Assembly: GCA_019187405.1 (NCBI GenBank)
Contig: JABAQZ010000016.1
Span: forward strand, 1 to 64,000
DNA length: 64,000 nucleotides
From: Ignavibacteria bacterium
GTDB lineage: Bacteria; Bacteroidota; Ignavibacteria; Tepidaquicellales; Tepidaquicellaceae
Reading direction: 5' to 3'
The first letter of the stretch is position 1. Each line of letters starts with the position of its first letter. A model generated the notes under the pieces. The model did no database searches. It saw only the letters and a list, made by a program, of their open reading frames with translations, and was not told the DNA's origin. A program made the position numbers and the translations under genes. Of this stretch, positions 1-64,000 are shown piece after piece.

Positions 1-110
1 GCATACTTACACAGATGCTGAAACAAGTTCAGCATGACAGGGTCTTGTTCATCATGCATGCTGATGTCTGTACGTGAATACAGTACAGACTGCCACAGAT
101 GCTGAAACAA

Positions 111-190
111 GTTCAGCATGACAAGGTCTTGTTCAGCATGACAAGGTCTTGTTCAGCATGACAGGGTCTTGTTCATCATGACAAGGTGAT
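111..190. repeat. 20-bp tandem half-hairpin repeats in cluster A
   Basis: Four head-to-tail 20-bp units start at 111, 131, 151 and 171, each close to GTTCAGCATGACAAGGTCTT. Each unit equals the right arm of the main hairpin plus its right flank. The array therefore looks like expansion of half a palindrome, by slippage or unequal exchange. The last unit has diverged (ATCATG instead of AGCATG). Confidence 0.9.
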
Positions 191-232
191 TGTCATCCTG
201 AACATCCAATATGTCATCCCGAACATCCAATA
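191..232. repeat. 21-bp direct repeats carrying reverse half-sites
   Basis: Two 21-bp units start at 191 and 212 with the pattern TGTCATCCYGAACATCCAAT. They lead directly into the reverse hairpin at 237-257, which also begins TGTCATCCCGAA. Like the 20-bp array, each unit is one arm plus flank of the palindrome, but in reverse orientation. Confidence 0.85.
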
Positions 233-350
233 TGTCATCCCGAACTTGTTTCGGGATCTGCTGATGTCTGCACGTGAATACAGTACAGACTGCCACAGAT
301 GCTGAAACAAGTTCAGCATGACAGGGTCTTGTTCAGCATGACAGGGTGAC

Positions 351-514
351 CGTATAAATTCATTTCAGGAAAAACAGTTCTTACATCATCAATTCATTTA
401 ACAAAATCATATTAAGAAAACAATATATTTTACTGTCTTGGAAAGAAAATATCATTAAGTGTTTATTTATAAATGTATATCATTACTTATGTGAAAATAA
501 AATAATTTCATAAA
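351..514. other. AT-rich spacer upstream of the GIY-YIG gene
   Basis: Very AT-rich sequence between repeat cluster A and the nuclease start. I see no open frame, no Shine-Dalgarno sequence and no clear TAnnTTTG box. It should hold the promoter of the nuclease gene, but I cannot place it. Confidence 0.5.
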
Positions 515-823
515 ATGCAAGTATATTATGTTTATATTATGGCTAGTATTTCAAAAAAAATTTATATCGGAGTAACAAAAAATTTATTTAGAAGAGTATA
601 CGAACATAAACAAAAAACGAATAAAAGTTTTACAAGTAGATATAATATTACTAAACTGGTTTATTATGAATCAACAGATAATATTTATGGAGCTATATTA
701 AGAGAAAAGCAGTTGAAAAACTGGCATAGACAATGGAAAATTAATCTTATTGAATCAGTAAATAAAAATTGGATGGACTTAGCTTATGATTGGTATAATG
801 ACATAAGAATGGATTTTAAATAA
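515..823 (+). CDS. Small single-domain GIY-YIG nuclease
   Basis: A protein of 102 residues that consists almost entirely of a GIY-YIG endonuclease fold. The two half-motifs are YYVYIM near the N-terminus and KIYIGVTKNLFRR, whose Arg residues include the expected catalytic Arg. They are followed by YEHK, and the metal-binding Glu falls in LREKQLKNW. Family members cut or nick DNA; stand-alone versions of this type (YhbQ/UvrC-like) are mostly uncharacterised. No DNA-binding extension is visible. The ATG at 515 gives a start immediately before the motif; there is no Shine-Dalgarno sequence. The gene is more AT-rich than its neighbours and stands alone between two homologous palindromic repeat clusters, with no other gene inside. 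By analogy with REP-associated transposases it may act on those palindromes; this is inference. Catalytic residues look intact. Confidence 0.9.
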   Translation: MQVYYVYIMASISKKIYIGVTKNLFRRVYEHKQKTNKSFTSRYNITKLVYYESTDNIYGAILREKQLKNWHRQWKINLIESVNKNWMDLAYDWYNDIRMDFK

Positions 824-885
824 GAATGTCAAGAAAAGTGAGAGATGAAATGTGAAATTCTACTGGTATATAGCGTTTACTCAAT

Positions 886-1305
886 GCTTACTTACACAGA
901 TGCTGAAACAAGTTCAGCATGACAGGGTGTTGTTCAGCATGACAGGGTGTTGTTCAGCATGACAGGGTGTTGCTCAGCATGACAAGGTCTTGTTCAGCAT
1001 GACAGGGTGTTGTTCAGCATGCATGCTGATGTCTGCACGTGAATACAGTACAGACTGCCACAGATGCTGAAACAAGTTCAGCATGACAGGGTGTTGTTCA
1101 GCATGACAGGGTGATTGTCATCTCGAACATCCAATATGTCATCCCGAACTTGTTTCGGGATCTGCTGATGTATGCACGTGAATAAGTACAGACTGCCACA
1201 GATGCTGAAACAAGTTCAGCATGACAGGGTGATTGTCATCCCGAACATCCAATATGTCATCCCGAACATCCAATATGTCATCCTGAACTTGTTTCGGGAT
1301 CAGGT
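886..1305. repeat. Palindromic repeat cluster B
   Basis: Second copy of the composite array, downstream of the nuclease gene. Forward hairpins lie at 900-920, 1064-1084 and 1202-1222. Reverse hairpins lie at 1141-1161 (ATCCCGAA/TTCGGGAT) and 1280-1300 (ATCCTGAA/TTCGGGAT, one G-T wobble). The second hairpin type is at 1031-1055 and a decayed copy at about 1171-1193. The order is the same as in cluster A with one extra reverse unit at the end. The first 15 bases match bases 1-15 of the window with one mismatch, so A and B are direct duplicates flanking the gene. Confidence 0.95.
913..1020. repeat. 20-bp tandem half-hairpin repeats in cluster B
   Basis: The arm TTCAGCAT recurs exactly every 20 bp at 913, 933, 953, 973 (as CTCAGCAT), 993 and 1013, separated by GACAGGGTGTTG or GACAAGGTCTTG. 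This is the same half-palindrome expansion as in cluster A, but with more copies and a different majority spacer (GTGTTG against GTCTTG). The two arrays have therefore expanded or been homogenised separately. Confidence 0.9.
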
Positions 1306-1385
1306 GATGTTTCTATTTTAGCTTTCTTAAGTACTGCAGAAAAGAGTAATAGTTCTATTTTAAAAAATCTTTGAGTGAAATGATA

Positions 1386-2525
1386 TTATCCTGCTTTCTT
1401 TAGATTCTCTGCAGCTCTTTCAAGTGTTTCTTCTTTCTTAGCAAAACAGAAGCGAAGGACTTTGTGATCCGGTTTTTCTTTGTAAAAAACTGAAACCGGA
1501 ATCGAGGCAATTTTGAATTTTTCAGTCAGATGAAGTGCAAATTCAACATCATTGTCTTTTGATATATCTGAATAATCCAAGAGTTGGAAATATGTGCCAC
1601 TGCAATTTAACGGTTTGAATTTTGTATCTTTGATCAGCTCGAGGAAATAATTTCTTTTATCCTGATAAAATTTTTTCAGAGATTTTATTCTTCCTTTGTC
1701 TTTTATATATTCTGATAATGCATGCTGAAACGGAGTTGAAGTTGAAAATGTAAGAAACTGATGTACTTTTCTTAATTCTGATGTCAGATATTCAGGTGCA
1801 GTGCAGTATCCGACTTTCCAGCCTGTAATGTGATACGTTTTCCCGAAAGACGATACAACAAAAGACCTGTTAAACAAATCCTCATCTGAAATAAAGGATA
1901 AATGTTTTTTTCCGTCAAAGACTATATGTTCATACACTTCATCACTAAGCAGATAAATTTCATTTCCGGATATAATGTTTTTTAATTCAGCAATGTCATT
2001 CGCGTCCACAACTGAACATGCAGGATTATTTGGAGAATTTATAATTATCATCCGCGTCTTTTTTGTTAATGCGGAATTTACTTTAGCCCAGTTAATTTTA
2101 TATTCAGGAAATTCGAGAGAAATTCTTACACAGACTCCACCGTTGAGCAAGACTGCGGGCTCATAAGAATCATAAGAAGGATCAAACATAATTACCTCGT
2201 CTCCCGGTTTAATCACCGCGCTTATCGCAGCAAATAGAGCCTCGGTTGCACCTGAGGTTATGGTAATCTCTGTATCGGGATTAATACTTCGCGAGTAATT
2301 ATCATAAATTATTTCAGATATTCCTTCCTTTAGTAACATCAGACCAGCCATTGGAGCATACTGATTATGCTCATTACGGATTGCTTTATAAGTTAATTCA
2401 TTTAACAGCGGGTCAACGGGAAAATCAGGAAACCCCTGAGAAAGATTTATGGCATTATGCTTATTTGCCAATGCAGTCATTACTGTGAAAATAGTGGTCC
2501 CTATACCCGGCAGTTTTGATATCAA
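1386..2525 (-). CDS. Methionine-type aminotransferase (class I/II, YbdL-like)
   Basis: PLP-dependent fold-type I aminotransferase of 379 residues. It probably transaminates methionine and aromatic amino acids with a 2-oxo acid in the cytosol. The N-terminus SKLPGIGTTIF and INLSQGFPDFP are characteristic of the YbdL / kynurenine-oxoglutarate aminotransferase group. Further motifs are NQYAPMAG, SPNNPACSV (substrate and PLP contacts), SDEVYEHI (Asp for the pyridine nitrogen) and SSFGKTYHITGWKVGY with the Schiff-base Lys. The C-terminal LRFCFAKKEETL holds the carboxylate-binding Arg. The start is a TTG at 2525: an in-frame stop lies two codons upstream and the family N-terminus begins right there. 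It is monocistronic, and its 3-prime side runs into repeat cluster B. In this family YbdL-type activity often serves methionine salvage. Confidence 0.88.
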   Translation of the reverse strand: MISKLPGIGTTIFTVMTALANKHNAINLSQGFPDFPVDPLLNELTYKAIRNEHNQYAPMAGLMLLKEGISEIIYDNYSRSINPDTEITITSGATEALFAAISAVIKPGDEVIMFDPSYDSYEPAVLLNGGVCVRISLEFPEYKINWAKVNSALTKKTRMIIINSPNNPACSVVDANDIAELKNIISGNEIYLLSDEVYEHIVFDGKKHLSFISDEDLFNRSFVVSSFGKTYHITGWKVGYCTAPEYLTSELRKVHQFLTFSTSTPFQHALSEYIKDKGRIKSLKKFYQDKRNYFLELIKDTKFKPLNCSGTYFQLLDYSDISKDNDVEFALHLTEKFKIASIPVSVFYKEKPDHKVLRFCFAKKEETLERAAENLKKAG

Positions 2526-2602
2526 AGGTTAAAAATTAATTTGTTGCAATATGCAGAGTGTTAAAATTAAGTTCCACATCAATTAATATCTTTTTTTGAG
2601 AA

Positions 2603-3394
2603 TTGAATATCACATTACATAATTTAAAAGTTTCTATTATTATTGCAATTAAAAGCTTGATATTGAAAAAGTTAATTAATCTGTTTTTAAGAAAGTTAGG
2701 GTATGAACTTAAGACCATTTCTTCGCACAATCATTCCCAAAGTAAATTACTTGCAGAAGGTTTTCCGGAATATCTGAAAGAATCCCGTAAGGCAGGTATG
2801 GATGTAAATGATTTTATTAATTCAAAACTCGGAAATCCTGCTTACGATATTCAGATCATTCTTAAAAAAGAACTCTCTGAATTTAAAAGTCCCATTTTCT
2901 GTGAACTCGGAGTTGGTACCGGAAGATGGACAAAGGAAATTATTAAAATTCTTCATGATAGTCAGGATTGGAAAATATATGCAGTTGATCATTCCGAATG
3001 GATTGTTGATTTTCTAAAGAATTACTTTATAAATGAAAAAAATGTTATCCCGTTGCTTAATGACGGATTGACTCTTCCCTTTCCTGATAATAATTTCCTT
3101 GATCTGATTTTTTGTCAGGGTATGTTTATTGAATTAAAGTTATCTAATATAATGTCTTATGCTTTTGAATTTAGCAGAACATTGAAGCCAAACGGTATTG
3201 CAGTATTTAATTATATTGATCTAAAAACTGATAACGGATGGAATCATCTGCGTAAACAATCTACCATCCTCTCTTCTTGCTTTACATACCATACTACTGA
3301 GACAATAGACAGAATTTTTACCGAAGCCGGTTTTGTTAAAATTAAAAGTCTGCTGCTGGGCAACAGCACATATTCATATTTCAGAAAACTTTAA
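2603..3394 (+). CDS. Class I SAM-dependent methyltransferase
   Basis: Protein of up to 263 residues with a Rossmann methyltransferase core. Motif I is FCELGVGTGRW (SAM-binding glycine loop), motif II is IYAVDHSEW with the acidic ribose contact, followed by LPFPDNNFLDLIFCQG (motif IV region) and LKPNGIAVF (motif VI). The closest pattern is the Methyltransf_11/25 type, so small molecules, lipids or sugars are likelier substrates than DNA; the true substrate cannot be read from the sequence. The start is uncertain. The longest frame opens with TTG at 2603, giving an odd hydrophobic leader. A TTG at 2663 would give a conventional KKLINLFLRKLGYEL N-terminus and fits better. It is divergent from the aminotransferase and convergent with TerC, so it is probably a single-gene unit. 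Confidence 0.75.
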   Translation: MNITLHNLKVSIIIAIKSLILKKLINLFLRKLGYELKTISSHNHSQSKLLAEGFPEYLKESRKAGMDVNDFINSKLGNPAYDIQIILKKELSEFKSPIFCELGVGTGRWTKEIIKILHDSQDWKIYAVDHSEWIVDFLKNYFINEKNVIPLLNDGLTLPFPDNNFLDLIFCQGMFIELKLSNIMSYAFEFSRTLKPNGIAVFNYIDLKTDNGWNHLRKQSTILSSCFTYHTTETIDRIFTEAGFVKIKSLLLGNSTYSYFRKL

Positions 3395-3428
3395 TATTCT
3401 AAGTACATTATACATCTTTGCAATTCAA

Positions 3429-4163
3429 TCAGGCATTTTCCCTCTTTTTCTGATCTTTCTCTCTCATTTTTATATTTAACATTTCGACGATGAATGAAAA
3501 AGCCATAGCAAAGTACACATATCCTTTCGGCACTTCTATATGGAAACCTTCGACAAAAAGCAGAAGTCCTATCATGAGCAAAAATGCTAGCGCAAGCATT
3601 TTAATTGTTGGATGCTTGTGAATGAAATCGCTTACACTCTTTGCAAAAATAATCATAACTATCATCGAAATAATTATTGCGGTAATCATAATGATGATAT
3701 TATTTACAAGGCCGACCGCTGTAATAACAGAGTCGAGTGAAAAAACAATATCAATCATTATAATCTGAATTATCACATTCCAGAATTTTATATTCCCTTT
3801 CTTTTTTAATTCACCTTCGCTGCCTTCAAGCTTATCATGAATTTCAAGCGTGCTTTTTATAAGCAGAAAAATACCGCCTGCCATGAGTATCAGATCTCTT
3901 CCCGAAAATGAATGACCGAATAAAGTAATCAAAGGTTCTACCAAACCAGCAATCCAGGAAATAGTCAGAAGAAGTCCTATTCTGAAAATTAATGCAAGTG
4001 ATAGCCCGGTAACTCTTGCTTTTTCCTGAAGATTATCCTGAAGTTTACCGGTTAATATAGAAATGAAAATGATGTTGTCAATTCCAAGAACTATCTCTAA
4101 AAAAGTCAGCGTAGCCAGACTCACATAGGTTTCGGGCTGTGTAAACAATTCAAAAAAACTCAT
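3429..4163 (-). CDS. TerC-family integral membrane protein
   Basis: Polytopic inner-membrane protein of 244 residues, the usual size for the short TerC family. The two family hallmarks are visible: LEIVLGIDNIIFIS in the first helix and DIVFSLDSVITAVGL in the middle, each with the conserved Asp that sits in the membrane. About seven hydrophobic segments alternate with short loops, and a charged loop (KLEGSEGELKKKGN) lies in the centre. TerC proteins are linked to tellurite resistance, to metal (Mn) homeostasis and to metal loading of exported proteins; which applies here is unknown. The ATG lies 9 bases after the stop of the cyclase/STAND gene, so the two are probably co-transcribed. Confidence 0.88.
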   Translation of the reverse strand: MSFFELFTQPETYVSLATLTFLEIVLGIDNIIFISILTGKLQDNLQEKARVTGLSLALIFRIGLLLTISWIAGLVEPLITLFGHSFSGRDLILMAGGIFLLIKSTLEIHDKLEGSEGELKKKGNIKFWNVIIQIIMIDIVFSLDSVITAVGLVNNIIIMITAIIISMIVMIIFAKSVSDFIHKHPTIKMLALAFLLMIGLLLFVEGFHIEVPKGYVYFAMAFSFIVEMLNIKMREKDQKKRENA

Positions 4164-4172
4164 TGATCTAAT

Positions 4173-7160
4173 TTAAATTTTAAAAAAATTATTTGCGATA
4201 TAACTTCTGATTAAGTGTATAGCTTCTTTAGCTGATAATACATTTTGAAATTCTTTTAATTCTGAAACATTAGAATAACCGTGAATGTGAATATCCGATT
4301 TTGAGATTGGAGTATGAATTTCGTTTCTTAACTTAAATGCCGATGAAAGCAGAATTAATGAAGTTTCTTGTTGATTCATTTTTTTCATAATCAAGGCTAT
4401 GTTTTCAAAAATCTGAATGTAACCGTATTTATCATGTAGAAATTCAGCTATGTCTAATGCTTCAATAAGTTTTGCAAATGCTTCCTTATAATTTGATTTA
4501 TCTATCAAAATAACTGACTTCCAAATAAGACTTTTTTCAAATCCCCATCTACTTCCGGATATTTTGAATACATTCAGACATTTTTCAATAACTTTCAAAG
4601 AATCAGATTTCTTTGATTTGAAATAATTAATTACAGCAAGAAGAAGTAACTCATAAGTAATTCCCCATTCATTATATACTTCTTCCATAAGTTCTAATGC
4701 TTTAGTAAGTTTATATTCAGCATAATCTAAGTTCATTCTGCATAATTCAAGAAATCCGAAATTGGTAAAAATCCATCCCAAAAGCTGTTTGTCGTTAATG
4801 TTGCGGATAATTTCTATTGCTTCAAGAAAATTATTTTCCGCTTCATCATAATTACCCATAAAAGTATCAGCCCATGCAATGTTTGTTAAAACAAAACCTG
4901 TTCCCCGCTTGTCCTCAATCAACTTTCTCATTTTAAGACTGTAAAGGTTTGCATCTTTTGAAGCCAGAAAGTCGCCTTGCATTATCTTCATCCATCCGAG
5001 ATTGTTATAGAAAAGTGCAGAAGCTCTCTTGTCCTGAATATTTTTATTCAGCTCAAATATTTCATCCATCATTTTCTTTGCTTTTTCAAGTTCCCCGAGA
5101 TGAATGGAAACCCAGCTTAGATTGGCAAGAGTAAAGAGTATTCCAATATTATCATTCAACTCCTTATAAATGTTAAGGCTTTCTTTTATCAGAGGATAGG
5201 CAGTTTTGTAATCGCTTAGTTCATGCACTATTGTTCCGATTCCATTCAGCACTTTTGCGCGAAGAGATTTTAGTGAATCATCATAAGGCATTGACAGAAT
5301 ATTTTTTACGAGCTTATAATCATTATTCAGATTACCTCTGATTATCCAGAATCTCCACATAGAAGCGCAAAATTTTAAAGCAGTTTCTGTATCGCCTGAA
5401 GTTTCAGCTCTGCTCAATGCAGTTCTGATATTGCTCAAATCAGATTCGATCAGATCAAGCCAGTGTTTCAAATCTTTTCCTGTTAAATGCTTTTCAGCTT
5501 CTTCGGATAAAGCAAGGTAATAATCCGAATGTTTTCGGAATAATTCAGTTAAAAATTCTTTTTGCCCGGAAAGTTTTTCGAAAGCAAATTCTTTAATTGT
5601 TTCAAACATTGAATAACGGAGGTTTTCTGATTCATCATCTTTTCTTAATACCAGGCTCTTTTCAATTAAGTTCTGCATCGTATCCATTAATTCATTTTCA
5701 TCATCGATAATACCTTCCGAAAGAATCGATACTGCATCATACGAACATCCTCCTGTAAACACGGCTAAAAGTTCAAACAGTCTTTTCTCTTTATCACTTA
5801 ACAGTTCAAAGCTCCACATTATAGTATTTCGCAGTGTCTGATGGCGTTCGGGTCTGTCTGTCTGATTTCCTTTTAATAAATTCAGCTTGTCATTAAGTTT
5901 CTGAAGCAGCTGCTGCGGAGTAAACAGTTTCAATCTTGCGCAGGCAAGTTCAATGGCAAGAGGAATTCCGTCGAGCTGAATGCAGATTGCAGCAATTGCG
6001 GATGCATTGGAGTCTGTTGCTTTAAAAGCAGGCAATACTCTGACTGCTCTGTCAATGAAAAGCTTAATCGCATCAGAGCTCATTAAATTCTCAATATCTG
6101 CCGGTGATTTAAGATTGGGAAGTGAAAGCGGAGAAAGAGAGTACTCCTTTTCAAATTTTAAATTCAGAGGAATTCTGCTTGTAATAAGTAATTTCAATTC
6201 AGGACATTCTGATAACATGTTTACTATAAGTGCAGGGGTGCCACTAATCTGCTCAAAATTATCCAGCAATAATAATACGTTTTTAGTTTTCAGATAACCT
6301 GTAAGATTTGATTCGTTTGAATAATACTTTTCATTCAGGTTCATTGAAAAAGCTATAGACTCCGCAACCAGACTAATATCAAAAACAGAAGAAAGGTCAA
6401 CATAATAAACTCCGTTGTTAAATTCATTCTTCATCTCTTGGCACACATTCAATGCAAGACTGGTCTTACCCATTCCTCCCGGACCGGTTATCGTTATCAT
6501 TCTCTCTTCATTTCTAAAAGAGGAAATTATATAATCAATATCTTTTTCTCGTCCAATGAGTTTTACAATGTCAGACGGAAGGTTTGATATTGCCGCTGTA
6601 GCCGTATTAAGTTCAGGATAATCAATTTCAGAACCGGCATAGTTTATCTGATAAATTTTTTGAGGATAATTAAGGTCTTTTAGTTTATACTCTCCCAAAA
6701 ATTTCGAATCGGCTTCTGATATTAAATTATTTTTAACAATGTTAAATGCTGTATCGGATAAAAGAATCTGACCTCCGTGACCTGAAGACATAATTCTCGA
6801 TGCGATGTGAATATCATATCCTACATATCCGTTTTCGGTTATCTTTGCTTCGCCGGTATGGATGCCAGTGCGGATTTTAACGGTTGCATTGTCAGGCCAT
6901 TGCATACGGTTAATGCATTTCATAATTTCGATTGCCGAAGAAACTGCTTCGGTTGCAGAATCGAAGACGCAAAAAAATCCGTCACCTGCAGTATCAACTA
7001 CCTTTCCTTTGAATTTATCTACATTCTCTCTAATAATGTTGTGAAGTTCAGCATGAAGAGCGGAATATTTTTCCTTTAGTTCATAAAGAAGTTTTGTTGA
7101 TCCGACAACATCAGTAAAAAGAAATGCAAATGTTGATAATTTATCCCCGGATTTATTCAA
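4173..7160 (-). CDS. Class III nucleotide cyclase-STAND NTPase-TPR regulator (copy 1)
   Basis: Three-part signalling protein of 995 residues. Residues 8-170 form a class III cyclase domain with the metal-binding Asp pair at D17 (FLFTDVVGST) and D60 (TAGDGFF), then YVGYDIHIASRIMSSG and the closing YKLKDLNYPQKIYQI. A STAND/NB-ARC-like ATPase follows, with Walker A GPGGMGKT at 226-233, Walker B NVLLLLDNFEQ near 290 and GIPLAIELACARL. From about residue 560 onward there are helical TPR-like repeats (NLSWVSIHLGELEKAKKMM, NNLGWMKIMQGDF). There is no signal peptide, membrane helix or HTH, so it is cytosolic. Output may be cAMP or cGMP, gated by the ATPase; this is inference. The start is a TTG at 7160. 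A paralogue lies at 29791. TerC follows after 9 bases. Confidence 0.88.
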   Translation of the reverse strand: MNKSGDKLSTFAFLFTDVVGSTKLLYELKEKYSALHAELHNIIRENVDKFKGKVVDTAGDGFFCVFDSATEAVSSAIEIMKCINRMQWPDNATVKIRTGIHTGEAKITENGYVGYDIHIASRIMSSGHGGQILLSDTAFNIVKNNLISEADSKFLGEYKLKDLNYPQKIYQINYAGSEIDYPELNTATAAISNLPSDIVKLIGREKDIDYIISSFRNEERMITITGPGGMGKTSLALNVCQEMKNEFNNGVYYVDLSSVFDISLVAESIAFSMNLNEKYYSNESNLTGYLKTKNVLLLLDNFEQISGTPALIVNMLSECPELKLLITSRIPLNLKFEKEYSLSPLSLPNLKSPADIENLMSSDAIKLFIDRAVRVLPAFKATDSNASAIAAICIQLDGIPLAIELACARLKLFTPQQLLQKLNDKLNLLKGNQTDRPERHQTLRNTIMWSFELLSDKEKRLFELLAVFTGGCSYDAVSILSEGIIDDENELMDTMQNLIEKSLVLRKDDESENLRYSMFETIKEFAFEKLSGQKEFLTELFRKHSDYYLALSEEAEKHLTGKDLKHWLDLIESDLSNIRTALSRAETSGDTETALKFCASMWRFWIIRGNLNNDYKLVKNILSMPYDDSLKSLRAKVLNGIGTIVHELSDYKTAYPLIKESLNIYKELNDNIGILFTLANLSWVSIHLGELEKAKKMMDEIFELNKNIQDKRASALFYNNLGWMKIMQGDFLASKDANLYSLKMRKLIEDKRGTGFVLTNIAWADTFMGNYDEAENNFLEAIEIIRNINDKQLLGWIFTNFGFLELCRMNLDYAEYKLTKALELMEEVYNEWGITYELLLLAVINYFKSKKSDSLKVIEKCLNVFKISGSRWGFEKSLIWKSVILIDKSNYKEAFAKLIEALDIAEFLHDKYGYIQIFENIALIMKKMNQQETSLILLSSAFKLRNEIHTPISKSDIHIHGYSNVSELKEFQNVLSAKEAIHLIRSYIANNFFKI

Positions 7161-7228
7161 TACCGTAAAATTTCATTTTACAATGATATTTAAAACGGAT
7201 TTCAAACTTAATGCTTCAGCAAAAATTG

Positions 7229-9343
7229 TCAGTTTGAATTTTCAGCTTTTTCTTTCTCGTATTCGGAAATTATTTTGACTTCTACTTCCTTAGGAACATC
7301 CTCATAATGTGAAAACTTTCTGTCATAATAACCTCTGCCCTGCGTAAGAGATCTGAGCTTTGTCGAATAATCATTCATTTCTGACAATGGTATCTGACAT
7401 GTAATTTTCTGCAGCTTACCGTAAACATCCATTCCCATTATTCTGCCTCTTCTCGATGAAATGTCGCCGGAAACTGCTCCCATAAATTCTTCCGGAAAAA
7501 CTACTTCAACATCATAGATCGGCTCGAGTATAACCGGACTCGCATCTTTAAAACCTTTTTTAAATGCTTGTGATGCGGCAATCTTAAATGAAATTTCATC
7601 AGAATCAACATTATGATAAGAGCCGTCGAATAATGTAACTTTCACGTCGATAACTTTACATCCGACAAGCACGCCGGAACTCATAATTTCCACAAGTCCC
7701 TTTTCGACTGCCGGTATAAATCTTCCAGGCACTACGCCGCCGACAATTGCATTTACAAATTCAAATCCTTTTCCTCTTTCGAGCGGTTCGAGCTTTAAGA
7801 GTACATGACCAAACTGTCCCCTTCCTCCCGACTGCTTTTTATGTTTATACTCGATGTTGTCAACTTTCGAGCGGATTGTTTCTCGGTAAGGAATTTTCGG
7901 ATTGGATACTTCAACCTCAAAGTTATACTTTGATTTCATCCTATTGAGTATTGTATTAAGATGAATCTCTCCCTGCCCGCTGATAAGAGTCTGCGATGTT
8001 TCCGGATTAAAATTTACCAGAAAGGTCGGATCTTCTTCATGCAGTGAATGAAGCGCGGTGGCAATTTTATCATCATCGCCTTTGTTCTTTGCATGAATTG
8101 CAAGAGTCATATTTGGATTAGGAAATTTTATCTCAGGAAGCACAACAGGAAAATTCTTTGAACTTAATGTATTATTTGTATGAGAATCCTTCAGCTTTAC
8201 AACAGCGGCAATGTCGCCGCATACTACTTCGCTCATTTCTTTTCTGTCTTTTCCGTTCATCGAAAACAGCTGCGAAAGCCTCTCCGATTTTCCGTTAGCT
8301 TCATTAATTAAATCCAATCCAGCTTTTACTTTTCCGGAATATACTCTAAAAAATGAAAGCTCTCCTATGTTTCTTTCTGAGACAGTTTTGAAAATAAACA
8401 GTGCAGGATCGGCGTCCGGTTTGGGCGGGATTTCAAACGGATCATCGTTGTTTGGTCTGTGACCGATTTCGGGAAGCTTGTCAAGCGGAGATTCAGTATA
8501 GTTTGAAATGAAATCAAGAACATCCCGTGTTCCGATGTTTTTGGAAGCGCTGATGCAAAATACAGGAAAGAGTTTTCTTTCGCGCATTCCCATTTTAATA
8601 CCGTATTCAAGCTCTTCGTCTGTGAGGTTTGCGCCTTCTTCAAAAAATTTATTCAAAAGCTCTTCATCTTCCTCAGCAACCACTTCTACAAATTTTTGAT
8701 GATATTCATTTGCTTTTTCTTTTAAATCATCCGGTATGTCATGCTCTGTATATTCGCCTTTTCCGTCCGGCTTAAATCGCAAAAGCTTCATTCGGATAAC
8801 ATCCACAACTTCATGAAAGTCATTTCCCGTCTTCACCGGAAACTGAACTACGGCAACTCGTGACCCAAAGCTGTCTTTTATATCTGCTACAGTCTTTTCA
8901 AAATCGGCATTCTCCATGTCAAGTTTGTTAATCAGAAAAATCAAATTGTTTTCATATTCATTTGTCATCATGAAAGAAGCTTCAGTACCCACCTCTACTC
9001 CTTTGAATGCATCAATTATAATTAATGCAGTATCGACAACTCTTAATGCAGATTTTACTTCACCAACAAAATCCATAAATCCAGGAGTGTCAATAATATT
9101 AATTTTCCTCGATACTCCGTCAGAGCCTTTCCATAAAGTATTCATCACGGAAGAGTTTATCGACAGTTGTTTTTCAATTTCATCCTTGTGATAATCGCTG
9201 ACAGTATTTCCTTCTTCCACTTTACCAAGTCTGTTTATCACTCCTGAAGCATATAGTATTCCTTCCGCAAAGGTAGTCTTGCCGCAGCCACCATGACCCG
9301 TCAAAGCAATATTTCTTATTAATTCAGGTTTAATTACATCCAT
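7229..9343 (-). CDS. Elongation factor G-like translational GTPase
   Basis: About 704 residues with the full EF-G layout. G1 is GHGGCGKTT, G3 is DTPGFMDF, G4 is NKLD and G5 is SASKNIG; domain II follows, then the domain IV region (YKHKKQSGGRGQFGHV) and C-terminal domain V. The N-terminal VEEGNTVSDYHKDEIEKQ is typical of the EF-G paralogue group rather than the str-operon FusA, and no rpsL/rpsG/tuf genes are nearby. It may act in translocation, ribosome recycling or a stress-related role. An ATG at 9343 or a TTG two codons upstream at 9349 could start it; the AAGGAG at 9355-9360 is 11 nt from the ATG and 5 nt from the TTG. It lies 51 bases after the MscS gene and 68 bases before the cyclase gene, on the same strand. 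Confidence 0.88.
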   Translation of the reverse strand: MDVIKPELIRNIALTGHGGCGKTTFAEGILYASGVINRLGKVEEGNTVSDYHKDEIEKQLSINSSVMNTLWKGSDGVSRKINIIDTPGFMDFVGEVKSALRVVDTALIIIDAFKGVEVGTEASFMMTNEYENNLIFLINKLDMENADFEKTVADIKDSFGSRVAVVQFPVKTGNDFHEVVDVIRMKLLRFKPDGKGEYTEHDIPDDLKEKANEYHQKFVEVVAEEDEELLNKFFEEGANLTDEELEYGIKMGMRERKLFPVFCISASKNIGTRDVLDFISNYTESPLDKLPEIGHRPNNDDPFEIPPKPDADPALFIFKTVSERNIGELSFFRVYSGKVKAGLDLINEANGKSERLSQLFSMNGKDRKEMSEVVCGDIAAVVKLKDSHTNNTLSSKNFPVVLPEIKFPNPNMTLAIHAKNKGDDDKIATALHSLHEEDPTFLVNFNPETSQTLISGQGEIHLNTILNRMKSKYNFEVEVSNPKIPYRETIRSKVDNIEYKHKKQSGGRGQFGHVLLKLEPLERGKGFEFVNAIVGGVVPGRFIPAVEKGLVEIMSSGVLVGCKVIDVKVTLFDGSYHNVDSDEISFKIAASQAFKKGFKDASPVILEPIYDVEVVFPEEFMGAVSGDISSRRGRIMGMDVYGKLQKITCQIPLSEMNDYSTKLRSLTQGRGYYDRKFSHYEDVPKEVEVKIISEYEKEKAENSN

Positions 9344-9354
9344 AAACAATTAGT

Positions 9355-9360
9355 CTCCTT
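9355..9360 (-). promoter_or_regulatory. Shine-Dalgarno site of the EF-G-like gene
   Basis: AAGGAG on the minus strand. It is one of very few clear Shine-Dalgarno sites in the window; most genes lack one. Its 5-nt distance favours the TTG at 9349, while the more usual codon is the ATG at 9343. Confidence 0.55.
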
Positions 9361-9401
9361 CTTGTTTTTTATTTTTTAAAATTAAAAATTGTATAAATAA
9401 A

Positions 9402-10256
9402 TTATGATTTGACATTTACGTCAATTGATTCATTAGTAATGTTAATCTGAGAAGTATTTGAAATGTTAAATCCATTCTTCTGTAATAAATTTTTTGAGTT
9501 TTCCATTATTTCGCTTTTTATAATAAGTATATTTCTAACAGAAATATCTGAATCAATCCAAAACAACGCTTTAATATTTATATTAGACGAAAGCTGGTCA
9601 ATAATTACCAATGGCTGAGGTTCAGCCAAAACTTCAGGCGACATGTTTATTGCTTCCAATACAAGCTTTTTTATTTTATGAACATCATAACTGTAATCAA
9701 TCATAATAAGAAAACTGAATCTTCTCTTACTGTCATAAGTGTAATTTGTCAATGGATTTGTAATTATCATTGAGTTTGGAATAAAAATATCCTCTCCGTC
9801 TGATGTTTTTATGTTGGTTGATCTGAAATCAACTGATGTAATGTTTCCAGTCATACCGTTTATCATTATCAGATCACCGACTTTAAAAGGTCTATTGAAT
9901 GCCAATAGAAATCCCGCAAGTATGTTTTCACCAATGTTTTTAAAAGCAAAACCGAATATTGCGGCAGAAATCCCCGCTCCTGTAAGCAGACTGCCTGCAA
10001 GGATAGTATATCCAAGTATGTTCATCGAAATAAAAAACCCAAGCACTATGAAAACATATTTTACTACTCTTCCTGCGAAATCAGAAACAAGTTTATCATG
10101 AGATTTGACCGATAATCTTTTTGACGTAATTCTTCCAGCTTTTTTTCCAACAAAGATAAATACAAAAAGCACAGCCGCCGCCAGCAAAATTGCAGGAAGT
10201 TTTGCAACTATGGCATGCCAATACTTATTGAAAACAGATACCAGTTCCGCTTCCAT
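9402..10256 (-). CDS. Small-conductance mechanosensitive channel (MscS family)
   Basis: 284-residue inner-membrane channel that would release solutes on osmotic downshock. Three hydrophobic helices are seen: near residues 17-40, near 66-90, and the pore-lining TM3 in AAIFGFAFKNIGENILAGFLLAFNRPFKVGD (given here only as a location, about residues 98-128). TM3 is followed by the MscS beta domain (GNITSVDFRSTNIKTSDGE, IPNSMI) and an alpha/beta C-terminal domain. Length is close to the roughly 286 residues of E. coli MscS. The ATG at 10256 gives a short cytosolic N-terminus. It is probably the first gene of the minus-strand run with the EF-G-like gene, 52 bases downstream. Confidence 0.9.
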   Translation of the reverse strand: MEAELVSVFNKYWHAIVAKLPAILLAAAVLFVFIFVGKKAGRITSKRLSVKSHDKLVSDFAGRVVKYVFIVLGFFISMNILGYTILAGSLLTGAGISAAIFGFAFKNIGENILAGFLLAFNRPFKVGDLIMINGMTGNITSVDFRSTNIKTSDGEDIFIPNSMIITNPLTNYTYDSKRRFSFLIMIDYSYDVHKIKKLVLEAINMSPEVLAEPQPLVIIDQLSSNINIKALFWIDSDISVRNILIIKSEIMENSKNLLQKNGFNISNTSQINITNESIDVNVKS

Positions 10257-10394
10257 CTTAAAAATTTTCTAAAAAATGATTTTTACTGATTAAACAGCGA
10301 ATAAATGAATTAAAAATTTTTAATAAAATAATATTCATTTTCATAACATTAAAGTTACTTTATACAATTAATTCAAATAATTATATTGATGTAA

Positions 10395-10970
10395 ATGAAT
10401 ACTGCGAAACAAATACCTATAACTACTTACGGCATGGAAATTCTTAGAAAAAAGACAACGCCTGTAAAAGAAATTGACTCGAAACTGATAGGCTTTATTC
10501 AAGATATGTTTTATACAATGACCAAAGCTTCAGGAATCGGACTTGCCGCTCCGCAGGTAAATTCAGGCATTTCTCTGGCAGTAGTAGATTTATCTGAAAT
10601 TGAAGAATATAAAAGCTTTAAACCATTAATACTTATAAATCCTGTTGTAACGGAATTTCACGGTAAAGATACAGCCGAAGAAGGGTGTCTGAGCATTCCG
10701 GATTTAAGAGCTGACGTTGAAAGACACAGTGAAATAAATCTCCGGTATTTTGATTTAAACATGAATGAGATTAACACCGAGCTTAAAGGATTTCCAGCAA
10801 GAGTAGTTCAGCATGAGATTGACCATCTGAACGGAATTTTATTTACCGATCTTTTACCGGAAGAAAAGAAAAAAGAATTTAAAAGAAAGCTAACCGAGAT
10901 TAAAAAAGGCAGGATCGAAGCTGAATATCCGCTTAGGATTCATTCCGGCAAAAACGGCTATAGGATGTAA
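10395..10970 (+). CDS. def: Peptide deformylase
   Basis: 191-residue metalloenzyme that removes the formyl group from the N-terminal methionine of nascent proteins at the ribosome exit. All three family motifs are present: GIGLAAPQ, EEGCLSIP (metal-binding Cys) and QHEIDHLNG (HExxH with the catalytic Glu). The C-terminal tail after LLPEEKKKEF is somewhat long and basic. The ATG at 10395 fits the family N-terminus. The fmt gene follows after 46 bases, the classic pairing of the enzymes that add and remove the formyl group. The gene diverges from the MscS gene across a 138-bp AT-rich intergenic region that must hold both promoters. Confidence 0.95.
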   Translation: MNTAKQIPITTYGMEILRKKTTPVKEIDSKLIGFIQDMFYTMTKASGIGLAAPQVNSGISLAVVDLSEIEEYKSFKPLILINPVVTEFHGKDTAEEGCLSIPDLRADVERHSEINLRYFDLNMNEINTELKGFPARVVQHEIDHLNGILFTDLLPEEKKKEFKRKLTEIKKGRIEAEYPLRIHSGKNGYRM

Positions 10971-11016
10971 AATACTCTTCCGGATTTAATTTTAAAAACT
11001 TCTGAATTATTTCAAA

Positions 11017-11949
11017 ATGAAAATCATTTTTATGGGAACACCGGTTTTTGCCGTTGCTTCACTCGAGATACTTCATAAAAATGGATACGAGATTTGTGCG
11101 GTTGTAACTGTTCCCGATAAAAAAAAAGGCAGAGGACTTCATCTTTCTTTTTCTGATGTTAAGAAATATGCTTTGGAAAACAATTTATATCTGCTGCAGC
11201 CGGAAAGTCTTAATGACACTTCATTTGAAAAAGAAATCATTTCCATCCGGCCGGATTTAATCGTAGTAGTAGCATTCAGAATATTGCCGAAAAGGATATT
11301 TACCATTCCGAAATTCGGCTCGATCAATCTGCATGCTTCCCTTTTGCCGAAATACCGAGGCGCAGCGCCGATCAACAGAGCAATAATGAATGGAGAAAAA
11401 GAAACTGGAGTAACGACCTTTTTTTTAAAAGAGAAAGTCGATACGGGAAATATCATACTTCAGAAGAAAATTAATATCGATGATTCTGATGACGCAGGTT
11501 CAATGCACGATAAGCTCTCGCTGCTTGGAGCTGAAGTCGTCCTTGAAACAGTTAAGTTAATCGGAAATGATGAAGTTGATTTAAAAATACAGGATGAAAA
11601 GCTAACCACTTCAGCGCCAAAGATATTCAAAGAAGATTGTAACATAAACTGGAATACTACTGCTGCTGAAGTAAATAATTTTATACGAGGTTTATCCCCT
11701 TATCCCTGTGCATGTACATGTCTAAACGGCAAAACAATAAAAATATACAAAGCTTTAATTCCGTCCGAAGTTTTTTCTACTGCTCCCGGTAAAATTATTA
11801 TACTCGAGAAAAAGCTATATGCCGGAACGAACGATAATGTTATTGAAATACTTGAGTTGCAGCTTGAAGGAAAGAAAAAGATATCAGCTTCTGAATTCAT
11901 CAACAGTTTAAATAAATCTGTAGAATATCAATTCAAAAAATGTGATTGA
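11017..11949 (+). CDS. fmt: Methionyl-tRNA formyltransferase
   Basis: 310-residue enzyme that formylates initiator Met-tRNA with 10-formyltetrahydrofolate. The N-terminal Rossmann domain begins IIFMGTPVFAVASLEIL. The catalytic core shows SINLHASLLPKYRGAAPI, with the Asn and His of the active site, and TGVTTFFLKEKVDTG, with the catalytic Asp. The C-terminal OB-like domain holds the INWNTTAAEVNNFIRGLSPYP signature. Length and domain order are normal. The ATG at 11017 coincides with the family start. It is co-transcribed with def. Confidence 0.96.
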   Translation: MKIIFMGTPVFAVASLEILHKNGYEICAVVTVPDKKKGRGLHLSFSDVKKYALENNLYLLQPESLNDTSFEKEIISIRPDLIVVVAFRILPKRIFTIPKFGSINLHASLLPKYRGAAPINRAIMNGEKETGVTTFFLKEKVDTGNIILQKKINIDDSDDAGSMHDKLSLLGAEVVLETVKLIGNDEVDLKIQDEKLTTSAPKIFKEDCNINWNTTAAEVNNFIRGLSPYPCACTCLNGKTIKIYKALIPSEVFSTAPGKIIILEKKLYAGTNDNVIEILELQLEGKKKISASEFINSLNKSVEYQFKKCD

Positions 11950-11962
11950 GTAAGTCCGCTTA

Positions 11963-12070
11963 AGTGAACAGCAATAGAAATATTTTTGAAATGATAATTT
12001 CAAATGCAGTTGTTTGATTCATTTCATTAAAGTGAACTGCAATAAAAAATATTAATTTCCATTGCAGTTG
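11963..12070. repeat. Duplicated imperfect inverted repeat after fmt
   Basis: Two diverged copies of an element beginning AAGTGAACWGCAATA, the first at about 11963-12012 and the second at about 12030-12070. The second has 9-bp arms AACTGCAAT (12035-12043) and ATTGCAGTT (12061-12069). The first has the same layout with a mismatch and a larger loop that itself contains TTGAAAT/ATTTCAA. It may serve as a weak terminator for fmt; there is no strong T-run. Confidence 0.6.
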
Positions 12071-12143
12071 TCTTTAAGTAACTAATTGATTGTAAATTTA
12101 TTAATTCTACTGAAGTTGTTATAAACAATTAAGTCTATCCAAA

Positions 12144-12174
12144 TAAAAAAAGAGCCGGATAAATAATCCGGCTC
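12144..12174 (-). terminator. Intrinsic terminator of the 12233-14800 gene
   Basis: 9-bp arms GAGCCGGAT (12152-12160) and ATCCGGCTC (12166-12174) with a 5-nt loop. On the minus strand the stem is followed by a run of seven T. It lies about 60 bases past the stop codon of the minus-strand dockerin-type protein. It stands out as GC-rich in AT-rich surroundings. Confidence 0.88.
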
Positions 12175-12232
12175 AAAGTTTTAAATCTCATATCCAAGCA
12201 TTTGCCCGGATAAGTGTATATCATTATTTTAT

Positions 12233-14800
12233 TTATGGAGCAATTTCCCCAATAAAATTCGATGCATTATTGTCTGTATATGTAGCATCAGATCCGTCAA
12301 CTACAGTATCCCAGTTGAGGTCTGTTATTAAATAAGGTCCAGCATTGAAATTAGCTGCATCATTATCAATCAATGCACCATCCGAACCGTCAACAACACC
12401 GTCTTTAGTTATATCACCGGTATATATACACCACTTACCTGCATTAAGCGTAAGATTATTTCCAAATGCCATTGTCTGAGCGCTTGTGAAATCGTATGTG
12501 AGCGTCTGACCTGTCCACTGAACAAGCTGACTCCATGTTCTTACGGTATTTCTATGATTCACTACGATATAATAGTTAGTGTTATTTGCAACACCAACAT
12601 CAATTGCTGCAAATCCGGATGCATCATTTGTTACTTTGTGAGTTTCAATTACATTGTATGGTGCAATACCGGATCTTATATCAACGGTTATTGTATCACC
12701 GAGATATGATGAACCGTTCCAATATGCCTCAAACATTGCAGTAAGATTAAGTGATTTGCAATGTCCATTAAGATTGCTGGCATCAGGTCCGAAAGCAACT
12801 GCAACTCCGTCACCGGAAGCAGAGAATAGCGGTCCTGACGTAATTACTGTTCCTGAAGAGTTAATGAAAGTATATTGCAGATAATTTGAACCGGTAGCAT
12901 CCTGTATTCCAACAAGAAGTGGAATATTTATTGCAGTAGAAGAATTGCTGTATGAATAAACAATATTTGAATTAGGTGCACCTGCAGTATCTGCCTGTAA
13001 TCCAATGCAAATCTGGAATGTTACCCAATCTGTTGCAAGACCTCCGTATAAAGGAGCTCTATCATAAGTTACTATAAGCTGATTTTTATCGGAATCAACT
13101 TTATAGCTTAATCTGTTAACCGGTTGGGATGTATTTCCCCAGTTCATGTCATGCCACAACGGATACAGAGCAGGTCTTGAAAGACCGCCTGAACCTTCAC
13201 CCGGAAGTCCATTTGCCGGTGGATACCAGTTACCGCTGCCCGGAACAAAATTGATGAATCCCAGAATTCCGTTTGATCCTATATAAATTGAATCATAAGT
13301 AACACCCATGAATTTAATTTTTCTTGGTGTTCCGATTAATACTCCCCAGTGTCCATCATCTAAAGTTCCATTTGTTGGAGCAATTGAGGCAGTGCTGTTA
13401 ACAACGAGAGATGTACTTCCCGCTGTATCGAGCCAGCAGTAAGTCGGCTGTGAAGGAGCTGGATTTGCATCAGATGTTGAATTGGCATAGTAATAACCTC
13501 CGGTTCCCGAACCTCCTCCTCCGTAATTCGGTTGATAAACATTTATTGTTTTTCTTGCAGTATCATTTGATAAATTTTGATCAGTACCTAATTGTGTATA
13601 AACAGTAACGGTTTTTGTTCCGTTTGTTAATGGTGTATAAGGATCAAAAACAACATTTGAGCTATTCAACGAACTAAGACCTGTAACCGTTTTGGTACTG
13701 CTGTATCCATCAGGACTAATTGTCATAGTAACATTAAAAGTCTGCGTGGCAGATCCGAAATTCTGTACCGTAGCAGTTGGTGTATCCTGAACATTCTGTA
13801 TTATCGTTGATGCCGGTCTGGTAATAGCAGTTGTCCCGACGTCATTTGTTAATAAGGAAATCGGATTTGATAAATCATAACCTGTTACTGCATAATTTTG
13901 CCAGTTAAGGAAAAGATATGTTGTTCCACCAATCTTCTGCACTTCAGCGCCTCCGGCTGATCCGATACTTGCTCCAGTGAGTGTAAATGTATATGTTTTT
14001 ACAAGAGTTCCTGTAGCAAGATTAAATTTATGAAGATTGTTTGTAGTTGTACCACCTTGTTCCCATACCCACAGAAATGCGGAATCAGCAACAGATGAAC
14101 TATCCCATCCCATTCCGTATTTACCGGTGGTTGATGTTACTATAGTACCTAAAACAGTACCGTTTGTATCTCTGCAGACAATGTTTCCTCCAAAGTTACA
14201 GCTCCAGAATCCTTTTCTGTTTGGATCCCAAGCAATAGCTCTGTATGCAGCTCCTGCATGAACATACGATGCAACTCTGTTCATCAGTGAATCTAACTTA
14301 TACAAAGTTGTAGTTGCAGAACCGCCCCACAAATACATATTGCCGGAACCATCAGGTGCTACAGTCAAATCTCTGATTGCTCCAGTTCCAGCATTATAAG
14401 CTGTATTTGAATCAACGCGGGTTCCCGGACCGTTTCCGGGACCGTCATTTGCATATCTGTAATTTGTTGCAAGATTCCATCTGTTCATGTAGAATCTGTT
14501 GTTCATTGTGATAGCTCCTACTGTTCCTCCGCTTACATTTGGAATTAATGAATAATTCCAGTTGAATACGGTAGGATACGGAAATCCTGCAGGCGGAATA
14601 GTATCCGACTGATTAACAAACGGAGCTCTGGATGTGATTTGTCCGTTTATAATTTCATAAGGAGTTGTCATTACTTTTGAATCTGTTGCAACTGTTGTAA
14701 ATGCTGATTCACTTACAGGATCATCGTATTGCGAAAATCCGTACAAAGCAAAACAAACTGCTACAAATGGCAACAAGTAAATGAAAAGTTTTTGTTTCAT
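12233..14800 (-). CDS. Secreted beta-propeller protein with dockerin-like C-terminus
   Basis: 855-residue exported protein. A signal peptide covers about residues 1-24 (IYLLPFVAVCFALYGFSQ). Residues 60-330 look like a beta-propeller with aromatic and Gly/Asp-rich strands (YLWGGSATTTLYKLD, GFWSCNFGGNIVC). A CARDB-like Ig domain follows at about 335-425, then a region with IYIGSNGILGFINF that resembles a nidogen-like fold. The last 140 residues carry the HRN..TWS beta domain, then two 12-residue calcium loops, DITKDGVVDGSD and DLNWDTVVDGSD, ending in EIAP. This same terminal module occurs in five other proteins of the window. No enzyme motif is seen; a surface adhesin or sensor role is inferred. 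ATG start at 14800. Confidence 0.82.
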   Translation of the reverse strand: MKQKLFIYLLPFVAVCFALYGFSQYDDPVSESAFTTVATDSKVMTTPYEIINGQITSRAPFVNQSDTIPPAGFPYPTVFNWNYSLIPNVSGGTVGAITMNNRFYMNRWNLATNYRYANDGPGNGPGTRVDSNTAYNAGTGAIRDLTVAPDGSGNMYLWGGSATTTLYKLDSLMNRVASYVHAGAAYRAIAWDPNRKGFWSCNFGGNIVCRDTNGTVLGTIVTSTTGKYGMGWDSSSVADSAFLWVWEQGGTTTNNLHKFNLATGTLVKTYTFTLTGASIGSAGGAEVQKIGGTTYLFLNWQNYAVTGYDLSNPISLLTNDVGTTAITRPASTIIQNVQDTPTATVQNFGSATQTFNVTMTISPDGYSSTKTVTGLSSLNSSNVVFDPYTPLTNGTKTVTVYTQLGTDQNLSNDTARKTINVYQPNYGGGGSGTGGYYYANSTSDANPAPSQPTYCWLDTAGSTSLVVNSTASIAPTNGTLDDGHWGVLIGTPRKIKFMGVTYDSIYIGSNGILGFINFVPGSGNWYPPANGLPGEGSGGLSRPALYPLWHDMNWGNTSQPVNRLSYKVDSDKNQLIVTYDRAPLYGGLATDWVTFQICIGLQADTAGAPNSNIVYSYSNSSTAINIPLLVGIQDATGSNYLQYTFINSSGTVITSGPLFSASGDGVAVAFGPDASNLNGHCKSLNLTAMFEAYWNGSSYLGDTITVDIRSGIAPYNVIETHKVTNDASGFAAIDVGVANNTNYYIVVNHRNTVRTWSQLVQWTGQTLTYDFTSAQTMAFGNNLTLNAGKWCIYTGDITKDGVVDGSDGALIDNDAANFNAGPYLITDLNWDTVVDGSDATYTDNNASNFIGEIAP

Positions 14801-14927
14801 TTTCCTTTCCTAGTGTTTAATTTAGAAAAATAATTTAAGTGTTTGTTGGTACTATTTTTTTGGATTGGCAAAATAAACAAAAATTTTTTTTAGTATCAAT
14901 AAAGAAATTTATGGCTAAATCAACAAA

Positions 14928-17279
14928 TTACGGCTGTATCACCCCAATAAAATTAGCTGCATTATTATCTGCTATCAGATAATCCGAACCGTCAATAATA
15001 AAATCGAAATTTAGATCGGTTACTAAAAATCCAGTTAAAAAAACTGAAGCATCATTGTCAATCAATCCCAAGTCAAGACCATCGATTACATCATCTTTAT
15101 TTACATCACCGCTGTAAATACAGTAAACATTTCCTTTTAAAATCAGGTTATTGCCGTATGCCTGAGATGAATCTGCGGTGAAATCATAATTCATATTGTT
15201 TGCAATGAATTTCTGTGGCAGTGAACTCCAGGTATCAATAGAATTTCTATGACTTATTACCACATAATAATCTGTTGCGTTTTTTGGATTAAAAAAATTA
15301 AATCTTCCAACTCCATTATTCTGAATAAAAGTTTTAGTCGAATCCACGATTTCATAAGGTGAAACTGCTTTTCGTATATATGCACCGACAAGATCCGGTT
15401 TCATGTATTTGGTGAGTTCATCATACAACCCTTCAATGAATAATGTAGTAACTAATTTTTTTGCTGCCGGATAAATCTTATGATGATCAATTTTAGTTCT
15501 GTCTTTATTGTAAAATCTGAAAACAAGACTATCGTCATAAGCAAAATTTATCATTGCTCCGAAATTACCGTTGTATCTGACCTGGCTTCCCGCAACTGGA
15601 GAGCCAAATTCCCCTATCACCTTTCCGCCAAGTCCATTTACAAAGTATGGGATATCATCAAAATATAATCTTTCATATACATTATGATGACCTGAAATTA
15701 CCGCCGAAGCTCCCCATCGTCCAAACGGCCATCGCATTTCTTCGGATGAACTATAATCAATTCCCGAACTGTAAGGAGCGTGATGAAAGAAAACTATGTT
15801 CCACTGCTCGGTTGAGTTTTCAAGCTTATCTTTCAGCCATTGCGCCTGAACGGAATTTGAATCATTACCGTCAGACTCACTCGAATCACTGCTTAATGCA
15901 AAGAAATGAACATTCCCTTTGACAAAATCATAATACCTTTCATTTCCGGGAAGCTGAAAATAATTCAAATAAGGCACTGCTCCGGTTTGATTCCAATCCA
16001 CTTCATCCATTGTTGGAAAAAATCTATTAACCGTATCTCCGCTGCCATAACCTCCAGTGTATGGATAAATAAACGGATGATAATATTGTCCAATGTTATC
16101 ATCTATCGTACTCTCCTCTCCTAAATCAAAATTATTGCCTCCGGTCGTAAGTATAAAATCCGGATTCCAGTATTTTACAAGATTGCTTACATTCAGTTCA
16201 TTTATTCCCGCTTTTCCGTAATCTCCGATAATTGCAAACAATGCATTGTCATATCTTGTAGTATCTCTTGAATATTTATAAACCCGGTTGCCTACGCTGT
16301 ATGCAAGAGTGTCATTTATAAATCTAAATCTGTTAAGATAAAATCCCCATGTAACCTGATTCCAGGAAATTCCGCCGTTTGTTGTTTCATAAGTCGGTCC
16401 TGTCCATCCTCCAATCCAACCTGTGTATTGATTAATAAATCCAATACCCTCTTGATCATATTCAATAAAAGGTTTTTCCTGCCAAGTCTGACCTTTATCA
16501 GTTGTCTTTAGATAATATGACATTCCTGAATGCCTCTCGATGCTAACAAAGCCGGTATCACTTGAGTAAAACGAAATTTTCCAGCACCATTCACCCGTTC
16601 GCGTTGACATGTAAACCCTTGTCCAATTTAATCCACCGTCAGTTGTTTTTAATATCACTGAAACTCCATTCAAATAATTTGATGTATTCCATCCTCCCAC
16701 TACAATTCCTGAATCTTCGGACCAGAAATAACAATCAACGAGTGATCTTGCAAGTCCGGTACTGACATTTAAAGTTGTCCACGTAGCTCCTTTATCTGTT
16801 GTCTTTATTACAGTTGCAGGTCCGGAGTATCTGCCCGTACCATAAGCTACAGAATCATTTACTATTGAAATGCCGCAAATACCTATGGGAACCGGCGGAG
16901 GGATATTTTCTATTTTAATCCAGTTTAATCCTCCGTTTGTAGTTCTAAACATTGGACTGCTGTAAAATAAAGTACCCATTAATCCGAAATCCTCATTAAA
17001 GAACCCCAGGCTTCTAAAAAAACCCTGAGGGAAATTAGAAGCTGTATATACATCAGACCAGTTTTCGCCTGCATTAGTTGTTTTAAAAACTTTCCCGGTA
17101 TACTGAATTGTCCATCCCGTATATGGATTTGCAAAATAAACATCTTCAAATCTCTGTGAGACTGAATCCGGTATCGGAGAATTTGGCAGTACCTGCCATT
17201 TATTGTCTTGAGATAAAACTCTGTTTATAAAAATTACATTAAATAAAATTGCAGGGATAAGAAAAATAATGTTTTTCAT
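14928..17279 (-). CDS. YCF48-like propeller fused to a degenerate purple-acid-phosphatase domain and dockerin
   Basis: 783 residues. A signal peptide (about 1-23) is followed by YCF48/BNR-type propeller repeats up to about 330 (KVFKTTNAGENW, VIKTTDKGATW, ILKTTDGGLNW). A calcineurin-like domain then spans about 345-610. Its sequence is clearly paralogous to the next two upstream genes, but most metal ligands are gone: GDNNYD has become GGNNFD, GNHD has become DEVD and GHxH has become GHHN; only GDYG and HHAPYSSG remain. It is probably a pseudoenzyme. The C-terminal module is HRNSIDTWSS and two calcium loops (DVNKDDVIDGLD, DLNFDFIIDGSD), ending VIQP. It is the third gene of a tight operon, 11 bases after the preceding stop. 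ATG start at 17279. Confidence 0.85.
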   Translation of the reverse strand: MKNIIFLIPAILFNVIFINRVLSQDNKWQVLPNSPIPDSVSQRFEDVYFANPYTGWTIQYTGKVFKTTNAGENWSDVYTASNFPQGFFRSLGFFNEDFGLMGTLFYSSPMFRTTNGGLNWIKIENIPPPVPIGICGISIVNDSVAYGTGRYSGPATVIKTTDKGATWTTLNVSTGLARSLVDCYFWSEDSGIVVGGWNTSNYLNGVSVILKTTDGGLNWTRVYMSTRTGEWCWKISFYSSDTGFVSIERHSGMSYYLKTTDKGQTWQEKPFIEYDQEGIGFINQYTGWIGGWTGPTYETTNGGISWNQVTWGFYLNRFRFINDTLAYSVGNRVYKYSRDTTRYDNALFAIIGDYGKAGINELNVSNLVKYWNPDFILTTGGNNFDLGEESTIDDNIGQYYHPFIYPYTGGYGSGDTVNRFFPTMDEVDWNQTGAVPYLNYFQLPGNERYYDFVKGNVHFFALSSDSSESDGNDSNSVQAQWLKDKLENSTEQWNIVFFHHAPYSSGIDYSSSEEMRWPFGRWGASAVISGHHNVYERLYFDDIPYFVNGLGGKVIGEFGSPVAGSQVRYNGNFGAMINFAYDDSLVFRFYNKDRTKIDHHKIYPAAKKLVTTLFIEGLYDELTKYMKPDLVGAYIRKAVSPYEIVDSTKTFIQNNGVGRFNFFNPKNATDYYVVISHRNSIDTWSSLPQKFIANNMNYDFTADSSQAYGNNLILKGNVYCIYSGDVNKDDVIDGLDLGLIDNDASVFLTGFLVTDLNFDFIIDGSDYLIADNNAANFIGVIQP

Positions 17280-17290
17280 GTGAAAAGTAA

Positions 17291-18682
17291 TTAAGGAGTT
17301 ATCACTATTATAAAATTTTCAGCATTGTTTGATGCTATAGAAATATCTGAACCGTCAATAAAGTTATCACCATTAAGATCGGTGCTGATGTATCCTGATG
17401 CAAATTCAACCGCATCATTGTCAATTAAATTTAAATCAGAACCATCTATTATTCCGTCCTGATTGACATCACCGCTGTAAATGCTGTATTTGTTTCCTTT
17501 CAATATAAGATTTCTACCGAATGCCGAAGAGTCAGTAATTGTAAAATCATAATTAAGATTATTTAATATAAATTTATTTCCGGATATGCTCCATGTCTCG
17601 ACGCAATTACGGTGATTCACATTTATGTAATAATCAGTGAAATTACTTGCATTGCTGAAATTAAGATTTACCAAACCTGAATTACTTAAAACTCCCCTCT
17701 TGCTTTCAATCAAAGTATAAGGTGGATTCATTCCGTGCAATCCTACAGATACAGTATCAGATGTCAGTATGCCTGTTTCTTCATTATAAAATCCTTCAAG
17801 CAATACATTCAAACTCAGAGTTTTTGATGCAGGAAGTAATGTAAATACATCGCGCTGTGAACCCGCGATGTTTATAAATCTGAAAACCATGCTGTCATTG
17901 TTTGCATTAACTTTCATTGCTCCGTAATTTGCAGTATATCTTACCTGACTTCCGGAGATAGGAAATAAAATTACCGATCTCAAGTTTCCGCCAAGTCCGT
18001 TAACAAAATAAGTCATTCCGTTAATGTTTAACCTCTCATATACATGCTCATGACCTGACAAAACAACTGAAGCGCCCCATTGTTTAAACGGCCATCTCAT
18101 TTCAATATCAGAACCGTGATACAATCCGGAGCAATACGGCGCATGATGAAAGTAAACAACATTGTATCTCGAAGAAGATGTCTTAAGTTTTTCCTTAAGC
18201 CACATTGCCTGTAACGAACTGCTGTCTCTGCCGTCAGTCTCATTTGTATCAGTATTAAGTACAAAAAAATGAACCGGTCCTTTAATAAAATCATAATACC
18301 TTTCATTACCCGGCAAGGTAAAGTAATCGAGATAAGGTACTGCTCCCGGAGTTCCCCAATCGCAGTTGCCCATCGAAGGAAAGAATCTGTTTTCCGCTGC
18401 ACCTTTTCCGTAAACTCCGTAATAAGGATAAATAAACTCATGAAAATATTGACCGATATTTTGATCAATAGTATAAGGCGAGCCCACGTCGTAATTATTA
18501 TCACCGACAGTTATGACAAAATCTGGATTCCAGCTTTTGACGAGATTTGAAACAGCAAGCAGATCTGCTCCGGCATGTCCGTAATCTCCGATCACGGCAA
18601 AGTTAACCGTATTTTGCGCAGACAAAATGTTTGTTATAAAAAAGTAAATCACTAAATATTTAATACCATTTAAAAAATTCAT
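17291..18682 (-). CDS. Secreted purple-acid-phosphatase-like protein with dockerin, GNHD altered to GNCD
   Basis: 463 residues with a signal peptide to about residue 23 (YFFITNILSAQ). The metallophosphoesterase domain carries four of the five purple acid phosphatase motifs intact: GDYG, GDNNYD with the iron-binding Tyr, FHHAPY and GHEH. The GNHD motif reads GNCD, so the His that assists catalysis is replaced by Cys, while the metal-binding Asn is kept. Activity is therefore doubtful but metal binding is plausible. The C-terminus holds the HRNCVETWS domain and two calcium loops (DVNQDGIIDGSD, DLNGDNFIDGSD). It sits between two paralogues, 4 bases from the upstream one and 11 bases from the downstream one. 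ATG start at 18682. A phosphate-scavenging exoenzyme is the natural ancestral role. Confidence 0.87.
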   Translation of the reverse strand: MNFLNGIKYLVIYFFITNILSAQNTVNFAVIGDYGHAGADLLAVSNLVKSWNPDFVITVGDNNYDVGSPYTIDQNIGQYFHEFIYPYYGVYGKGAAENRFFPSMGNCDWGTPGAVPYLDYFTLPGNERYYDFIKGPVHFFVLNTDTNETDGRDSSSLQAMWLKEKLKTSSSRYNVVYFHHAPYCSGLYHGSDIEMRWPFKQWGASVVLSGHEHVYERLNINGMTYFVNGLGGNLRSVILFPISGSQVRYTANYGAMKVNANNDSMVFRFINIAGSQRDVFTLLPASKTLSLNVLLEGFYNEETGILTSDTVSVGLHGMNPPYTLIESKRGVLSNSGLVNLNFSNASNFTDYYINVNHRNCVETWSISGNKFILNNLNYDFTITDSSAFGRNLILKGNKYSIYSGDVNQDGIIDGSDLNLIDNDAVEFASGYISTDLNGDNFIDGSDISIASNNAENFIIVITP

Positions 18683-18686
18683 TTAC

Positions 18687-20075
18687 TTATGGAATAACGG
18701 CATGAATAAAATTTGAAGAATTGTTTTCCGATATGAGCAGATCAGATGCATCAACAAAATCATCTCCATTTAAATCTTCCGGAAGATATCCAAGTGAAAA
18801 CTGTGCGGATAAATTATCAATCAACATATTATCGTTTGCATCAATAAATCCATCCTGATTTACATCTCCCGAATAAATGCAGTACTTGCCGCCTTTAAGT
18901 TTAAGATTATTTCCATACGCTTTTAAAGAATCAGTTGTAAAATCGTAGTCCATTTTATCGAGAAAAAACAAGAAATTACCCGCTGACCAGGTTTCAATCG
19001 AATTTCGGTGATTAACTTGTAAATAATACGAAGTTGCATTTTTAATTTCAGTTAAAATGAATTCCAGTTTTCCTTCATTGTCTGAATAATTTATAGAGCT
19101 TTCAACTTCTTCATAAGGAGAAACTGCTTTTCTTAATTTTATATTTATTGAATCCTCTTTTATTATTCCTGATTCAGGATTAAACATTCCTTCAATCATC
19201 AATCTAAGTTTCAGATTTTTTTTACTCGGTTGAATTACAAAATTATCGATAATGCTGTCGCTTATGCTGTAAAAAATACCTGCAAGACTGTCTTTATAAG
19301 CTCTGAAAATCATTGCGCCGAAATCTTTACTATACCTCGCTATACTTCCTTCTACTGGTTTATTGAATGAATATAAACTGCGTCCTCCGAGACCATTTAC
19401 GATATACGTAAGACTGTCAAAGAAAATCCTTTCATAATTATGATCATGTCCTGCCAATACAATGGACGCTCCCCACTTTTTAAAAGGCCATTGCATTTCC
19501 GGATCCGAACCATGTCCTGAACTTGAAGAATAAGGCGGATGATGAAAGTAAACAATCTTAAAATCTGATGCTGATTTATATAAAGCATTTTTAAGCCAAT
19601 AAGCCTGCACTGATGAGCTGTCTCTCCCGTGAGGTTCATTATGATCGCTGTCAACCGAAAAAAAATGAACATTCCCTTTGACAAACTCATAGTATCTTTC
19701 ATTACCGGGCAGCGTGAAATAATTCAGGTAAGGCATTGCATTGTTGGTGTACCAATCGTGATTTCCAAGTGAAGGGAAAAATCGGTTTACCGTATCACCG
19801 CTCCCGTAAATTCCATAATAAGGAAAAATAAATTCTGAATAATATTGACCGATGTTAAGATCAATAGTTGACTCTTCTCCGAAATCATAATTATTGTCTC
19901 CAAGGGTAATGATAAATTCAGGATTAAAACTTTTTACAAGATTTGAAACTGCTAGTTCGGCTGATCCGGCATAACCGTAATCTCCAATTGCAGCAAAACT
20001 GAAGGATGTTTGCGCAGGTAAAAGCTTATATAATAATAAGAAGTAAGTTAAAGCTGATAGTATATATTTTTGCAA
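18687..20075 (-). CDS. Secreted purple-acid-phosphatase-like metallophosphoesterase with dockerin
   Basis: 462 residues, the only one of the three paralogues with an intact active site: GDYG (D32), GDNNYD (D60, Y63), GNHD (N105, H106), FHHPPY (H178) and GHDH (H210, H212). The pattern GDxG / GDxxY / GNHD / xxxH / GHxH is that of purple acid phosphatases, which use a dinuclear iron-type centre to hydrolyse phosphomonoesters outside the cell. A signal peptide covers about 1-22. The C-terminal module is HRNSIETWSA and two calcium loops, DVNQDGFIDAND and DLNGDDFVDASD, ending in VIP. The start is a TTG at 20075. It is the first gene of a three-gene operon, followed after 4 bases by its GNCD paralogue. 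Confidence 0.88.
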   Translation of the reverse strand: MQKYILSALTYFLLLYKLLPAQTSFSFAAIGDYGYAGSAELAVSNLVKSFNPEFIITLGDNNYDFGEESTIDLNIGQYYSEFIFPYYGIYGSGDTVNRFFPSLGNHDWYTNNAMPYLNYFTLPGNERYYEFVKGNVHFFSVDSDHNEPHGRDSSSVQAYWLKNALYKSASDFKIVYFHHPPYSSSSGHGSDPEMQWPFKKWGASIVLAGHDHNYERIFFDSLTYIVNGLGGRSLYSFNKPVEGSIARYSKDFGAMIFRAYKDSLAGIFYSISDSIIDNFVIQPSKKNLKLRLMIEGMFNPESGIIKEDSINIKLRKAVSPYEEVESSINYSDNEGKLEFILTEIKNATSYYLQVNHRNSIETWSAGNFLFFLDKMDYDFTTDSLKAYGNNLKLKGGKYCIYSGDVNQDGFIDANDNMLIDNLSAQFSLGYLPEDLNGDDFVDASDLLISENNSSNFIHAVIP

Positions 20076-20191
20076 ACAGCAGATTTAAATTTTGGAATTA
20101 AATTAACTTATTAACTTTAAAATAAACATTCTTAAAAAATGTTACCTCAAAAGTAATTTAGAAAATAAAATTGCCTCATTATCATGCAGCA

Positions 20192-21430
20192 TCATTTGCT
20201 AAGTATCATTTTTCCTGATTTTCTAAAATTTCCTGCAGATAACCTGTAGAAGTAAATTCCGCTTGCAAATGAAACTTCGGATTTAAATTTTATTTCATGC
20301 TCGCCTGCTTTGAGAATATTATCAATTAAGACTCTTACAGATTTACCGGTTATGTCAAAGACCGTTAGATTAACATGTATTTCTTCCGGAATAGAAAATT
20401 TTATTTTGGTATCCGGATTAAAAGGATTTGGAAAATTCTGATAAAGGAAATAGCCCACCGGAATTGAGCTCGTATAATTGTTTGCTGAAGTTATTCCGCC
20501 GTTGGTAGTATGTAAAATGGTACCGTTCCACCCAGCTGCCCAGCCAATATTTGAGTTTGTAAAGTCAACGAACCAAAGATTTTCAGTAGTGCTGCTCATC
20601 TGCGGAGTCCATAGATTTCCTCCGTTTGTAGTATGTAAAATTGTTCCCGAATATCCTACTGCCCAGCCGATATTGTAATCTGCAAAGGATAATGACACAA
20701 TTCTGTTTGATGTACCGCTTTTTTGATTAATCCAATTTAATCCGCCGTTAGTGGTTTTAATAAGTCCGCCATTTATCCCGCCTGCCCATCCGGTTGCCGG
20801 ATCATAGAAATAAATTCCAAACAGCCAGTTGCTTCCTGTTTCCGAAAGCTGAATCCAGTTGCTTCCTCCGTTCATTGTTTTAAGTACAACACCGGCAGTT
20901 GCAGAACCGCCACTTATATATCCTGTCAAAGATGCACCCGACTGAGGAAAATGAATACAGCTTAATGTATTGCTGACTCCGCTTGTTTGCGGAAACCAGA
21001 CTCCGCCTCCGGTCGTGGTTTTATAAATTGTACCGTTGCTACCAGCAAAATATCCCGTATTAACATCAGTAAAAACTACCGAGTATATGAAATTTGTAAA
21101 TGCGCTTAGCTGGGTGATCCAGTTAGCTCCGCCGTTAGTGGATTTTTTAATGGTTCCGTTTTGACCGCAAACCCAGCCTGTGTTTTCATCAATGAAAAAT
21201 ATGGAATAAAGGATAAACGAAGTATTGCTTATCTGAGAAAACCAGTCAGCACCTCCGTTTGTGGTTTTAAGAATGGTTCCGTTTTGACCGCAAGCCCAGC
21301 CAGTGTTTTGATTTATAAAATCCGTACAGTAAAGAAAATTAGTCGTTGAAGTAATTTGTCTGTACCAGCCCTGTGGAAGGCATAAATCAGGAATGATAAA
21401 AAAAAATATAATTATAATAATACACTTCAT
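20192..21430 (-). CDS. Seven-bladed YCF48-like propeller, T9SS cargo
   Basis: 412 residues with a signal peptide to about residue 20 (IIIIIFFFIIPDLCLPQG). Seven repeats of the form NTGWACGQNGTILKTTNGG.W can be counted, matching a closed seven-bladed beta-propeller of the YCF48/HCF136 (photosystem II assembly-like) family; in non-photosynthetic bacteria these are surface proteins of unknown role. The C-terminus carries the T9SS type A sorting domain: QNFPNPFNPDTKIKFSIP, then VFDITGKSV, SGIYFYRL and a basic end (GKMILSK). It should be exported to the periplasm, then moved across the outer membrane by the type IX system and cleaved or lipid-anchored. ATG start at 21430. It is separate from the phosphatase operon by 116 bases. 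Confidence 0.88.
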   Translation of the reverse strand: MKCIIIIIFFFIIPDLCLPQGWYRQITSTTNFLYCTDFINQNTGWACGQNGTILKTTNGGADWFSQISNTSFILYSIFFIDENTGWVCGQNGTIKKSTNGGANWITQLSAFTNFIYSVVFTDVNTGYFAGSNGTIYKTTTGGGVWFPQTSGVSNTLSCIHFPQSGASLTGYISGGSATAGVVLKTMNGGSNWIQLSETGSNWLFGIYFYDPATGWAGGINGGLIKTTNGGLNWINQKSGTSNRIVSLSFADYNIGWAVGYSGTILHTTNGGNLWTPQMSSTTENLWFVDFTNSNIGWAAGWNGTILHTTNGGITSANNYTSSIPVGYFLYQNFPNPFNPDTKIKFSIPEEIHVNLTVFDITGKSVRVLIDNILKAGEHEIKFKSEVSFASGIYFYRLSAGNFRKSGKMILSK

Positions 21431-21603
21431 GACTGTTAAACCTTATTATTTTATTTTAAAAAAGAATACAAAACTTGAGTCGAAAGAATAACAAAATGCT
21501 GCAATGATTTAACTTCTGCTTTCAGTATCAGGGTTACTTGCAATAATTTAGAATTCTGAAAATTTTTAAATAGAATACAAGTGATAAAAAAAAATTTATC
21601 ACA

Positions 21604-24450
21604 TTATTTTATAAGCATCATGCGTTTTGTATCTCTGAAATTACCTGATTCCAGAATATAGATATAAATTCCGCTTGCAATAGAACTTCCATCAAAATTA
21701 ACACTGTAACTTCCTGCAGTTTTGAATTCACTGACTAAATTCATCACTCTTCTTCCGAGAATATCATAAATTTTAATAGAAACAAAATTATTTTCGGGTA
21801 AGTCAAAACGGATGATTGTAGATGGATTAAATGGATTGGGGTAGTTTTGATAAAGATAAAATTTTCCAGGGATTTCATTACTATAAGTTACGATTTCAGA
21901 AGTCTGCGAATACTTTAAAGTTGTAATGTCATATCCGGTATTGATACCGTATGCTTTACCTGTCATGATAATGTTGTTTTCATTGGTTAAATGAAAATCA
22001 TAAGCATAATTAAAAAAATCCGGATGATTGTAAACAGTACTCCATACACTATCGCCGTTTGACTTATACTTAACCATCATATATGAGTAATCTCGTGAAT
22101 TAGAATATTCATAACCGGTAGAAACATATACGTTCCCGAATTTATCGGTTTTTACCTTACCTACTCCCAGGTTTATAATGTCAGGATCTGATAATATTTT
22201 TTTCCAGATTAATGTACCTGACGAATCATACTTTAATAAAGTAATACAGTTGATAAAATTATTCGGATATTCTTGCGCTTTGCCGGCTACGTAAATATTA
22301 TCATTTGAGTCTACTGCTATCGATTTTGCAAAATCATCTTCGCTTCTGGTTCCATTGTATGTTCTTTCCCACAAAAGATTTCCGCTGCTGTCATATTTTA
22401 CTACAATAAAATTTTCACTCTCTATAGGGAAAACACCGTAACCACAGCAAATAATATTTTTCCTGCTGTCTAATGCACAATCATAAAAAAAATGTACATG
22501 ATTATTAGGCTGATACGTTGTAACCCATTTGATTTCTCCGAACTTGCTGATCTTTGCAGCATGATTTTCAATCGCGGCAAAAACCTCGCCTTCACTTTCA
22601 ATTAGTTTACTGGTATATCCTCCAAATCCAAAAACGGCATCCCATACAAGTGTACCTTGCTTGGAAAATTTCGAAACGAAAGAAAGTACTCCGGATCCTA
22701 CTCCCTTATTGCCGCCAAGATACAAATTATCGTCTTTATCGGTTGACATGCATTTAAGCAAATCAGTAGAATTATCCTTGCCAATTATTGAAAATGAATC
22801 CACAAGATTTCCTATATCATTAAGCTTTAGAATTTTGATATCGTACCCCGTAGCAATACCCCTCACGTTTGTACCCAAATATACAAACCCACCGTTGTCT
22901 GTTGCAGTTAGAGGAATCATATTGTAAACCGGATCATACCCTGAAGAATCATTAAAGATATATTTCCATTGTTCTTTGAGCATAGAATTATACTTAATGA
23001 TATAAGCTTCTTTGTGGTTTGTCCCGGATATAAAAATATTCTTATTGTTATCTTCTGCAATTATGCAGCCATAATCGGTACTGAATCCTTTTGAATCAAA
23101 TAAACTTTCCCAAACTGTCTGACAATTACCATTATATCTTTTGATACTGAAATCATATTCATTATACTTTACGCTTAGATATCCTGAAGCAACCGGATTA
23201 CCTGAATTATCCAGATTAAGCGAACGAATCCCGCCGTATCTTCCGCTAGGGTAAAAATCTCCCGAAGTAATTGAATCGCCGTCAGAGCTATACTTGATAA
23301 GTTTTGTCGAAAGTTTTAAATCCCGTACAAAACAAAATAAATAGATTTCGTTTCTTTCATTAATCTTAAAATAGGCATCTTCACCCGAATAAATATCCCA
23401 GTTGTAAACTAATTTGCTCCATATTGAGTCGCCGTCAGGACTGTATTTGCCAAGAAGATATCCGGGAGTATAATCATTTATACTTTGAATAACCGCAGGT
23501 TTAATTGTATTGATGAAGTATATATTGCCTGCAGTATCATTTTCAAGAGAGCGGGTATAAATCATACCAATCATGTTCAGCTTAAGATGTTTTGTCCAGA
23601 TTATATTTCCGGAAGAATCCGATTTCTGCAATACAGGATAAGTCAGAAAATTTTTGTTGACATAATCTGTTGTATAAATTTCGTTATTGCCGATTACTTT
23701 TAAAGTATAATATTGTTTCTGAATATTTGTAAGATTGAGTCCTGCCTTAATCCATTTTACGTTTCCATTCGAATTCAGTTTGATTAAAATTTTATTAAAA
23801 GAAAAAAACTGGGAAGCTATTGAACCCGTAATGTAAACATTATTCAGCTCATCAACATCTGCAAAAGATCCGTAAGATACCGTATCTGATAATCTGTATT
23901 GCCAGATTATATTTCCGTTTTGATCAACTTTTGCGGCATTTATCCGGCTGTTCGATTCATGCTCGTTGAATAAGACAATAAACATTCCGTCATTGCATCT
24001 CTTAAAATCTACAGGTGTATCATAACCATTAGCGGAAGAATTAATGAATGTCGTCCTTAATATGCTTCCATCCGGCGAGTATTTATGTATCAAGACATCT
24101 CTGCTGGTGGAAACATTGCTTGCACCTCCTACTGCATAAATAATTCCGCTACTGTCTACATAAATCTTTGAATAAAAATCAACTCCGTTTATATTGTTTC
24201 TGTATGTCTTCAGCCAGATTATGTTTCCTGAAATGTCATATTTTATTAAAGTTGCAAATGATGATAATCCATCCGAGCTGTAACCGGCTGCTACAGTTCC
24301 TCCGTCCGAAGTAGGCTTACTGTCCATACAATAATCGGAAGAACCTGAATTTCCATTTACCTGTCGAACTGCCTCAAGTGTAATATCTGAAGAGTATATA
24401 CTACTTTCCTGAAATAATAAGATGAGAATTATTAAAATTGCCTTTTTCAT
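21604..24450 (-). CDS. SBBP-type beta-propeller surface protein, T9SS cargo
   Basis: 948 residues with a signal peptide (about 1-20). Most of the protein consists of repeats of about 50-60 residues with the cores YDSSGNLLWERTY and SIAVDSNDNIYVAGKA, the SBBP (seven-bladed beta-propeller) pattern; more than one propeller is likely from the length. The repeats are rich in D-x-S-G-N turns. The C-terminal sorting domain is QNYPNPFNPSTIIRFDLP, IYDILGRRV, SGIYIYIL and KRMMLIK. No enzyme motif is seen. ATG start at 24450. It is probably its own transcription unit: 173 bases lie before the next gene and 371 bases of AT-rich DNA upstream. Confidence 0.87.
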   Translation of the reverse strand: MKKAILIILILLFQESSIYSSDITLEAVRQVNGNSGSSDYCMDSKPTSDGGTVAAGYSSDGLSSFATLIKYDISGNIIWLKTYRNNINGVDFYSKIYVDSSGIIYAVGGASNVSTSRDVLIHKYSPDGSILRTTFINSSANGYDTPVDFKRCNDGMFIVLFNEHESNSRINAAKVDQNGNIIWQYRLSDTVSYGSFADVDELNNVYITGSIASQFFSFNKILIKLNSNGNVKWIKAGLNLTNIQKQYYTLKVIGNNEIYTTDYVNKNFLTYPVLQKSDSSGNIIWTKHLKLNMIGMIYTRSLENDTAGNIYFINTIKPAVIQSINDYTPGYLLGKYSPDGDSIWSKLVYNWDIYSGEDAYFKINERNEIYLFCFVRDLKLSTKLIKYSSDGDSITSGDFYPSGRYGGIRSLNLDNSGNPVASGYLSVKYNEYDFSIKRYNGNCQTVWESLFDSKGFSTDYGCIIAEDNNKNIFISGTNHKEAYIIKYNSMLKEQWKYIFNDSSGYDPVYNMIPLTATDNGGFVYLGTNVRGIATGYDIKILKLNDIGNLVDSFSIIGKDNSTDLLKCMSTDKDDNLYLGGNKGVGSGVLSFVSKFSKQGTLVWDAVFGFGGYTSKLIESEGEVFAAIENHAAKISKFGEIKWVTTYQPNNHVHFFYDCALDSRKNIICCGYGVFPIESENFIVVKYDSSGNLLWERTYNGTRSEDDFAKSIAVDSNDNIYVAGKAQEYPNNFINCITLLKYDSSGTLIWKKILSDPDIINLGVGKVKTDKFGNVYVSTGYEYSNSRDYSYMMVKYKSNGDSVWSTVYNHPDFFNYAYDFHLTNENNIIMTGKAYGINTGYDITTLKYSQTSEIVTYSNEIPGKFYLYQNYPNPFNPSTIIRFDLPENNFVSIKIYDILGRRVMNLVSEFKTAGSYSVNFDGSSIASGIYIYILESGNFRDTKRMMLIK

Positions 24451-24821
24451 ATTTTATTTTTTAAAATCATAGAATATTACATCCAACTTTTAAAGTCAAA
24501 AATATGTCTGAGAATCTTTTTACAATCGGCATGAAATTCAAGATCAAACTGAAATTATTAAGTTGTAATCTGATTATTATCTTAATGTAATAACTTTCTT
24601 TCTGAAAAAAGTTTGAATCCCGAGTGAAATTTAGAATCAGCTCAACCGTTCAAGATATAATATAGTCATTCAAAGATAACTGTCAACTTTACACTCAAAG
24701 TGTTTGAGTATTTTCTTGTTTAAAGCAATATGACATGCAGAGTTGAAGTGTAAAGTCCAAAACGAAATATGGAAACTCTCTTCTGCTTGTCAAATTAAAA
24801 TTAGTTCGACTTTTCAGATTG
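24451..24821. other. AT-rich intergenic region with a weak hairpin
   Basis: No gene is seen. A short inverted repeat ACTCAAA (24693-24699) / TTTGAGT (24703-24709) with a 3-nt loop is followed on the plus strand by ATTTTCTTG. On the minus strand, the direction of both neighbours, it has no T-run, so it is a poor terminator for the 24822-27791 gene. The region must contain the promoter of the SBBP protein gene near 24451-24550. Confidence 0.4.
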
Positions 24822-27791
24822 TCACTTTATTAGGACCATTCGTTTTACATCTTTAAAATTACCTGCTTCTATGCTGTAAAAGTAAACTCCGCTGGCATAG
24901 TTTAATCCGCTGAATTCTACTTCATATTTGCCGGCATTAAGTTCTTTGTTTATAAGCAGTTGCAACTCTCTGCCTAATGCATCATATACCTTTAATATAA
25001 CTTTGGATTTAATTGGCATCTCAAAGGTAATTTTAGAAGTCGGATTAAATGGATTGGGATAATTTTGTCCAAGACTATATTTTTCCGGAATATTCTGCGT
25101 AAGATTAGAAATTCCCACAGTTCCAAATGGACCTCCGGAAAAGCAAATAACCCTGCCGGTTCTGCTGCCACCGATGAATTCATTGCTAACATTTCCGTCA
25201 ATGCTTTTTAAATTTGAAACCTGTTCGACTGTATTGGTTGTAGGACTGCCGAAATTGTATGTAAAGATTGTCCTCCCGCTATCGCCAGTTAAAATGTACA
25301 GATTGCTGTTTTGCGTTCCGCATACTATTTCATTGACTCCATCACCCGTAATGTCGTTTAATTCATCAACTCCGTGAACATATCCGCCGTCAAGAAAATT
25401 GTTCCATATCTGAACTGCCGTTCTTGAATCTACTCTCGAGATAACATTAGGACCTGATGAGACAATATCGAGAAAACCATCTGCGCCTAAATCCTGCATG
25501 AGTCTTATGTTTCCGTCAATACTTGCTCCGATGTTTATGTTCCATATCATGCTGCCGTTGACGCCGGAAAGAGTCGTAATGGTTCCTCCGAATCCGATGA
25601 AAGCTGCAAGATCTGTTTGTCCGTCCGAGTTGATATCGGGAATTTCTTTAAGATTCCAAGCCGTGCTCGCAATAGGATATGTCCATATCTGATTACCTGA
25701 GTTATTAAATCCGTTAATTCCGTAAGGTCCTCCATTGCTGCTGAAATCAATTGCGCCTCCTGTTGATGTAGGAGCAGCGCTGTGAGTAAATTCGGCATTT
25801 TGAGTAACATTAAACAAAACATTTCCGTTAACTCCGTTTACACAAATTACGGCATGTCTTCCATTTCCTTCACCTTCTCCCGAAGCTGCAATAAGAACGT
25901 CCTTTTTACCGTCGCCGTTAAAGTCTTTTGTAACATTCACGCCGTTTACATCACCATCAGAAATAATCGTTGAATCTCCGTATGTCCAAAGCAATACACC
26001 TGTTCTTCCCGACAAAGCCCATACAAGCTCGTTATTACCTCCTGTACCTACAACGACATCCTTTATTCCATCACCGTTAATATCATCCATAATCTGCAAT
26101 CCATCTTCAAAGACAACCGATCCTGAAACATTACTGCTTCTTCTTGTATTGAATTTCCACAATATGTCATCACTTACTGAAGAATTGCCATTATAACATA
26201 TTGTCCAGTAATTGTCCGTAGATATCAATACATCGTTTACTCCATCAGCATTTACATCGGAAATTTCTTTCATCGATACGACTTTTGGATTGTCAGCAGC
26301 AGTATTTGGATTATCGGGAATATTTCCCTGCCACATAATATCTCCCAGCACAGCAGGATTATCAGTGCCTGTTCCATACAGGAATACTTTCAGCTGAGGA
26401 TTGTTCATTGCATTGGAATTAAATTTCACAGTATCGGTAAAATTTGCAGCAGAATTAGGATTAAACCAGATTCTAAATTGTATGGTTTTTTGAGTGTCAA
26501 TTACAACAGGAAAACTAATGCCTGTTGTATCGAGCCTGAATCTTTGTGTGTTAAATGAAACTGAACTTAAGGATAAAAGCTGACTGCCTAAATTTGAAAT
26601 ATTGATATATCCTCCGCTTAAAGAATTTTTCCTTCTTTGAGAATAGTTTAATTCTGCAGGAGCCGGCGATATATAACTTCCATTATAAATTCCTTTGCCG
26701 TATAAGTTAACAATCTTTTCCGGAACAACTCCATCATTGCTTAAGATTCTTAATTGTGAAGATGTATTTCCGTATGCTGACGGCAAAAATCTTACGTTAT
26801 AATTTTTTGACTGCGATGGATTGAGTGTATCGGGTACATTATTAGGTGTAATTGTATATTCAGGATTTGAAATGATCAAACCAGATATAATCAGTTTCGC
26901 ATTTCCCGTATTCGTAATTGATAATGTCCTGTCATTCGGGGTTCCGATAATTGTATTTCCGAAATCAATCTGATTAGCGCTGGTTGTAATCTGAGGATTT
27001 CCTGCGCCGGTCAGTTCATATTTATAAAGAGCTTTGAAAGTACCGGCAGTACCTCCAACTCTTTCGGCAATAAGCCACAAATATCTTCCGTCATAATGAA
27101 GTCCTCTTGGATTGCAGTTTCCGTCCGGGTCAGGTGTCGGGAATGAAAACAATGTATCGCCTGTAGATTTTCTGTATGCATACACTCTTTCAACATCAAT
27201 AAAAGGAGTAGTATGAAAATAATCATTTACATAAATAACTGTATCACCTTTTACCGTAATTCCTTGTACCTGTCTGCCCATCAGCGGGATTGTATCTGTT
27301 ATTAGTCTCGAAGTTAAATCAATTTTATATGCATAAGCATACGGATAGCTTGTAAAGTCAGGCGAATAAATAGAAAACCAAAGACTATTGCCGTCAATAG
27401 CAATATCACCTACTCCTCCGCTTGCGCCTCCGATTAATGATGGAAGCTGAATGCTGTCAATTCCGACACCGGCTGCATTAACTTTATACAACTTTGCTCC
27501 GGCTGTTCTGAAATCCTGTGCAATCCAGAAACCGCTGCCGTCCCATGCAAGTCCATGATTGAATGTAAAAGGTGTCGTCATACTGTCAAGTATTGTTCCG
27601 TTCAAACTTACTTTGTATAAACTTCCGTTATTATCAGTTCCAATTTTTAAAGTATCATTAAGCAGCGTGATACCCCAGAAGGAATTGTATTGAGAGTAAT
27701 TTGTAAACGGATAAGTTGCAATAATTGTCTGAGCAATTGCAGACGACATGCACATTAAAGATATTGTAATTAATAAAGTTAACTTTCTCAT
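24822..27791 (-). CDS. Choice-of-anchor D / FG-GAP repeat surface protein, T9SS cargo
   Basis: 989 residues with a signal peptide (about 1-20). The N-terminal 260 residues resemble a propeller (LKIGTDNNGSLYKVSLNG). Then come two HYDIN/ASPM-like Ig domains (choice-of-anchor D), seen as IDFGNTIIGTPNDRTLSIT and a second copy near AELNYSQRRKNS. Residues 480-890 carry FG-GAP/VCBS-type calcium repeats (DVNADGVNDVLI, DINGDGIKDVVVG, DFNGDGKKDVLIA, DINSDGQTDLAAF), an integrin-alpha-like propeller. The C-terminal T9SS domain reads QNYPNPFNPTSKITFEMP to KRMVLIK. The likely role is surface adhesion or display; no enzyme motif is visible. ATG start at 27791. Confidence 0.86.
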   Translation of the reverse strand: MRKLTLLITISLMCMSSAIAQTIIATYPFTNYSQYNSFWGITLLNDTLKIGTDNNGSLYKVSLNGTILDSMTTPFTFNHGLAWDGSGFWIAQDFRTAGAKLYKVNAAGVGIDSIQLPSLIGGASGGVGDIAIDGNSLWFSIYSPDFTSYPYAYAYKIDLTSRLITDTIPLMGRQVQGITVKGDTVIYVNDYFHTTPFIDVERVYAYRKSTGDTLFSFPTPDPDGNCNPRGLHYDGRYLWLIAERVGGTAGTFKALYKYELTGAGNPQITTSANQIDFGNTIIGTPNDRTLSITNTGNAKLIISGLIISNPEYTITPNNVPDTLNPSQSKNYNVRFLPSAYGNTSSQLRILSNDGVVPEKIVNLYGKGIYNGSYISPAPAELNYSQRRKNSLSGGYINISNLGSQLLSLSSVSFNTQRFRLDTTGISFPVVIDTQKTIQFRIWFNPNSAANFTDTVKFNSNAMNNPQLKVFLYGTGTDNPAVLGDIMWQGNIPDNPNTAADNPKVVSMKEISDVNADGVNDVLISTDNYWTICYNGNSSVSDDILWKFNTRRSSNVSGSVVFEDGLQIMDDINGDGIKDVVVGTGGNNELVWALSGRTGVLLWTYGDSTIISDGDVNGVNVTKDFNGDGKKDVLIAASGEGEGNGRHAVICVNGVNGNVLFNVTQNAEFTHSAAPTSTGGAIDFSSNGGPYGINGFNNSGNQIWTYPIASTAWNLKEIPDINSDGQTDLAAFIGFGGTITTLSGVNGSMIWNINIGASIDGNIRLMQDLGADGFLDIVSSGPNVISRVDSRTAVQIWNNFLDGGYVHGVDELNDITGDGVNEIVCGTQNSNLYILTGDSGRTIFTYNFGSPTTNTVEQVSNLKSIDGNVSNEFIGGSRTGRVICFSGGPFGTVGISNLTQNIPEKYSLGQNYPNPFNPTSKITFEMPIKSKVILKVYDALGRELQLLINKELNAGKYEVEFSGLNYASGVYFYSIEAGNFKDVKRMVLIK

Positions 27792-27928
27792 TTTAATTTC
27801 AATTATATTGGGTTAAATAAAAATTTTACTTCAATCTTTTTTGAAGTTAGAATAAATATGCATTTAATTAAAGCTAATTTAGCAGATGCTTAGATGATTT
27901 ATGAATGATCTGTTTTATGTAAATAAAA

Positions 27929-27955
27929 AAACTCTGAATTTACAATTCAGAGTTT
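27929..27955 (-). terminator. Bidirectional intrinsic terminator after the 28045-29256 gene
   Basis: Perfect 12-bp arms AAACTCTGAATT (27929-27940) and AATTCAGAGTTT (27944-27955) with a 3-nt loop. On the minus strand the stem is followed by a T-rich tract. It lies about 90 bases past the stop of the minus-strand T9SS cargo gene, before the promoter of the next gene. Confidence 0.88.
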
Positions 27956-28044
27956 TTAAAATTTGAAATGAATGTCTATTTATTTAATATTAACTACACT
28001 CTTGAGCTTATAAAAATTATTATTTGGTAAAATGACATTTGTCG

Positions 28045-29256
28045 TTACTTAAGCAGAACTAACTTTTTTGACGAAACAAAACTTCCCGACTCCAGCCGGT
28101 AATAATATACTCCGCTCGAAAGTCCGATAGAGGCGGAAGAGGTATTCAGTTCAATAGTGTAATAACCGCTCGTTCTTATTTCATTAACAAGATTTTTAAC
28201 AAGTCTGCCGCTAACATCAAATAATTTCAGTGAAACAAAACCATCGCTTTTTATGGCAAAATCAATTTTCGTAACTGGATTAAACGGATTTGGATAGTTT
28301 TGTGATAAAAAATATTTTTCAGGTCTTGAAATGATCACTTCAGTCTTAAGATTGAAGTATTCATAATTTCCGTTATAATCAATCTGCTTTAATCTATAAT
28401 TATAAAAACCCGAATTAAGCTTAGTATCTTTAAAAGAATAATTTACGGTAATGTTAGAATTTCCATAACCATTTACAAATCCGGCTTTTGTCCATTTATC
28501 AGTTCCAGCAATCTTTCTTTCAATGTCAAATCCGGAATTGCCGTATTCGTTAGCCGTTGACCAGTCAAGCACTACATTGTTCCTGCTAACTGCGGCTTTG
28601 AAGCTTGACAGCTCGACTGGAAGAGGTTCATCTTCAATAATAAGAGTTCCTCCGCTTGTTATTTCTGTCATCACGCCGTCAATAAAAGCAAATGATTTTG
28701 TAAACGGATCATTGTCTATTACCGTAGAATCTCTCCATTCAAGTTCAAATAAAAGTAGATTGATAGTTGGATCAGATGTTTCAAGTTTCATCTTTACCAC
28801 ACGAGTTCCCGGATATACTGAAGAAATAACAGGTCCTGTTCCTGCAGAGATAACCGGATTTCTATAAAGTCTGAGCTGTTTTCCAACAACTTCAGGATTG
28901 ACAGGCACTGCAGAAGGATTAGTAAATTCGCTTGAACCAGGGACAATGTAATAAGTCAGCGAGCCAAGACTTGCTATTGCAGGATTAAAATTAAAATAAT
29001 ATTCACCAGCAGCATATTCAAAAGGACCCGATTCGGGTAAATTTAAATGCTGAATGAAAATATCAAATTGAATAGTATTTAGTCCTGTCGGCGATGAACC
29101 TGTAACTTCAATATTTCTAACTCTCATCTCATATAACGGATTAACAAGGAGGGTTGATGTATTGCCTGTTTCTGAAACATCAGATTTTGCAAATGCAAAC
29201 TCCGAGAAACATGTAATAACAAATAATGCTAAAAATAAACTGATAATATTTTTCAT
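28045..29256 (-). CDS. Secreted protein with Fn3-like domain, T9SS cargo
   Basis: 403 residues with a signal peptide to about residue 23 (LFVITCFSEFAFAKS). Residues 45-205 are a beta-rich domain (IQFDIFIQHLNLPESGPFEY) that I do not recognise with certainty; it recalls cohesin-like or other Ig-like secreted domains. Residues 212-310 form the Fn3-like domain common before T9SS tails, with LPVELSSFKA, DWSTANEYGNSGFDIER and NYRLKQIDYNGNYEYF. The sorting domain is QNYPNPFNPVTKIDFAI, LFDVSGRLV, SGVYYYRLES and KKLVLLK. The protein at 36001 has the same Fn3-plus-tail pair. ATG start at 29256. Confidence 0.85.
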   Translation of the reverse strand: MKNIISLFLALFVITCFSEFAFAKSDVSETGNTSTLLVNPLYEMRVRNIEVTGSSPTGLNTIQFDIFIQHLNLPESGPFEYAAGEYYFNFNPAIASLGSLTYYIVPGSSEFTNPSAVPVNPEVVGKQLRLYRNPVISAGTGPVISSVYPGTRVVKMKLETSDPTINLLLFELEWRDSTVIDNDPFTKSFAFIDGVMTEITSGGTLIIEDEPLPVELSSFKAAVSRNNVVLDWSTANEYGNSGFDIERKIAGTDKWTKAGFVNGYGNSNITVNYSFKDTKLNSGFYNYRLKQIDYNGNYEYFNLKTEVIISRPEKYFLSQNYPNPFNPVTKIDFAIKSDGFVSLKLFDVSGRLVKNLVNEIRTSGYYTIELNTSSASIGLSSGVYYYRLESGSFVSSKKLVLLK

Positions 29257-29515
29257 GATTTAATTACTTTATTTTAATTAAAAAATTTAGATTTAAACAC
29301 TTTAATACTATTATATTAAAATAAAAAACGTTTTCTAAAAATCAGGCTTAACTTAGATTTTTATTTTTTAAAAAAATATACCTTTTTTAAAAATCCCGGA
29401 CACAGAATAACACATCCGTCAAAAATAATTTGAAGTTGTAAAGTTAAGCAAAAGTTTCAGGTTTATTAATTAGTTGAAAACATAATTATTTTTCATAAAA
29501 CCATTCCCAACACTT

Positions 29516-29527
29516 CCCTTGCAAGGG
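29516..29527. repeat. GC-rich palindrome
   Basis: Perfect 12-bp palindrome CCCTTGCAAGGG, preceded by CATTCCCAACACTT and followed by a G-rich stretch (GGGTGGGG). It resembles dispersed intergenic repeats of the CCCTCCCTTGCAAGGGAGGG type seen in many bacterial genomes. Only one copy is in this window, so membership of a repeat family is inference. Confidence 0.45.
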
Positions 29528-29758
29528 TGTGTGTAGTGTAGGGTGGGGTTGTTTGAAGATTAGAGAAATTTGTTGACAATCTTTACTTAAAAAAAGTTTT
29601 TATCGAATTGAAAAAATGTTTTATATACTAATGAAATAATAACCAAATTAAATTTATGATTGTTCAAACTAAAATGATTAGTCGTTCGTTTCATTTTATA
29701 ATTATTATAGACAATTAATGAACAAAATTGTTGCTCTTTTATTCGTAAATGAATTTTG

Positions 29759-29766
29759 TATTTTTG
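29759..29766 (+). promoter_or_regulatory. Possible TAnnTTTG promoter box of the second cyclase/STAND gene
   Basis: TATTTTTG matches the Bacteroidota minus-7 consensus TAnnTTTG, 24 bases before the TTG start at 29791. The nearest upstream TTG (29731-29733) is 25 bases away, slightly longer than the usual spacer. Confidence 0.35.
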
Positions 29767-29790
29767 TTTAACATAAAACTTTAGAAACAT

Positions 29791-32667
29791 TTGGATCACT
29801 TCCCTACAGGCAATGTTACATTTCTTTTTACGGACATAGAAGGCAGCACAAGACTGGCTCAGAAGGATAACGATGCCTATCTCGATGCTCTTGCTCTTCA
29901 TCATGAGATTCTTTATGAAGTAATTGATTCAAATAAAGGCTTTGTTTTTAAAATCATCGGGGATTCTTTTTGCTGTGCATTTAACAGTTCTGAAGATGCC
30001 GTTAATGCAGCCGTAAAGACACAGATAAAATTGAGGAAAACAGAATGGGAAGGAATGGAAATTAAAGTGAGGATGGGAATTCATTCCGGCGAAGCGGAAT
30101 TTGTCAACGGTGATTATGTCGGATATGTTACTCTAAGCCGCTCTCAGAGGATAATGTCATCGGCTTACGGCGGACAGATACTTGTAACAGACGGAGTTTA
30201 CCACTCAGTAAAAGAAAATCCGGAAGTAAATGTAACATTCAAAGATTTTGGAAAAAGAAAACTTAAGGATATTATTCTGCCTGAACATATATATCAGGTT
30301 ATAGCTGAGGGAATTGAATCTGATTTCATGCCTTTAAAAAGTCTCGATGCACGACAAAACAATCTGCCTTCGATAATTACCAAATTCATAGGAAGACAAA
30401 AAGAACTTAACGAAATCAAAAATCTTTTTCCCGGAGTAAGAATGATTTCGTTGACAGGTGCCGGTGGTACAGGCAAAACACGTCTTGCTCTACAGCTTGC
30501 ATCCGAGATGGTTGATGAATACGAAAACGGAGTATGGATTATCGAATTGTCCGCCATTAATGATCCCGAATTAATCATAAAAGAAATTACAATTACTCTC
30601 GGATTAAAGGAAGATCCTACGACAGATATTTTTGAAACCTTGAAAAGTTTTCTGAAGTCAAAAAAAATATTGCTGCTGTTCGATAATACAGAGCATCTTC
30701 TGAATAAATGTGCTAAGATTGCAGAAGACCTCCTTTCATACTGCCCGAACCTTAAGATTATCTCTACAAGCAGAGAGTCGTTTAATATTCCGGGAGAAAC
30801 AATTTATAGAGTACCTCCCTTATCCATGCCCGAAAAAATAGAGAATGAAACTTATGAAACACTATGTCAATATGAATCTGTTAAATTTTTTTATGACAGA
30901 GCAGTTTCGGTTAATTCAAATTTTCAGCTTACAAAAGAAAATATTCACATAATTGCCGAGCTTTGCAAAAAACTTGATGGAATTCCTCTTGCAATCGAAC
31001 TTGCATCAAAAAGAATGAATGTACTTACTGCAGAAAAAATTCTCGAACGACTCTCAGACAGGTTTAAGCTTCTTACAAGCGGAAATACAACTGCACTTCC
31101 AAGACAGAAAACTCTGCGCGCAATGATAGACTGGAGCTATGATATGCTCAATCCAAACGAACAGCTGATGCTGCAACGGCTATCTATTTTCATGGGTGGC
31201 TGGACTCTTGAATCAGCCGAACAAATCTGTAGTGACGAGAATATTGATGAGTATGAAGTTCTGGATATGATGAATAGTCTCCTGGATAAATCGCTGATTA
31301 TATATAAGGAAACCAACGGTAAAGGAAGGTATGATATTCTCGAGTCAATCAAATACTACGGACTCGAAAAGCTTGGAGGAAAGAAAGAAGAGTTTCAGAA
31401 AAATCTGGACTTTTTCCTAATTGTATCTTCATTTATTGATCAGAAAAAAAAGGGAATGGGAGAACTTGACTGGCTTAAAATGATGGAAGATGAACTTGAC
31501 AACATCAGAATGAATATACAATGGGCAGAAGCAAACAATCCGGATAGCGCAGTTTTGCTTGTGATAAATACATTTGACTTCTGGTATAGCAAAGGATATT
31601 TCCAGGAAGGTTATGAAACTTCACTGAAATTTTTACACTCAGTTAATCCTGTAGATAAAAAATCCAAAGCAGAGTTGCTTTACTGTATAGCCCAGTTATG
31701 TTATCATCTTGGAAAATTTGACGAACTGGAAAAATATGCAACAGAGGGATTAAATCTTAGCAGGGAAATAGAATATAAAAAAGGTATCATTAAATGTCTG
31801 AATACGATTAGCCTGAAAGCTTATACTGAGCTGGATAACGAAAGCGCCGTGAAGTATAACGAGGAATCTTTGGCATTGAGCATTGAAATTAATGATGATA
31901 AAAGTAAAATAAATTCGCTTTACAATTTGTCTTTTCCCATAGGACATCTCGGAGACTATGATAGATCGATAGCGCTGAAAGAAGAAGCTCTTCAAATGGC
32001 AAGGAAACTGAATAATGAACATTTTATCGCACAGGTTCTGTTGAGCCTGAGCGTTTCGCAATCGGGCAGAAAAGGTGACATAAAAAAAGCTGCCGTACTT
32101 TCCGAAGAAAGTCTCATTCTATCCAGAAAACTTGAAGACCTTTATCTTATATCCATTAATCTTGTAAATCTTGCTGCGCTGAAATTGTATTATGAAGAAA
32201 AAAATTATGAAGAAGCGGAGTATCTATTGCATGATGCATATAACATATCTATAGATCACGGTTATAATATGAATTTATTTCCCATTAGGATTCATTTGGG
32301 ATTGATGTATGTCGAAACCGGAAAATTTTCTGAAGCAATTACCGTTTTTAATGAATATCTGAAAGAAAAAGATAAGCCCGGAGCAGAATTTTTTATGAAC
32401 AACCTCATAGCCGGCATCGGAAAAATTTGTTTTAAAAGCAATGAATACAAAGATGCAGTCAGACTATACGGATTGATTGATTTCATGTCAAGCAACAAAA
32501 AATATAAATCAGTAAATAAAAATCTGATACTCAGCGTAGAAGACAAAACAGTTCTTGTTAACTCGCTTGGAGAAGATGAATTTAATAAATACTGGAATGA
32601 AGGCAGAACAATGAATTTTGATGAAGCTTTAATTGAATCAATGAGTAAAATTAAAAATATGTATTAA
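29791..32667 (+). CDS. Class III nucleotide cyclase-STAND NTPase-TPR regulator (copy 2)
   Basis: 958 residues with the same three-part build as the protein at 4173. The cyclase domain (about 8-170) has the metal Asp pair D15 (FLFTDIEGST) and D58 (KIIGDSFCCAF), then YVGYVTLSRSQRIMSSAYGG and GKRKLKDIILPEHIYQV. The ATPase has Walker A GAGGTGKT (223-230), Walker B ILLLFDNTEHLL and GIPLAIELASKRM. The C-terminal half, from about 560, is TPR-like (LYCIAQLCYHLGKFDELE, SLYNLSFPIGHLGDYDRS). The TTG at 29791 starts directly at the family N-terminus HFPTGNVTFLFTD. No HTH domain is seen, so output probably runs through a cyclic nucleotide or protein contacts. It is upstream of the GND-repeat protein (138 bases) and might be co-expressed. 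Confidence 0.88.
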   Translation: MDHFPTGNVTFLFTDIEGSTRLAQKDNDAYLDALALHHEILYEVIDSNKGFVFKIIGDSFCCAFNSSEDAVNAAVKTQIKLRKTEWEGMEIKVRMGIHSGEAEFVNGDYVGYVTLSRSQRIMSSAYGGQILVTDGVYHSVKENPEVNVTFKDFGKRKLKDIILPEHIYQVIAEGIESDFMPLKSLDARQNNLPSIITKFIGRQKELNEIKNLFPGVRMISLTGAGGTGKTRLALQLASEMVDEYENGVWIIELSAINDPELIIKEITITLGLKEDPTTDIFETLKSFLKSKKILLLFDNTEHLLNKCAKIAEDLLSYCPNLKIISTSRESFNIPGETIYRVPPLSMPEKIENETYETLCQYESVKFFYDRAVSVNSNFQLTKENIHIIAELCKKLDGIPLAIELASKRMNVLTAEKILERLSDRFKLLTSGNTTALPRQKTLRAMIDWSYDMLNPNEQLMLQRLSIFMGGWTLESAEQICSDENIDEYEVLDMMNSLLDKSLIIYKETNGKGRYDILESIKYYGLEKLGGKKEEFQKNLDFFLIVSSFIDQKKKGMGELDWLKMMEDELDNIRMNIQWAEANNPDSAVLLVINTFDFWYSKGYFQEGYETSLKFLHSVNPVDKKSKAELLYCIAQLCYHLGKFDELEKYATEGLNLSREIEYKKGIIKCLNTISLKAYTELDNESAVKYNEESLALSIEINDDKSKINSLYNLSFPIGHLGDYDRSIALKEEALQMARKLNNEHFIAQVLLSLSVSQSGRKGDIKKAAVLSEESLILSRKLEDLYLISINLVNLAALKLYYEEKNYEEAEYLLHDAYNISIDHGYNMNLFPIRIHLGLMYVETGKFSEAITVFNEYLKEKDKPGAEFFMNNLIAGIGKICFKSNEYKDAVRLYGLIDFMSSNKKYKSVNKNLILSVEDKTVLVNSLGEDEFNKYWNEGRTMNFDEALIESMSKIKNMY

Positions 32668-32805
32668 ATATATCTTTTTTATTCTGATATAAAAAAATAA
32701 TCTTAAGTTCATATCCGTTTTTTTAAATTGAAAATAATTTTTCTTAAAATATTTTGGATAATGAAATTTCTTCTGAAATAAATAAAATTTATCAACAGCT
32801 TTACT

Positions 32806-35640
32806 TTGAAATTTAAATTTTTACATTTGAAAATCTTAAGCTTTTTATTTTTTTTTCTGCTCGTTCAATCCACAACAACTTTTTCTCAGATGAATGAAGA
32901 TTCAGTGATTAATCTTGCATTAGCTTTCAGAGGACTGACAAAAGATGACATTACAATTCCGGTTAATTTTGATAAGGAAAAATCTCCGAGAAACGATTCA
33001 AAATTATTTTTACCGGTTGTAAAAAAATTAATGACCGCTCCAATGAATTATGAAAAATTTACGGAAGATATTTCGATGCTGTCCTTCAGGAACGAAGAGG
33101 AGATTATAAAGCATTTTTACGATCTTCTTGATGTCAGATTCAATCCTGAAAGTTATATCAGTCAGAATGAAAAAATTACAGGAAATGATCTTGTAAAGAT
33201 CTGCAAGAGATTTAAAAAATTTAACGATACTCTCGCCCGTATTTTTTCGAAAGAGGAAAAAGATTTTCTCACAAAAAATATATTGTCTTTGGTAATAAAC
33301 ACAGCCGAATCTGACGAAAGTAATATGGATATTTTTAAATTCAATAAATCAAGAGATTCAGGCAATGCGGTATCAAAAAGAACTTTGGATTTGCTGAGCA
33401 GACTTAATATGCAATTGGTTATGAAAAATTCACTGGATGCTTTTGTTTCCTGTCTGAAAGTTTATGAGAATGTAAAGTCTTCGGGGTATATTGAAAATTC
33501 AGTCAGCGAAAATCCGGAATATGGAAGCAATGAATTTATTTATTATTATGAAAAAGAAGGGATAAGAATAGCTATCGGAGGATATGAAAAGAATGTATAT
33601 GAGGGTTATTATGATTTCATTTTGGATTTCGGAGGAGATGATGTTTACAATGTTACAGCATCACAAAGCACATCGGTAAGCGGTTTAACCTGCATAATGG
33701 ATCTTTCCGGAAATGATTATTATTATACTGATACAGATTTTACATTGGCAGGCAGTATGTTCGGAGCTGGTATGATATTTGACAAAAGCGGTGAAGACGT
33801 TTACAAAGGAAAAAACGGTTCACTCGGATCTTCAGTTGTTGGGCTCGGATTTCTTTGTGATGAAGACGGTAATGACATTTATAATGCAGGAATTTTTTCT
33901 CAGGCAGCGGCATCTTTTGGAATCGGAATATTGTTAGACAAAAACGGAAATGATTTTTACATATCGAATTCATACTCACAGGGTTTTGGCATGACGCAGG
34001 GAGCCGGCGCTATAATTGATCTGAAAGGAAATGATTCGTATCTGTGCGATACCCGTGCGCTTGACATTGGCAGGTATGAAGATCATTTCATATCCATGTG
34101 TCAGGGATTCGGTTTTGGAATGAGACCTTATTATGCGGGAGGAATCGGAATTATATTAGAAGGCGAAGGAAATGATTTTTACAGTTCTGATATTTATGGA
34201 CAAGGAAGCGCATACTGGTACGGTATCGGCTGCATTTCCGATAATTCGGGAAATGATAAGTATAATTCATATCAATACTCCCAAGGAGCAGGGATCCATC
34301 TTGCTGTCGGAATTCTTAAAGACAAAACAGGATGGGATTATTATACATCAAACGGAGTTTCGCAAGGCTGCGGTCATGATTTTGGCATTGGCATTCTTGA
34401 AGATATCAGAGGCAATGACAATTTCTCAGCTTATTCACTGTCACAAGGAGCGGGAAATGCCAACGGCATCGGAATATTGTTTGACAGAAACGGAAGCGAC
34501 GGTTATTTAAATAAAGAGCCAGGGAATTCAAGAGGATATGGAAATCCAAGAAGAGATTTCGGAAGCTTAGGTTTATTCATAGATTTTTCCGGAACTGATT
34601 ATTATTCCGAACCCGGAAATGACAGTGTTATAGCCAACACTTCTTATTGGGGAATGATGATGGATTTTCATCTTATGGATATTTCTAATAATGAAATATC
34701 AAAGACATTTAAAATTCCGGTTGATTCATCGAGAGATTATACCAAAGAAGAGTTTTTTGTAATGGCTAAGACGATTGAACCAAGGTTTTCACTATGGCAG
34801 GAATATGGTTTTAGAAAACTCGTGAATGACAGCAATAAAACGGCTGATTTCATTTTAAACTTCCTCGATACTGACGATCACCGAGAAGCACTTGTACTAA
34901 GAAATCTTGCTTTTAAAATAGGATATACTTTGGGAAAATTGTTTTCAGAAAAGCTTAAGTTTCATCTGGTTAATATGCATCTCAGACAGGAATTCAACGA
35001 AAACCAGATTTCCTACATCTGTTACTTATTCGGCGAAACGGGAAATCCCGAAGGCAGAGAAGAGCTTTTGCAGCTCACGTATGATGACAATATCAAAATT
35101 AAAACTTCATCAGTAAATGCATTGGGAAAGATTAAATTAACAGAAGCTGATCGAGAATTTAAGGAAAGAGTATCATCGAGACTGCGTGAACTTGCTTTTT
35201 CGGATTCTGAAAATGAATTATTAAATAAAGATATTTCTTTTGCTTTTAAAAATTACATTTCAAAAGAAAACATTCCGGCATTAATTCATTTACTGTCAAA
35301 CGGATATTTTGGAGCAAGATTTAATGCAGCCGAAAGTCTAAAGAAGTACGGAAATGATTATGCCGATTTTGCTGATAATATTCTTGATGATAATATTTTA
35401 TTTGAAATGCCGTTTATCATTTCATTTGCGGAATCCTTTAAAGAGTTACCTGAATTACAATTCAAAAAATTATTTGAGCAAATTTATGAAATGGCAAGAA
35501 ATGGTAATGATCCATTGAAATTAAAACTGATTGAAATACTCCAGCATAAACAATCTCAATCCGAAGATTCCGGATTCAAAGAATGGAGTAAAACTTATTT
35601 GCGCACGTTGGAAGTTACAGGTTTCAAAAAAGTAAAATAA
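32806..35640 (+). CDS. Secreted protein with about 12 G-N-D-x-Y repeats and C-terminal HEAT-like repeats
   Basis: 944 residues; I do not recognise a named family. A signal peptide covers about 1-28 (LSFLFFFLLVQSTTTFSQ). Residues 29-250 are helical with no motif I can name. From about 268 to 605 there are some 12 repeats of about 26-27 residues of the form GIGILxDxxGNDxYxxxxYSQGxG (for example ILLDKNGNDFYISNSYSQG, CISDNSGNDKYNSYQYSQG); one repeat is extended to 47 residues. The regular Gly, Asp and aromatic spacing suggests a beta-solenoid, perhaps with calcium-type Asp loops. The remainder is alpha-helical with HEAT-like units (IKTSSVNALGKIKL, FNAAESLKKYGNDY). There is no T9SS or dockerin tail, unlike most secreted proteins here. 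The start is a TTG at 32806. Confidence 0.8.
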   Translation: MKFKFLHLKILSFLFFFLLVQSTTTFSQMNEDSVINLALAFRGLTKDDITIPVNFDKEKSPRNDSKLFLPVVKKLMTAPMNYEKFTEDISMLSFRNEEEIIKHFYDLLDVRFNPESYISQNEKITGNDLVKICKRFKKFNDTLARIFSKEEKDFLTKNILSLVINTAESDESNMDIFKFNKSRDSGNAVSKRTLDLLSRLNMQLVMKNSLDAFVSCLKVYENVKSSGYIENSVSENPEYGSNEFIYYYEKEGIRIAIGGYEKNVYEGYYDFILDFGGDDVYNVTASQSTSVSGLTCIMDLSGNDYYYTDTDFTLAGSMFGAGMIFDKSGEDVYKGKNGSLGSSVVGLGFLCDEDGNDIYNAGIFSQAAASFGIGILLDKNGNDFYISNSYSQGFGMTQGAGAIIDLKGNDSYLCDTRALDIGRYEDHFISMCQGFGFGMRPYYAGGIGIILEGEGNDFYSSDIYGQGSAYWYGIGCISDNSGNDKYNSYQYSQGAGIHLAVGILKDKTGWDYYTSNGVSQGCGHDFGIGILEDIRGNDNFSAYSLSQGAGNANGIGILFDRNGSDGYLNKEPGNSRGYGNPRRDFGSLGLFIDFSGTDYYSEPGNDSVIANTSYWGMMMDFHLMDISNNEISKTFKIPVDSSRDYTKEEFFVMAKTIEPRFSLWQEYGFRKLVNDSNKTADFILNFLDTDDHREALVLRNLAFKIGYTLGKLFSEKLKFHLVNMHLRQEFNENQISYICYLFGETGNPEGREELLQLTYDDNIKIKTSSVNALGKIKLTEADREFKERVSSRLRELAFSDSENELLNKDISFAFKNYISKENIPALIHLLSNGYFGARFNAAESLKKYGNDYADFADNILDDNILFEMPFIISFAESFKELPELQFKKLFEQIYEMARNGNDPLKLKLIEILQHKQSQSEDSGFKEWSKTYLRTLEVTGFKKVK

Positions 35641-36000
35641 TTTTTTTTTAACACAATCTCCTTTCCCAATTTCCGGATAATAATTTTTCTGTCTAATAAA
35701 ATTATTGTTGATTTTTAAAACTTGAAGAATTAATTTAACTTAAAATTTAAATATAGAAGAATGAAAGATAATTACTGCCTTTCGACAAGTTAAAGTAGTT
35801 ATTTACTGGAAAATTAATCTGGTATGAACAGATAAATAATTAATATGAACGATTCAAAATATTTTCTTCAATTACATCTCTTGAACTTAATATAGTTGAA
35901 AAATGAAATTCTGTTTTAAAAAATATCATTTTTACGGAAATTTAAAATTAATTTTAAATTTCTCTTTAATTAACAATTTCTTTAATCTAACCAAAAAAAC
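35641..36000. other. AT-rich intergenic region upstream of the nidogen-like gene
   Basis: No gene is seen. The region begins with a T-run (about nine T after the stop of the preceding gene), which may help termination. Near its end is a perfect 26-bp AT palindrome, listed separately. Short ATG frames here do not exceed a few codons. Confidence 0.5.
35937..35962. promoter_or_regulatory. Perfect 26-bp AT-rich palindrome before the 36001 gene
   Basis: Arms GAAATTTAAAATT (35937-35949) and AATTTTAAATTTC (35950-35962) match at all 13 positions with no loop. It ends 38 bases before the ATG at 36001. Its position fits an operator or a DNA-bending site; a chance AT palindrome is possible given the base composition. 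Confidence 0.4.
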
Positions 36001-37731
36001 ATGAAAACGAAAATTTTCTCATTTGTTTTAGCAGTACTGTTCATTTCCTCTATGAATGTAACTGCTCAAGATGTAAACTCCTCCAATTATGATGCTTGGA
36101 AGAGAAATCAGGTTTTTGTACCTGATGCTAATGTTAACAAAGTACCTGTTGCCCAGTACAACAGCATTCCTTTTTTGTCAAATGGTCAGACGCCTGACAG
36201 ACCTACATGTCTGTTTGAGCCTTTTGATTCTGCTACGTGGACTATTGCTATGGCAAGAAATGATGACGGATCATCTGCAAGTATAGCTCTTCCGTTTACA
36301 TTTAATTTGTATGGTGATCTTTATACTTCCGTTTACATTAACAATAATGGAAATATAACTTTTACGAGTCCATATAGTACATTTACTCCATTTGCATTCC
36401 CGAGTTCACCACTTGCAATTGTAGCTCCATTCTTTGCAGATGTTGATACAAGAAATACTCTGAGTGGATTAGTTTACTATAAAATGGAATCAAACAGAAT
36501 GACTATTACCTGGGACAGCGTAGGTTATTATAATGCCCATGTAGATAAAAGAAATACATTCCAGCTTATTATTTCCGACGGATCCGATCCTTACATAGGA
36601 ATCGGAAATAATGTCTGCTTCAGTTACGGTGACATGAACTGGACAACCGGTGATGCTTCACTCGGTATCGGCGGATTCGGTCCTCCATCAACTGCAGCAA
36701 CGCTTGGAGTAAACAAAGGCGACGGAACAACATTTGCCACTTTGGGAAGATTTTGCCGAGACAATTCAAATTATTACGGACCCGGAGCAGATACAAACGG
36801 AGTTCATTATCTTGACTGCAGAGGCTATTGCTTTAATGCCAGTAATGCAGGAAATATCTGTCCAGTACCATCGGGTTTCCCCGGAACTGCTCCTGTTAAT
36901 GTAACTTGCGGCACAACTTATGTAGGCCATTATTCAATGAGCGCGCCAGAAGCAACTCAATTAGTTTCAGGAAGCGTATCAGGAGTACCGCCTAATATGA
37001 CGGTTAACATTACCAATGGTTTGACATGTACTTTTGATGTTACTTACGCTCCAACAGCGGGTGATGTTGGCGTTCATATTGTATGCTTCCAGGGAGTAGA
37101 TAATTTCACTCCTCCTTGCACAACTACAGTATGTGTTACATACATAGTTGATTGTCCGGGACCTGTCGAGCTTACTTCATTTACATCAACGGTAACAAAC
37201 AGAGATGTCACACTCAACTGGTCAACGGCAACAGAAACAAATAACTCCGGCTTTGACATAGAAAGATCCGGCGGAAACAATGAATGGACAAAAGTTGGAT
37301 TTGTAACCGGACATGGTACTGTTACAGTTCCGCTGTCATATTCATTTACCGACAGAGGTCTTGCTTCAGGCGTATATAATTACAGACTGAAACAAATCGA
37401 CTTCAACGGTAACTTCGAATATTTCAACCTCAGTAACGAAGTGATTATCGGAACGCCAACTACATTCAGCCTGAAACAGAATTATCCGAATCCGTTCAAT
37501 CCATCAACAAAGATTGAATATGCAATTCCATTCGATGGAAAGGTTAGTCTGTCAATATTTGACATGTCAGGAAAAGAGATTTCAAAATTGGTTAACGGCA
37601 CACAAACTGCAGGTTACTATTCAGTCAACTTTGACGGAACAAATCTTGCCAGCGGTGTTTATTATTACAGGATTGAAGTATCGGGACAAAACAACTTTGT
37701 CGATACGAGAAAGATGCTGTTAGTAAAATAA
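36001..37731 (+). CDS. Secreted protein with nidogen-like and Fn3-like domains, T9SS cargo
   Basis: 576 residues with a signal peptide to about residue 22 (LAVLFISSMNVTAQ). Residues 85-235 match the nidogen extracellular (NIDO) pattern: YTSVYINNNGNITF, LAIVAPFFADVDTRN, VYYKM, MTITWDSVGYYN and NTFQLIISDG. Residues 295-380 are a Cys-containing Ig-like domain. The Fn3-like domain LNWSTATETNNSGFDIER to NYRLKQIDFNGNFEYF follows, then the T9SS tail QNYPNPFNPSTKIEYAIP, IFDMSGKEI, SGVYYYRIEV and RKMLLVK. NIDO domains occur in matrix and adhesion proteins, so a cell-surface adhesin is likely. ATG start at 36001, monocistronic, with its own terminator. Confidence 0.86.
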   Translation: MKTKIFSFVLAVLFISSMNVTAQDVNSSNYDAWKRNQVFVPDANVNKVPVAQYNSIPFLSNGQTPDRPTCLFEPFDSATWTIAMARNDDGSSASIALPFTFNLYGDLYTSVYINNNGNITFTSPYSTFTPFAFPSSPLAIVAPFFADVDTRNTLSGLVYYKMESNRMTITWDSVGYYNAHVDKRNTFQLIISDGSDPYIGIGNNVCFSYGDMNWTTGDASLGIGGFGPPSTAATLGVNKGDGTTFATLGRFCRDNSNYYGPGADTNGVHYLDCRGYCFNASNAGNICPVPSGFPGTAPVNVTCGTTYVGHYSMSAPEATQLVSGSVSGVPPNMTVNITNGLTCTFDVTYAPTAGDVGVHIVCFQGVDNFTPPCTTTVCVTYIVDCPGPVELTSFTSTVTNRDVTLNWSTATETNNSGFDIERSGGNNEWTKVGFVTGHGTVTVPLSYSFTDRGLASGVYNYRLKQIDFNGNFEYFNLSNEVIIGTPTTFSLKQNYPNPFNPSTKIEYAIPFDGKVSLSIFDMSGKEISKLVNGTQTAGYYSVNFDGTNLASGVYYYRIEVSGQNNFVDTRKMLLVK

Positions 37732-37744
37732 TATCTTAAATTAT

Positions 37745-37779
37745 ACTGCGGGAATGTCTGAAAAGACATTCCCAGCAGT
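37745..37779 (+). terminator. Intrinsic terminator of the nidogen-like gene
   Basis: Stem GGGAATGTCT (37750-37759) / AGACATTCCC (37764-37773) closed by a GAAA tetraloop and extended by ACTGC/GCAGT across a 1-nt bulge. It begins 14 bases after the stop. The downstream T-run is short (CTTTT at a distance), but the stem is the strongest in the region. Confidence 0.75.
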
Positions 37780-37795
37780 AATTAAACTTTTCCCG

Positions 37796-37905
37796 TTATA
37801 AAGAGATCACTTTTCTCATATTTGTATTTCTTTCAATTTCAGCCGGCTCAAGAGTTTTACCTGCTTATAATTTTACTTCAAAAAACTTATCATAGAATTC
37901 AACTT
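37796..37905 (-). pseudogene. Possible relic of a T9SS sorting-domain tail
   Basis: The minus strand between 37905 and the stop at 37796 reads VEVEFYDKFFEVKL, a stop, then AGKTLEPAEIERNTNMRKV and a few more residues. The order EVEF, KL, AG and a basic ...MRKV end recalls the last 40 residues of T9SS sorting domains, but it is interrupted by a stop and lacks the NPFNP motif. A chance resemblance is quite possible. Confidence 0.2.
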
Positions 37906-38207
37906 CTACTAAAATCGGAAGCTCTGAAAAATTAATTACCGGAGACCGGATAACAGCTACGGAATTTCACGGTTTGATTAATCCATGTTTCATTGACAGT
38001 ATATGATAAACTCTGACAGGAAGTAAAGACTATTCTTTTGGAAAATTAAGACGAAGATAATTATAAGAACAACATTGATGCTTACTGACTTTCAAACGTT
38101 CTTTATTTTTACAGATTTAATACGGAAAACTTTTTTTTAAATGAAAAAGATTCCTCTCTATCGGGTTTGCATAAATGGACTCTCTAAATCATCTCTATTT
38201 TAATAAA
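37906..38207. other. Intergenic DNA without recognisable features
   Basis: No open frame of credible length on either strand, no RNA gene and no strong hairpin. The sequence is AT-rich and ends in the promoter of the serine hydrolase gene. Confidence 0.5.
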
Positions 38208-38238
38208 TTGAAGTAGGTATTGAAAATCAATATATTTG
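38208..38238 (+). promoter_or_regulatory. Bacteroidota-type promoter of the serine hydrolase gene
   Basis: TTG at 38208-38210, a 20-base spacer, then TATATTTG at 38231-38238, matching the TTG / TAnnTTTG consensus. The ATG at 38246 is only 7 bases past the box, so the mRNA would have almost no leader. Confidence 0.6.
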
Positions 38239-38245
38239 TAAACAA

Positions 38246-39421
38246 ATGAGATTTCTTACCGTCATAACGTGCTTATTTTGCATTGCAATAGCTGATATTA
38301 TTGCAGGAGATTTTTCAGAAATAGACAAAACGGTTAATACAGGTATATCAAATAGTTTTTATCCTGGCGCACAGTTGCTAATAGGCAATGAAAACAATAT
38401 AATTTACAAACAGAATTACGGTAATTTTACTTATGATGAATTTTCAAATATTGTAACCGATGAAAGTATGTTTGACATAGCTTCGCTGACAAAAGTCGTA
38501 GCGACAACCACTTCGATCATGATATTGTATAACAACGGCAGGATTGATTTGAATGAATATGTTTCAAAATATATTCCGGAGTTTAAAAGTAACGGAAAAG
38601 ATGAAATAAAAGTCATTAACCTTCTTGTACACAATTCCGGACTCGAAGCATGGAGACCATTTTACAAAACATGCTCCACTAAAGAAGATGTTCTTGCTGA
38701 AATTTTTGAAGCTGAGCTTAACTATCCTATTGGGTCGAAAACTTTATACAGTGATCTAAATGCGGTGCTTCTTGGACTAATTGTAGAAAGAATTACCGGA
38801 ACATCGCTTGATAAATTCTGCATGGAAAATATATTCGTAAATCTTGGGATGAAGAATTCATCTTTTAATCCTGAAGAAAGCTTTAAAAAAAATATACTTC
38901 CAACAGAAAATGATGCATACTGGAGGATGAGACAAATACAGGGAGAAGTTCATGACGAAACAGCATCTCTTATGGGAGGTGTATCAGGAAATGCCGGAAT
39001 GTTTTCCAATGCAACAGATCTTTACAAGTTTATGCAAATGATGCTGAAAGAAGGAATGTATTACAATGTATTCAGCAGAGGTTTAAAAGAAGAAAGAATG
39101 TTCAAACCGGAGATTGTCAGAATGTTTACTGCAAAGTATCCTGAAACAAATTATTTTAATACACGCGCTCTCGGCTGGGAAACAAAACCTGAACAGAAAC
39201 GTGCTGATGTGAGGATTCCATGCGGCGAGTTAATTTCGGAAAACTGTTTCGGTCATACAGGATTTACCGGAACGAGTATCTGGTGTGATATTGACAGAAA
39301 GCTCATAATAATATTTCTCACAAACAGAATTTATCCATCCAGGGAAAATTATGGTATAGGCACTGTAAGGCCGGAAGTACATAATAAAGCAATTGAAACA
39401 GCATCTAAAATGAATGATTAA
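38246..39421 (+). CDS. Secreted serine hydrolase, class C beta-lactamase / penicillin-binding-protein fold
   Basis: 391 residues with an N-terminal signal peptide (MRFLTVITCLFCIAIADIIA). The catalytic motifs of the family are present: SLTK (SxxK nucleophile and general base) in FDIASLTKVVATTT, YSD in the YxN position (TLYSDLNAVLLG) and HTG near the C-terminus (GHTGFTGTSIW). The family spans esterases, D-aminopeptidases, DD-peptidases and beta-lactamases, so the substrate is unknown; an antibiotic-resistance role should not be assumed. Length is typical (about 350-400). It is first in the plus-strand run, 20 bases before pruA, and has a nearly leaderless promoter. Confidence 0.86.
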   Translation: MRFLTVITCLFCIAIADIIAGDFSEIDKTVNTGISNSFYPGAQLLIGNENNIIYKQNYGNFTYDEFSNIVTDESMFDIASLTKVVATTTSIMILYNNGRIDLNEYVSKYIPEFKSNGKDEIKVINLLVHNSGLEAWRPFYKTCSTKEDVLAEIFEAELNYPIGSKTLYSDLNAVLLGLIVERITGTSLDKFCMENIFVNLGMKNSSFNPEESFKKNILPTENDAYWRMRQIQGEVHDETASLMGGVSGNAGMFSNATDLYKFMQMMLKEGMYYNVFSRGLKEERMFKPEIVRMFTAKYPETNYFNTRALGWETKPEQKRADVRIPCGELISENCFGHTGFTGTSIWCDIDRKLIIIFLTNRIYPSRENYGIGTVRPEVHNKAIETASKMND

Positions 39422-39441
39422 ACAACATAAAACATATAGAC

Positions 39442-41001
39442 ATGAAATTATCTAAATTTAAAAACGAACCATTTACTGATTTTACAAAGAAGAAGAACAG
39501 ACAGGATTTCGAAAAGGCATTAAATAAAGTTACAAAAAGATTTAACATTGAATATCCGGTAACAATAGGAGGTGAAAAATTTTTTACGGATAACAAGTTA
39601 TATTCATTTAATCCATCCGACAAAGAGCAAGTTGTCGGCGTTTTCCAGAAAGCATCCGCTGAAATGGCGATTAAAGCAATTGAAATTGCAAACAATACTT
39701 TTCACGACTGGAAAAAAACTCCTGTAAAGGAAAGAGTAAAGTACATACTTGAAGCTGCCAAGAGAATGCGCAAGAGAAAACATGAATTTTCGGCAATGAT
39801 GGTTTATGAAGTTGGTAAAAACTGGGCTGAAGCTGACGGTGATACCGCCGAAGCCATTGACTTTATGGAATATTATTCGAGAGAAATGCTTCGATACAGT
39901 GAAGGTATGAATGTCGTTCAGATTCAGGGTGAAAAAAATAAATGCGAGTACTTACCACTTGGAGTTGGTGTTGTGATACCGCCTTGGAATTTTCCGCTTG
40001 CCATACTTGTGGGAATGACAGTTGCGGCAGTTGTAACAGGAAATACAGTTGTACTGAAACCTTCCAGCGACTCCCCTGCCATTGCACAGATGTTTTTTGA
40101 ACTGCTTGAAGAAATAAAATTACCTAAGGGTGTTGTAAATTTTCTAACCGGAGACGGCAGTGTCATCGGTGATTTGATTGTAACACATCATCTTACGAGA
40201 TTCGTTTCATTCACGGGTTCAATGGATGTTGGATTAAGAATAAACGAACTTGCTGCAAAAAAACAGGCTTCACAGAAATGGATAAAAAGAGTAGTTGCCG
40301 AGATGGGAGGCAAGGATGCAATAATTATTGATTCCGAAATTGATAATTTTGATAATGCAGTTAAGGGTGTTATACAATCTGCATTTGGATTTCAAGGACA
40401 GAAATGTTCGGCTTGTTCGAGAGTAATAGTGGATGAAAAATTATACGATAAGTTTTGCGATGCATTAGCTGAAGAAGCAAAAAATATAAAAGTAAGCGCT
40501 GCTGCAGATAATCCAAACATGGGACCGGTTATAAACGAAAGGTCAAAGAACTCAATTGTCAATTATATTAAGAAAGCAATTGACGAAGGAGGAAAGTTAA
40601 TCTTTGGCGGCGGCGAGCTGAGTACAAAGGGATTCTTCATTCAGCCTACTATAATTAAAGATGTAAAACCGGATGCAACTATTGCGCAGGAAGAAATTTT
40701 CGGACCGGTTCTTGCCGTAATCAAATCAAATAATTTTGATAATGCTCTCGAGATAGCCAATAACACATTGTACGGATTGACCGGAGCAGTATATTCCAGG
40801 AGCAAGAAAAAGCTGGAAAAGGCAGAGAAGGAATTCTTTGTAGGCAATCTTTATCTTAACCGGAAATGTACCGGAGCGCTTGTAGGAGTTCATCCATTTG
40901 GAGGATTTAATATGAGCGGAACTGATTCGAAAGCCGGCGGAAGAGATTATCTCGGATTGTTCATGCAGGCAAAATCGATTGCTCAAAAAACAAAAAATTA
41001 A
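39442..41001 (+). CDS. pruA: L-glutamate gamma-semialdehyde (1-pyrroline-5-carboxylate) dehydrogenase
   Basis: 519 residues, the size of the stand-alone RocA/PruA enzymes. It oxidises glutamate semialdehyde to glutamate with NAD, the second step of proline breakdown. Visible elements are the long N-terminal arm (FKNEPFTDFTKKKNRQDF), PPWNFPLAI, the NAD-binding FTGSMDVGLRI, the general-base Glu in VAEMGGKDAIIID, the catalytic Cys in GFQGQKCSACSR, EEIFGPVLAVI and the C-terminal HPFGGFNMSGTDSKAGG. Proline dehydrogenase is not in the window. ATG start at 39442. The lipoprotein gene begins 2 bases after its stop. Confidence 0.93.
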   Translation: MKLSKFKNEPFTDFTKKKNRQDFEKALNKVTKRFNIEYPVTIGGEKFFTDNKLYSFNPSDKEQVVGVFQKASAEMAIKAIEIANNTFHDWKKTPVKERVKYILEAAKRMRKRKHEFSAMMVYEVGKNWAEADGDTAEAIDFMEYYSREMLRYSEGMNVVQIQGEKNKCEYLPLGVGVVIPPWNFPLAILVGMTVAAVVTGNTVVLKPSSDSPAIAQMFFELLEEIKLPKGVVNFLTGDGSVIGDLIVTHHLTRFVSFTGSMDVGLRINELAAKKQASQKWIKRVVAEMGGKDAIIIDSEIDNFDNAVKGVIQSAFGFQGQKCSACSRVIVDEKLYDKFCDALAEEAKNIKVSAAADNPNMGPVINERSKNSIVNYIKKAIDEGGKLIFGGGELSTKGFFIQPTIIKDVKPDATIAQEEIFGPVLAVIKSNNFDNALEIANNTLYGLTGAVYSRSKKKLEKAEKEFFVGNLYLNRKCTGALVGVHPFGGFNMSGTDSKAGGRDYLGLFMQAKSIAQKTKN

Positions 41002-41003
41002 AT

Positions 41004-41291
41004 ATGAAAAATAAAATCATTGCAGTTACGTTAGCATCCGTATTTTTAGTTTACGGATGCGAAAAGATCGGCGAGAAAATTCAGGAAAAAGTAAATGAGA
41101 AAGTTGAGACTGAACTTGATAAGCAGCTGCAGAAAGTCGATTCGGCGCTCGAGAAAACAAAGACACAGCTTGATACGATGAGCAATAAAACTTTTGAGAC
41201 AATGGATTCGGTTAAGTATAAACTTGATTCGGTAAGCAAAGAAATCAAAGAATTAATAGATAAACAGAAAAAAATCATCGATTCAAAATAA
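41004..41291 (+). CDS. Small coiled-coil lipoprotein
   Basis: 95 residues. The N-terminus MKNKIIAVTLASVFLVYGC is a lipoprotein signal with lipobox LVYGC, so the mature protein would begin at Cys19 and carry a lipid anchor. The rest is highly charged and heptad-like (EKIQEKVNEKVETELDKQL, VDSALEKTKTQLDTM), a single long coiled coil rich in Lys, Glu and Asp. The family is unknown to me; it recalls Lpp-like or periplasmic tether proteins in size and form. The ATG is 2 bases after the pruA stop and sucC begins 12 bases later, so it is inside the operon. Confidence 0.8.
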   Translation: MKNKIIAVTLASVFLVYGCEKIGEKIQEKVNEKVETELDKQLQKVDSALEKTKTQLDTMSNKTFETMDSVKYKLDSVSKEIKELIDKQKKIIDSK

Positions 41292-41303
41292 AACATATCT
41301 TAA

Positions 41304-42521
41304 ATGAAAATTCACGAATATCAGGCAAAATCATTGTTAAAGAAATATTCTGTTCCGGTACAGGACGGAGTAGCAATAAACGACATGAAGTATTTTAATG
41401 AGGCAATTGATTATCTTAAGTCAAGAGGTTTCGAGAACTTTGTCGTAAAATCACAAATTCATGCCGGTGGCAGAGGAAAAGGCAAAGTTTATAAAAAAGG
41501 AGGACATCACGAGCTTGTAGTTGAAGGCGGCGTCAAATACATGGGTGCAAACACTGAGAAGGCAAGGGATTATGCCGAAAAACTTCTCGGCAATATTCTT
41601 GTAACACATCAGACAGGAAGTCAAGGAAAGGAAGTCAAGACGCTTTTTATTGCTGAAGGACTTGATTATTCAAAAGAGTTTTACATCGGTATATTACTCG
41701 ACAGGACAGTTTCTAAAAATGTAATAATGGCATCGGTTGAAGGCGGAATGGAAATTGAAAAAGTTGCCGAAGAATCACCCGAAAAGATTATTAAAATATG
41801 GATTGATCCTGCCACGGGACTGCAGTCATATCAGATAAGAGAGCTTGCATTCGGTCTTGGACTTGAAGGCAAAGTATATAAAAATTTCATTACCTTCATG
41901 ACAAATCTATACAGGGCTTATGAAGACATGGATGCAACACTCTTAGAAATTAATCCGCTCATAGTAACAGATGACGAAAGAGTAATCGCTCTCGATGCAA
42001 AAGTTACGCTTGACGACAATGCAATGTTTAGACATAAAGATTATGCGGAGCTGAGAGATGAGAATGAAGAAGATCCTTTGGAACTTGAAGCTTCAAAATT
42101 TAATCTGAATTATATTAAGCTTGACGGAAATGTTGGATGCATGGTTAACGGCGCCGGACTTGCGATGGGAACAATGGATTTAATCAAGCTTGCCGGAGGT
42201 TCACCTGCAAATTTTCTCGACGTTGGAGGAACGGCTACTCCGGAAACGGTCGAAAACGGCTTTCGAATAATCTTATCCGACAAGCACGTGAAGGCAATAC
42301 TAATCAACATATTCGGAGGAATTGTCCGATGTGACAGAGTTGCAAACGGCGTCATTCAGGCAGCAAGAAATATAAATGTAAATGTGCCAATTGTTGTAAG
42401 ACTTCAGGGAACCAACGCTGAGGAAGCAAAGAAAATTCTGGATGAATCTGGATTAAATTTAATTTCGGCAACGACTCTTGAAGAAGTTGCCGCAAAAGTT
42501 ACCGAAGCATTAACAAAATAA
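41304..42521 (+). CDS. sucC: Succinyl-CoA synthetase beta subunit
   Basis: 405 residues, slightly longer than the usual 388-397. It forms succinate and ATP (or GTP) from succinyl-CoA with the alpha subunit. It begins MKIHEYQAKSLLKKYSVPVQ, typical of SucC. The ATP-grasp domain shows VKSQIHAGGRGKGKVYKKGG and ATLLEINPLIV (metal-binding Asn). The CoA-ligase domain shows ANFLDVGGTATPE and INIFGGIVRCDRVANG. The catalytic His partner sucD is not in the window, which is common in this group. ATG start at 41304. A GMP reductase-like gene follows after 9 bases. Confidence 0.95.
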   Translation: MKIHEYQAKSLLKKYSVPVQDGVAINDMKYFNEAIDYLKSRGFENFVVKSQIHAGGRGKGKVYKKGGHHELVVEGGVKYMGANTEKARDYAEKLLGNILVTHQTGSQGKEVKTLFIAEGLDYSKEFYIGILLDRTVSKNVIMASVEGGMEIEKVAEESPEKIIKIWIDPATGLQSYQIRELAFGLGLEGKVYKNFITFMTNLYRAYEDMDATLLEINPLIVTDDERVIALDAKVTLDDNAMFRHKDYAELRDENEEDPLELEASKFNLNYIKLDGNVGCMVNGAGLAMGTMDLIKLAGGSPANFLDVGGTATPETVENGFRIILSDKHVKAILINIFGGIVRCDRVANGVIQAARNINVNVPIVVRLQGTNAEEAKKILDESGLNLISATTLEEVAAKVTEALTK

Positions 42522-42530
42522 TCTCTTATA

Positions 42531-43616
42531 TTGAAAAGTAAAAATATTAATATTGCCGAAATTTCCGGTAACGGAACGACATTTGGTTTTGAAAAAATTA
42601 GCGAAACATATTCGCTGACTTATGAAGATATTTCACTTCTTCCAGATCAGATTTCCGGACTCGAGCACAGAGCAGACTGTGATACATCTGCTGACTTTCT
42701 TGGATTAAAATTAGGACTTCCGGTAATTGCTTCTCCTATGAATACTGTTTGCGGAGGTAGGATGGCTAAGACATTGTCCGATCTGAAATGCCTTGGTATA
42801 ATTCACAGGTTCAATTCAGTAGAAGAGCAGATTAATGAAATCTTAAATTATAAATTCGGCAAAAGCGATAATCTGTCTGCAGCGATTGGAATAAGCATTA
42901 AGAAAGATACGGAAAGACTTCAGCGATTAACCGATAAAGGAGTAAAAATAATTTGTCTCGACATTGCAAACGGCGGTTCAAAAATGATCGAACATTTTCT
43001 TGATAAAATTCAGAATAAAATTCGAGAGTTTGAATTGAAAATTATTGCGGGAAATGTTGCCAGCTATGAAACTACGGAATATCTTATTAATCTCGGCGTG
43101 GATGCAATCAGAGTCGGGATAGGAAACGGCGCAATGTGTTCGACTTCGATCAAATCTGGAATAGGAATAGGACAGGTGGATGCTATTATAAGGAGTCTGC
43201 ATGCAAGGAAAAATCTTAAGAGTAAAGTAAAAATTATTGCAGACGGCGGCATATCGACACCCGGAGCAATGTGCAAAGCTATTGCGCTTGGCTGTGATGC
43301 GGTTATGTTTGGGCGGGTACTTGCAGGCTCCGAAGAAGCGCCCGGCGAAGTATTGAAATACAATAATCAACGATGGAAAAAATACTGCGGAAGCGCCTCA
43401 TTTGCAGTTAAACAGGAAAATAAAAATTACATCGAAGGTGAAGAATCTCTCGTTGCGTACAAAGGCACTGTAGTTAAGATTATACAAGAATACAAAGAAG
43501 GATTGCAGTCTTCGATGAGTTATTTAAATTCGAGAACCATAAATGAATTCAGACAAAAGGCAAGATTTGTCAAACTGACAAACAGCGCTTTTAACGAGAG
43601 AAAACCGCAGGTTTAA
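42531..43616 (+). CDS. GMP reductase / IMP dehydrogenase family protein without CBS domains
   Basis: 361-residue TIM barrel of the IMPDH/GMPR family. The N-terminus LTYEDISLLPD, PVIASPMNTV, the nucleotide and K-ion loop GIGNGAMCSTSIKSGIG with the catalytic Cys, IIADGGISTPG and ALGCDAVMFGRVLAG are all present. The CBS pair of true IMP dehydrogenases (about 480-500 residues) is missing, and LDIANGGS resembles the DVANGY motif of GMP reductase. Deamination of GMP to IMP is therefore more likely, although CBS-less IMPDH cannot be excluded. The start is a TTG at 42531, 9 bases after sucC, so it is probably co-transcribed. Confidence 0.85.
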   Translation: MKSKNINIAEISGNGTTFGFEKISETYSLTYEDISLLPDQISGLEHRADCDTSADFLGLKLGLPVIASPMNTVCGGRMAKTLSDLKCLGIIHRFNSVEEQINEILNYKFGKSDNLSAAIGISIKKDTERLQRLTDKGVKIICLDIANGGSKMIEHFLDKIQNKIREFELKIIAGNVASYETTEYLINLGVDAIRVGIGNGAMCSTSIKSGIGIGQVDAIIRSLHARKNLKSKVKIIADGGISTPGAMCKAIALGCDAVMFGRVLAGSEEAPGEVLKYNNQRWKKYCGSASFAVKQENKNYIEGEESLVAYKGTVVKIIQEYKEGLQSSMSYLNSRTINEFRQKARFVKLTNSAFNERKPQV

Positions 43617-43684
43617 TCTATTTGTATTGTCATTTAATATTTCCCTAAATTAAAATCATTTTGTCAATTGACATAATATTTTGA

Positions 43685-43801
43685 TTGCAGACTCCGATAT
43701 TTTATGATAAAAATTTTTCAACAAAAGATAAATTAAAATTGATGCTACAAATCGCTAAAGAAGAAAAGCCGGATAATACATTGACTTTTTGGAAAGCATG
43801 A
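43685..43801 (+). CDS. Possible 38-residue ORF overlapping gatB
   Basis: A TTG at 43685 opens a frame of 38 codons containing QTPIFYDKNF and IAKEEKPDNTLTFWKA. It ends in a TGA that overlaps the gatB ATG as ATGA (43798-43801), the usual signature of translational coupling. An in-frame stop lies directly before the TTG, so the frame cannot be longer. No homologue is known to me. It could be a real small protein, a leader peptide or chance. Confidence 0.3.
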   Translation: MQTPIFYDKNFSTKDKLKLMLQIAKEEKPDNTLTFWKA

Positions 43802-45273
43802 ACGTTTTAAATTCAAAATACGAACCTGTAATCGGACTCGAGATACATGCTCAAATGAATACTGCATCAAAAGCATTTTGCGGGTGTTCAACTGATTTTC
43901 ATTCAAGTCCCAATACAAATATTTGCCCGGTTTGCTTGGGATATCCGGGAGCTTTGCCGGCGCTAAATGAAATGCTTGTAGATTCAATTCTTAAAATGGG
44001 TATTGCAACTTCCTGCAGAGTCAGAGAGGAATCCATTTTTGCAAGAAAAAATTATTTTTATCCTGACTTGACAAAAGGATATCAGATCACACAATTTGAA
44101 ACTCCGATTTGTCACGGAGGTTTTTTAAAGATAAATCTTAAGAACAACGAAACAAAGAAAATCGGAATAACGCGCATTCACATGGAAGAAGATGCTGGCA
44201 AATCAATACATGATTTTCATGACGATAGTTCGCTAATTGACTTCAATAGATGCGGAGTGCCGCTGATTGAAATTGTAAGCGAGCCGGACATGAATTCTGT
44301 TGATGAAGCTACAAGATTTCTGCAGAAGATTAAGCAGACTCTTGTATATCTTGAAATCAACGATGGAAATATGGAGGAAGGCTCGCTTAGATGTGATGCA
44401 AATATTTCCGTGAGAATAAAAGGCGATAAAAAACTCGGCACAAGAACCGAAATTAAAAATCTGAATTCATTTAAAAATGTATCCGATGCCGTTAGCGCAG
44501 AAATTAAACGGCAGATAAGTCTTATTGAATCCGGAGAAAAGGTTTCTTACAATACAATGACATATAACGCCAAAGACAAAAAGACAACCGCTACAAGGAG
44601 CAAAGAAGAAGCTCATGATTACAGATATTTCCCTGAACCCGATCTTGTAAAAGTAAAAGTTACAAAAGAGAAAATAGAAAATATTAAATCGATTTTGCCC
44701 GAACTTCCAGAGCAAAAAGTAATGCGATATGTAACCGAGTTTAAATTACCTTCGGCAGATGCGGAAGAAATATCGCATGACAAAGACTTTGCCGGATATT
44801 TTGAGAGAGTAGTTTCGGAATTAAAATTAAAGAACGAAAATAATTACAGAACAGCCGGAAACATATTGAGAACCGACGTTCGAAAAGTCCTTAACGACAG
44901 AAAAATCTCGATATCCGAATTTACCGTTTCTGCTAAAGTATTGGCTGGATTGGCAGAATCTGTTACATCCGGAAGCATAAGCGCTTCTGCATCGAGGGAA
45001 GTATTTAACGAAATTCTCTTTGGCAATACTGATGACGAGCAAATTAAAATTTTAGAAAATTCCTTAAAAAAATATTCGCAAGTATCAGATACTGGAAAAA
45101 TTGAAAGCCTTGTAAAGAAAATTCTAGAGGAAAATCCGGAAGAAGTCAAGCGATATAAAATCGGCGAAAAGAAACTTGCCGGATTTTTTGTGGGAAAAAT
45201 CATGCAGGAGAGCAAAGGAAAGGCGAATCCGAAAATTGTAAATGAATTATTAATAAAAAATCTTGAAGACTGA
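43798..45273 (+). CDS. gatB: Aspartyl/glutamyl-tRNA amidotransferase subunit B
   Basis: About 491 residues. It is the kinase and transferase subunit of GatCAB, which converts Glu-tRNA(Gln) and/or Asp-tRNA(Asn) to the amidated forms. The N-terminus YEPVIGLEIHAQMNT and the zinc site FCGCS...CPVCLGYPG are diagnostic. The catalytic core shows IHMEEDAGKS, DFNRCGVPLIEIVSEPD and EGSLRCDANISV, and the C-terminus has the YqeY-like tail domain (GKANPKIVNELL). gatA and gatC are elsewhere. I choose the ATG at 43798 over a TTG three codons upstream because it overlaps the preceding small frame as ATGA and gives the normal family start. tpiA follows after 3 bases. Confidence 0.95.
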   Translation: MNVLNSKYEPVIGLEIHAQMNTASKAFCGCSTDFHSSPNTNICPVCLGYPGALPALNEMLVDSILKMGIATSCRVREESIFARKNYFYPDLTKGYQITQFETPICHGGFLKINLKNNETKKIGITRIHMEEDAGKSIHDFHDDSSLIDFNRCGVPLIEIVSEPDMNSVDEATRFLQKIKQTLVYLEINDGNMEEGSLRCDANISVRIKGDKKLGTRTEIKNLNSFKNVSDAVSAEIKRQISLIESGEKVSYNTMTYNAKDKKTTATRSKEEAHDYRYFPEPDLVKVKVTKEKIENIKSILPELPEQKVMRYVTEFKLPSADAEEISHDKDFAGYFERVVSELKLKNENNYRTAGNILRTDVRKVLNDRKISISEFTVSAKVLAGLAESVTSGSISASASREVFNEILFGNTDDEQIKILENSLKKYSQVSDTGKIESLVKKILEENPEEVKRYKIGEKKLAGFFVGKIMQESKGKANPKIVNELLIKNLED

Positions 45274-45276
45274 CAA

Positions 45277-46053
45277 ATGAGAAGAAAGCTTATTGCAGGC
45301 AACTGGAAAATGAACACATCCTATAAGGAAGCAGAAAAACTTTCTAAAGATATTATAAGCAGTATAAGTAAATCCGTTCTCGATAAAGTTGATGTTCTGC
45401 TTTGCCCGCCGTTTATTTCAATAGGAATTGTAAGTAAGACAATTAAAGGCAGCGGATTAAAGCTCGGTGCGCAGAATGTATATTTTGAAAACAACGGAGC
45501 TTTTACCGGGGAGATTTCTGCCGAAATGCTTGTATCTGCCGGATGTGAATATGTAATCATCGGTCACAGTGAAAGAAGAAAACTTCTACATGAAACCGAC
45601 AAAATGATAAATAAAAAAATCCATAAAGTTCTTGAAGCCGGATTAATTCCTGTACTTTGCATCGGCGAATCTCTTGAAGAAAGAGAAGATGAAATTTTTG
45701 AAGGAGTGATTGAAAAACAGCTCACTGATGCACTTCAGAATATTTCCAAGCAGGAAATGGAAAAAGTTGTTATTGCTTACGAACCAGTCTGGGCAATAGG
45801 TACTGGGCTGAATGCTGCTCCCGAGCAGATCAGCGCAATGCACAGATTCATTTCCGAAGTTGTGGAAAAACTTTATGATTCGGAAATTACGGAGAATATG
45901 CTGATACTTTACGGCGGCAGTGTAAATGAAAAAAACAGCAAAGAGATTTTATCGGCTTGCGGAGTTGACGGTGCATTGGTAGGAGGTGCAAGTCTGAAAG
46001 CAGCTGCATTTTGCAGCATTGCAAAAGATGCTTCAGAAATTAAAGTAACGTAA
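45277..46053 (+). CDS. tpiA: Triosephosphate isomerase
   Basis: 258 residues, the usual size. It interconverts dihydroxyacetone phosphate and glyceraldehyde 3-phosphate. Active-site elements are all present: NWKMN with the catalytic Lys, IIGHSERR with the electrophilic His, AYEPVWAIGTG with the catalytic Glu followed by loop 6, and ILYGGSVNEKN with DGALVGGASL for phosphate binding. The ATG at 45277 lies 3 bases after the gatB stop, so it is co-transcribed. Confidence 0.97.
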   Translation: MRRKLIAGNWKMNTSYKEAEKLSKDIISSISKSVLDKVDVLLCPPFISIGIVSKTIKGSGLKLGAQNVYFENNGAFTGEISAEMLVSAGCEYVIIGHSERRKLLHETDKMINKKIHKVLEAGLIPVLCIGESLEEREDEIFEGVIEKQLTDALQNISKQEMEKVVIAYEPVWAIGTGLNAAPEQISAMHRFISEVVEKLYDSEITENMLILYGGSVNEKNSKEILSACGVDGALVGGASLKAAAFCSIAKDASEIKVT

Positions 46054-46084
46054 ATTTATTAAACACAATTTAAATTAATATTAA

Positions 46085-47257
46085 ATGAAACAAGCAGTAA
46101 TTGTATCGGCTGTAAGAACCCCAATTGGAAGTTATCTTGGAAGTTTATCAGCGCTGAAAGGACCGGAACTCGGAGCAATTGTCATTAAGGAAGCAATTAG
46201 TAAAGTCAATATAAAACCTGAAGATGTGTCTGAAGTAATAATGGGTTGCGTTTTACCTGCTGGCATGGGTCAGGCTCCTGCAAGACAGGCGGCAATTTAT
46301 GCCGGACTTCCAGATTCCGTTCCTTGCACGACAATCAACAAAGTCTGTGGTTCAGGATTAAAAGCAGTAATGCTGGCAGAGCAGGCAGTCAAATGCGGCG
46401 ATGCGGAAATTGTCGTAGCAGGAGGATTTGAATCGATGAGCAATGTCCCCTATTATCTCGAGAAAGCAAGAACAGGATACAGGATGGGCAACGGAACATT
46501 AATTGACGGAATGGTACATGACGGGTTGTGGGATGTGTACAACAATTTTCACATGGGAAGCGCAGCGGAATTATGCTCTTCAGAAATGAAAATATCGAGA
46601 GAAGAGCAGGATGCATTTGCTGAAGATAGTTATAAGAAAGCTATAAAAGCAGTTTCTGAAGGTTTGTTTAAAAACGAAATTGTACCAGTTGAGATTAAAG
46701 ACAAAAAAGGTTCTAAGTTTATCACTGAAGACGAAGAACCCGGAAAAGCAAATTTTGAAAAAGGAAAAACACTGAAAGCTGCATTTAAAAAGGATGGTAC
46801 AGTAACTGCTTTCAACTCTTCAAAGCTTAACGATGGCGCATCCGCAGTGGTCGTTATGTCATCAGAAAAAGCGAAAGAGCTTGGACTTCAGCCGCTTGTA
46901 AAAATAATTGGACAAATATCGTTTGCACAAAAGCCGGAATGGTTTACTACTTCACCGGCTTATGCAATTGAAAAAGTATTAAAGAAAACAGGACTCACAG
47001 TAAAGGACATAGATCTTTTTGAAGCTAATGAAGCTTTTTCGGTTCAAGCATGCGCAGTTAACAAAATCGCAGGACTTGATGCTTCAAAGGTAAACGTTCA
47101 CGGCGGTGCTGTTGCTCTCGGACATCCTATCGGAGCAAGCGGTACCAGAATTCTTACTACACTGATTCATGCAATGCACACAAGAAATTCAAAGAGAGGA
47201 TTAGCCACATTATGCATAGGCGGCGGCGAAGCCAGTGCAATCATTGTAGAAAAATAA
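46085..47257 (+). CDS. Acetyl-CoA C-acetyltransferase (thiolase)
   Basis: 390 residues. It condenses two acetyl-CoA to acetoacetyl-CoA, or does the reverse thiolysis. The acyl-accepting Cys is C88 in INKVCGSGLKAVM. The C-terminal active-site motifs are NEAFSVQA, GGAVALGHPIGASGTR (His) and LCIGGGEASAI (second Cys). The N-terminal VIVSAVRTPIGSY is typical of the biosynthetic thiolase group. ATG start at 46085. It is the first of three co-directional genes for C4 acyl-CoA metabolism, 30 bases before the dehydrogenase. Confidence 0.94.
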   Translation: MKQAVIVSAVRTPIGSYLGSLSALKGPELGAIVIKEAISKVNIKPEDVSEVIMGCVLPAGMGQAPARQAAIYAGLPDSVPCTTINKVCGSGLKAVMLAEQAVKCGDAEIVVAGGFESMSNVPYYLEKARTGYRMGNGTLIDGMVHDGLWDVYNNFHMGSAAELCSSEMKISREEQDAFAEDSYKKAIKAVSEGLFKNEIVPVEIKDKKGSKFITEDEEPGKANFEKGKTLKAAFKKDGTVTAFNSSKLNDGASAVVVMSSEKAKELGLQPLVKIIGQISFAQKPEWFTTSPAYAIEKVLKKTGLTVKDIDLFEANEAFSVQACAVNKIAGLDASKVNVHGGAVALGHPIGASGTRILTTLIHAMHTRNSKRGLATLCIGGGEASAIIVEK

Positions 47258-47287
47258 TTTTATTTATTAATCAAAAATTTTTAAGAA

Positions 47288-48139
47288 ATGAAAAACATAA
47301 GCGTAATTGGTTCCGGTACAATGGGAAACGGAATAGCGCATACTTTTGCTCAATATGAATTTAATGTAACTCTCATTGATCTTTCAATAGAGCTTCTTAA
47401 CAGAGCGCTCGATACCATTTCAAAAAATATTGACAGGCAGGTAAAGAAAGGAACTGCAACCGAGGAACAAAAGAAAGCAACTTTAGGAAATATTAAACTT
47501 TCGGAAAAAATAGATGATGCTAAAGACAGCGATCTTGTAATTGAAGCAGCAACCGAGAATATTGATGTTAAAAAGAAAATCTTCGGAGAACTTGACAGAA
47601 TATGCAAACCCGAAGCAGTACTTGCCAGTAATACTTCATCCATATCAATTACAGCTCTTGCATCTTTTACAAAAAGAGCAGACAAAGTAATTGGAATGCA
47701 TTTTATGAATCCGGTTCCGGTGATGAAACTTGTTGAAATTATCAGAGGGCTTTCCACATCGCAGGATACATTTGATAAAGTAAAAATATTAACGGAAAAA
47801 ATAGAAAAGGTACCGGTCGAAGTTCAGGACTATCCCGGATTTGTATCAAATAGAATTCTACTGCCAATGCTGAATGAAGCAATGTACTGCGTAATGGAGG
47901 GTGTGGCGACTCCTGAAGCAATTGATACAGTAATGAAGCTTGGCATGAATCACCCAATGGGACCGCTAACGCTTGCTGACTTTATCGGGCTGGATGTTTG
48001 TCTGTCGATAATGGAAGTCCTACATGAAGGATTGGGAGATTCCAAATACCGTCCCTGTCCCCTGCTGAAAAAAATGGTTGCAGCCGGACAACTGGGAAGA
48101 AAAAACGGTAAAGGTTTTTATGATTACCAAAAAAATTAA
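47288..48139 (+). CDS. 3-hydroxybutyryl-CoA dehydrogenase
   Basis: 283 residues, the size of the short stand-alone enzymes (Hbd/PaaH). It interconverts acetoacetyl-CoA and 3-hydroxybutyryl-CoA with NAD(P). The Rossmann motif is [17 protein letters not shown]; further motifs are [13 protein letters not shown], the catalytic-dyad His in [33 protein letters not shown] and the C-terminal [21 protein letters not shown] start at 47288. It lies between the thiolase and the acyl-CoA dehydrogenase on the same strand. Confidence 0.94.
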
Positions 48140-48163
48140 TTAATAAACTAACCTATATAAAGA

Positions 48164-49312
48164 ATGAATTTTGATTTAACCGAAGAGCAGATATCTATAA
48201 GAGATGCTGCAAAAGATTTTGCCGAAAATGAAGTTGCTCCTTCGTCTGTCGAGCGTGATCTTAATTCAGAATTTCCTCATGAAATCATAAAGAAGCTCGG
48301 TGAGCTTGGATTTATGGGAATGATGGTTTCTCCCGAATGGGGCGGTGCAGGGATGGATACTGTTTCATACGTTCTGGCAATTGAGGAATTATCAAAAGTC
48401 GATGCATCTGTCGGCGTTATTATGTCCGTAAATAATTCATTGGTTTGTTACGGCTTGGAAAAATGGGGTTCAGAATTTATTAAAGAAAATTATCTGAAGC
48501 CGCTTGCGAGCGGTCAAAAGCTCGGAGCATTTTGCTTATCCGAACCTGAAGCCGGCAGCGATGCGACTCAGCAAAAAACTGAAGCAGTCAGAGATGGCGA
48601 TTTTTACATTCTTAACGGAATGAAAAACTGGATTACAAACGGAACTAATGCTGATTACTACTTCCTTCAGGCAATGACTGATAAAAGCAAAGGGTATAAA
48701 GGAATTTCGACATTCGTCGTAGAAAAATCTTTTGAAGGCATTGAAGTCGGAAAAAAAGAAGATAAGCTTGGTATTAGAAGTTCTGATACATGCACTCTTG
48801 GTTTAAATAACGTAAAAGTTCCAAAGGAAAATCTTCTCGGAGAAGAAGGCATTGGATTTAAAATTGCAATGGAGACTCTCAACGGAGGCAGAATCGGCGT
48901 TGCTGCACAGTCGCTCGGAATTGCACAGGCAAGTTATGAAGCAGCGGTAAAATATTCAAAGCAAAGAAAAGCATTTGATTCTCCGATTTCAAATCTTCAG
49001 GCAATACAGTTTAAACTTGCTGACATGGCTGTGATGACGGAAGCAGCAAGACTTCTTATTCTCAAATCTGCAATAAATAAAGATGAAGGGAAAAAATATG
49101 TCAAAGAAGCTTCAATGGGAAAACTGCTTGCCAGCCAAGCTGCAGTTCAATGCGCGCTCGAAGCAATTCAGATACACGGAGGATACGGTTATGTCAGAGA
49201 ATATCTTGTGGAAAGATTTTTGCGAGATGCAAAGATTACACAAATTTACGAAGGCACAAGTGAAATTCAGAAGCTTGTAATAGCAAGAGAATTAATTAAA
49301 GAGTCTGCTTAA
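48164..49312 (+). CDS. Short-chain (butyryl-type) acyl-CoA dehydrogenase
   Basis: 382-residue flavoprotein. Motifs are the N-terminal helical domain FDLTEEQISIRDAAKDFAE, the FAD and substrate loop FCLSEPEAGSDATQQKTEA, the middle beta domain, and the C-terminal QIHGGYGYVREYLVERFLRD and QIYEGTSEIQ with the catalytic Glu. The pattern is that of short-chain or butyryl-CoA dehydrogenases. With its two neighbours it covers three of the four steps between acetyl-CoA and butyryl-CoA. ATG start at 48164. Its stop codon overlaps the stop of the convergent barrel protein gene by 4 bases (shared TTAA). Confidence 0.94.
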   Translation: MNFDLTEEQISIRDAAKDFAENEVAPSSVERDLNSEFPHEIIKKLGELGFMGMMVSPEWGGAGMDTVSYVLAIEELSKVDASVGVIMSVNNSLVCYGLEKWGSEFIKENYLKPLASGQKLGAFCLSEPEAGSDATQQKTEAVRDGDFYILNGMKNWITNGTNADYYFLQAMTDKSKGYKGISTFVVEKSFEGIEVGKKEDKLGIRSSDTCTLGLNNVKVPKENLLGEEGIGFKIAMETLNGGRIGVAAQSLGIAQASYEAAVKYSKQRKAFDSPISNLQAIQFKLADMAVMTEAARLLILKSAINKDEGKKYVKEASMGKLLASQAAVQCALEAIQIHGGYGYVREYLVERFLRDAKITQIYEGTSEIQKLVIARELIKESA

Positions 49313-50022
49313 AAAGTATAAATAATATTGGCAGATAGGTTTACGCTGTTAAAGTTGCCTGCAAGAGAAGTAACCAGCGGTTTGTCATGTTTATTATCGA
49401 GCGGAACGAATCTGTAGTTAACTTCAAATCCAAAGCCAATTTTTGAAAAGCTGGAAATTCCAAGAGTTACTTCAAAATTGCTTGTCCAGAAATCATTTTT
49501 GTAAGTTCTTGCTCCGAGATATCCCGTCTGGCTTTCGTTATCATAAATTTGATTTGTAGTTTCTTCATTAAAATATATGAAACCTCCTCCACCTCCTAAA
49601 TACATTTTGTTTAAAAAAGAAGAATAGTTTTTTGCAAAAGGAAATAGTTTGAATGTCAGATTCAAAGGAATTGCATTTAATCTCGAATCTACCGGATAAT
49701 AAAATCTCAATCCGTTGTTATCCTGGAAATAAAATCCGTCGCTGCTCTGCTTGTTTGTAAACAGATAAGACGGCGAAAACTCAAGCGCAAATATTTCGTT
49801 AATGGTCACTCCAAAAAAACCGTCAAGCTCTTTGAGAAAATCGCCGTCAGACAGCTGGAAAAACGGATAAGCATCGCTTGCAGTTGGATTTGTAAGAATT
49901 ACAAATTTATATCCAATGCCGGTATAATAAGAAATGGAAGAGCTTCTTTGTTTAATCTGTGATTGCGAATCAGTCAAACAAATTAAAAGTAAAACAATAT
50001 TTAAAAAGATTTTAAACCTCAT
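49309..50022 (-). CDS. Outer-membrane beta-barrel protein, porin-like
   Basis: 237 residues with a signal peptide to about residue 21 (IVLLLICLTDSQSQ). The mature part alternates short amphipathic strands rich in Tyr, Phe and Gly (SYYTGIGYKFVIL, FALEFSPSYLFTN, YLGGGGGFIYFNEE, GFGFEVNYRFVPL) and ends in an aromatic strand (LSANIIYTF) with terminal Phe, the usual barrel insertion signal. Eight to ten strands fit the length. No family name is certain. It is the last gene of the minus-strand run, 3 bases after hslU, and overlaps the acyl-CoA dehydrogenase gene by 4 bases at its 3-prime end. ATG start at 50022. Confidence 0.75.
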   Translation of the reverse strand: MRFKIFLNIVLLLICLTDSQSQIKQRSSSISYYTGIGYKFVILTNPTASDAYPFFQLSDGDFLKELDGFFGVTINEIFALEFSPSYLFTNKQSSDGFYFQDNNGLRFYYPVDSRLNAIPLNLTFKLFPFAKNYSSFLNKMYLGGGGGFIYFNEETTNQIYDNESQTGYLGARTYKNDFWTSNFEVTLGISSFSKIGFGFEVNYRFVPLDNKHDKPLVTSLAGNFNSVNLSANIIYTF

Positions 50023-50025
50023 AAA

Positions 50026-51492
50026 TTACAAGATGTATCTGCTTAAATCCCTGTTCTTAACAATTGAATCCAGCTTTTCCGTTACGTATTTCTTGTCAAT
50101 TGTAACTTTTGATTTTTTCAATTTATCCGGCACTTCGAATAATATTTCTTCAAGTACTGTTGTAAGGATTGTATGAAGTCTTCTTGCTCCGATATTTTCT
50201 ACCTGCTCATTTACTTCGGCAGCAATTCTGGCAATTTCCTTAATAGCATCCTCGGAGAAATCAAGATCAATGTTTTCGGATTTCAAAAGCGCTTTGTATT
50301 GCTTGATAAGCGCGTTCTGCGGCTGTGTCAGAATTTTGTAAAAATCATCTTCGCCTAAACTGTTTAATTCCACACGTATCGGAAACCTCCCCTGCAGTTC
50401 AGGTATCAGATCACTTGGCTTTGAAATATGAAATGCACCCGAAGCAATGAACAGTATATGATCGCTTTTTACGGGACCATACTTTGTAATGACTGTCGAA
50501 CCTTCCACAATAGGAAGTAAATCTCTCTGAACACCTTCTCTCGACACATCGGGATTGCCTGACTTTGCATGCGAGCTTCCTGCTACTTTATCAATCTCAT
50601 CAATGAATACAATTCCCGAATTCTGCACTTTCTCGACAGCGTCTTTAATCACGGCATCCATGTCAATAAGTTTGCTTGATTCTTCATGAACGAGAACCTT
50701 CCTCGCTTCGGCAATTGAAAGTTTTCTCTTCTTCTGTTTTTTGGGCATCATGTTTCCGAAAATATCATTGAGGTTTATGCCCATTTCTTCAAGTCCAATC
50801 GGACCAAGTACCTGAAGCATTGGAATATTATCTGCAGATAAATCAAGCTCGATCATTCTCTTATCGAGAGCGCCGCTTTTGAGCTGAGCTTTTAGCTTTT
50901 CTCTTGTGCGTGCATTTACTTCGGCAGGCGACAATTCGGGATTCTGATGTTCGCCTGAAGTTCCGGTTGAAGTTCCATTTCCGGATTTTTTTAAAGGAGG
51001 AAGCAGAATGTCAAGAATTCTTTCATCAGTATTCTCTTCTGCCTTAATTCTGACTTCTTTCATCCTTTCATTTTTCACAATGTTTACGGACAAATCAGTC
51101 AGCTCCCTGATCATTGATTCTACATCTCTGCCGACGTAACCGACTTCAGTAAACTTTGATGCCTCCACTTTTATAAAAGGAGCATTTGCAAGCCTGGATA
51201 TTCTTCTGGCAATTTCAGTTTTTCCGACTCCGGTCGGTCCTATCATGATAATATTATTTGGCATGATTTCATCTTTCATATTATCCTTTACTTGCTGTCT
51301 TCGCCATCTGTTTCTCAGAGCAATCGCTACTGATTTTTTCGCATTACTCTGACCAATAATATACTTATCGAGCTCCACGACAATTTCTGAAGGCGTAAGC
51401 TGTGACTTTATACTGTCCTGTGAATTCGATTCAGCTTTTTTCTTCCTTTCCTTAAGATTCTTTGTACCGTTTATCTTTTCTTCTTTAATCAA
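50026..51492 (-). CDS. hslU: ATP-dependent protease ATPase subunit HslU
   Basis: 488 residues; HslU is the unfoldase ring that feeds proteins into HslV. The family start [15 protein letters not shown] is seen at about residue 33, so there is an extra Lys-rich N-terminal arm of about 30 residues that normal HslU (about 443-460) lacks. Walker A is GPTGVGKTE and Walker B is [10 protein letters not shown]. The I-domain insert is Glu/Lys-rich. Sensor and C-terminal parts include [11 protein letters not shown] and [13 protein letters not shown], and the C-terminus RDLSRYIL docks into HslV. The start is a TTG at 51492, and no ATG lies nearer the canonical start. It follows hslV after 27 bases. Confidence 0.95.
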
Positions 51493-51519
51493 GTTTCTTT
51501 ATTAATTTTTAAAATGTGT

Positions 51520-52062
51520 CTATAATTCTTCTATGGAAATATGACTGTTGGTAAAAATACATATATCCGCCGCTTGTTTCAATGATTCCAATACTATTTC
51601 TTTTGCGCTAAGTTCTGAATATTTCATAAGCATTCTTGCGGCTGCAACTGCATACTGACCGCCTGAGCCGATTGCTACTATACCGTCATCCGGTTCGATA
51701 ACGTCCCCGGTTCCGGAAATTATTAGCGCTTTATCATTGCTTACTACTGCCAGTAATGCTTCAAGTCTTCTAAGATACTTATCCGAACGCCATTCTTTAG
51801 CCAGCTCTACGGCTGCCCTCGACAGATTGCCTTTGTACTGTTCAAGTTTTGATTCGAATTTTTCAAACAGCGTAAATGCATCGGATGTAGCACCGGCAAA
51901 TCCCGCAAGCACCTGATTGTTATAAATCTTTCTCACTTTCTTTGCCGAATGCTTCATAACGGTATTTCCCATTGTAACCTGACCGTCGCTTCCGATCACG
52001 GCTTTTCCGTCTTTAATCAACCCTATTACTGTCGTAGATCTGATTTGTTTTTTTTTACTCAT
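51520..52062 (-). CDS. hslV: ATP-dependent protease peptidase subunit HslV
   Basis: 180 residues. HslV is the proteasome-like Thr protease of the HslUV complex. The catalytic Thr is T10 in [12 protein letters not shown], so a 9-residue propeptide must be removed, unlike E. coli HslV where only Met is cut. Other hallmarks are [39 protein letters not shown] and [20 protein letters not shown]. The ATG at 52062 lies 2 bases after the rpoN stop. hslU follows. Confidence 0.96.
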
Positions 52063-52064
52063 TA

Positions 52065-53579
52065 TTATTTTACTATTTCCCTTCTTATTTTTGATACAGG
52101 AATGTTCAATGCTTCCCTGTATTTTGCAACTGTTCTACGAGATATTTCAAATCCTTTTCCATGTAATAGCTTTTTGATTAATTCATCATTGAGAGGATTC
52201 TTCTTATCTTCTTTGTTTATGATATCTTTAATTACAATTTTAATTTCCGCATTGGTGAAATCTTCGCCGGTAGTTCTGTGAATCGGTGATCTAAAAAATG
52301 ATCTTAGTTCATAAATACCGAAATCGGTCTGCACATATTTCCCGTTAACTGTTCTGCTGATTGTGGAACTATCCATGTTAATATCCAAAGCAATATCTTT
52401 TTCATACATTGGTTTTAATCCTTCACCGTTATTTTCAAAAAAACCCATTTGCCTCTCGATTATTGCATGCATAACTTTGAGCATAGTATCTTTCCTTGAA
52501 TTAATTGCATCAATGAAGAATTTTGCCTTGTTAAAATTATTCAGCAGATAGCTCTTTGTGGATTTATCAAGTGACTTCCCACCGTTAATGTACATGTCCC
52601 GGTATGTCTTATTTATTCGCAGCGACGGAGAATATGTCTCATTAATATACACTTCATATCTTCCGTTATTTTTTGTTACTATTAAATCGGGAACTATATA
52701 CTGATCTTCGGTTTCAGTGTCGGAAAATCCCGGCTTTGGATAAAGATTGTGAATGAAGTCGAAGATTTCATTTACTTTTTCCAGCGACAACTGATATTGC
52801 CTGCTGACTTTTTCAAACTTTCTCGACATGAAATCATCAAAATTATTTTCAGTTATCTGAAGAGCTAAGTTTTTAATTTCGTCTTCTCTGTCAGATCTTT
52901 TTATCTGTATCAGCAGACATTCTTTTAAATTTCTCGCTGCAATCCCCGGAGGGTCAAAGTTCATCTGAATGTAATTTAAAACTTTATTTATCTCTTCTGC
53001 AGTAAACTCCTCATTGCTGAATTCAGTGTCGGATTTTTTTACATCAAGATCCTTTAATATGTTTTCTTCAGATTCGGAAAAATATCCGATATCATTCAAA
53101 GACCAGATTATTTCTTCTCCTATGAATATTTCCTTATTGTTTAATTCCGAAAGATGCAGCTGAAGCATGAGATTATTTTCGGCAGGATTTGCATTCTCTT
53201 TTACCCTGTTGAAATCAATTCCTATTCTCGGCTCTCCCGAAAAATTTTTATACTCTTCGGCTTCGTTTTCAAAATATTCGTCCCAATCATATTCATTCTC
53301 TATTTTGCTTTCGATTGATTTATCTTCCATTTCAGATTCCGATTCTCCGTCGGAATCCTTGATCCCTGTATCGGAAACAGGAGCTGCTTCAGCGAGTTCC
53401 GGAACTGCTTCTGTTTCGGCAGAAACTTCGCTTTCCTCTTCAAGAAGCGGATTTGTTTCGAGCTCCTTTCTGATAATATTATCAAGCGCTAATCCTGAAA
53501 TTGCAAGAATTTTCTGATTCTGAATTAATCCCGGCGTTATTTTCTGAATCTGTTTGAGTTTTTGAGATTGTTTTAACAT
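52065..53579 (-). CDS. rpoN: RNA polymerase sigma-54 factor
   Basis: 504 residues. Region I is the Gln-rich activator-response helix ([24 protein letters not shown]). Region II is a long acidic stretch (residues 40-110). Region III has the core-binding and helix-turn-helix parts ([20 protein letters not shown]), and the RpoN box reads [15 protein letters not shown] near the C-terminus, which contacts the minus-24 promoter element. No enhancer-binding activator is in the window. ATG start at 53579, 1 base after the DUF3109 stop. Placement between dprA/DUF3109 and hslVU is unlike the lptB-rpoN-hpf order common in Proteobacteria. Confidence 0.95.
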
Positions 53580-53580
53580 G

Positions 53581-54132
53581 TCAGTAATTGTTTAAGTACT
53601 TATTCTTAAGTTCAATATAAAGTTTACTTCCGTATTCCCTTATTAAAGCTTCCTTGGCAAATTCAAATATAGTTGTATTTTCCATTATTCCTTTATCAAG
53701 AGCATCTTCACATTCATATATAGATTCATATTTCATTATGTTCCTCTTTAACCCGTGAATTCTCACAGGAAAAAGATGACATGAAACAGGTTTTATGAAA
53801 TCCGATTCACCTTCTAAAAATGCTTTTTGAAACGAGCAGTTTGCAATTCCATTTTCATAATAAGCAAATACACATTCTTTGTCATTTACACTGTTTAAAG
53901 TATAATCAGTATTGCTCTTTTCATAAAATCCATATTCGTTTAAAGCAGAAATATGTTCGTCTGTAAGATACTTCTTTGCTTTTTCAATATTCCTTTTTAC
54001 AATTTTTACTTCCTCTTCTAATAATGGAGCGCCGCCTGCTCCCTTTAATGTACAGCATGCGCCTTTGCATTTATTTACATCGCATGAAAACTTAACCGTA
54101 AATATCCGGTCGTCAATGATAAATTTTTTCAT
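53581..54132 (-). CDS. DUF3109 family Cys-rich protein
   Basis: About 183 residues matching the DUF3109 pattern of Bacteroidota. It has conserved Cys clusters near the N-terminus (FSCDVNKCKGACC), one in the centre (NDKECVFAYYENGIANC) and PVSCHLFPVRI. The Cys spacing recalls YkgJ-type zinc or iron-sulfur proteins, so metal binding is likely, but the function is unknown. No signal peptide or membrane helix. The start is the ATG at 54132, whose A is shared with the TGA stop of dprA (TGATG), which implies translational coupling. rpoN begins 1 base after its stop. Confidence 0.8.
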   Translation of the reverse strand: MKKFIIDDRIFTVKFSCDVNKCKGACCTLKGAGGAPLLEEEVKIVKRNIEKAKKYLTDEHISALNEYGFYEKSNTDYTLNSVNDKECVFAYYENGIANCSFQKAFLEGESDFIKPVSCHLFPVRIHGLKRNIMKYESIYECEDALDKGIMENTTIFEFAKEALIREYGSKLYIELKNKYLNNY

Positions 54133-55250
54133 CAACTCCTGATAAAATTTTTTCCCGGAAGCTGCTTCACAAGATTCTTAAACTCAAGCGATAAAAGTGA
54201 AACAAGACAATCAGATATGTCAAGAGATGTAATTTCATTTATCTTGTCTATGTGAACCGGCTCATAATCTAAAGCATTAAAAATTTTTCTTTCTGAATCA
54301 TTCATGGATTCCATTACTGAATCGGATACTTTTTCAGTCTTCTTATTACTTACGGTATTTAACTTTGACTGCAGTTCAACTAAAATGTCGTCGGTACAAG
54401 TTACAAGTTTGGCCTGACCCTTTTTTATAAGCTCATTTGTTCCTTCGGATTGTCGTGAATTAATGTAGCCCGGAAGAGCAAAGACTTCTTTATTCTGGTC
54501 AACTGCAATTTCCGCAGTAAGCAATGCGCCGCCTTTAATGCCGCTTTCTACAACTAACGTGCCAACGCTGATACCGCTGATGATCCTGTTCCTTCTGGGA
54601 AAATTTACTTTATCCGGTTTAGCGCCGGGTTCAAATTCTGATATTACAGCGCCTTTTTCCACCATGTCATAATATAGTTTTCTGTTTTCAAAAGGATAAA
54701 TAACATCTGCACCGCTTCCCAAAACGGCATAAGTCAGATTCCCTTGTTTTAAGCTTACCCGGTGAACAATTGTATCAATGCCTCTTGCAAATCCACTGAT
54801 CAATGGAATGTTTAATGAAGACAATTCCTCGCTGAATTTTTCGCAGTTATACTTGCCAAATTCTGTCGGACTTCTGGTTCCTACAATGCTAATGGAATAC
54901 TTATCTTTTTCGGACAACTTTCCTTTGTAATAAAGCAATACCGGCGCATCAAATATATTCTTCAAATTTTCCGGATAATCATTATTGAATATCGTTGTCA
55001 TTGCCATGCCTTTTTTAAAAGAATGCTCTCTTACTTTATCATAATCCCTAAAAATTCTGTCCCTGTCCGAAATGCTTTTTAATATCTCTCCCGATATGAC
55101 CGAATCAATTCCTTCGATTTTTTTTAAATCGGAAATTTTGCATTTGAAAAAATCTTCGGGTAAGTCATAATACGAACAAATGTTTCTTATCTTAACATTT
55201 CCCAGATTTTTTATCCTTGTTAAAAAAAATATATACTTTAATAATTCCAA
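54132..55250 (-). CDS. dprA: DNA-processing protein DprA/Smf
   Basis: 372 residues; DprA loads RecA on incoming single strands during natural transformation and is present in many non-competent species too. The Rossmann core shows SIVGTRSPTEFGKYN, ISGFARGIDTIVHR, AVLGSGADVIYPFENR, FPRRNRIISGIS and VVESGIKGGALLTAEIA. An N-terminal HhH/SAM-like domain (IKNLGNVKIRNICSYY) precedes it and a short C-terminal winged-helix-like tail follows. The start is a TTG at 55250; the ATG ten bases upstream is out of frame. It is the first gene of the six-gene minus-strand run. Confidence 0.94.
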   Translation of the reverse strand: MELLKYIFFLTRIKNLGNVKIRNICSYYDLPEDFFKCKISDLKKIEGIDSVISGEILKSISDRDRIFRDYDKVREHSFKKGMAMTTIFNNDYPENLKNIFDAPVLLYYKGKLSEKDKYSISIVGTRSPTEFGKYNCEKFSEELSSLNIPLISGFARGIDTIVHRVSLKQGNLTYAVLGSGADVIYPFENRKLYYDMVEKGAVISEFEPGAKPDKVNFPRRNRIISGISVGTLVVESGIKGGALLTAEIAVDQNKEVFALPGYINSRQSEGTNELIKKGQAKLVTCTDDILVELQSKLNTVSNKKTEKVSDSVMESMNDSERKIFNALDYEPVHIDKINEITSLDISDCLVSLLSLEFKNLVKQLPGKNFIRS

Positions 55251-55485
55251 ACCTCTTCATTTTATCCGCTCTAAATTTACTTAATTTAATATTTTAAAAA
55301 TATTCCAAAAAATCAGATACTTTTAAAATTGCATTTAAATGTTTATGAAATTTTTTATTAATTTTTGAAGTGACATTTAGATTGGTAATTATCGAAATAA
55401 AATCACTCTTTAATTAATTCAAAATCCGTCGGATAGTTATTTGCAGCTCAGATTAAGACGATATATAGTATGAAATAAAAAAACA

Positions 55486-55508
55486 GAGGCTAAACATTGT
55501 TTAGCCTC
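55486..55508 (-). terminator. Intrinsic terminator, minus strand
   Basis: Perfect 10-bp arms GAGGCTAAAC (55486-55495) / GTTTAGCCTC (55499-55508) with a 3-nt loop. On the minus strand it is followed after TG by a run of seven T. It would stop transcripts of the 55748-58291 gene some 240 bases past its stop codon. Confidence 0.8.
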
Positions 55509-55672
55509 TTATAAGGAAAGAAAATGAAAACATTTACGGGTTTTAACCCATATTTACTGCACTTATTCAGTATGAAATCTAACTTTAACCAACCATTCTC
55601 ACACTGTTTGTACCGGAGCAGTAACACCGGTAATCAAAATCTTTTGTATCGTGGTATTCGTCGAAAATTGAT

Positions 55673-55700
55673 AAGAGGGCTGCCCACATTCAGCCCTCTT
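55673..55700 (+). terminator. Terminator-like hairpin, plus strand or 3-prime UTR element
   Basis: Arms AAGAGGGCTG (55673-55682) / CAGCCCTCTT (55691-55700) with an 8-nt loop, followed on the plus strand by TTAACC, so four T in all. On the minus strand it lies about 50 bases after the stop of the dockerin-type gene and lacks a T-run. Confidence 0.6.
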
Positions 55701-55747
55701 TTAACCAAATAAGAAAATTGCTTTTCTTATGGCATAGGTTTTAAAAC

Positions 55748-58291
55748 TTAAGGTTTGATTACGGCAATATTGTTTGAAGCGTTATTATCCCAAATCGATC
55801 CATCAGTTCCGTCAATTATATTATTACCATCAAGGTCAGTTGATAAGTAACCTGATTGAAAACTTGAAGCATCATTGTCTATTATTGAACCGTCTGATCC
55901 GTCTATTACTTCATCCTGATTTGAATCACCGCTGTAGATGCAGTATCTTCCTGTTTTGAGTACCATGTTGTTTCCATAAGCCTGCGATGCTGCAGTTGTG
56001 AAATCATAGCTGATATTTCCGCCGGCAGTCATTGCTACAGGTGCAGCGCTCCATGTCTGAAGTCCGTTTCTGTGCTTTAATACAATGTAATATGATCCGG
56101 CAGGTGCTGAATAGAATTCATAAGTCTGGAATCCGTTAATTGTGATTACTTCTCTTGCAACATCTACAACTCCGAATGGTGAAGATGCACTGTGCAATTC
56201 TACCGTTACGGTATCCACTACATGTGGTTTTCCGTTCCAGAATCCTTCAATGCTCATTGTAACATTTAATGAAATCGAAGTAAGAGATTCAGTTTTTTTC
56301 CAAACTTCATACGCTGAATTTCTATCGCTTACCGTTAACCAAAGATTTTTAGTTGGTAAAGCACAATCAACAGTTGTAGAACCTCCTGGATTACTTGCTG
56401 ACCATGTAATTCCTCCATTAGTAGTTTTTGCCATATAACCGTTTGTTCCGCTGACAATACCATGCTTTAAATTTATCCATTTTGATCTAAAAGCCGTGAA
56501 TGTTCCAAGTAAATTTCCCGTTAAATCAGTCCATGTTGCACCGCCGTCAATACTTCTTACGACTTTATTAATTCCTCCAGAGCCGCCTCCGTTTAAGTAC
56601 ACAATATCTTTGTTAAATACAAACATATTTGAAAAAGAAACTGTCGTAGCCATAGAAGTTGTATTTCTTACCCAGTTAATTCCACCGTCAGTAGTTGAAA
56701 AAAGTTGATTTAAAGTATTTGAACACTTTAAATAACCATTTTTATCGTCTACCATTTGAACGGATACTGCAAATCCGTTAACTGCTACCGGCAGTGTTTC
56801 GTTTGTCCATGTTACACCTGCATCAGTTGTTTTCATGAATACTATTGGATCAAAAGGACCTACTCCACCGCATGCCCATCCCGTATTGGCATCAACAAAA
56901 TCTATAGAATTAATTTGAGTTACACTTAAAGGTGATGGTAGAGTTAACAAGTTCCATGTTGCTCCGCCGTCAGTAGTTCGAGATATTTCTCCTATACCTG
57001 CAAATGCATTTCCACCTGCTGCAAATCCTGTAGTCGAATTTACAAAATCAATAGTATAAATGGTAATAGTATTTGGAACTGCGACTGCAGACCAGTTAGT
57101 CCCGGCGTTTGATGAATATAACATACCTCCGCCATTGCCTCCAAGAAATATTTCATTTCCCGAATTTCTGGTTAAAATGCTTGAATAAGTTATAGTACCT
57201 GTTAGTGTGTTTACGGAATAGTTTTTATTTCTCCATGTAGCGCCGCCATCATTCGAAAAATTAACGATCCCATTATTTCCGACTGTAATTAAATCGCTTC
57301 CGTTTGCATCCATTCCATAAATAATAAAAGATAAAGGTTGATTAACATTGCTTCCATCATAAAAAAATACAGAATCCCATGATACGCCATCATTTGTTGA
57401 TTTAAAAATAGAATAATAAGATCCTGCCATATAAAGCACTCCGCCGTTATAAACCAGATCTCTTTGTCCTACAGTTGCAGGTGCATTAGATTGTGTCCAG
57501 GATGCACCGCCGTCAGTTGTATATGCAAAATAATTACCGTTATTACCGCAGGCAAATCCGGTATTGGCATCTTTAAAAGTTATGTCAGTTATTGTTGAAC
57601 TTGTAGTTCCCGGAAGCTGTCTTATTTTCCATGCCGAATCCTGTCCCGGAAGATGAGTTGCTATTTTACCTGAGCTTGTTCCCAAAAATATTCTTGTAGT
57701 ATCAATTGCATAAACGCAGTTATAAGTATTTGAAGGTACAATTGGACTGTGAGATTGATCCTGCCATGTAAGACCTCCGTCTGTAGTCTTGAAAAATCTT
57801 GACCTGTTTGCACCTGTCAGATATCCGGTATTTGCATCAATAAAATAAAATCCGTTTACCGTTCCTGCAGTATCATTTATTGTAATATAATTCCATGTTG
57901 TACCTCCGTCTGTTGTTCTGTTGATCAAACCGGATGCGACCCCGGATAGAACTGTTTGTGTAGCGCCGCCAACAATACCTGTATTAGCATCAAAAAACCA
58001 CATGCAATTCAAATCTCTGGTTGCTAAGTTTCCCGTACTTGAACCATCAGGTGATCCGACCTGACTGTTCACACTCCATGAGTCACCGCCGTCTGCAGAT
58101 TTCATGAAGGTTCCTCTTCCTCCGACTGCATAAATATTTGCTGCACTTAATATCTTAACAGCTTTTAAAGTATTTCCGGTAGGTTGCCCGTTAAGCCAAT
58201 ACCATCCGTTTACATCTTGCTGTGAGTATGAATTCTGATAAACAGAACCCATTGTTAAAACCATTAAAACTAAAATGAATATTTTTTTCAT
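55748..58291 (-). CDS. Secreted YCF48/BNR propeller protein with dockerin-like C-terminus
   Basis: 847 residues with a signal peptide to about residue 23 (VLMVLTMGSVYQNSYSQ). Residues 25-690 consist of some 12 YCF48/BNR-type repeats (FMKSADGGDSW, RFFKTTDGGLTW, FAYTTDGGASW, ISRTTDGGATW, VRSIDGGATW), enough for two propellers. The terminal 150 residues are the module shared with five other proteins here: MSIEGFWNGKPHVVDTV, HRNGLQTWSA, YDFTTAASQAYGNN, YCIYSGDSNQDEVIDGSD and a second calcium loop DLDGNNIIDGTD, ending VIKP. No enzyme motif is seen. ATG start at 58291. Transcription probably ends at the hairpins at 55486-55700. Confidence 0.86.
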   Translation of the reverse strand: MKKIFILVLMVLTMGSVYQNSYSQQDVNGWYWLNGQPTGNTLKAVKILSAANIYAVGGRGTFMKSADGGDSWSVNSQVGSPDGSSTGNLATRDLNCMWFFDANTGIVGGATQTVLSGVASGLINRTTDGGTTWNYITINDTAGTVNGFYFIDANTGYLTGANRSRFFKTTDGGLTWQDQSHSPIVPSNTYNCVYAIDTTRIFLGTSSGKIATHLPGQDSAWKIRQLPGTTSSTITDITFKDANTGFACGNNGNYFAYTTDGGASWTQSNAPATVGQRDLVYNGGVLYMAGSYYSIFKSTNDGVSWDSVFFYDGSNVNQPLSFIIYGMDANGSDLITVGNNGIVNFSNDGGATWRNKNYSVNTLTGTITYSSILTRNSGNEIFLGGNGGGMLYSSNAGTNWSAVAVPNTITIYTIDFVNSTTGFAAGGNAFAGIGEISRTTDGGATWNLLTLPSPLSVTQINSIDFVDANTGWACGGVGPFDPIVFMKTTDAGVTWTNETLPVAVNGFAVSVQMVDDKNGYLKCSNTLNQLFSTTDGGINWVRNTTSMATTVSFSNMFVFNKDIVYLNGGGSGGINKVVRSIDGGATWTDLTGNLLGTFTAFRSKWINLKHGIVSGTNGYMAKTTNGGITWSASNPGGSTTVDCALPTKNLWLTVSDRNSAYEVWKKTESLTSISLNVTMSIEGFWNGKPHVVDTVTVELHSASSPFGVVDVAREVITINGFQTYEFYSAPAGSYYIVLKHRNGLQTWSAAPVAMTAGGNISYDFTTAASQAYGNNMVLKTGRYCIYSGDSNQDEVIDGSDGSIIDNDASSFQSGYLSTDLDGNNIIDGTDGSIWDNNASNNIAVIKP

Positions 58292-58392
58292 TAGTTATTA
58301 AGTAAGTTTAATTATTAAAATTTTAATGCAAATTATAAAAACTCGTTAGATTTTACAAAGAACACATTTGAACGGAATACCCACATTTTCAG

Positions 58393-58421
58393 TTGTCAAA
58401 CATAAAAAAATTTTATTTTTG
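58393..58421 (+). promoter_or_regulatory. Bacteroidota-type promoter of the 58464 gene
   Basis: TTG at 58393-58395, an 18-base spacer and TATTTTTG at 58414-58421, matching TTG / TAnnTTTG. The expected transcript start leaves a leader of about 35-40 bases before the TTG start at 58464. Confidence 0.55.
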
Positions 58422-58463
58422 CTAATTTTTAATTATTTTATACAAACATAAATACCCACAAAG

Positions 58464-59984
58464 TTGAATATCAGTAATCTCAAATTATTTCAATTATTTA
58501 AAAATTTATCCCAAAAGGAAGAAAAAGAATTCAGGAAATTCATATCTTCTCCTTTATATACTTCCGGCAGAAATTATATCCCGATTTTCGAGGAAATAAA
58601 AAAACTTATAAAATCCGGTTCTTCCGATCTGCCTGCACAGAAGCTTTATGAGAAGCTTTATCCCGGGAAAAAATACAACGCTCAAACTCTTAAAAACAGA
58701 TTTTCCGAACTCTACAAACTGGGTGAGGATTTTCTCATATATCAGAATATTCTCGATAATCAGATTGAAAGAGATAAATACCTCATAAATATTTTTCTGG
58801 AAAGAGGCATGACTAATTTTTTTGAAAATAAATACAGAAAAACTTATGATCAGATTAACAACAAAAAAGATGAAGATTATAAATTTTCGAATATATATAT
58901 ACTCAGGCAAATTTATGGCAAATTTCTTGAGAAAGAATTTAAAATTGAAAAGTTTTATGCCAATCTTTATGAAAATTCAATATACTCCATTTGTCTTACA
59001 TTAATCAATTTATTTGAATTTGGTACTGAATTTATACAGCAGGAATATCTAAACAGGAAGTATGAATTTAATCCGGTTATGGGAATTCTTAAAAGCATTG
59101 ATTTCAACAGCCTGATTAAAAACATTGATGCCAAGAAATTTCCGATACTTAATGTAGTAAAATTACATTACAATCTGTATAAGGCTTTTGAAAATCTTGA
59201 AGAAGAACATTATTACTTTGAGGCCAGAGAAATTTTTAAAAAAATAAAGCATAATTTTTCTGATGAGTATATGCTTAAGACTTATATGATTTTCATTTAT
59301 TATTGCACAAGAAGACAGAATGCCGGCATCAAGAAATTCTATTATGAATTGTTTAAACTTTATAACGAAAAGCTGAATTCGGGATTTTGTTCGGATTTCT
59401 CTCAAAAAATTTATCCGGTAAACAACTTCAGGGATTATGTATATATCGGCATAGAAATCGGACAGCTTGAATGGGTGGAGAATTTAATTAAAAAATATTC
59501 ACATCTACTTCCCGAAGAGAACAGAGAAAATGAGATAAACATCTCTTATGCAAGACTTAATATTTCAATGAATAAATTTGATTCAGCTTATGAATTTCTG
59601 GGAAAAGTCAAACCGACAAATTATCTTCATTATTCTGATTGCTCCGTCATGAAACTGATATGCCAGTATGAGCTTGACCTTGTGGAAGAAGCATATTCAG
59701 AAGTTGACCGTTTAAAACATTTTCTTTCAAATCATCCCGAAATTCCTAAAATTCAAAAAATTTATATCAATAATTTTCTTAAAATTTATTCCCTGCTTTT
59801 GAAAAATTTATCTAAACCTGATTCACTCATTTATGAAACGGCAATGAATACTTTTAAACAGATTAATCTTATGTCAAGAAAAGTTTGGCTGCTTGAAAAA
59901 ATTAATGCGCTTAACGGCAATAAAAAAAAGGCTGTTCATAAACAGCCTTTTCTGAAAACTTCAAATCAGTCAAGATATATCTGA
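58464..59984 (+). CDS. Helical protein of unknown function (Bacteroidota/Ignavibacteria family)
   Basis: 506 residues, almost entirely alpha-helical and rich in Lys, Tyr, Phe and Asn. There is no signal peptide, membrane helix or catalytic motif. The N-terminus KLFQLFKNLSQKEEKEFRKF with SPLY and KLYPGKKYNAQTLKNRFSEL is a pattern I associate with a family of unnamed Bacteroidota proteins. The rest looks like irregular TPR-type helices (AYEFLGKVKPTNYLHYSDC), so it is probably a cytosolic scaffold. The start is a TTG at 58464 behind a good TTG / TAnnTTTG promoter. The last 20 codons run through a perfect terminator hairpin (59926-59951), so the C-terminal end (HKQPFLKTSNQSRYI) is encoded by terminator DNA. 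It is convergent with the sialidase-like gene. Confidence 0.7.
   Translation: MNISNLKLFQLFKNLSQKEEKEFRKFISSPLYTSGRNYIPIFEEIKKLIKSGSSDLPAQKLYEKLYPGKKYNAQTLKNRFSELYKLGEDFLIYQNILDNQIERDKYLINIFLERGMTNFFENKYRKTYDQINNKKDEDYKFSNIYILRQIYGKFLEKEFKIEKFYANLYENSIYSICLTLINLFEFGTEFIQQEYLNRKYEFNPVMGILKSIDFNSLIKNIDAKKFPILNVVKLHYNLYKAFENLEEEHYYFEAREIFKKIKHNFSDEYMLKTYMIFIYYCTRRQNAGIKKFYYELFKLYNEKLNSGFCSDFSQKIYPVNNFRDYVYIGIEIGQLEWVENLIKKYSHLLPEENRENEINISYARLNISMNKFDSAYEFLGKVKPTNYLHYSDCSVMKLICQYELDLVEEAYSEVDRLKHFLSNHPEIPKIQKIYINNFLKIYSLLLKNLSKPDSLIYETAMNTFKQINLMSRKVWLLEKINALNGNKKKAVHKQPFLKTSNQSRYI
59926..59951. terminator. Bidirectional terminator inside the 3-prime end of the 58464 gene
   Basis: Perfect 11-bp arms AAAAGGCTGTT (59926-59936) / AACAGCCTTTT (59941-59951) with a CATA loop. 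A further A-run lies before the left arm, so the minus-strand transcript ends in a long T-run. It lies about 40 bases past the stop of the minus-strand gene 59992-63150 and about 33 bases before the plus-strand stop. Confidence 0.8.
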
Positions 59985-59991
59985 TTCTTTT

Positions 59992-62900
59992 TTATTTTAG
60001 AAGCATCATTCTCTTTGTTTCCGTAAAGTTACCAGCCTTTATCCTGTAAAAATAAATTCCGCTCGATAATCCACCTGAAGCCGAAGATGCATTGAATTCT
60101 ATTTCATAACTTCCCGCTTCCTTTTCGCCGTTTATCAATGTCATTACTTCTTTTCCAAGCACATCATATATCTTCAAAGTAACTATTTCTTTTACTGGTA
60201 AGCTGAATGAAATTTTCGTAGCAGGATTGAAAGGATTCGGATAATTTTGAGATAATGAATAATGCTGTGGAACGGATGATGTGTTTGTCTCGCCGTCTCC
60301 AGTTGGAATCTCATCTACAAACTTAATTAATCCATCGAGTATTCTTTTCAACGGAAATGGATATGGAAAATCACCTCCGGGTCTTACCGATTCTGCATCA
60401 AGCGCCATTACGGCTACATTATAATTAGTGTATATTCTTCCTATGGCATTCATGGAATCAAGAAACTGTCTGTATCTGTATAAATTAAATGTCTGTGCAG
60501 CAGGAACAGATGCCGATCTCTTTATTACATCTGACGAAGGTCCGTAAGTACTGTCAATTAATCCTGCATTGATTGTCACACCAATAATAGCTCTTCCGCC
60601 TACTCCCGCTCTGTCGGCAACAAACTGATATCCGCACATGCTCCTTGCAAATGCAGAATCAAAATATATCGATGCCGTTCTGTCAATCTGATAACCGATA
60701 TCTTCGGACATAATTATCAGTTTTGATTTGCTTGTTGTAGTTCCCGAATTTAAATATGTTTTCAGAGAATCTTTGATCCTGTTTGACATTACCGATGAAC
60801 CCTCTCCAAGTAAAATAATTCTTTTATATCCCTTGAATGAAACGGCGTCAGTTGCAGTCTGATTTTTTCTGTTATATGTATCGTAAGTTACATTGAGTCT
60901 TGACAGATTTGTTGTTACCGAATCTCTCGAAATTCTGCCGTTAGCGCTGGTGGAATCATAAAGCACCAAAACATCTCCTTTACCTTTTCTCTTAAAAGTT
61001 ATTGCAAAATCCTGAGAAGCTTTTACCGAATCAAAGCCGTTGTATGCCCATACAGACCATTGCCCGACGATTGAATCGCCTGCATTCACATTGATCGAGC
61101 GGAGAATATCATCCATTTCATAATTTGGTATTGACCATGAAGAATCTATGCCGGAAATATTAGACGTTCTTATAATCCTTACGGTTGATATAGCCGGCGA
61201 GCCGAATTTCCATTTGTATGTTGTTCCCGGACCTGAAGTTGACCATCTGAATGTTATATTTGAGAAATCAAAAACAGAAGTTTCAATTCTTGTTCCGCTT
61301 GATGGAGAATTAAGATTGAATGCAGAAAGCGGCGGAACACCTCTTTTTAGTGTAATTGCTCTCGGTCCGTTTGCAGCTTTAAGCGAATCATTTGATGTAT
61401 TGTTTCTGAATGCCCATACATCCCACTGCCCAACAAGCGAATCTCCAATTGCTACTCCAAGTCCTGCAAGAATGACATCAAGTTGTCCTGCAGTAAAGTT
61501 AATCGAGTTTGTTCCTGACAGCATAGTAATTCTTCTCGGCGTTGTTGTAGGATTGCCGAATACCCACTTATATGTGGCTGTGCTCGATGATGTATCCCAT
61601 CTTAAATTATAATTGTTAGATGAATTAGGATAGGATGTAAGCGTTGTTCCCGAAGCCGGAGATACAAGATTGAAAGAGCTGAGAGGATAATTGGGAATAT
61701 CAATTGTCGTTGCCCATGCCTGATAAATTCCCACTACATCGTCACACCAGTATGGTATAAGCTTATTGTTTGCCGATGAAATGCCAATATAGTCTCCCAT
61801 GTATCCGCCTGCAAGTCCGGGAATTGATTTTGGTCTTAATTTATGATCTGATGCAAGTATATCAGTAAACGTTTCACCTCCATCGACAGATCTTGATACA
61901 TAAATTTCACATGAATCATTTGTCGGTGTATTTCTGGAATCATAATAAACTATATTTACTCCGCCTTGATCATCAACATTTACGGCTGCCATGAACTGAT
62001 ATTTGTTATTTCCGGGTGTATCCTGATTTACTCTTTTTTTAGTCCATGTAACTCCATCATCAGTCGAGCGGTTTAAAATCACATCAGCTACATCAGTTGC
62101 CGGCGCAACATTTTTTTCGCAAGTTACCACATATATCCATCCTCTTCTCGGTCCAATCGTTTTGTCAATATCGATCCTCGGAAATCCGTTTGATCTTACC
62201 CCGTTCATAAAAGACGAACCGCTGTTTCTTATACCTTCCATGTTGCATGCATTCCCTCTTGCAACTACAAAACTTGCGCCTCCGTCTGTAGATTTAGAAA
62301 ATCCCAGCGAGTCTTCTGTTAATGTAAGATTATTTACATTAGCCCAAACCATATATAAATCACCGTTTGGACCGACTTTCAAATCGACTCCCTGATGAAA
62401 TCTCTGTGCCGCTGGCGGAGGACTTCCTGCAGATACTGTACTCCAGTTTGCGCCGGAATTAGTTGTATAAGAAAAAGCTATTCTGTTATTTAAGGATCCG
62501 GAAAACTCCGTATAAGCCGTATAAGCTCTGCCATAATATGGACTTGAAGAAACATCGTTTGTAGTAGTAAAATTCTTATCGGAGTTAGAGGAAGAACCTG
62601 TAAGTATAACCTGTGGAGTCCAGTTTACTCCTAAATTAGTTGACGAGCTTACTCCTATCTGTCCCGACAATGTTATATAAGACATATAAAATCTGCCTTC
62701 GCCGTCAATCGCAGGTCCGGGATCGCCGTAATTGTTTGTCCCATTGTTTAATGTATCGCTTCCAAACCAGTTTAATCCTCCGTTCGTAGAAACATAAACT
62801 CCGACCGTTAATCCCCCTGATGTACTGCCGCCGGAAAATATATTCGCTGAAGCAAGCATCAGATTCGGATTATTGTATTGTCTTATGATTGGAACTTCGG

Positions 62901-63150
62901 ATTGATGATTAAAACTCGGATGAACAAGATAATTCGGATTAACTATATAATCTCCATTGATTGTATGAATAACTCTTGCTTGTGTTGAAAACTGATAATG
63001 ATTGTCAACCGGTAATGGAACATATTGACCTGTCATGTAAAGTCTGGTCATTCTCGGATCTCTGCTCCATTTTTTATCGGGAAAATCCTGTCCGGTTAAA
63101 AGTAAAAATCCGATAAACAGAACCGGTATTAATATGGGTAATTTTTTCAT
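59992..63150 (-). CDS. Sialidase-like BNR repeat protein, T9SS cargo
   Basis: 1052 residues with a signal peptide to about residue 19 (ILIPVLFIGFLLLTG). Residues 95-500 form a six-bladed sialidase-type propeller with Asp-box (BNR) motifs (VSTNGGLNWFG, SKSTDGGASF, RSTDDGVTW, SRSVDGGETF). I do not see the full catalytic Arg triad, so enzymatic sialidase activity is unproven. Two tandem related Ig-like domains follow (SPASGTTLTSYP..YKWVFG and SPSSGTRIETS..YKWKFG). After them comes an alpha/beta domain (VLVLYDSTSANGR, RIILLGEGSSVMSNRI) of about 210 residues, possibly glutamine-amidotransferase-like. The T9SS tail is QNYPNPFNPATKISFSLP to KRMMLLK. ATG start at 63150. Confidence 0.85.
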   Translation of the reverse strand: MKKLPILIPVLFIGFLLLTGQDFPDKKWSRDPRMTRLYMTGQYVPLPVDNHYQFSTQARVIHTINGDYIVNPNYLVHPSFNHQSEVPIIRQYNNPNLMLASANIFSGGSTSGGLTVGVYVSTNGGLNWFGSDTLNNGTNNYGDPGPAIDGEGRFYMSYITLSGQIGVSSSTNLGVNWTPQVILTGSSSNSDKNFTTTNDVSSSPYYGRAYTAYTEFSGSLNNRIAFSYTTNSGANWSTVSAGSPPPAAQRFHQGVDLKVGPNGDLYMVWANVNNLTLTEDSLGFSKSTDGGASFVVARGNACNMEGIRNSGSSFMNGVRSNGFPRIDIDKTIGPRRGWIYVVTCEKNVAPATDVADVILNRSTDDGVTWTKKRVNQDTPGNNKYQFMAAVNVDDQGGVNIVYYDSRNTPTNDSCEIYVSRSVDGGETFTDILASDHKLRPKSIPGLAGGYMGDYIGISSANNKLIPYWCDDVVGIYQAWATTIDIPNYPLSSFNLVSPASGTTLTSYPNSSNNYNLRWDTSSSTATYKWVFGNPTTTPRRITMLSGTNSINFTAGQLDVILAGLGVAIGDSLVGQWDVWAFRNNTSNDSLKAANGPRAITLKRGVPPLSAFNLNSPSSGTRIETSVFDFSNITFRWSTSGPGTTYKWKFGSPAISTVRIIRTSNISGIDSSWSIPNYEMDDILRSINVNAGDSIVGQWSVWAYNGFDSVKASQDFAITFKRKGKGDVLVLYDSTSANGRISRDSVTTNLSRLNVTYDTYNRKNQTATDAVSFKGYKRIILLGEGSSVMSNRIKDSLKTYLNSGTTTSKSKLIIMSEDIGYQIDRTASIYFDSAFARSMCGYQFVADRAGVGGRAIIGVTINAGLIDSTYGPSSDVIKRSASVPAAQTFNLYRYRQFLDSMNAIGRIYTNYNVAVMALDAESVRPGGDFPYPFPLKRILDGLIKFVDEIPTGDGETNTSSVPQHYSLSQNYPNPFNPATKISFSLPVKEIVTLKIYDVLGKEVMTLINGEKEAGSYEIEFNASSASGGLSSGIYFYRIKAGNFTETKRMMLLK

Positions 63151-63330
63151 TTGTGGTTTTAAATTTTAAAAACTATTTCCGTTAGTTAATTATGCTTTAA
63201 AATTATCAAAATTCATATTCTCATTCAAAGAAAGGAATTACTTCAAATACCCATTTATATTTTAATAAAATCTACATAAATCCGATAATTTCTAATTTTT
63301 AAAGGAATTTAATCTTATAACATACCCAAA

Positions 63331-63374
63331 ACATTTATACCTCGATTACAGCTTTAACTGCAAGGTATAAATGT
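63331..63374 (-). terminator. Long-stem inverted repeat, probable terminator of the last gene
   Basis: Perfect 12-bp arms ACATTTATACCT (63331-63342) / AGGTATAAATGT (63363-63374) separated by 20 bases that contain a smaller imperfect palindrome around CAGCTTTAACTG. On the minus strand the stem is followed by TTTTGGG. It lies about 65 bases past the stop codon of the truncated minus-strand gene. The weak T-run leaves a regulatory function possible. Confidence 0.6.
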
Positions 63375-63439
63375 TCTGATATATATTTTATGTATGTAAA
63401 ATAGTTTTATTAAATTCTCTAATTCAATTATGACTTAAA

Positions 63440-64000
63440 TTAAGGCGTAATCTTGATAACAGAATTTGAGGAATTATTATCTGCAATCAGCATGTCGCTT
63501 CCATCAACAAATAAGTCGCCGTTAAGGTCTGTAAGTACATAACCAATAGCTGCATTTGATGCATCATTGTCTATCCCGCTTAAATCAGAAGCATCGATTA
63601 CTCCATCCTGATTTATATCGCCGCTATAAATACAATACCTAACTCCTTTTAATTTCATGTTATTTCCAAAAGCCTGTGTGCTGTCCGTAGTAAAATCAAA
63701 ATTTGTATTCATACCGAATGTAAAACTTTCTCCTCCGCTTTTGCTCCATGTTTCCAAACAGTTTCTGTGCCTGAATACAATATAATAATTTCCGGCAGCA
63801 GTATTAAAATAATTATTCAGAGAAATCATTGTGCCGGAATCAAGAATACCCTTTGCTGAATCGGTAAATGCATAAGGGCTCGCCGATTGCCTTAAATAAA
63901 TGCTGACGGTATCTCTCAGATTCAGCATATCTGCAGATTCATTATACAATCCCTCTGGAGCTGCTTTCAGATTAAGAGTTGTAGCAACTTTGCTTTCGAG
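63440..64000 (-). CDS. C-terminal part of a secreted protein with dockerin-like module (cut by window end)
   Basis: The frame is open from 64000 to the stop at 63440 with no start in the window, so the N-terminal part lies beyond the right edge. The 186 visible residues are the complete terminal module seen in five other proteins: APEGLYNESADMLNLRDTV, SPYAFTDSAKG, FRHRNCLETWSK, FDFTTDSTQAFGNN, YCIYSGDINQDGVIDASD and DLNGDLFVDGSD, ending in IKITP. The upstream domain is unknown; a propeller or phosphatase would match the other members. A long inverted repeat follows the stop. Confidence 0.88.
   Translation of the reverse strand, partial: LESKVATTLNLKAAPEGLYNESADMLNLRDTVSIYLRQSASPYAFTDSAKGILDSGTMISLNNYFNTAAGNYYIVFRHRNCLETWSKSGGESFTFGMNTNFDFTTDSTQAFGNNMKLKGVRYCIYSGDINQDGVIDASDLSGIDNDASNAAIGYVLTDLNGDLFVDGSDMLIADNNSSNSVIKITP

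Follow-up and report, generated by a model that had tools for sequence, protein, structure and literature searches.

A predicted exported beta-solenoid protein family with a putative active or binding site in Ignavibacteria and beyond

Results and Discussion

Architecture of the solenoid protein and its locus

The window, by which we mean the whole 64,000-nucleotide stretch that was analyzed (contig JABAQZ010000016.1, positions 1 to 64,000), contains a gene for a large protein with a repetitive central domain. We refer to it as the solenoid protein. Its main features are as follows.

32806..35640, + strand: whole gene, 944 aa, confirmed ORF with a TTG start
32806..32889, + strand: predicted Sec signal peptide, residues 1-28, a hydrophobic core followed by ...TFSQ, without a lipobox Cys
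32893..33534, + strand: helical N-terminal region, residues ~30-243, from AF2 helices and profile search
33559..34671, + strand: predicted beta-solenoid domain, residues 252-622, with 12 G-x-D-x-Y turns, from motif count, alignment, and AF2
34723..35622, + strand: C-terminal HEAT/ARM-like helical repeats, residues ~640-939

An earlier, sequence-only reading of this ORF proposed that its product is secreted, and the hydrophobic N-terminus, which is typical of a Sec signal peptide, agrees with that proposal. Nearly all aligned relatives also begin with a signal-peptide-like stretch, and the predicted signal peptide points to export via the Sec pathway. The HEAT-like helical repeats proposed in the same reading were recovered in the C-terminal region, which is helical in the AF2 model of the protein and gives a weak HEAT_2 match (residues 647-938; E 9.5e-6, just short of the curated cut-off). 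In profile searches, the N-terminal region was recognizable in 7 distant homologues and the C-terminal region in 18. Por_Secre_tail, CHU_C, and dockerin models did not match the solenoid protein in a scan that found T9SS tails in neighboring genes, in keeping with the earlier view that it lacks a T9SS or dockerin tail. Among the L002-L027 proteins, many orthologues have a short basic stretch (LKVK/LKVR/LKIN) at the C-terminus, without a known domain.

Three nearby genes have recognizable domains.

24825..27791, - strand: 989-aa protein with HYDIN-like Ig, FG-GAP/PQQ-like, and T9SS-tail domains
29791..32667, + strand: just upstream, adenylate/guanylate cyclase domain with NB-ARC and TPR repeats (STAND-type regulator)
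36001..37731, + strand: just downstream, Nidogen-like (NIDO) domain with a T9SS sorting tail

In six related loci, a homologue of the HYDIN-Ig/FG-GAP/T9SS-tail gene is found in the vicinity of the solenoid gene, and in several of them the two are directly divergent. In three relatives (L082:9802-10470, L086:9499-10185, and L087:9091-9732), the gene immediately downstream of the solenoid gene is LppM-like and encodes ~220 aa; the window has no such gene at this place. In four genomes of the same class (L089-L092), an NFACT-domain gene adjoins the solenoid gene, with RibD also near in three of them. A Radical SAM gene is common to four loci, and it is close to the solenoid gene in the Planctomycetota-side loci only. 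On the whole, the neighbors are housekeeping or unrelated genes, and they provided no substrate or functional lead.

A single domain with a fixed number of coils

The G-x-D-x-[FYW] motif occurs 12 times in the solenoid protein, at residues 277, 302, 329, 355, 381, 408, 455, 482, 509, 536, 563, and 596; across 5000 shuffles of the same sequence, the mean count was 0.83 and the highest was 5. The longest run of motifs at a spacing of 25-27 was 6, against 2 in the shuffles. The count of about 12 G-N-D-x-Y repeats given by the sequence-only reading therefore stands, and its repeat length of about 26-27 residues is right for most spacings, the exceptions being two long ones (47 residues from 408 to 455 and 33 from 563 to 596). 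Its limits for the repeat region, residues 268-605, were too narrow, as the domain spans residues ~252-622. The full turn reads D-x-x-G-x-D-x-Y and occurs once per 26-27-residue coil, which would place two Asp columns along one edge of the stack. Within the turn, N is common; the residue preceding the Gly is variable, the one following it is N, D, or others, and there is no Thr ladder. The recurrent YSQG element noted earlier was also recovered, with its Gln repeating at seven positions (Q366, Q392, Q433, Q466, Q493, Q520, and Q547). This Gln is seen in most of the coils; it more likely forms a structural ladder.

We aligned the domain from 95 homologues, which are 31-70% identical to the window protein. 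All 12 turns are present across the set, with four rows lacking the last turn only, and the median domain length is 369 aa. At each of the 12 turns, no fewer than 89 of the 95 rows retain the Gly and Asp, and no fewer than 80 retain the second Asp. Thus, the repeats form a single domain with a fixed coil number, not an open-ended scaffold. In distant homologues, this domain is placed after PDZ or HEAT domains, twice together with PPIase domains, and in others it follows a helical-looking N-terminal region alone. Homologues also match NCBIfam protease models, but many of these are cross-matches to PDZ or HEAT and no evidence of proteolysis.

An unnamed family with a predicted RTX-like fold

No Pfam or NCBIfam model covers the solenoid domain, a search of PDB sequences returned chance matches only, and we found no description of its repeat in the literature. 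The sequence-only reading, which could not match the protein to a described family, is borne out at this level, as no sequence profile assigns the domain. That reading also named hemolysin-type and pentapeptide repeats as well-described families to which a profile search might assign it. Pfam HemolysinCabind gave no match to the solenoid protein (E up to 1), to the isolated domain (E up to 10), or to any of 79 homologues scanned (E up to 0.001). Pentapeptide profiles matched neither the protein nor the isolated domain, whose period is 26-27 residues, not five. The relation that does emerge is one of fold, with the Ca2+-dependent RTX-like solenoid of MpAFP from Marinomonas primoryensis as the nearest structural neighbor of the domain.

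Using the 95 natural homologues, AF2 predicted a beta-solenoid with high confidence (pLDDT 96.6, pTM 0.94), in agreement with the Asp-lined turns proposed earlier. With a shallow 27-row alignment, confidence was low in several loops that the 95-row model resolves confidently. AF2 is described as capable of yielding confident but unrealistic solenoids from perfect repeats (PMC11795689); that risk is lowered here, though not removed, because the repeats have diverged and the alignment is natural.

In VIA-align, the best match to the domain was 3p4g, which is region IV of the Marinomonas protein (MpAFP/MpIBP), with Z 23.0 and an rmsd of 2.5 over 258 residues. The next rows stayed at or below the 17.3 of PL6 lyases, and lower rows included S-layer RsaA and RTX fragments. 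Identity to 3p4g was 20% in the structure alignment, and 3p4g was absent from profile matches at E up to 10. VIA-align alone separated this match; Foldseek with the domain found nothing significant in PDB (best E 0.56) or BFVD, and with the full-length model it found ARM/HEAT-type repeats only. The solenoid domain thus lies outside the RTX family by profile and repeat length, yet it shares the predicted fold of a one-sided RTX-like solenoid. It represents an unnamed and widespread family whose turn type has a precedent in MpAFP.

Both MpAFP region IV and the solenoid domain are long, continuous beta-solenoids, the latter by prediction, with one G-N-D-type turn per coil. They differ in coil length (27 residues here and 19 there), in the shorter Asp-rich turn here, and in the export signal, which is of Sec type here and for type I secretion there. 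The solenoid domain also has an invariant Arg/His/Asp patch and an insertion in coil 7, and it lacks the Thr/Asx ice face. An ice-binding role like that of MpAFP would draw on the similarity to 3p4g and on the frequent N in the turn. However, the ice face of MpAFP is a regular Thr/Asx array (PMC3492233), which would be hard to reconcile with a domain without a Thr ladder, and we give this role almost no credence.

The likeness to RTX (hemolysin-type) nonapeptide repeats consists of a stacked Asp column and of a G-x-D turn with a large hydrophobic or aromatic residue after it. The solenoid domain does not follow the nine-residue GGxGxDxUx pattern with two repeats per coil: its coils are 26-27 residues long, against 18 in RTX, and each has a single such turn without paired Gly. 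No C-terminal T1SS region was recognized in the protein. PL6 alginate lyases and chondroitinase B (7o84, 5z9t, and 7o78) are parallel beta-helices of similar length (Z 14-17), but with 8-10% identity, an rmsd of 4-5 A, and no sequence match. In PL6 enzymes, the active site is located on the middle coils. Another recently described bacterial beta-solenoid, the knotted solenoids of Brevundimonas, resembles the domain in having conserved residues that open each coil; those proteins are placed nearest to pentapeptide repeats (PMC13123833), and we found no sequence link between them and the solenoid domain.

Probable stabilization by calcium

The Asp columns of RTX proteins are spaced 4.8 A apart and are unstable without Ca2+ (PMC6891781). 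MpAFP region IV has 19-residue coils with XGTGND turns and binds Ca2+ on one side only (PMC6891781); it is a Ca2+-bound right-handed beta-helix that needs millimolar Ca2+ (PMC3492233). The two conserved Asp columns of the solenoid domain are compatible with Ca2+ between stacked turns, and by analogy with the RTX columns the domain is probably Ca2+-stabilized. Its turn is one residue shorter from Asp to Gly than in the MpAFP peptide IDAGTGNDEIYIK quoted in PMC3492233, and it lacks the paired Gly of RTX, so calcium, if bound, need not bind as it does in MpAFP or RTX.

A conserved patch beside the coil-7 insertion

The longer of the two irregular spacings coincides with an insertion, which is followed by a small set of conserved residues.

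34042..34101, + strand: coil-7 insertion, ~20 residues (~413-432), in 95/95 homologues, with a spacing of 42-64 vs 26-27
34123..34125, + strand: R440, identical in 95/95
34213..34218, + strand: Y470 (93/95) and W471 (aromatic in 95/95)
34297..34299, + strand: H498, identical in 95/95
34375..34380, + strand: H524 (H or W in 90/95) and D525 (95/95)

Beyond the turn framework and glycines, only R440, H498, and D525 are invariant in all 95 homologues. Near-invariant positions are Q433 and Y470 (93/95 each), Q466 and Y491 (92/95 each), and Q392, also in the 90-93/95 range. R440, Q433, Q466, Y470, Y491, H498, and D525 all fall within coils 7-10, and the positions equivalent to the invariant residues in other coils are not invariant. 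W471, H498, and D525 are each the 12th residue of their coils (8, 9, and 10, respectively) and should therefore stack. From the same coil register, R440 in the coil-7 loop would lie at the same corner. The most plausible reading of this patch, which occupies 4 of 12 coils next to an invariant insertion, is a putative active or binding site. A second candidate for a core site, RYxDH within the insertion (residues 423-427), looks catalytic within the order; it is kept in only 33-41 of the 95 homologues and was set aside.

The domain might instead be a purely structural or adhesive Ca2+-stabilized spacer of the RTX adhesin or S-layer type, in which the invariant residues merely stabilize the coil-7 insertion. 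Such a role fits its nearest folds, which are a segment of an ice-binding adhesin and, at lower rank, S-layer RsaA and RTX fragments. Repeats in spacers usually differ in copy number, however, and here the number is the same in the 95 homologues; a spacer would also not be expected to keep a constant R/H/D set confined to 3-4 of its 12 coils, and we regard this role as improbable. A more serious contender, though one we hold at below even probability, is a noncatalytic binding module (lectin-like or peptide-binding) whose patch recognizes an envelope glycan or protein end, with HEAT or PDZ as a scaffold. PDZ and HEAT are themselves interaction modules, a patch of aromatic residues with Arg, His, and Asp also fits ligand binding, and no known catalytic family was matched. 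Against this, three residues identical in 95/95 sequences at 31-70% identity are under stricter constraint than many binding sites, although a binding site may still be kept this tightly.

Distribution and phylogeny

The solenoid protein was found in 37 of 59 genomes among the window's relatives, nearly always as a single match, and its orthologues are full-length within the window's family and order. Most sampled genomes of the window's order carry the domain, and it is also present in the wider class. The domain profile matched 23 of 296 genomes across the window's phylum and 101 of 246 (about 40%) in the phylum of the Phycisphaerales, where several genomes had multiple matches, up to 7 each. 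The genome searches covered these two phyla. No relatives were present in the viral contigs, phages, or plasmids searched. In the 95-sequence tree, the 15 sequences from the family and order form one clade (support 100/99), whose neighbor is a clade of 17 sequences from the same class. A few from that class are placed among planctomycete ones, which points to transfer or old paralogy outside the order. The wide spread, the fixed coil number, the constant coil-7 insertion, and the invariant Arg/His/Asp patch in coils 7-10 are new relative to the sequence-only reading.

Proposed function

Taken at about an even chance, our general explanation is that this is an exported RTX-like solenoid that is probably stabilized by Ca2+, bears a single conserved site for catalysis or ligand binding, and frequently occurs in fusion with PDZ or HEAT domains. 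The protein would leave the cytoplasm via the Sec pathway, with its central domain forming a parallel beta-solenoid of 12 turns. The Marinomonas antifreeze adhesin provides the model for one edge of the stack, where the Asp columns most likely coordinate a row of Ca2+ ions; the domain would then fold outside the cytoplasm only. Away from this edge, R440 (coil 7), Y470/W471 (coil 8), H498 (coil 9), and D525 (coil 10) would make up a catalytic or ligand-binding site, as in solenoid enzymes whose middle coils bear the active site on one face, and the ~20-residue coil-7 insertion next to it could serve as a lid. The flanks (HEAT here, PDZ or HEAT in relatives) would carry the domain to an envelope protein partner or a protein-bound substrate.

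A more specific version, which we offer tentatively and rather doubt, is that the family comprises undescribed exported enzymes: the RTX-like Ca2+ solenoid would itself be catalytic, with an Arg-Tyr-His-Asp site under the coil-7 lid and PDZ/HEAT delivery to envelope proteins.

A domain of fixed length that is found in ~40% of the 246 genomes from the Phycisphaerales phylum is without a Pfam or NCBIfam family model. The three invariant residues make the active- or binding-site reading directly testable. RTX-like solenoids are known for Ca2+-driven folding, secretion, and ice binding, and a conserved R/H/D site of its own would represent a new use of the fold.
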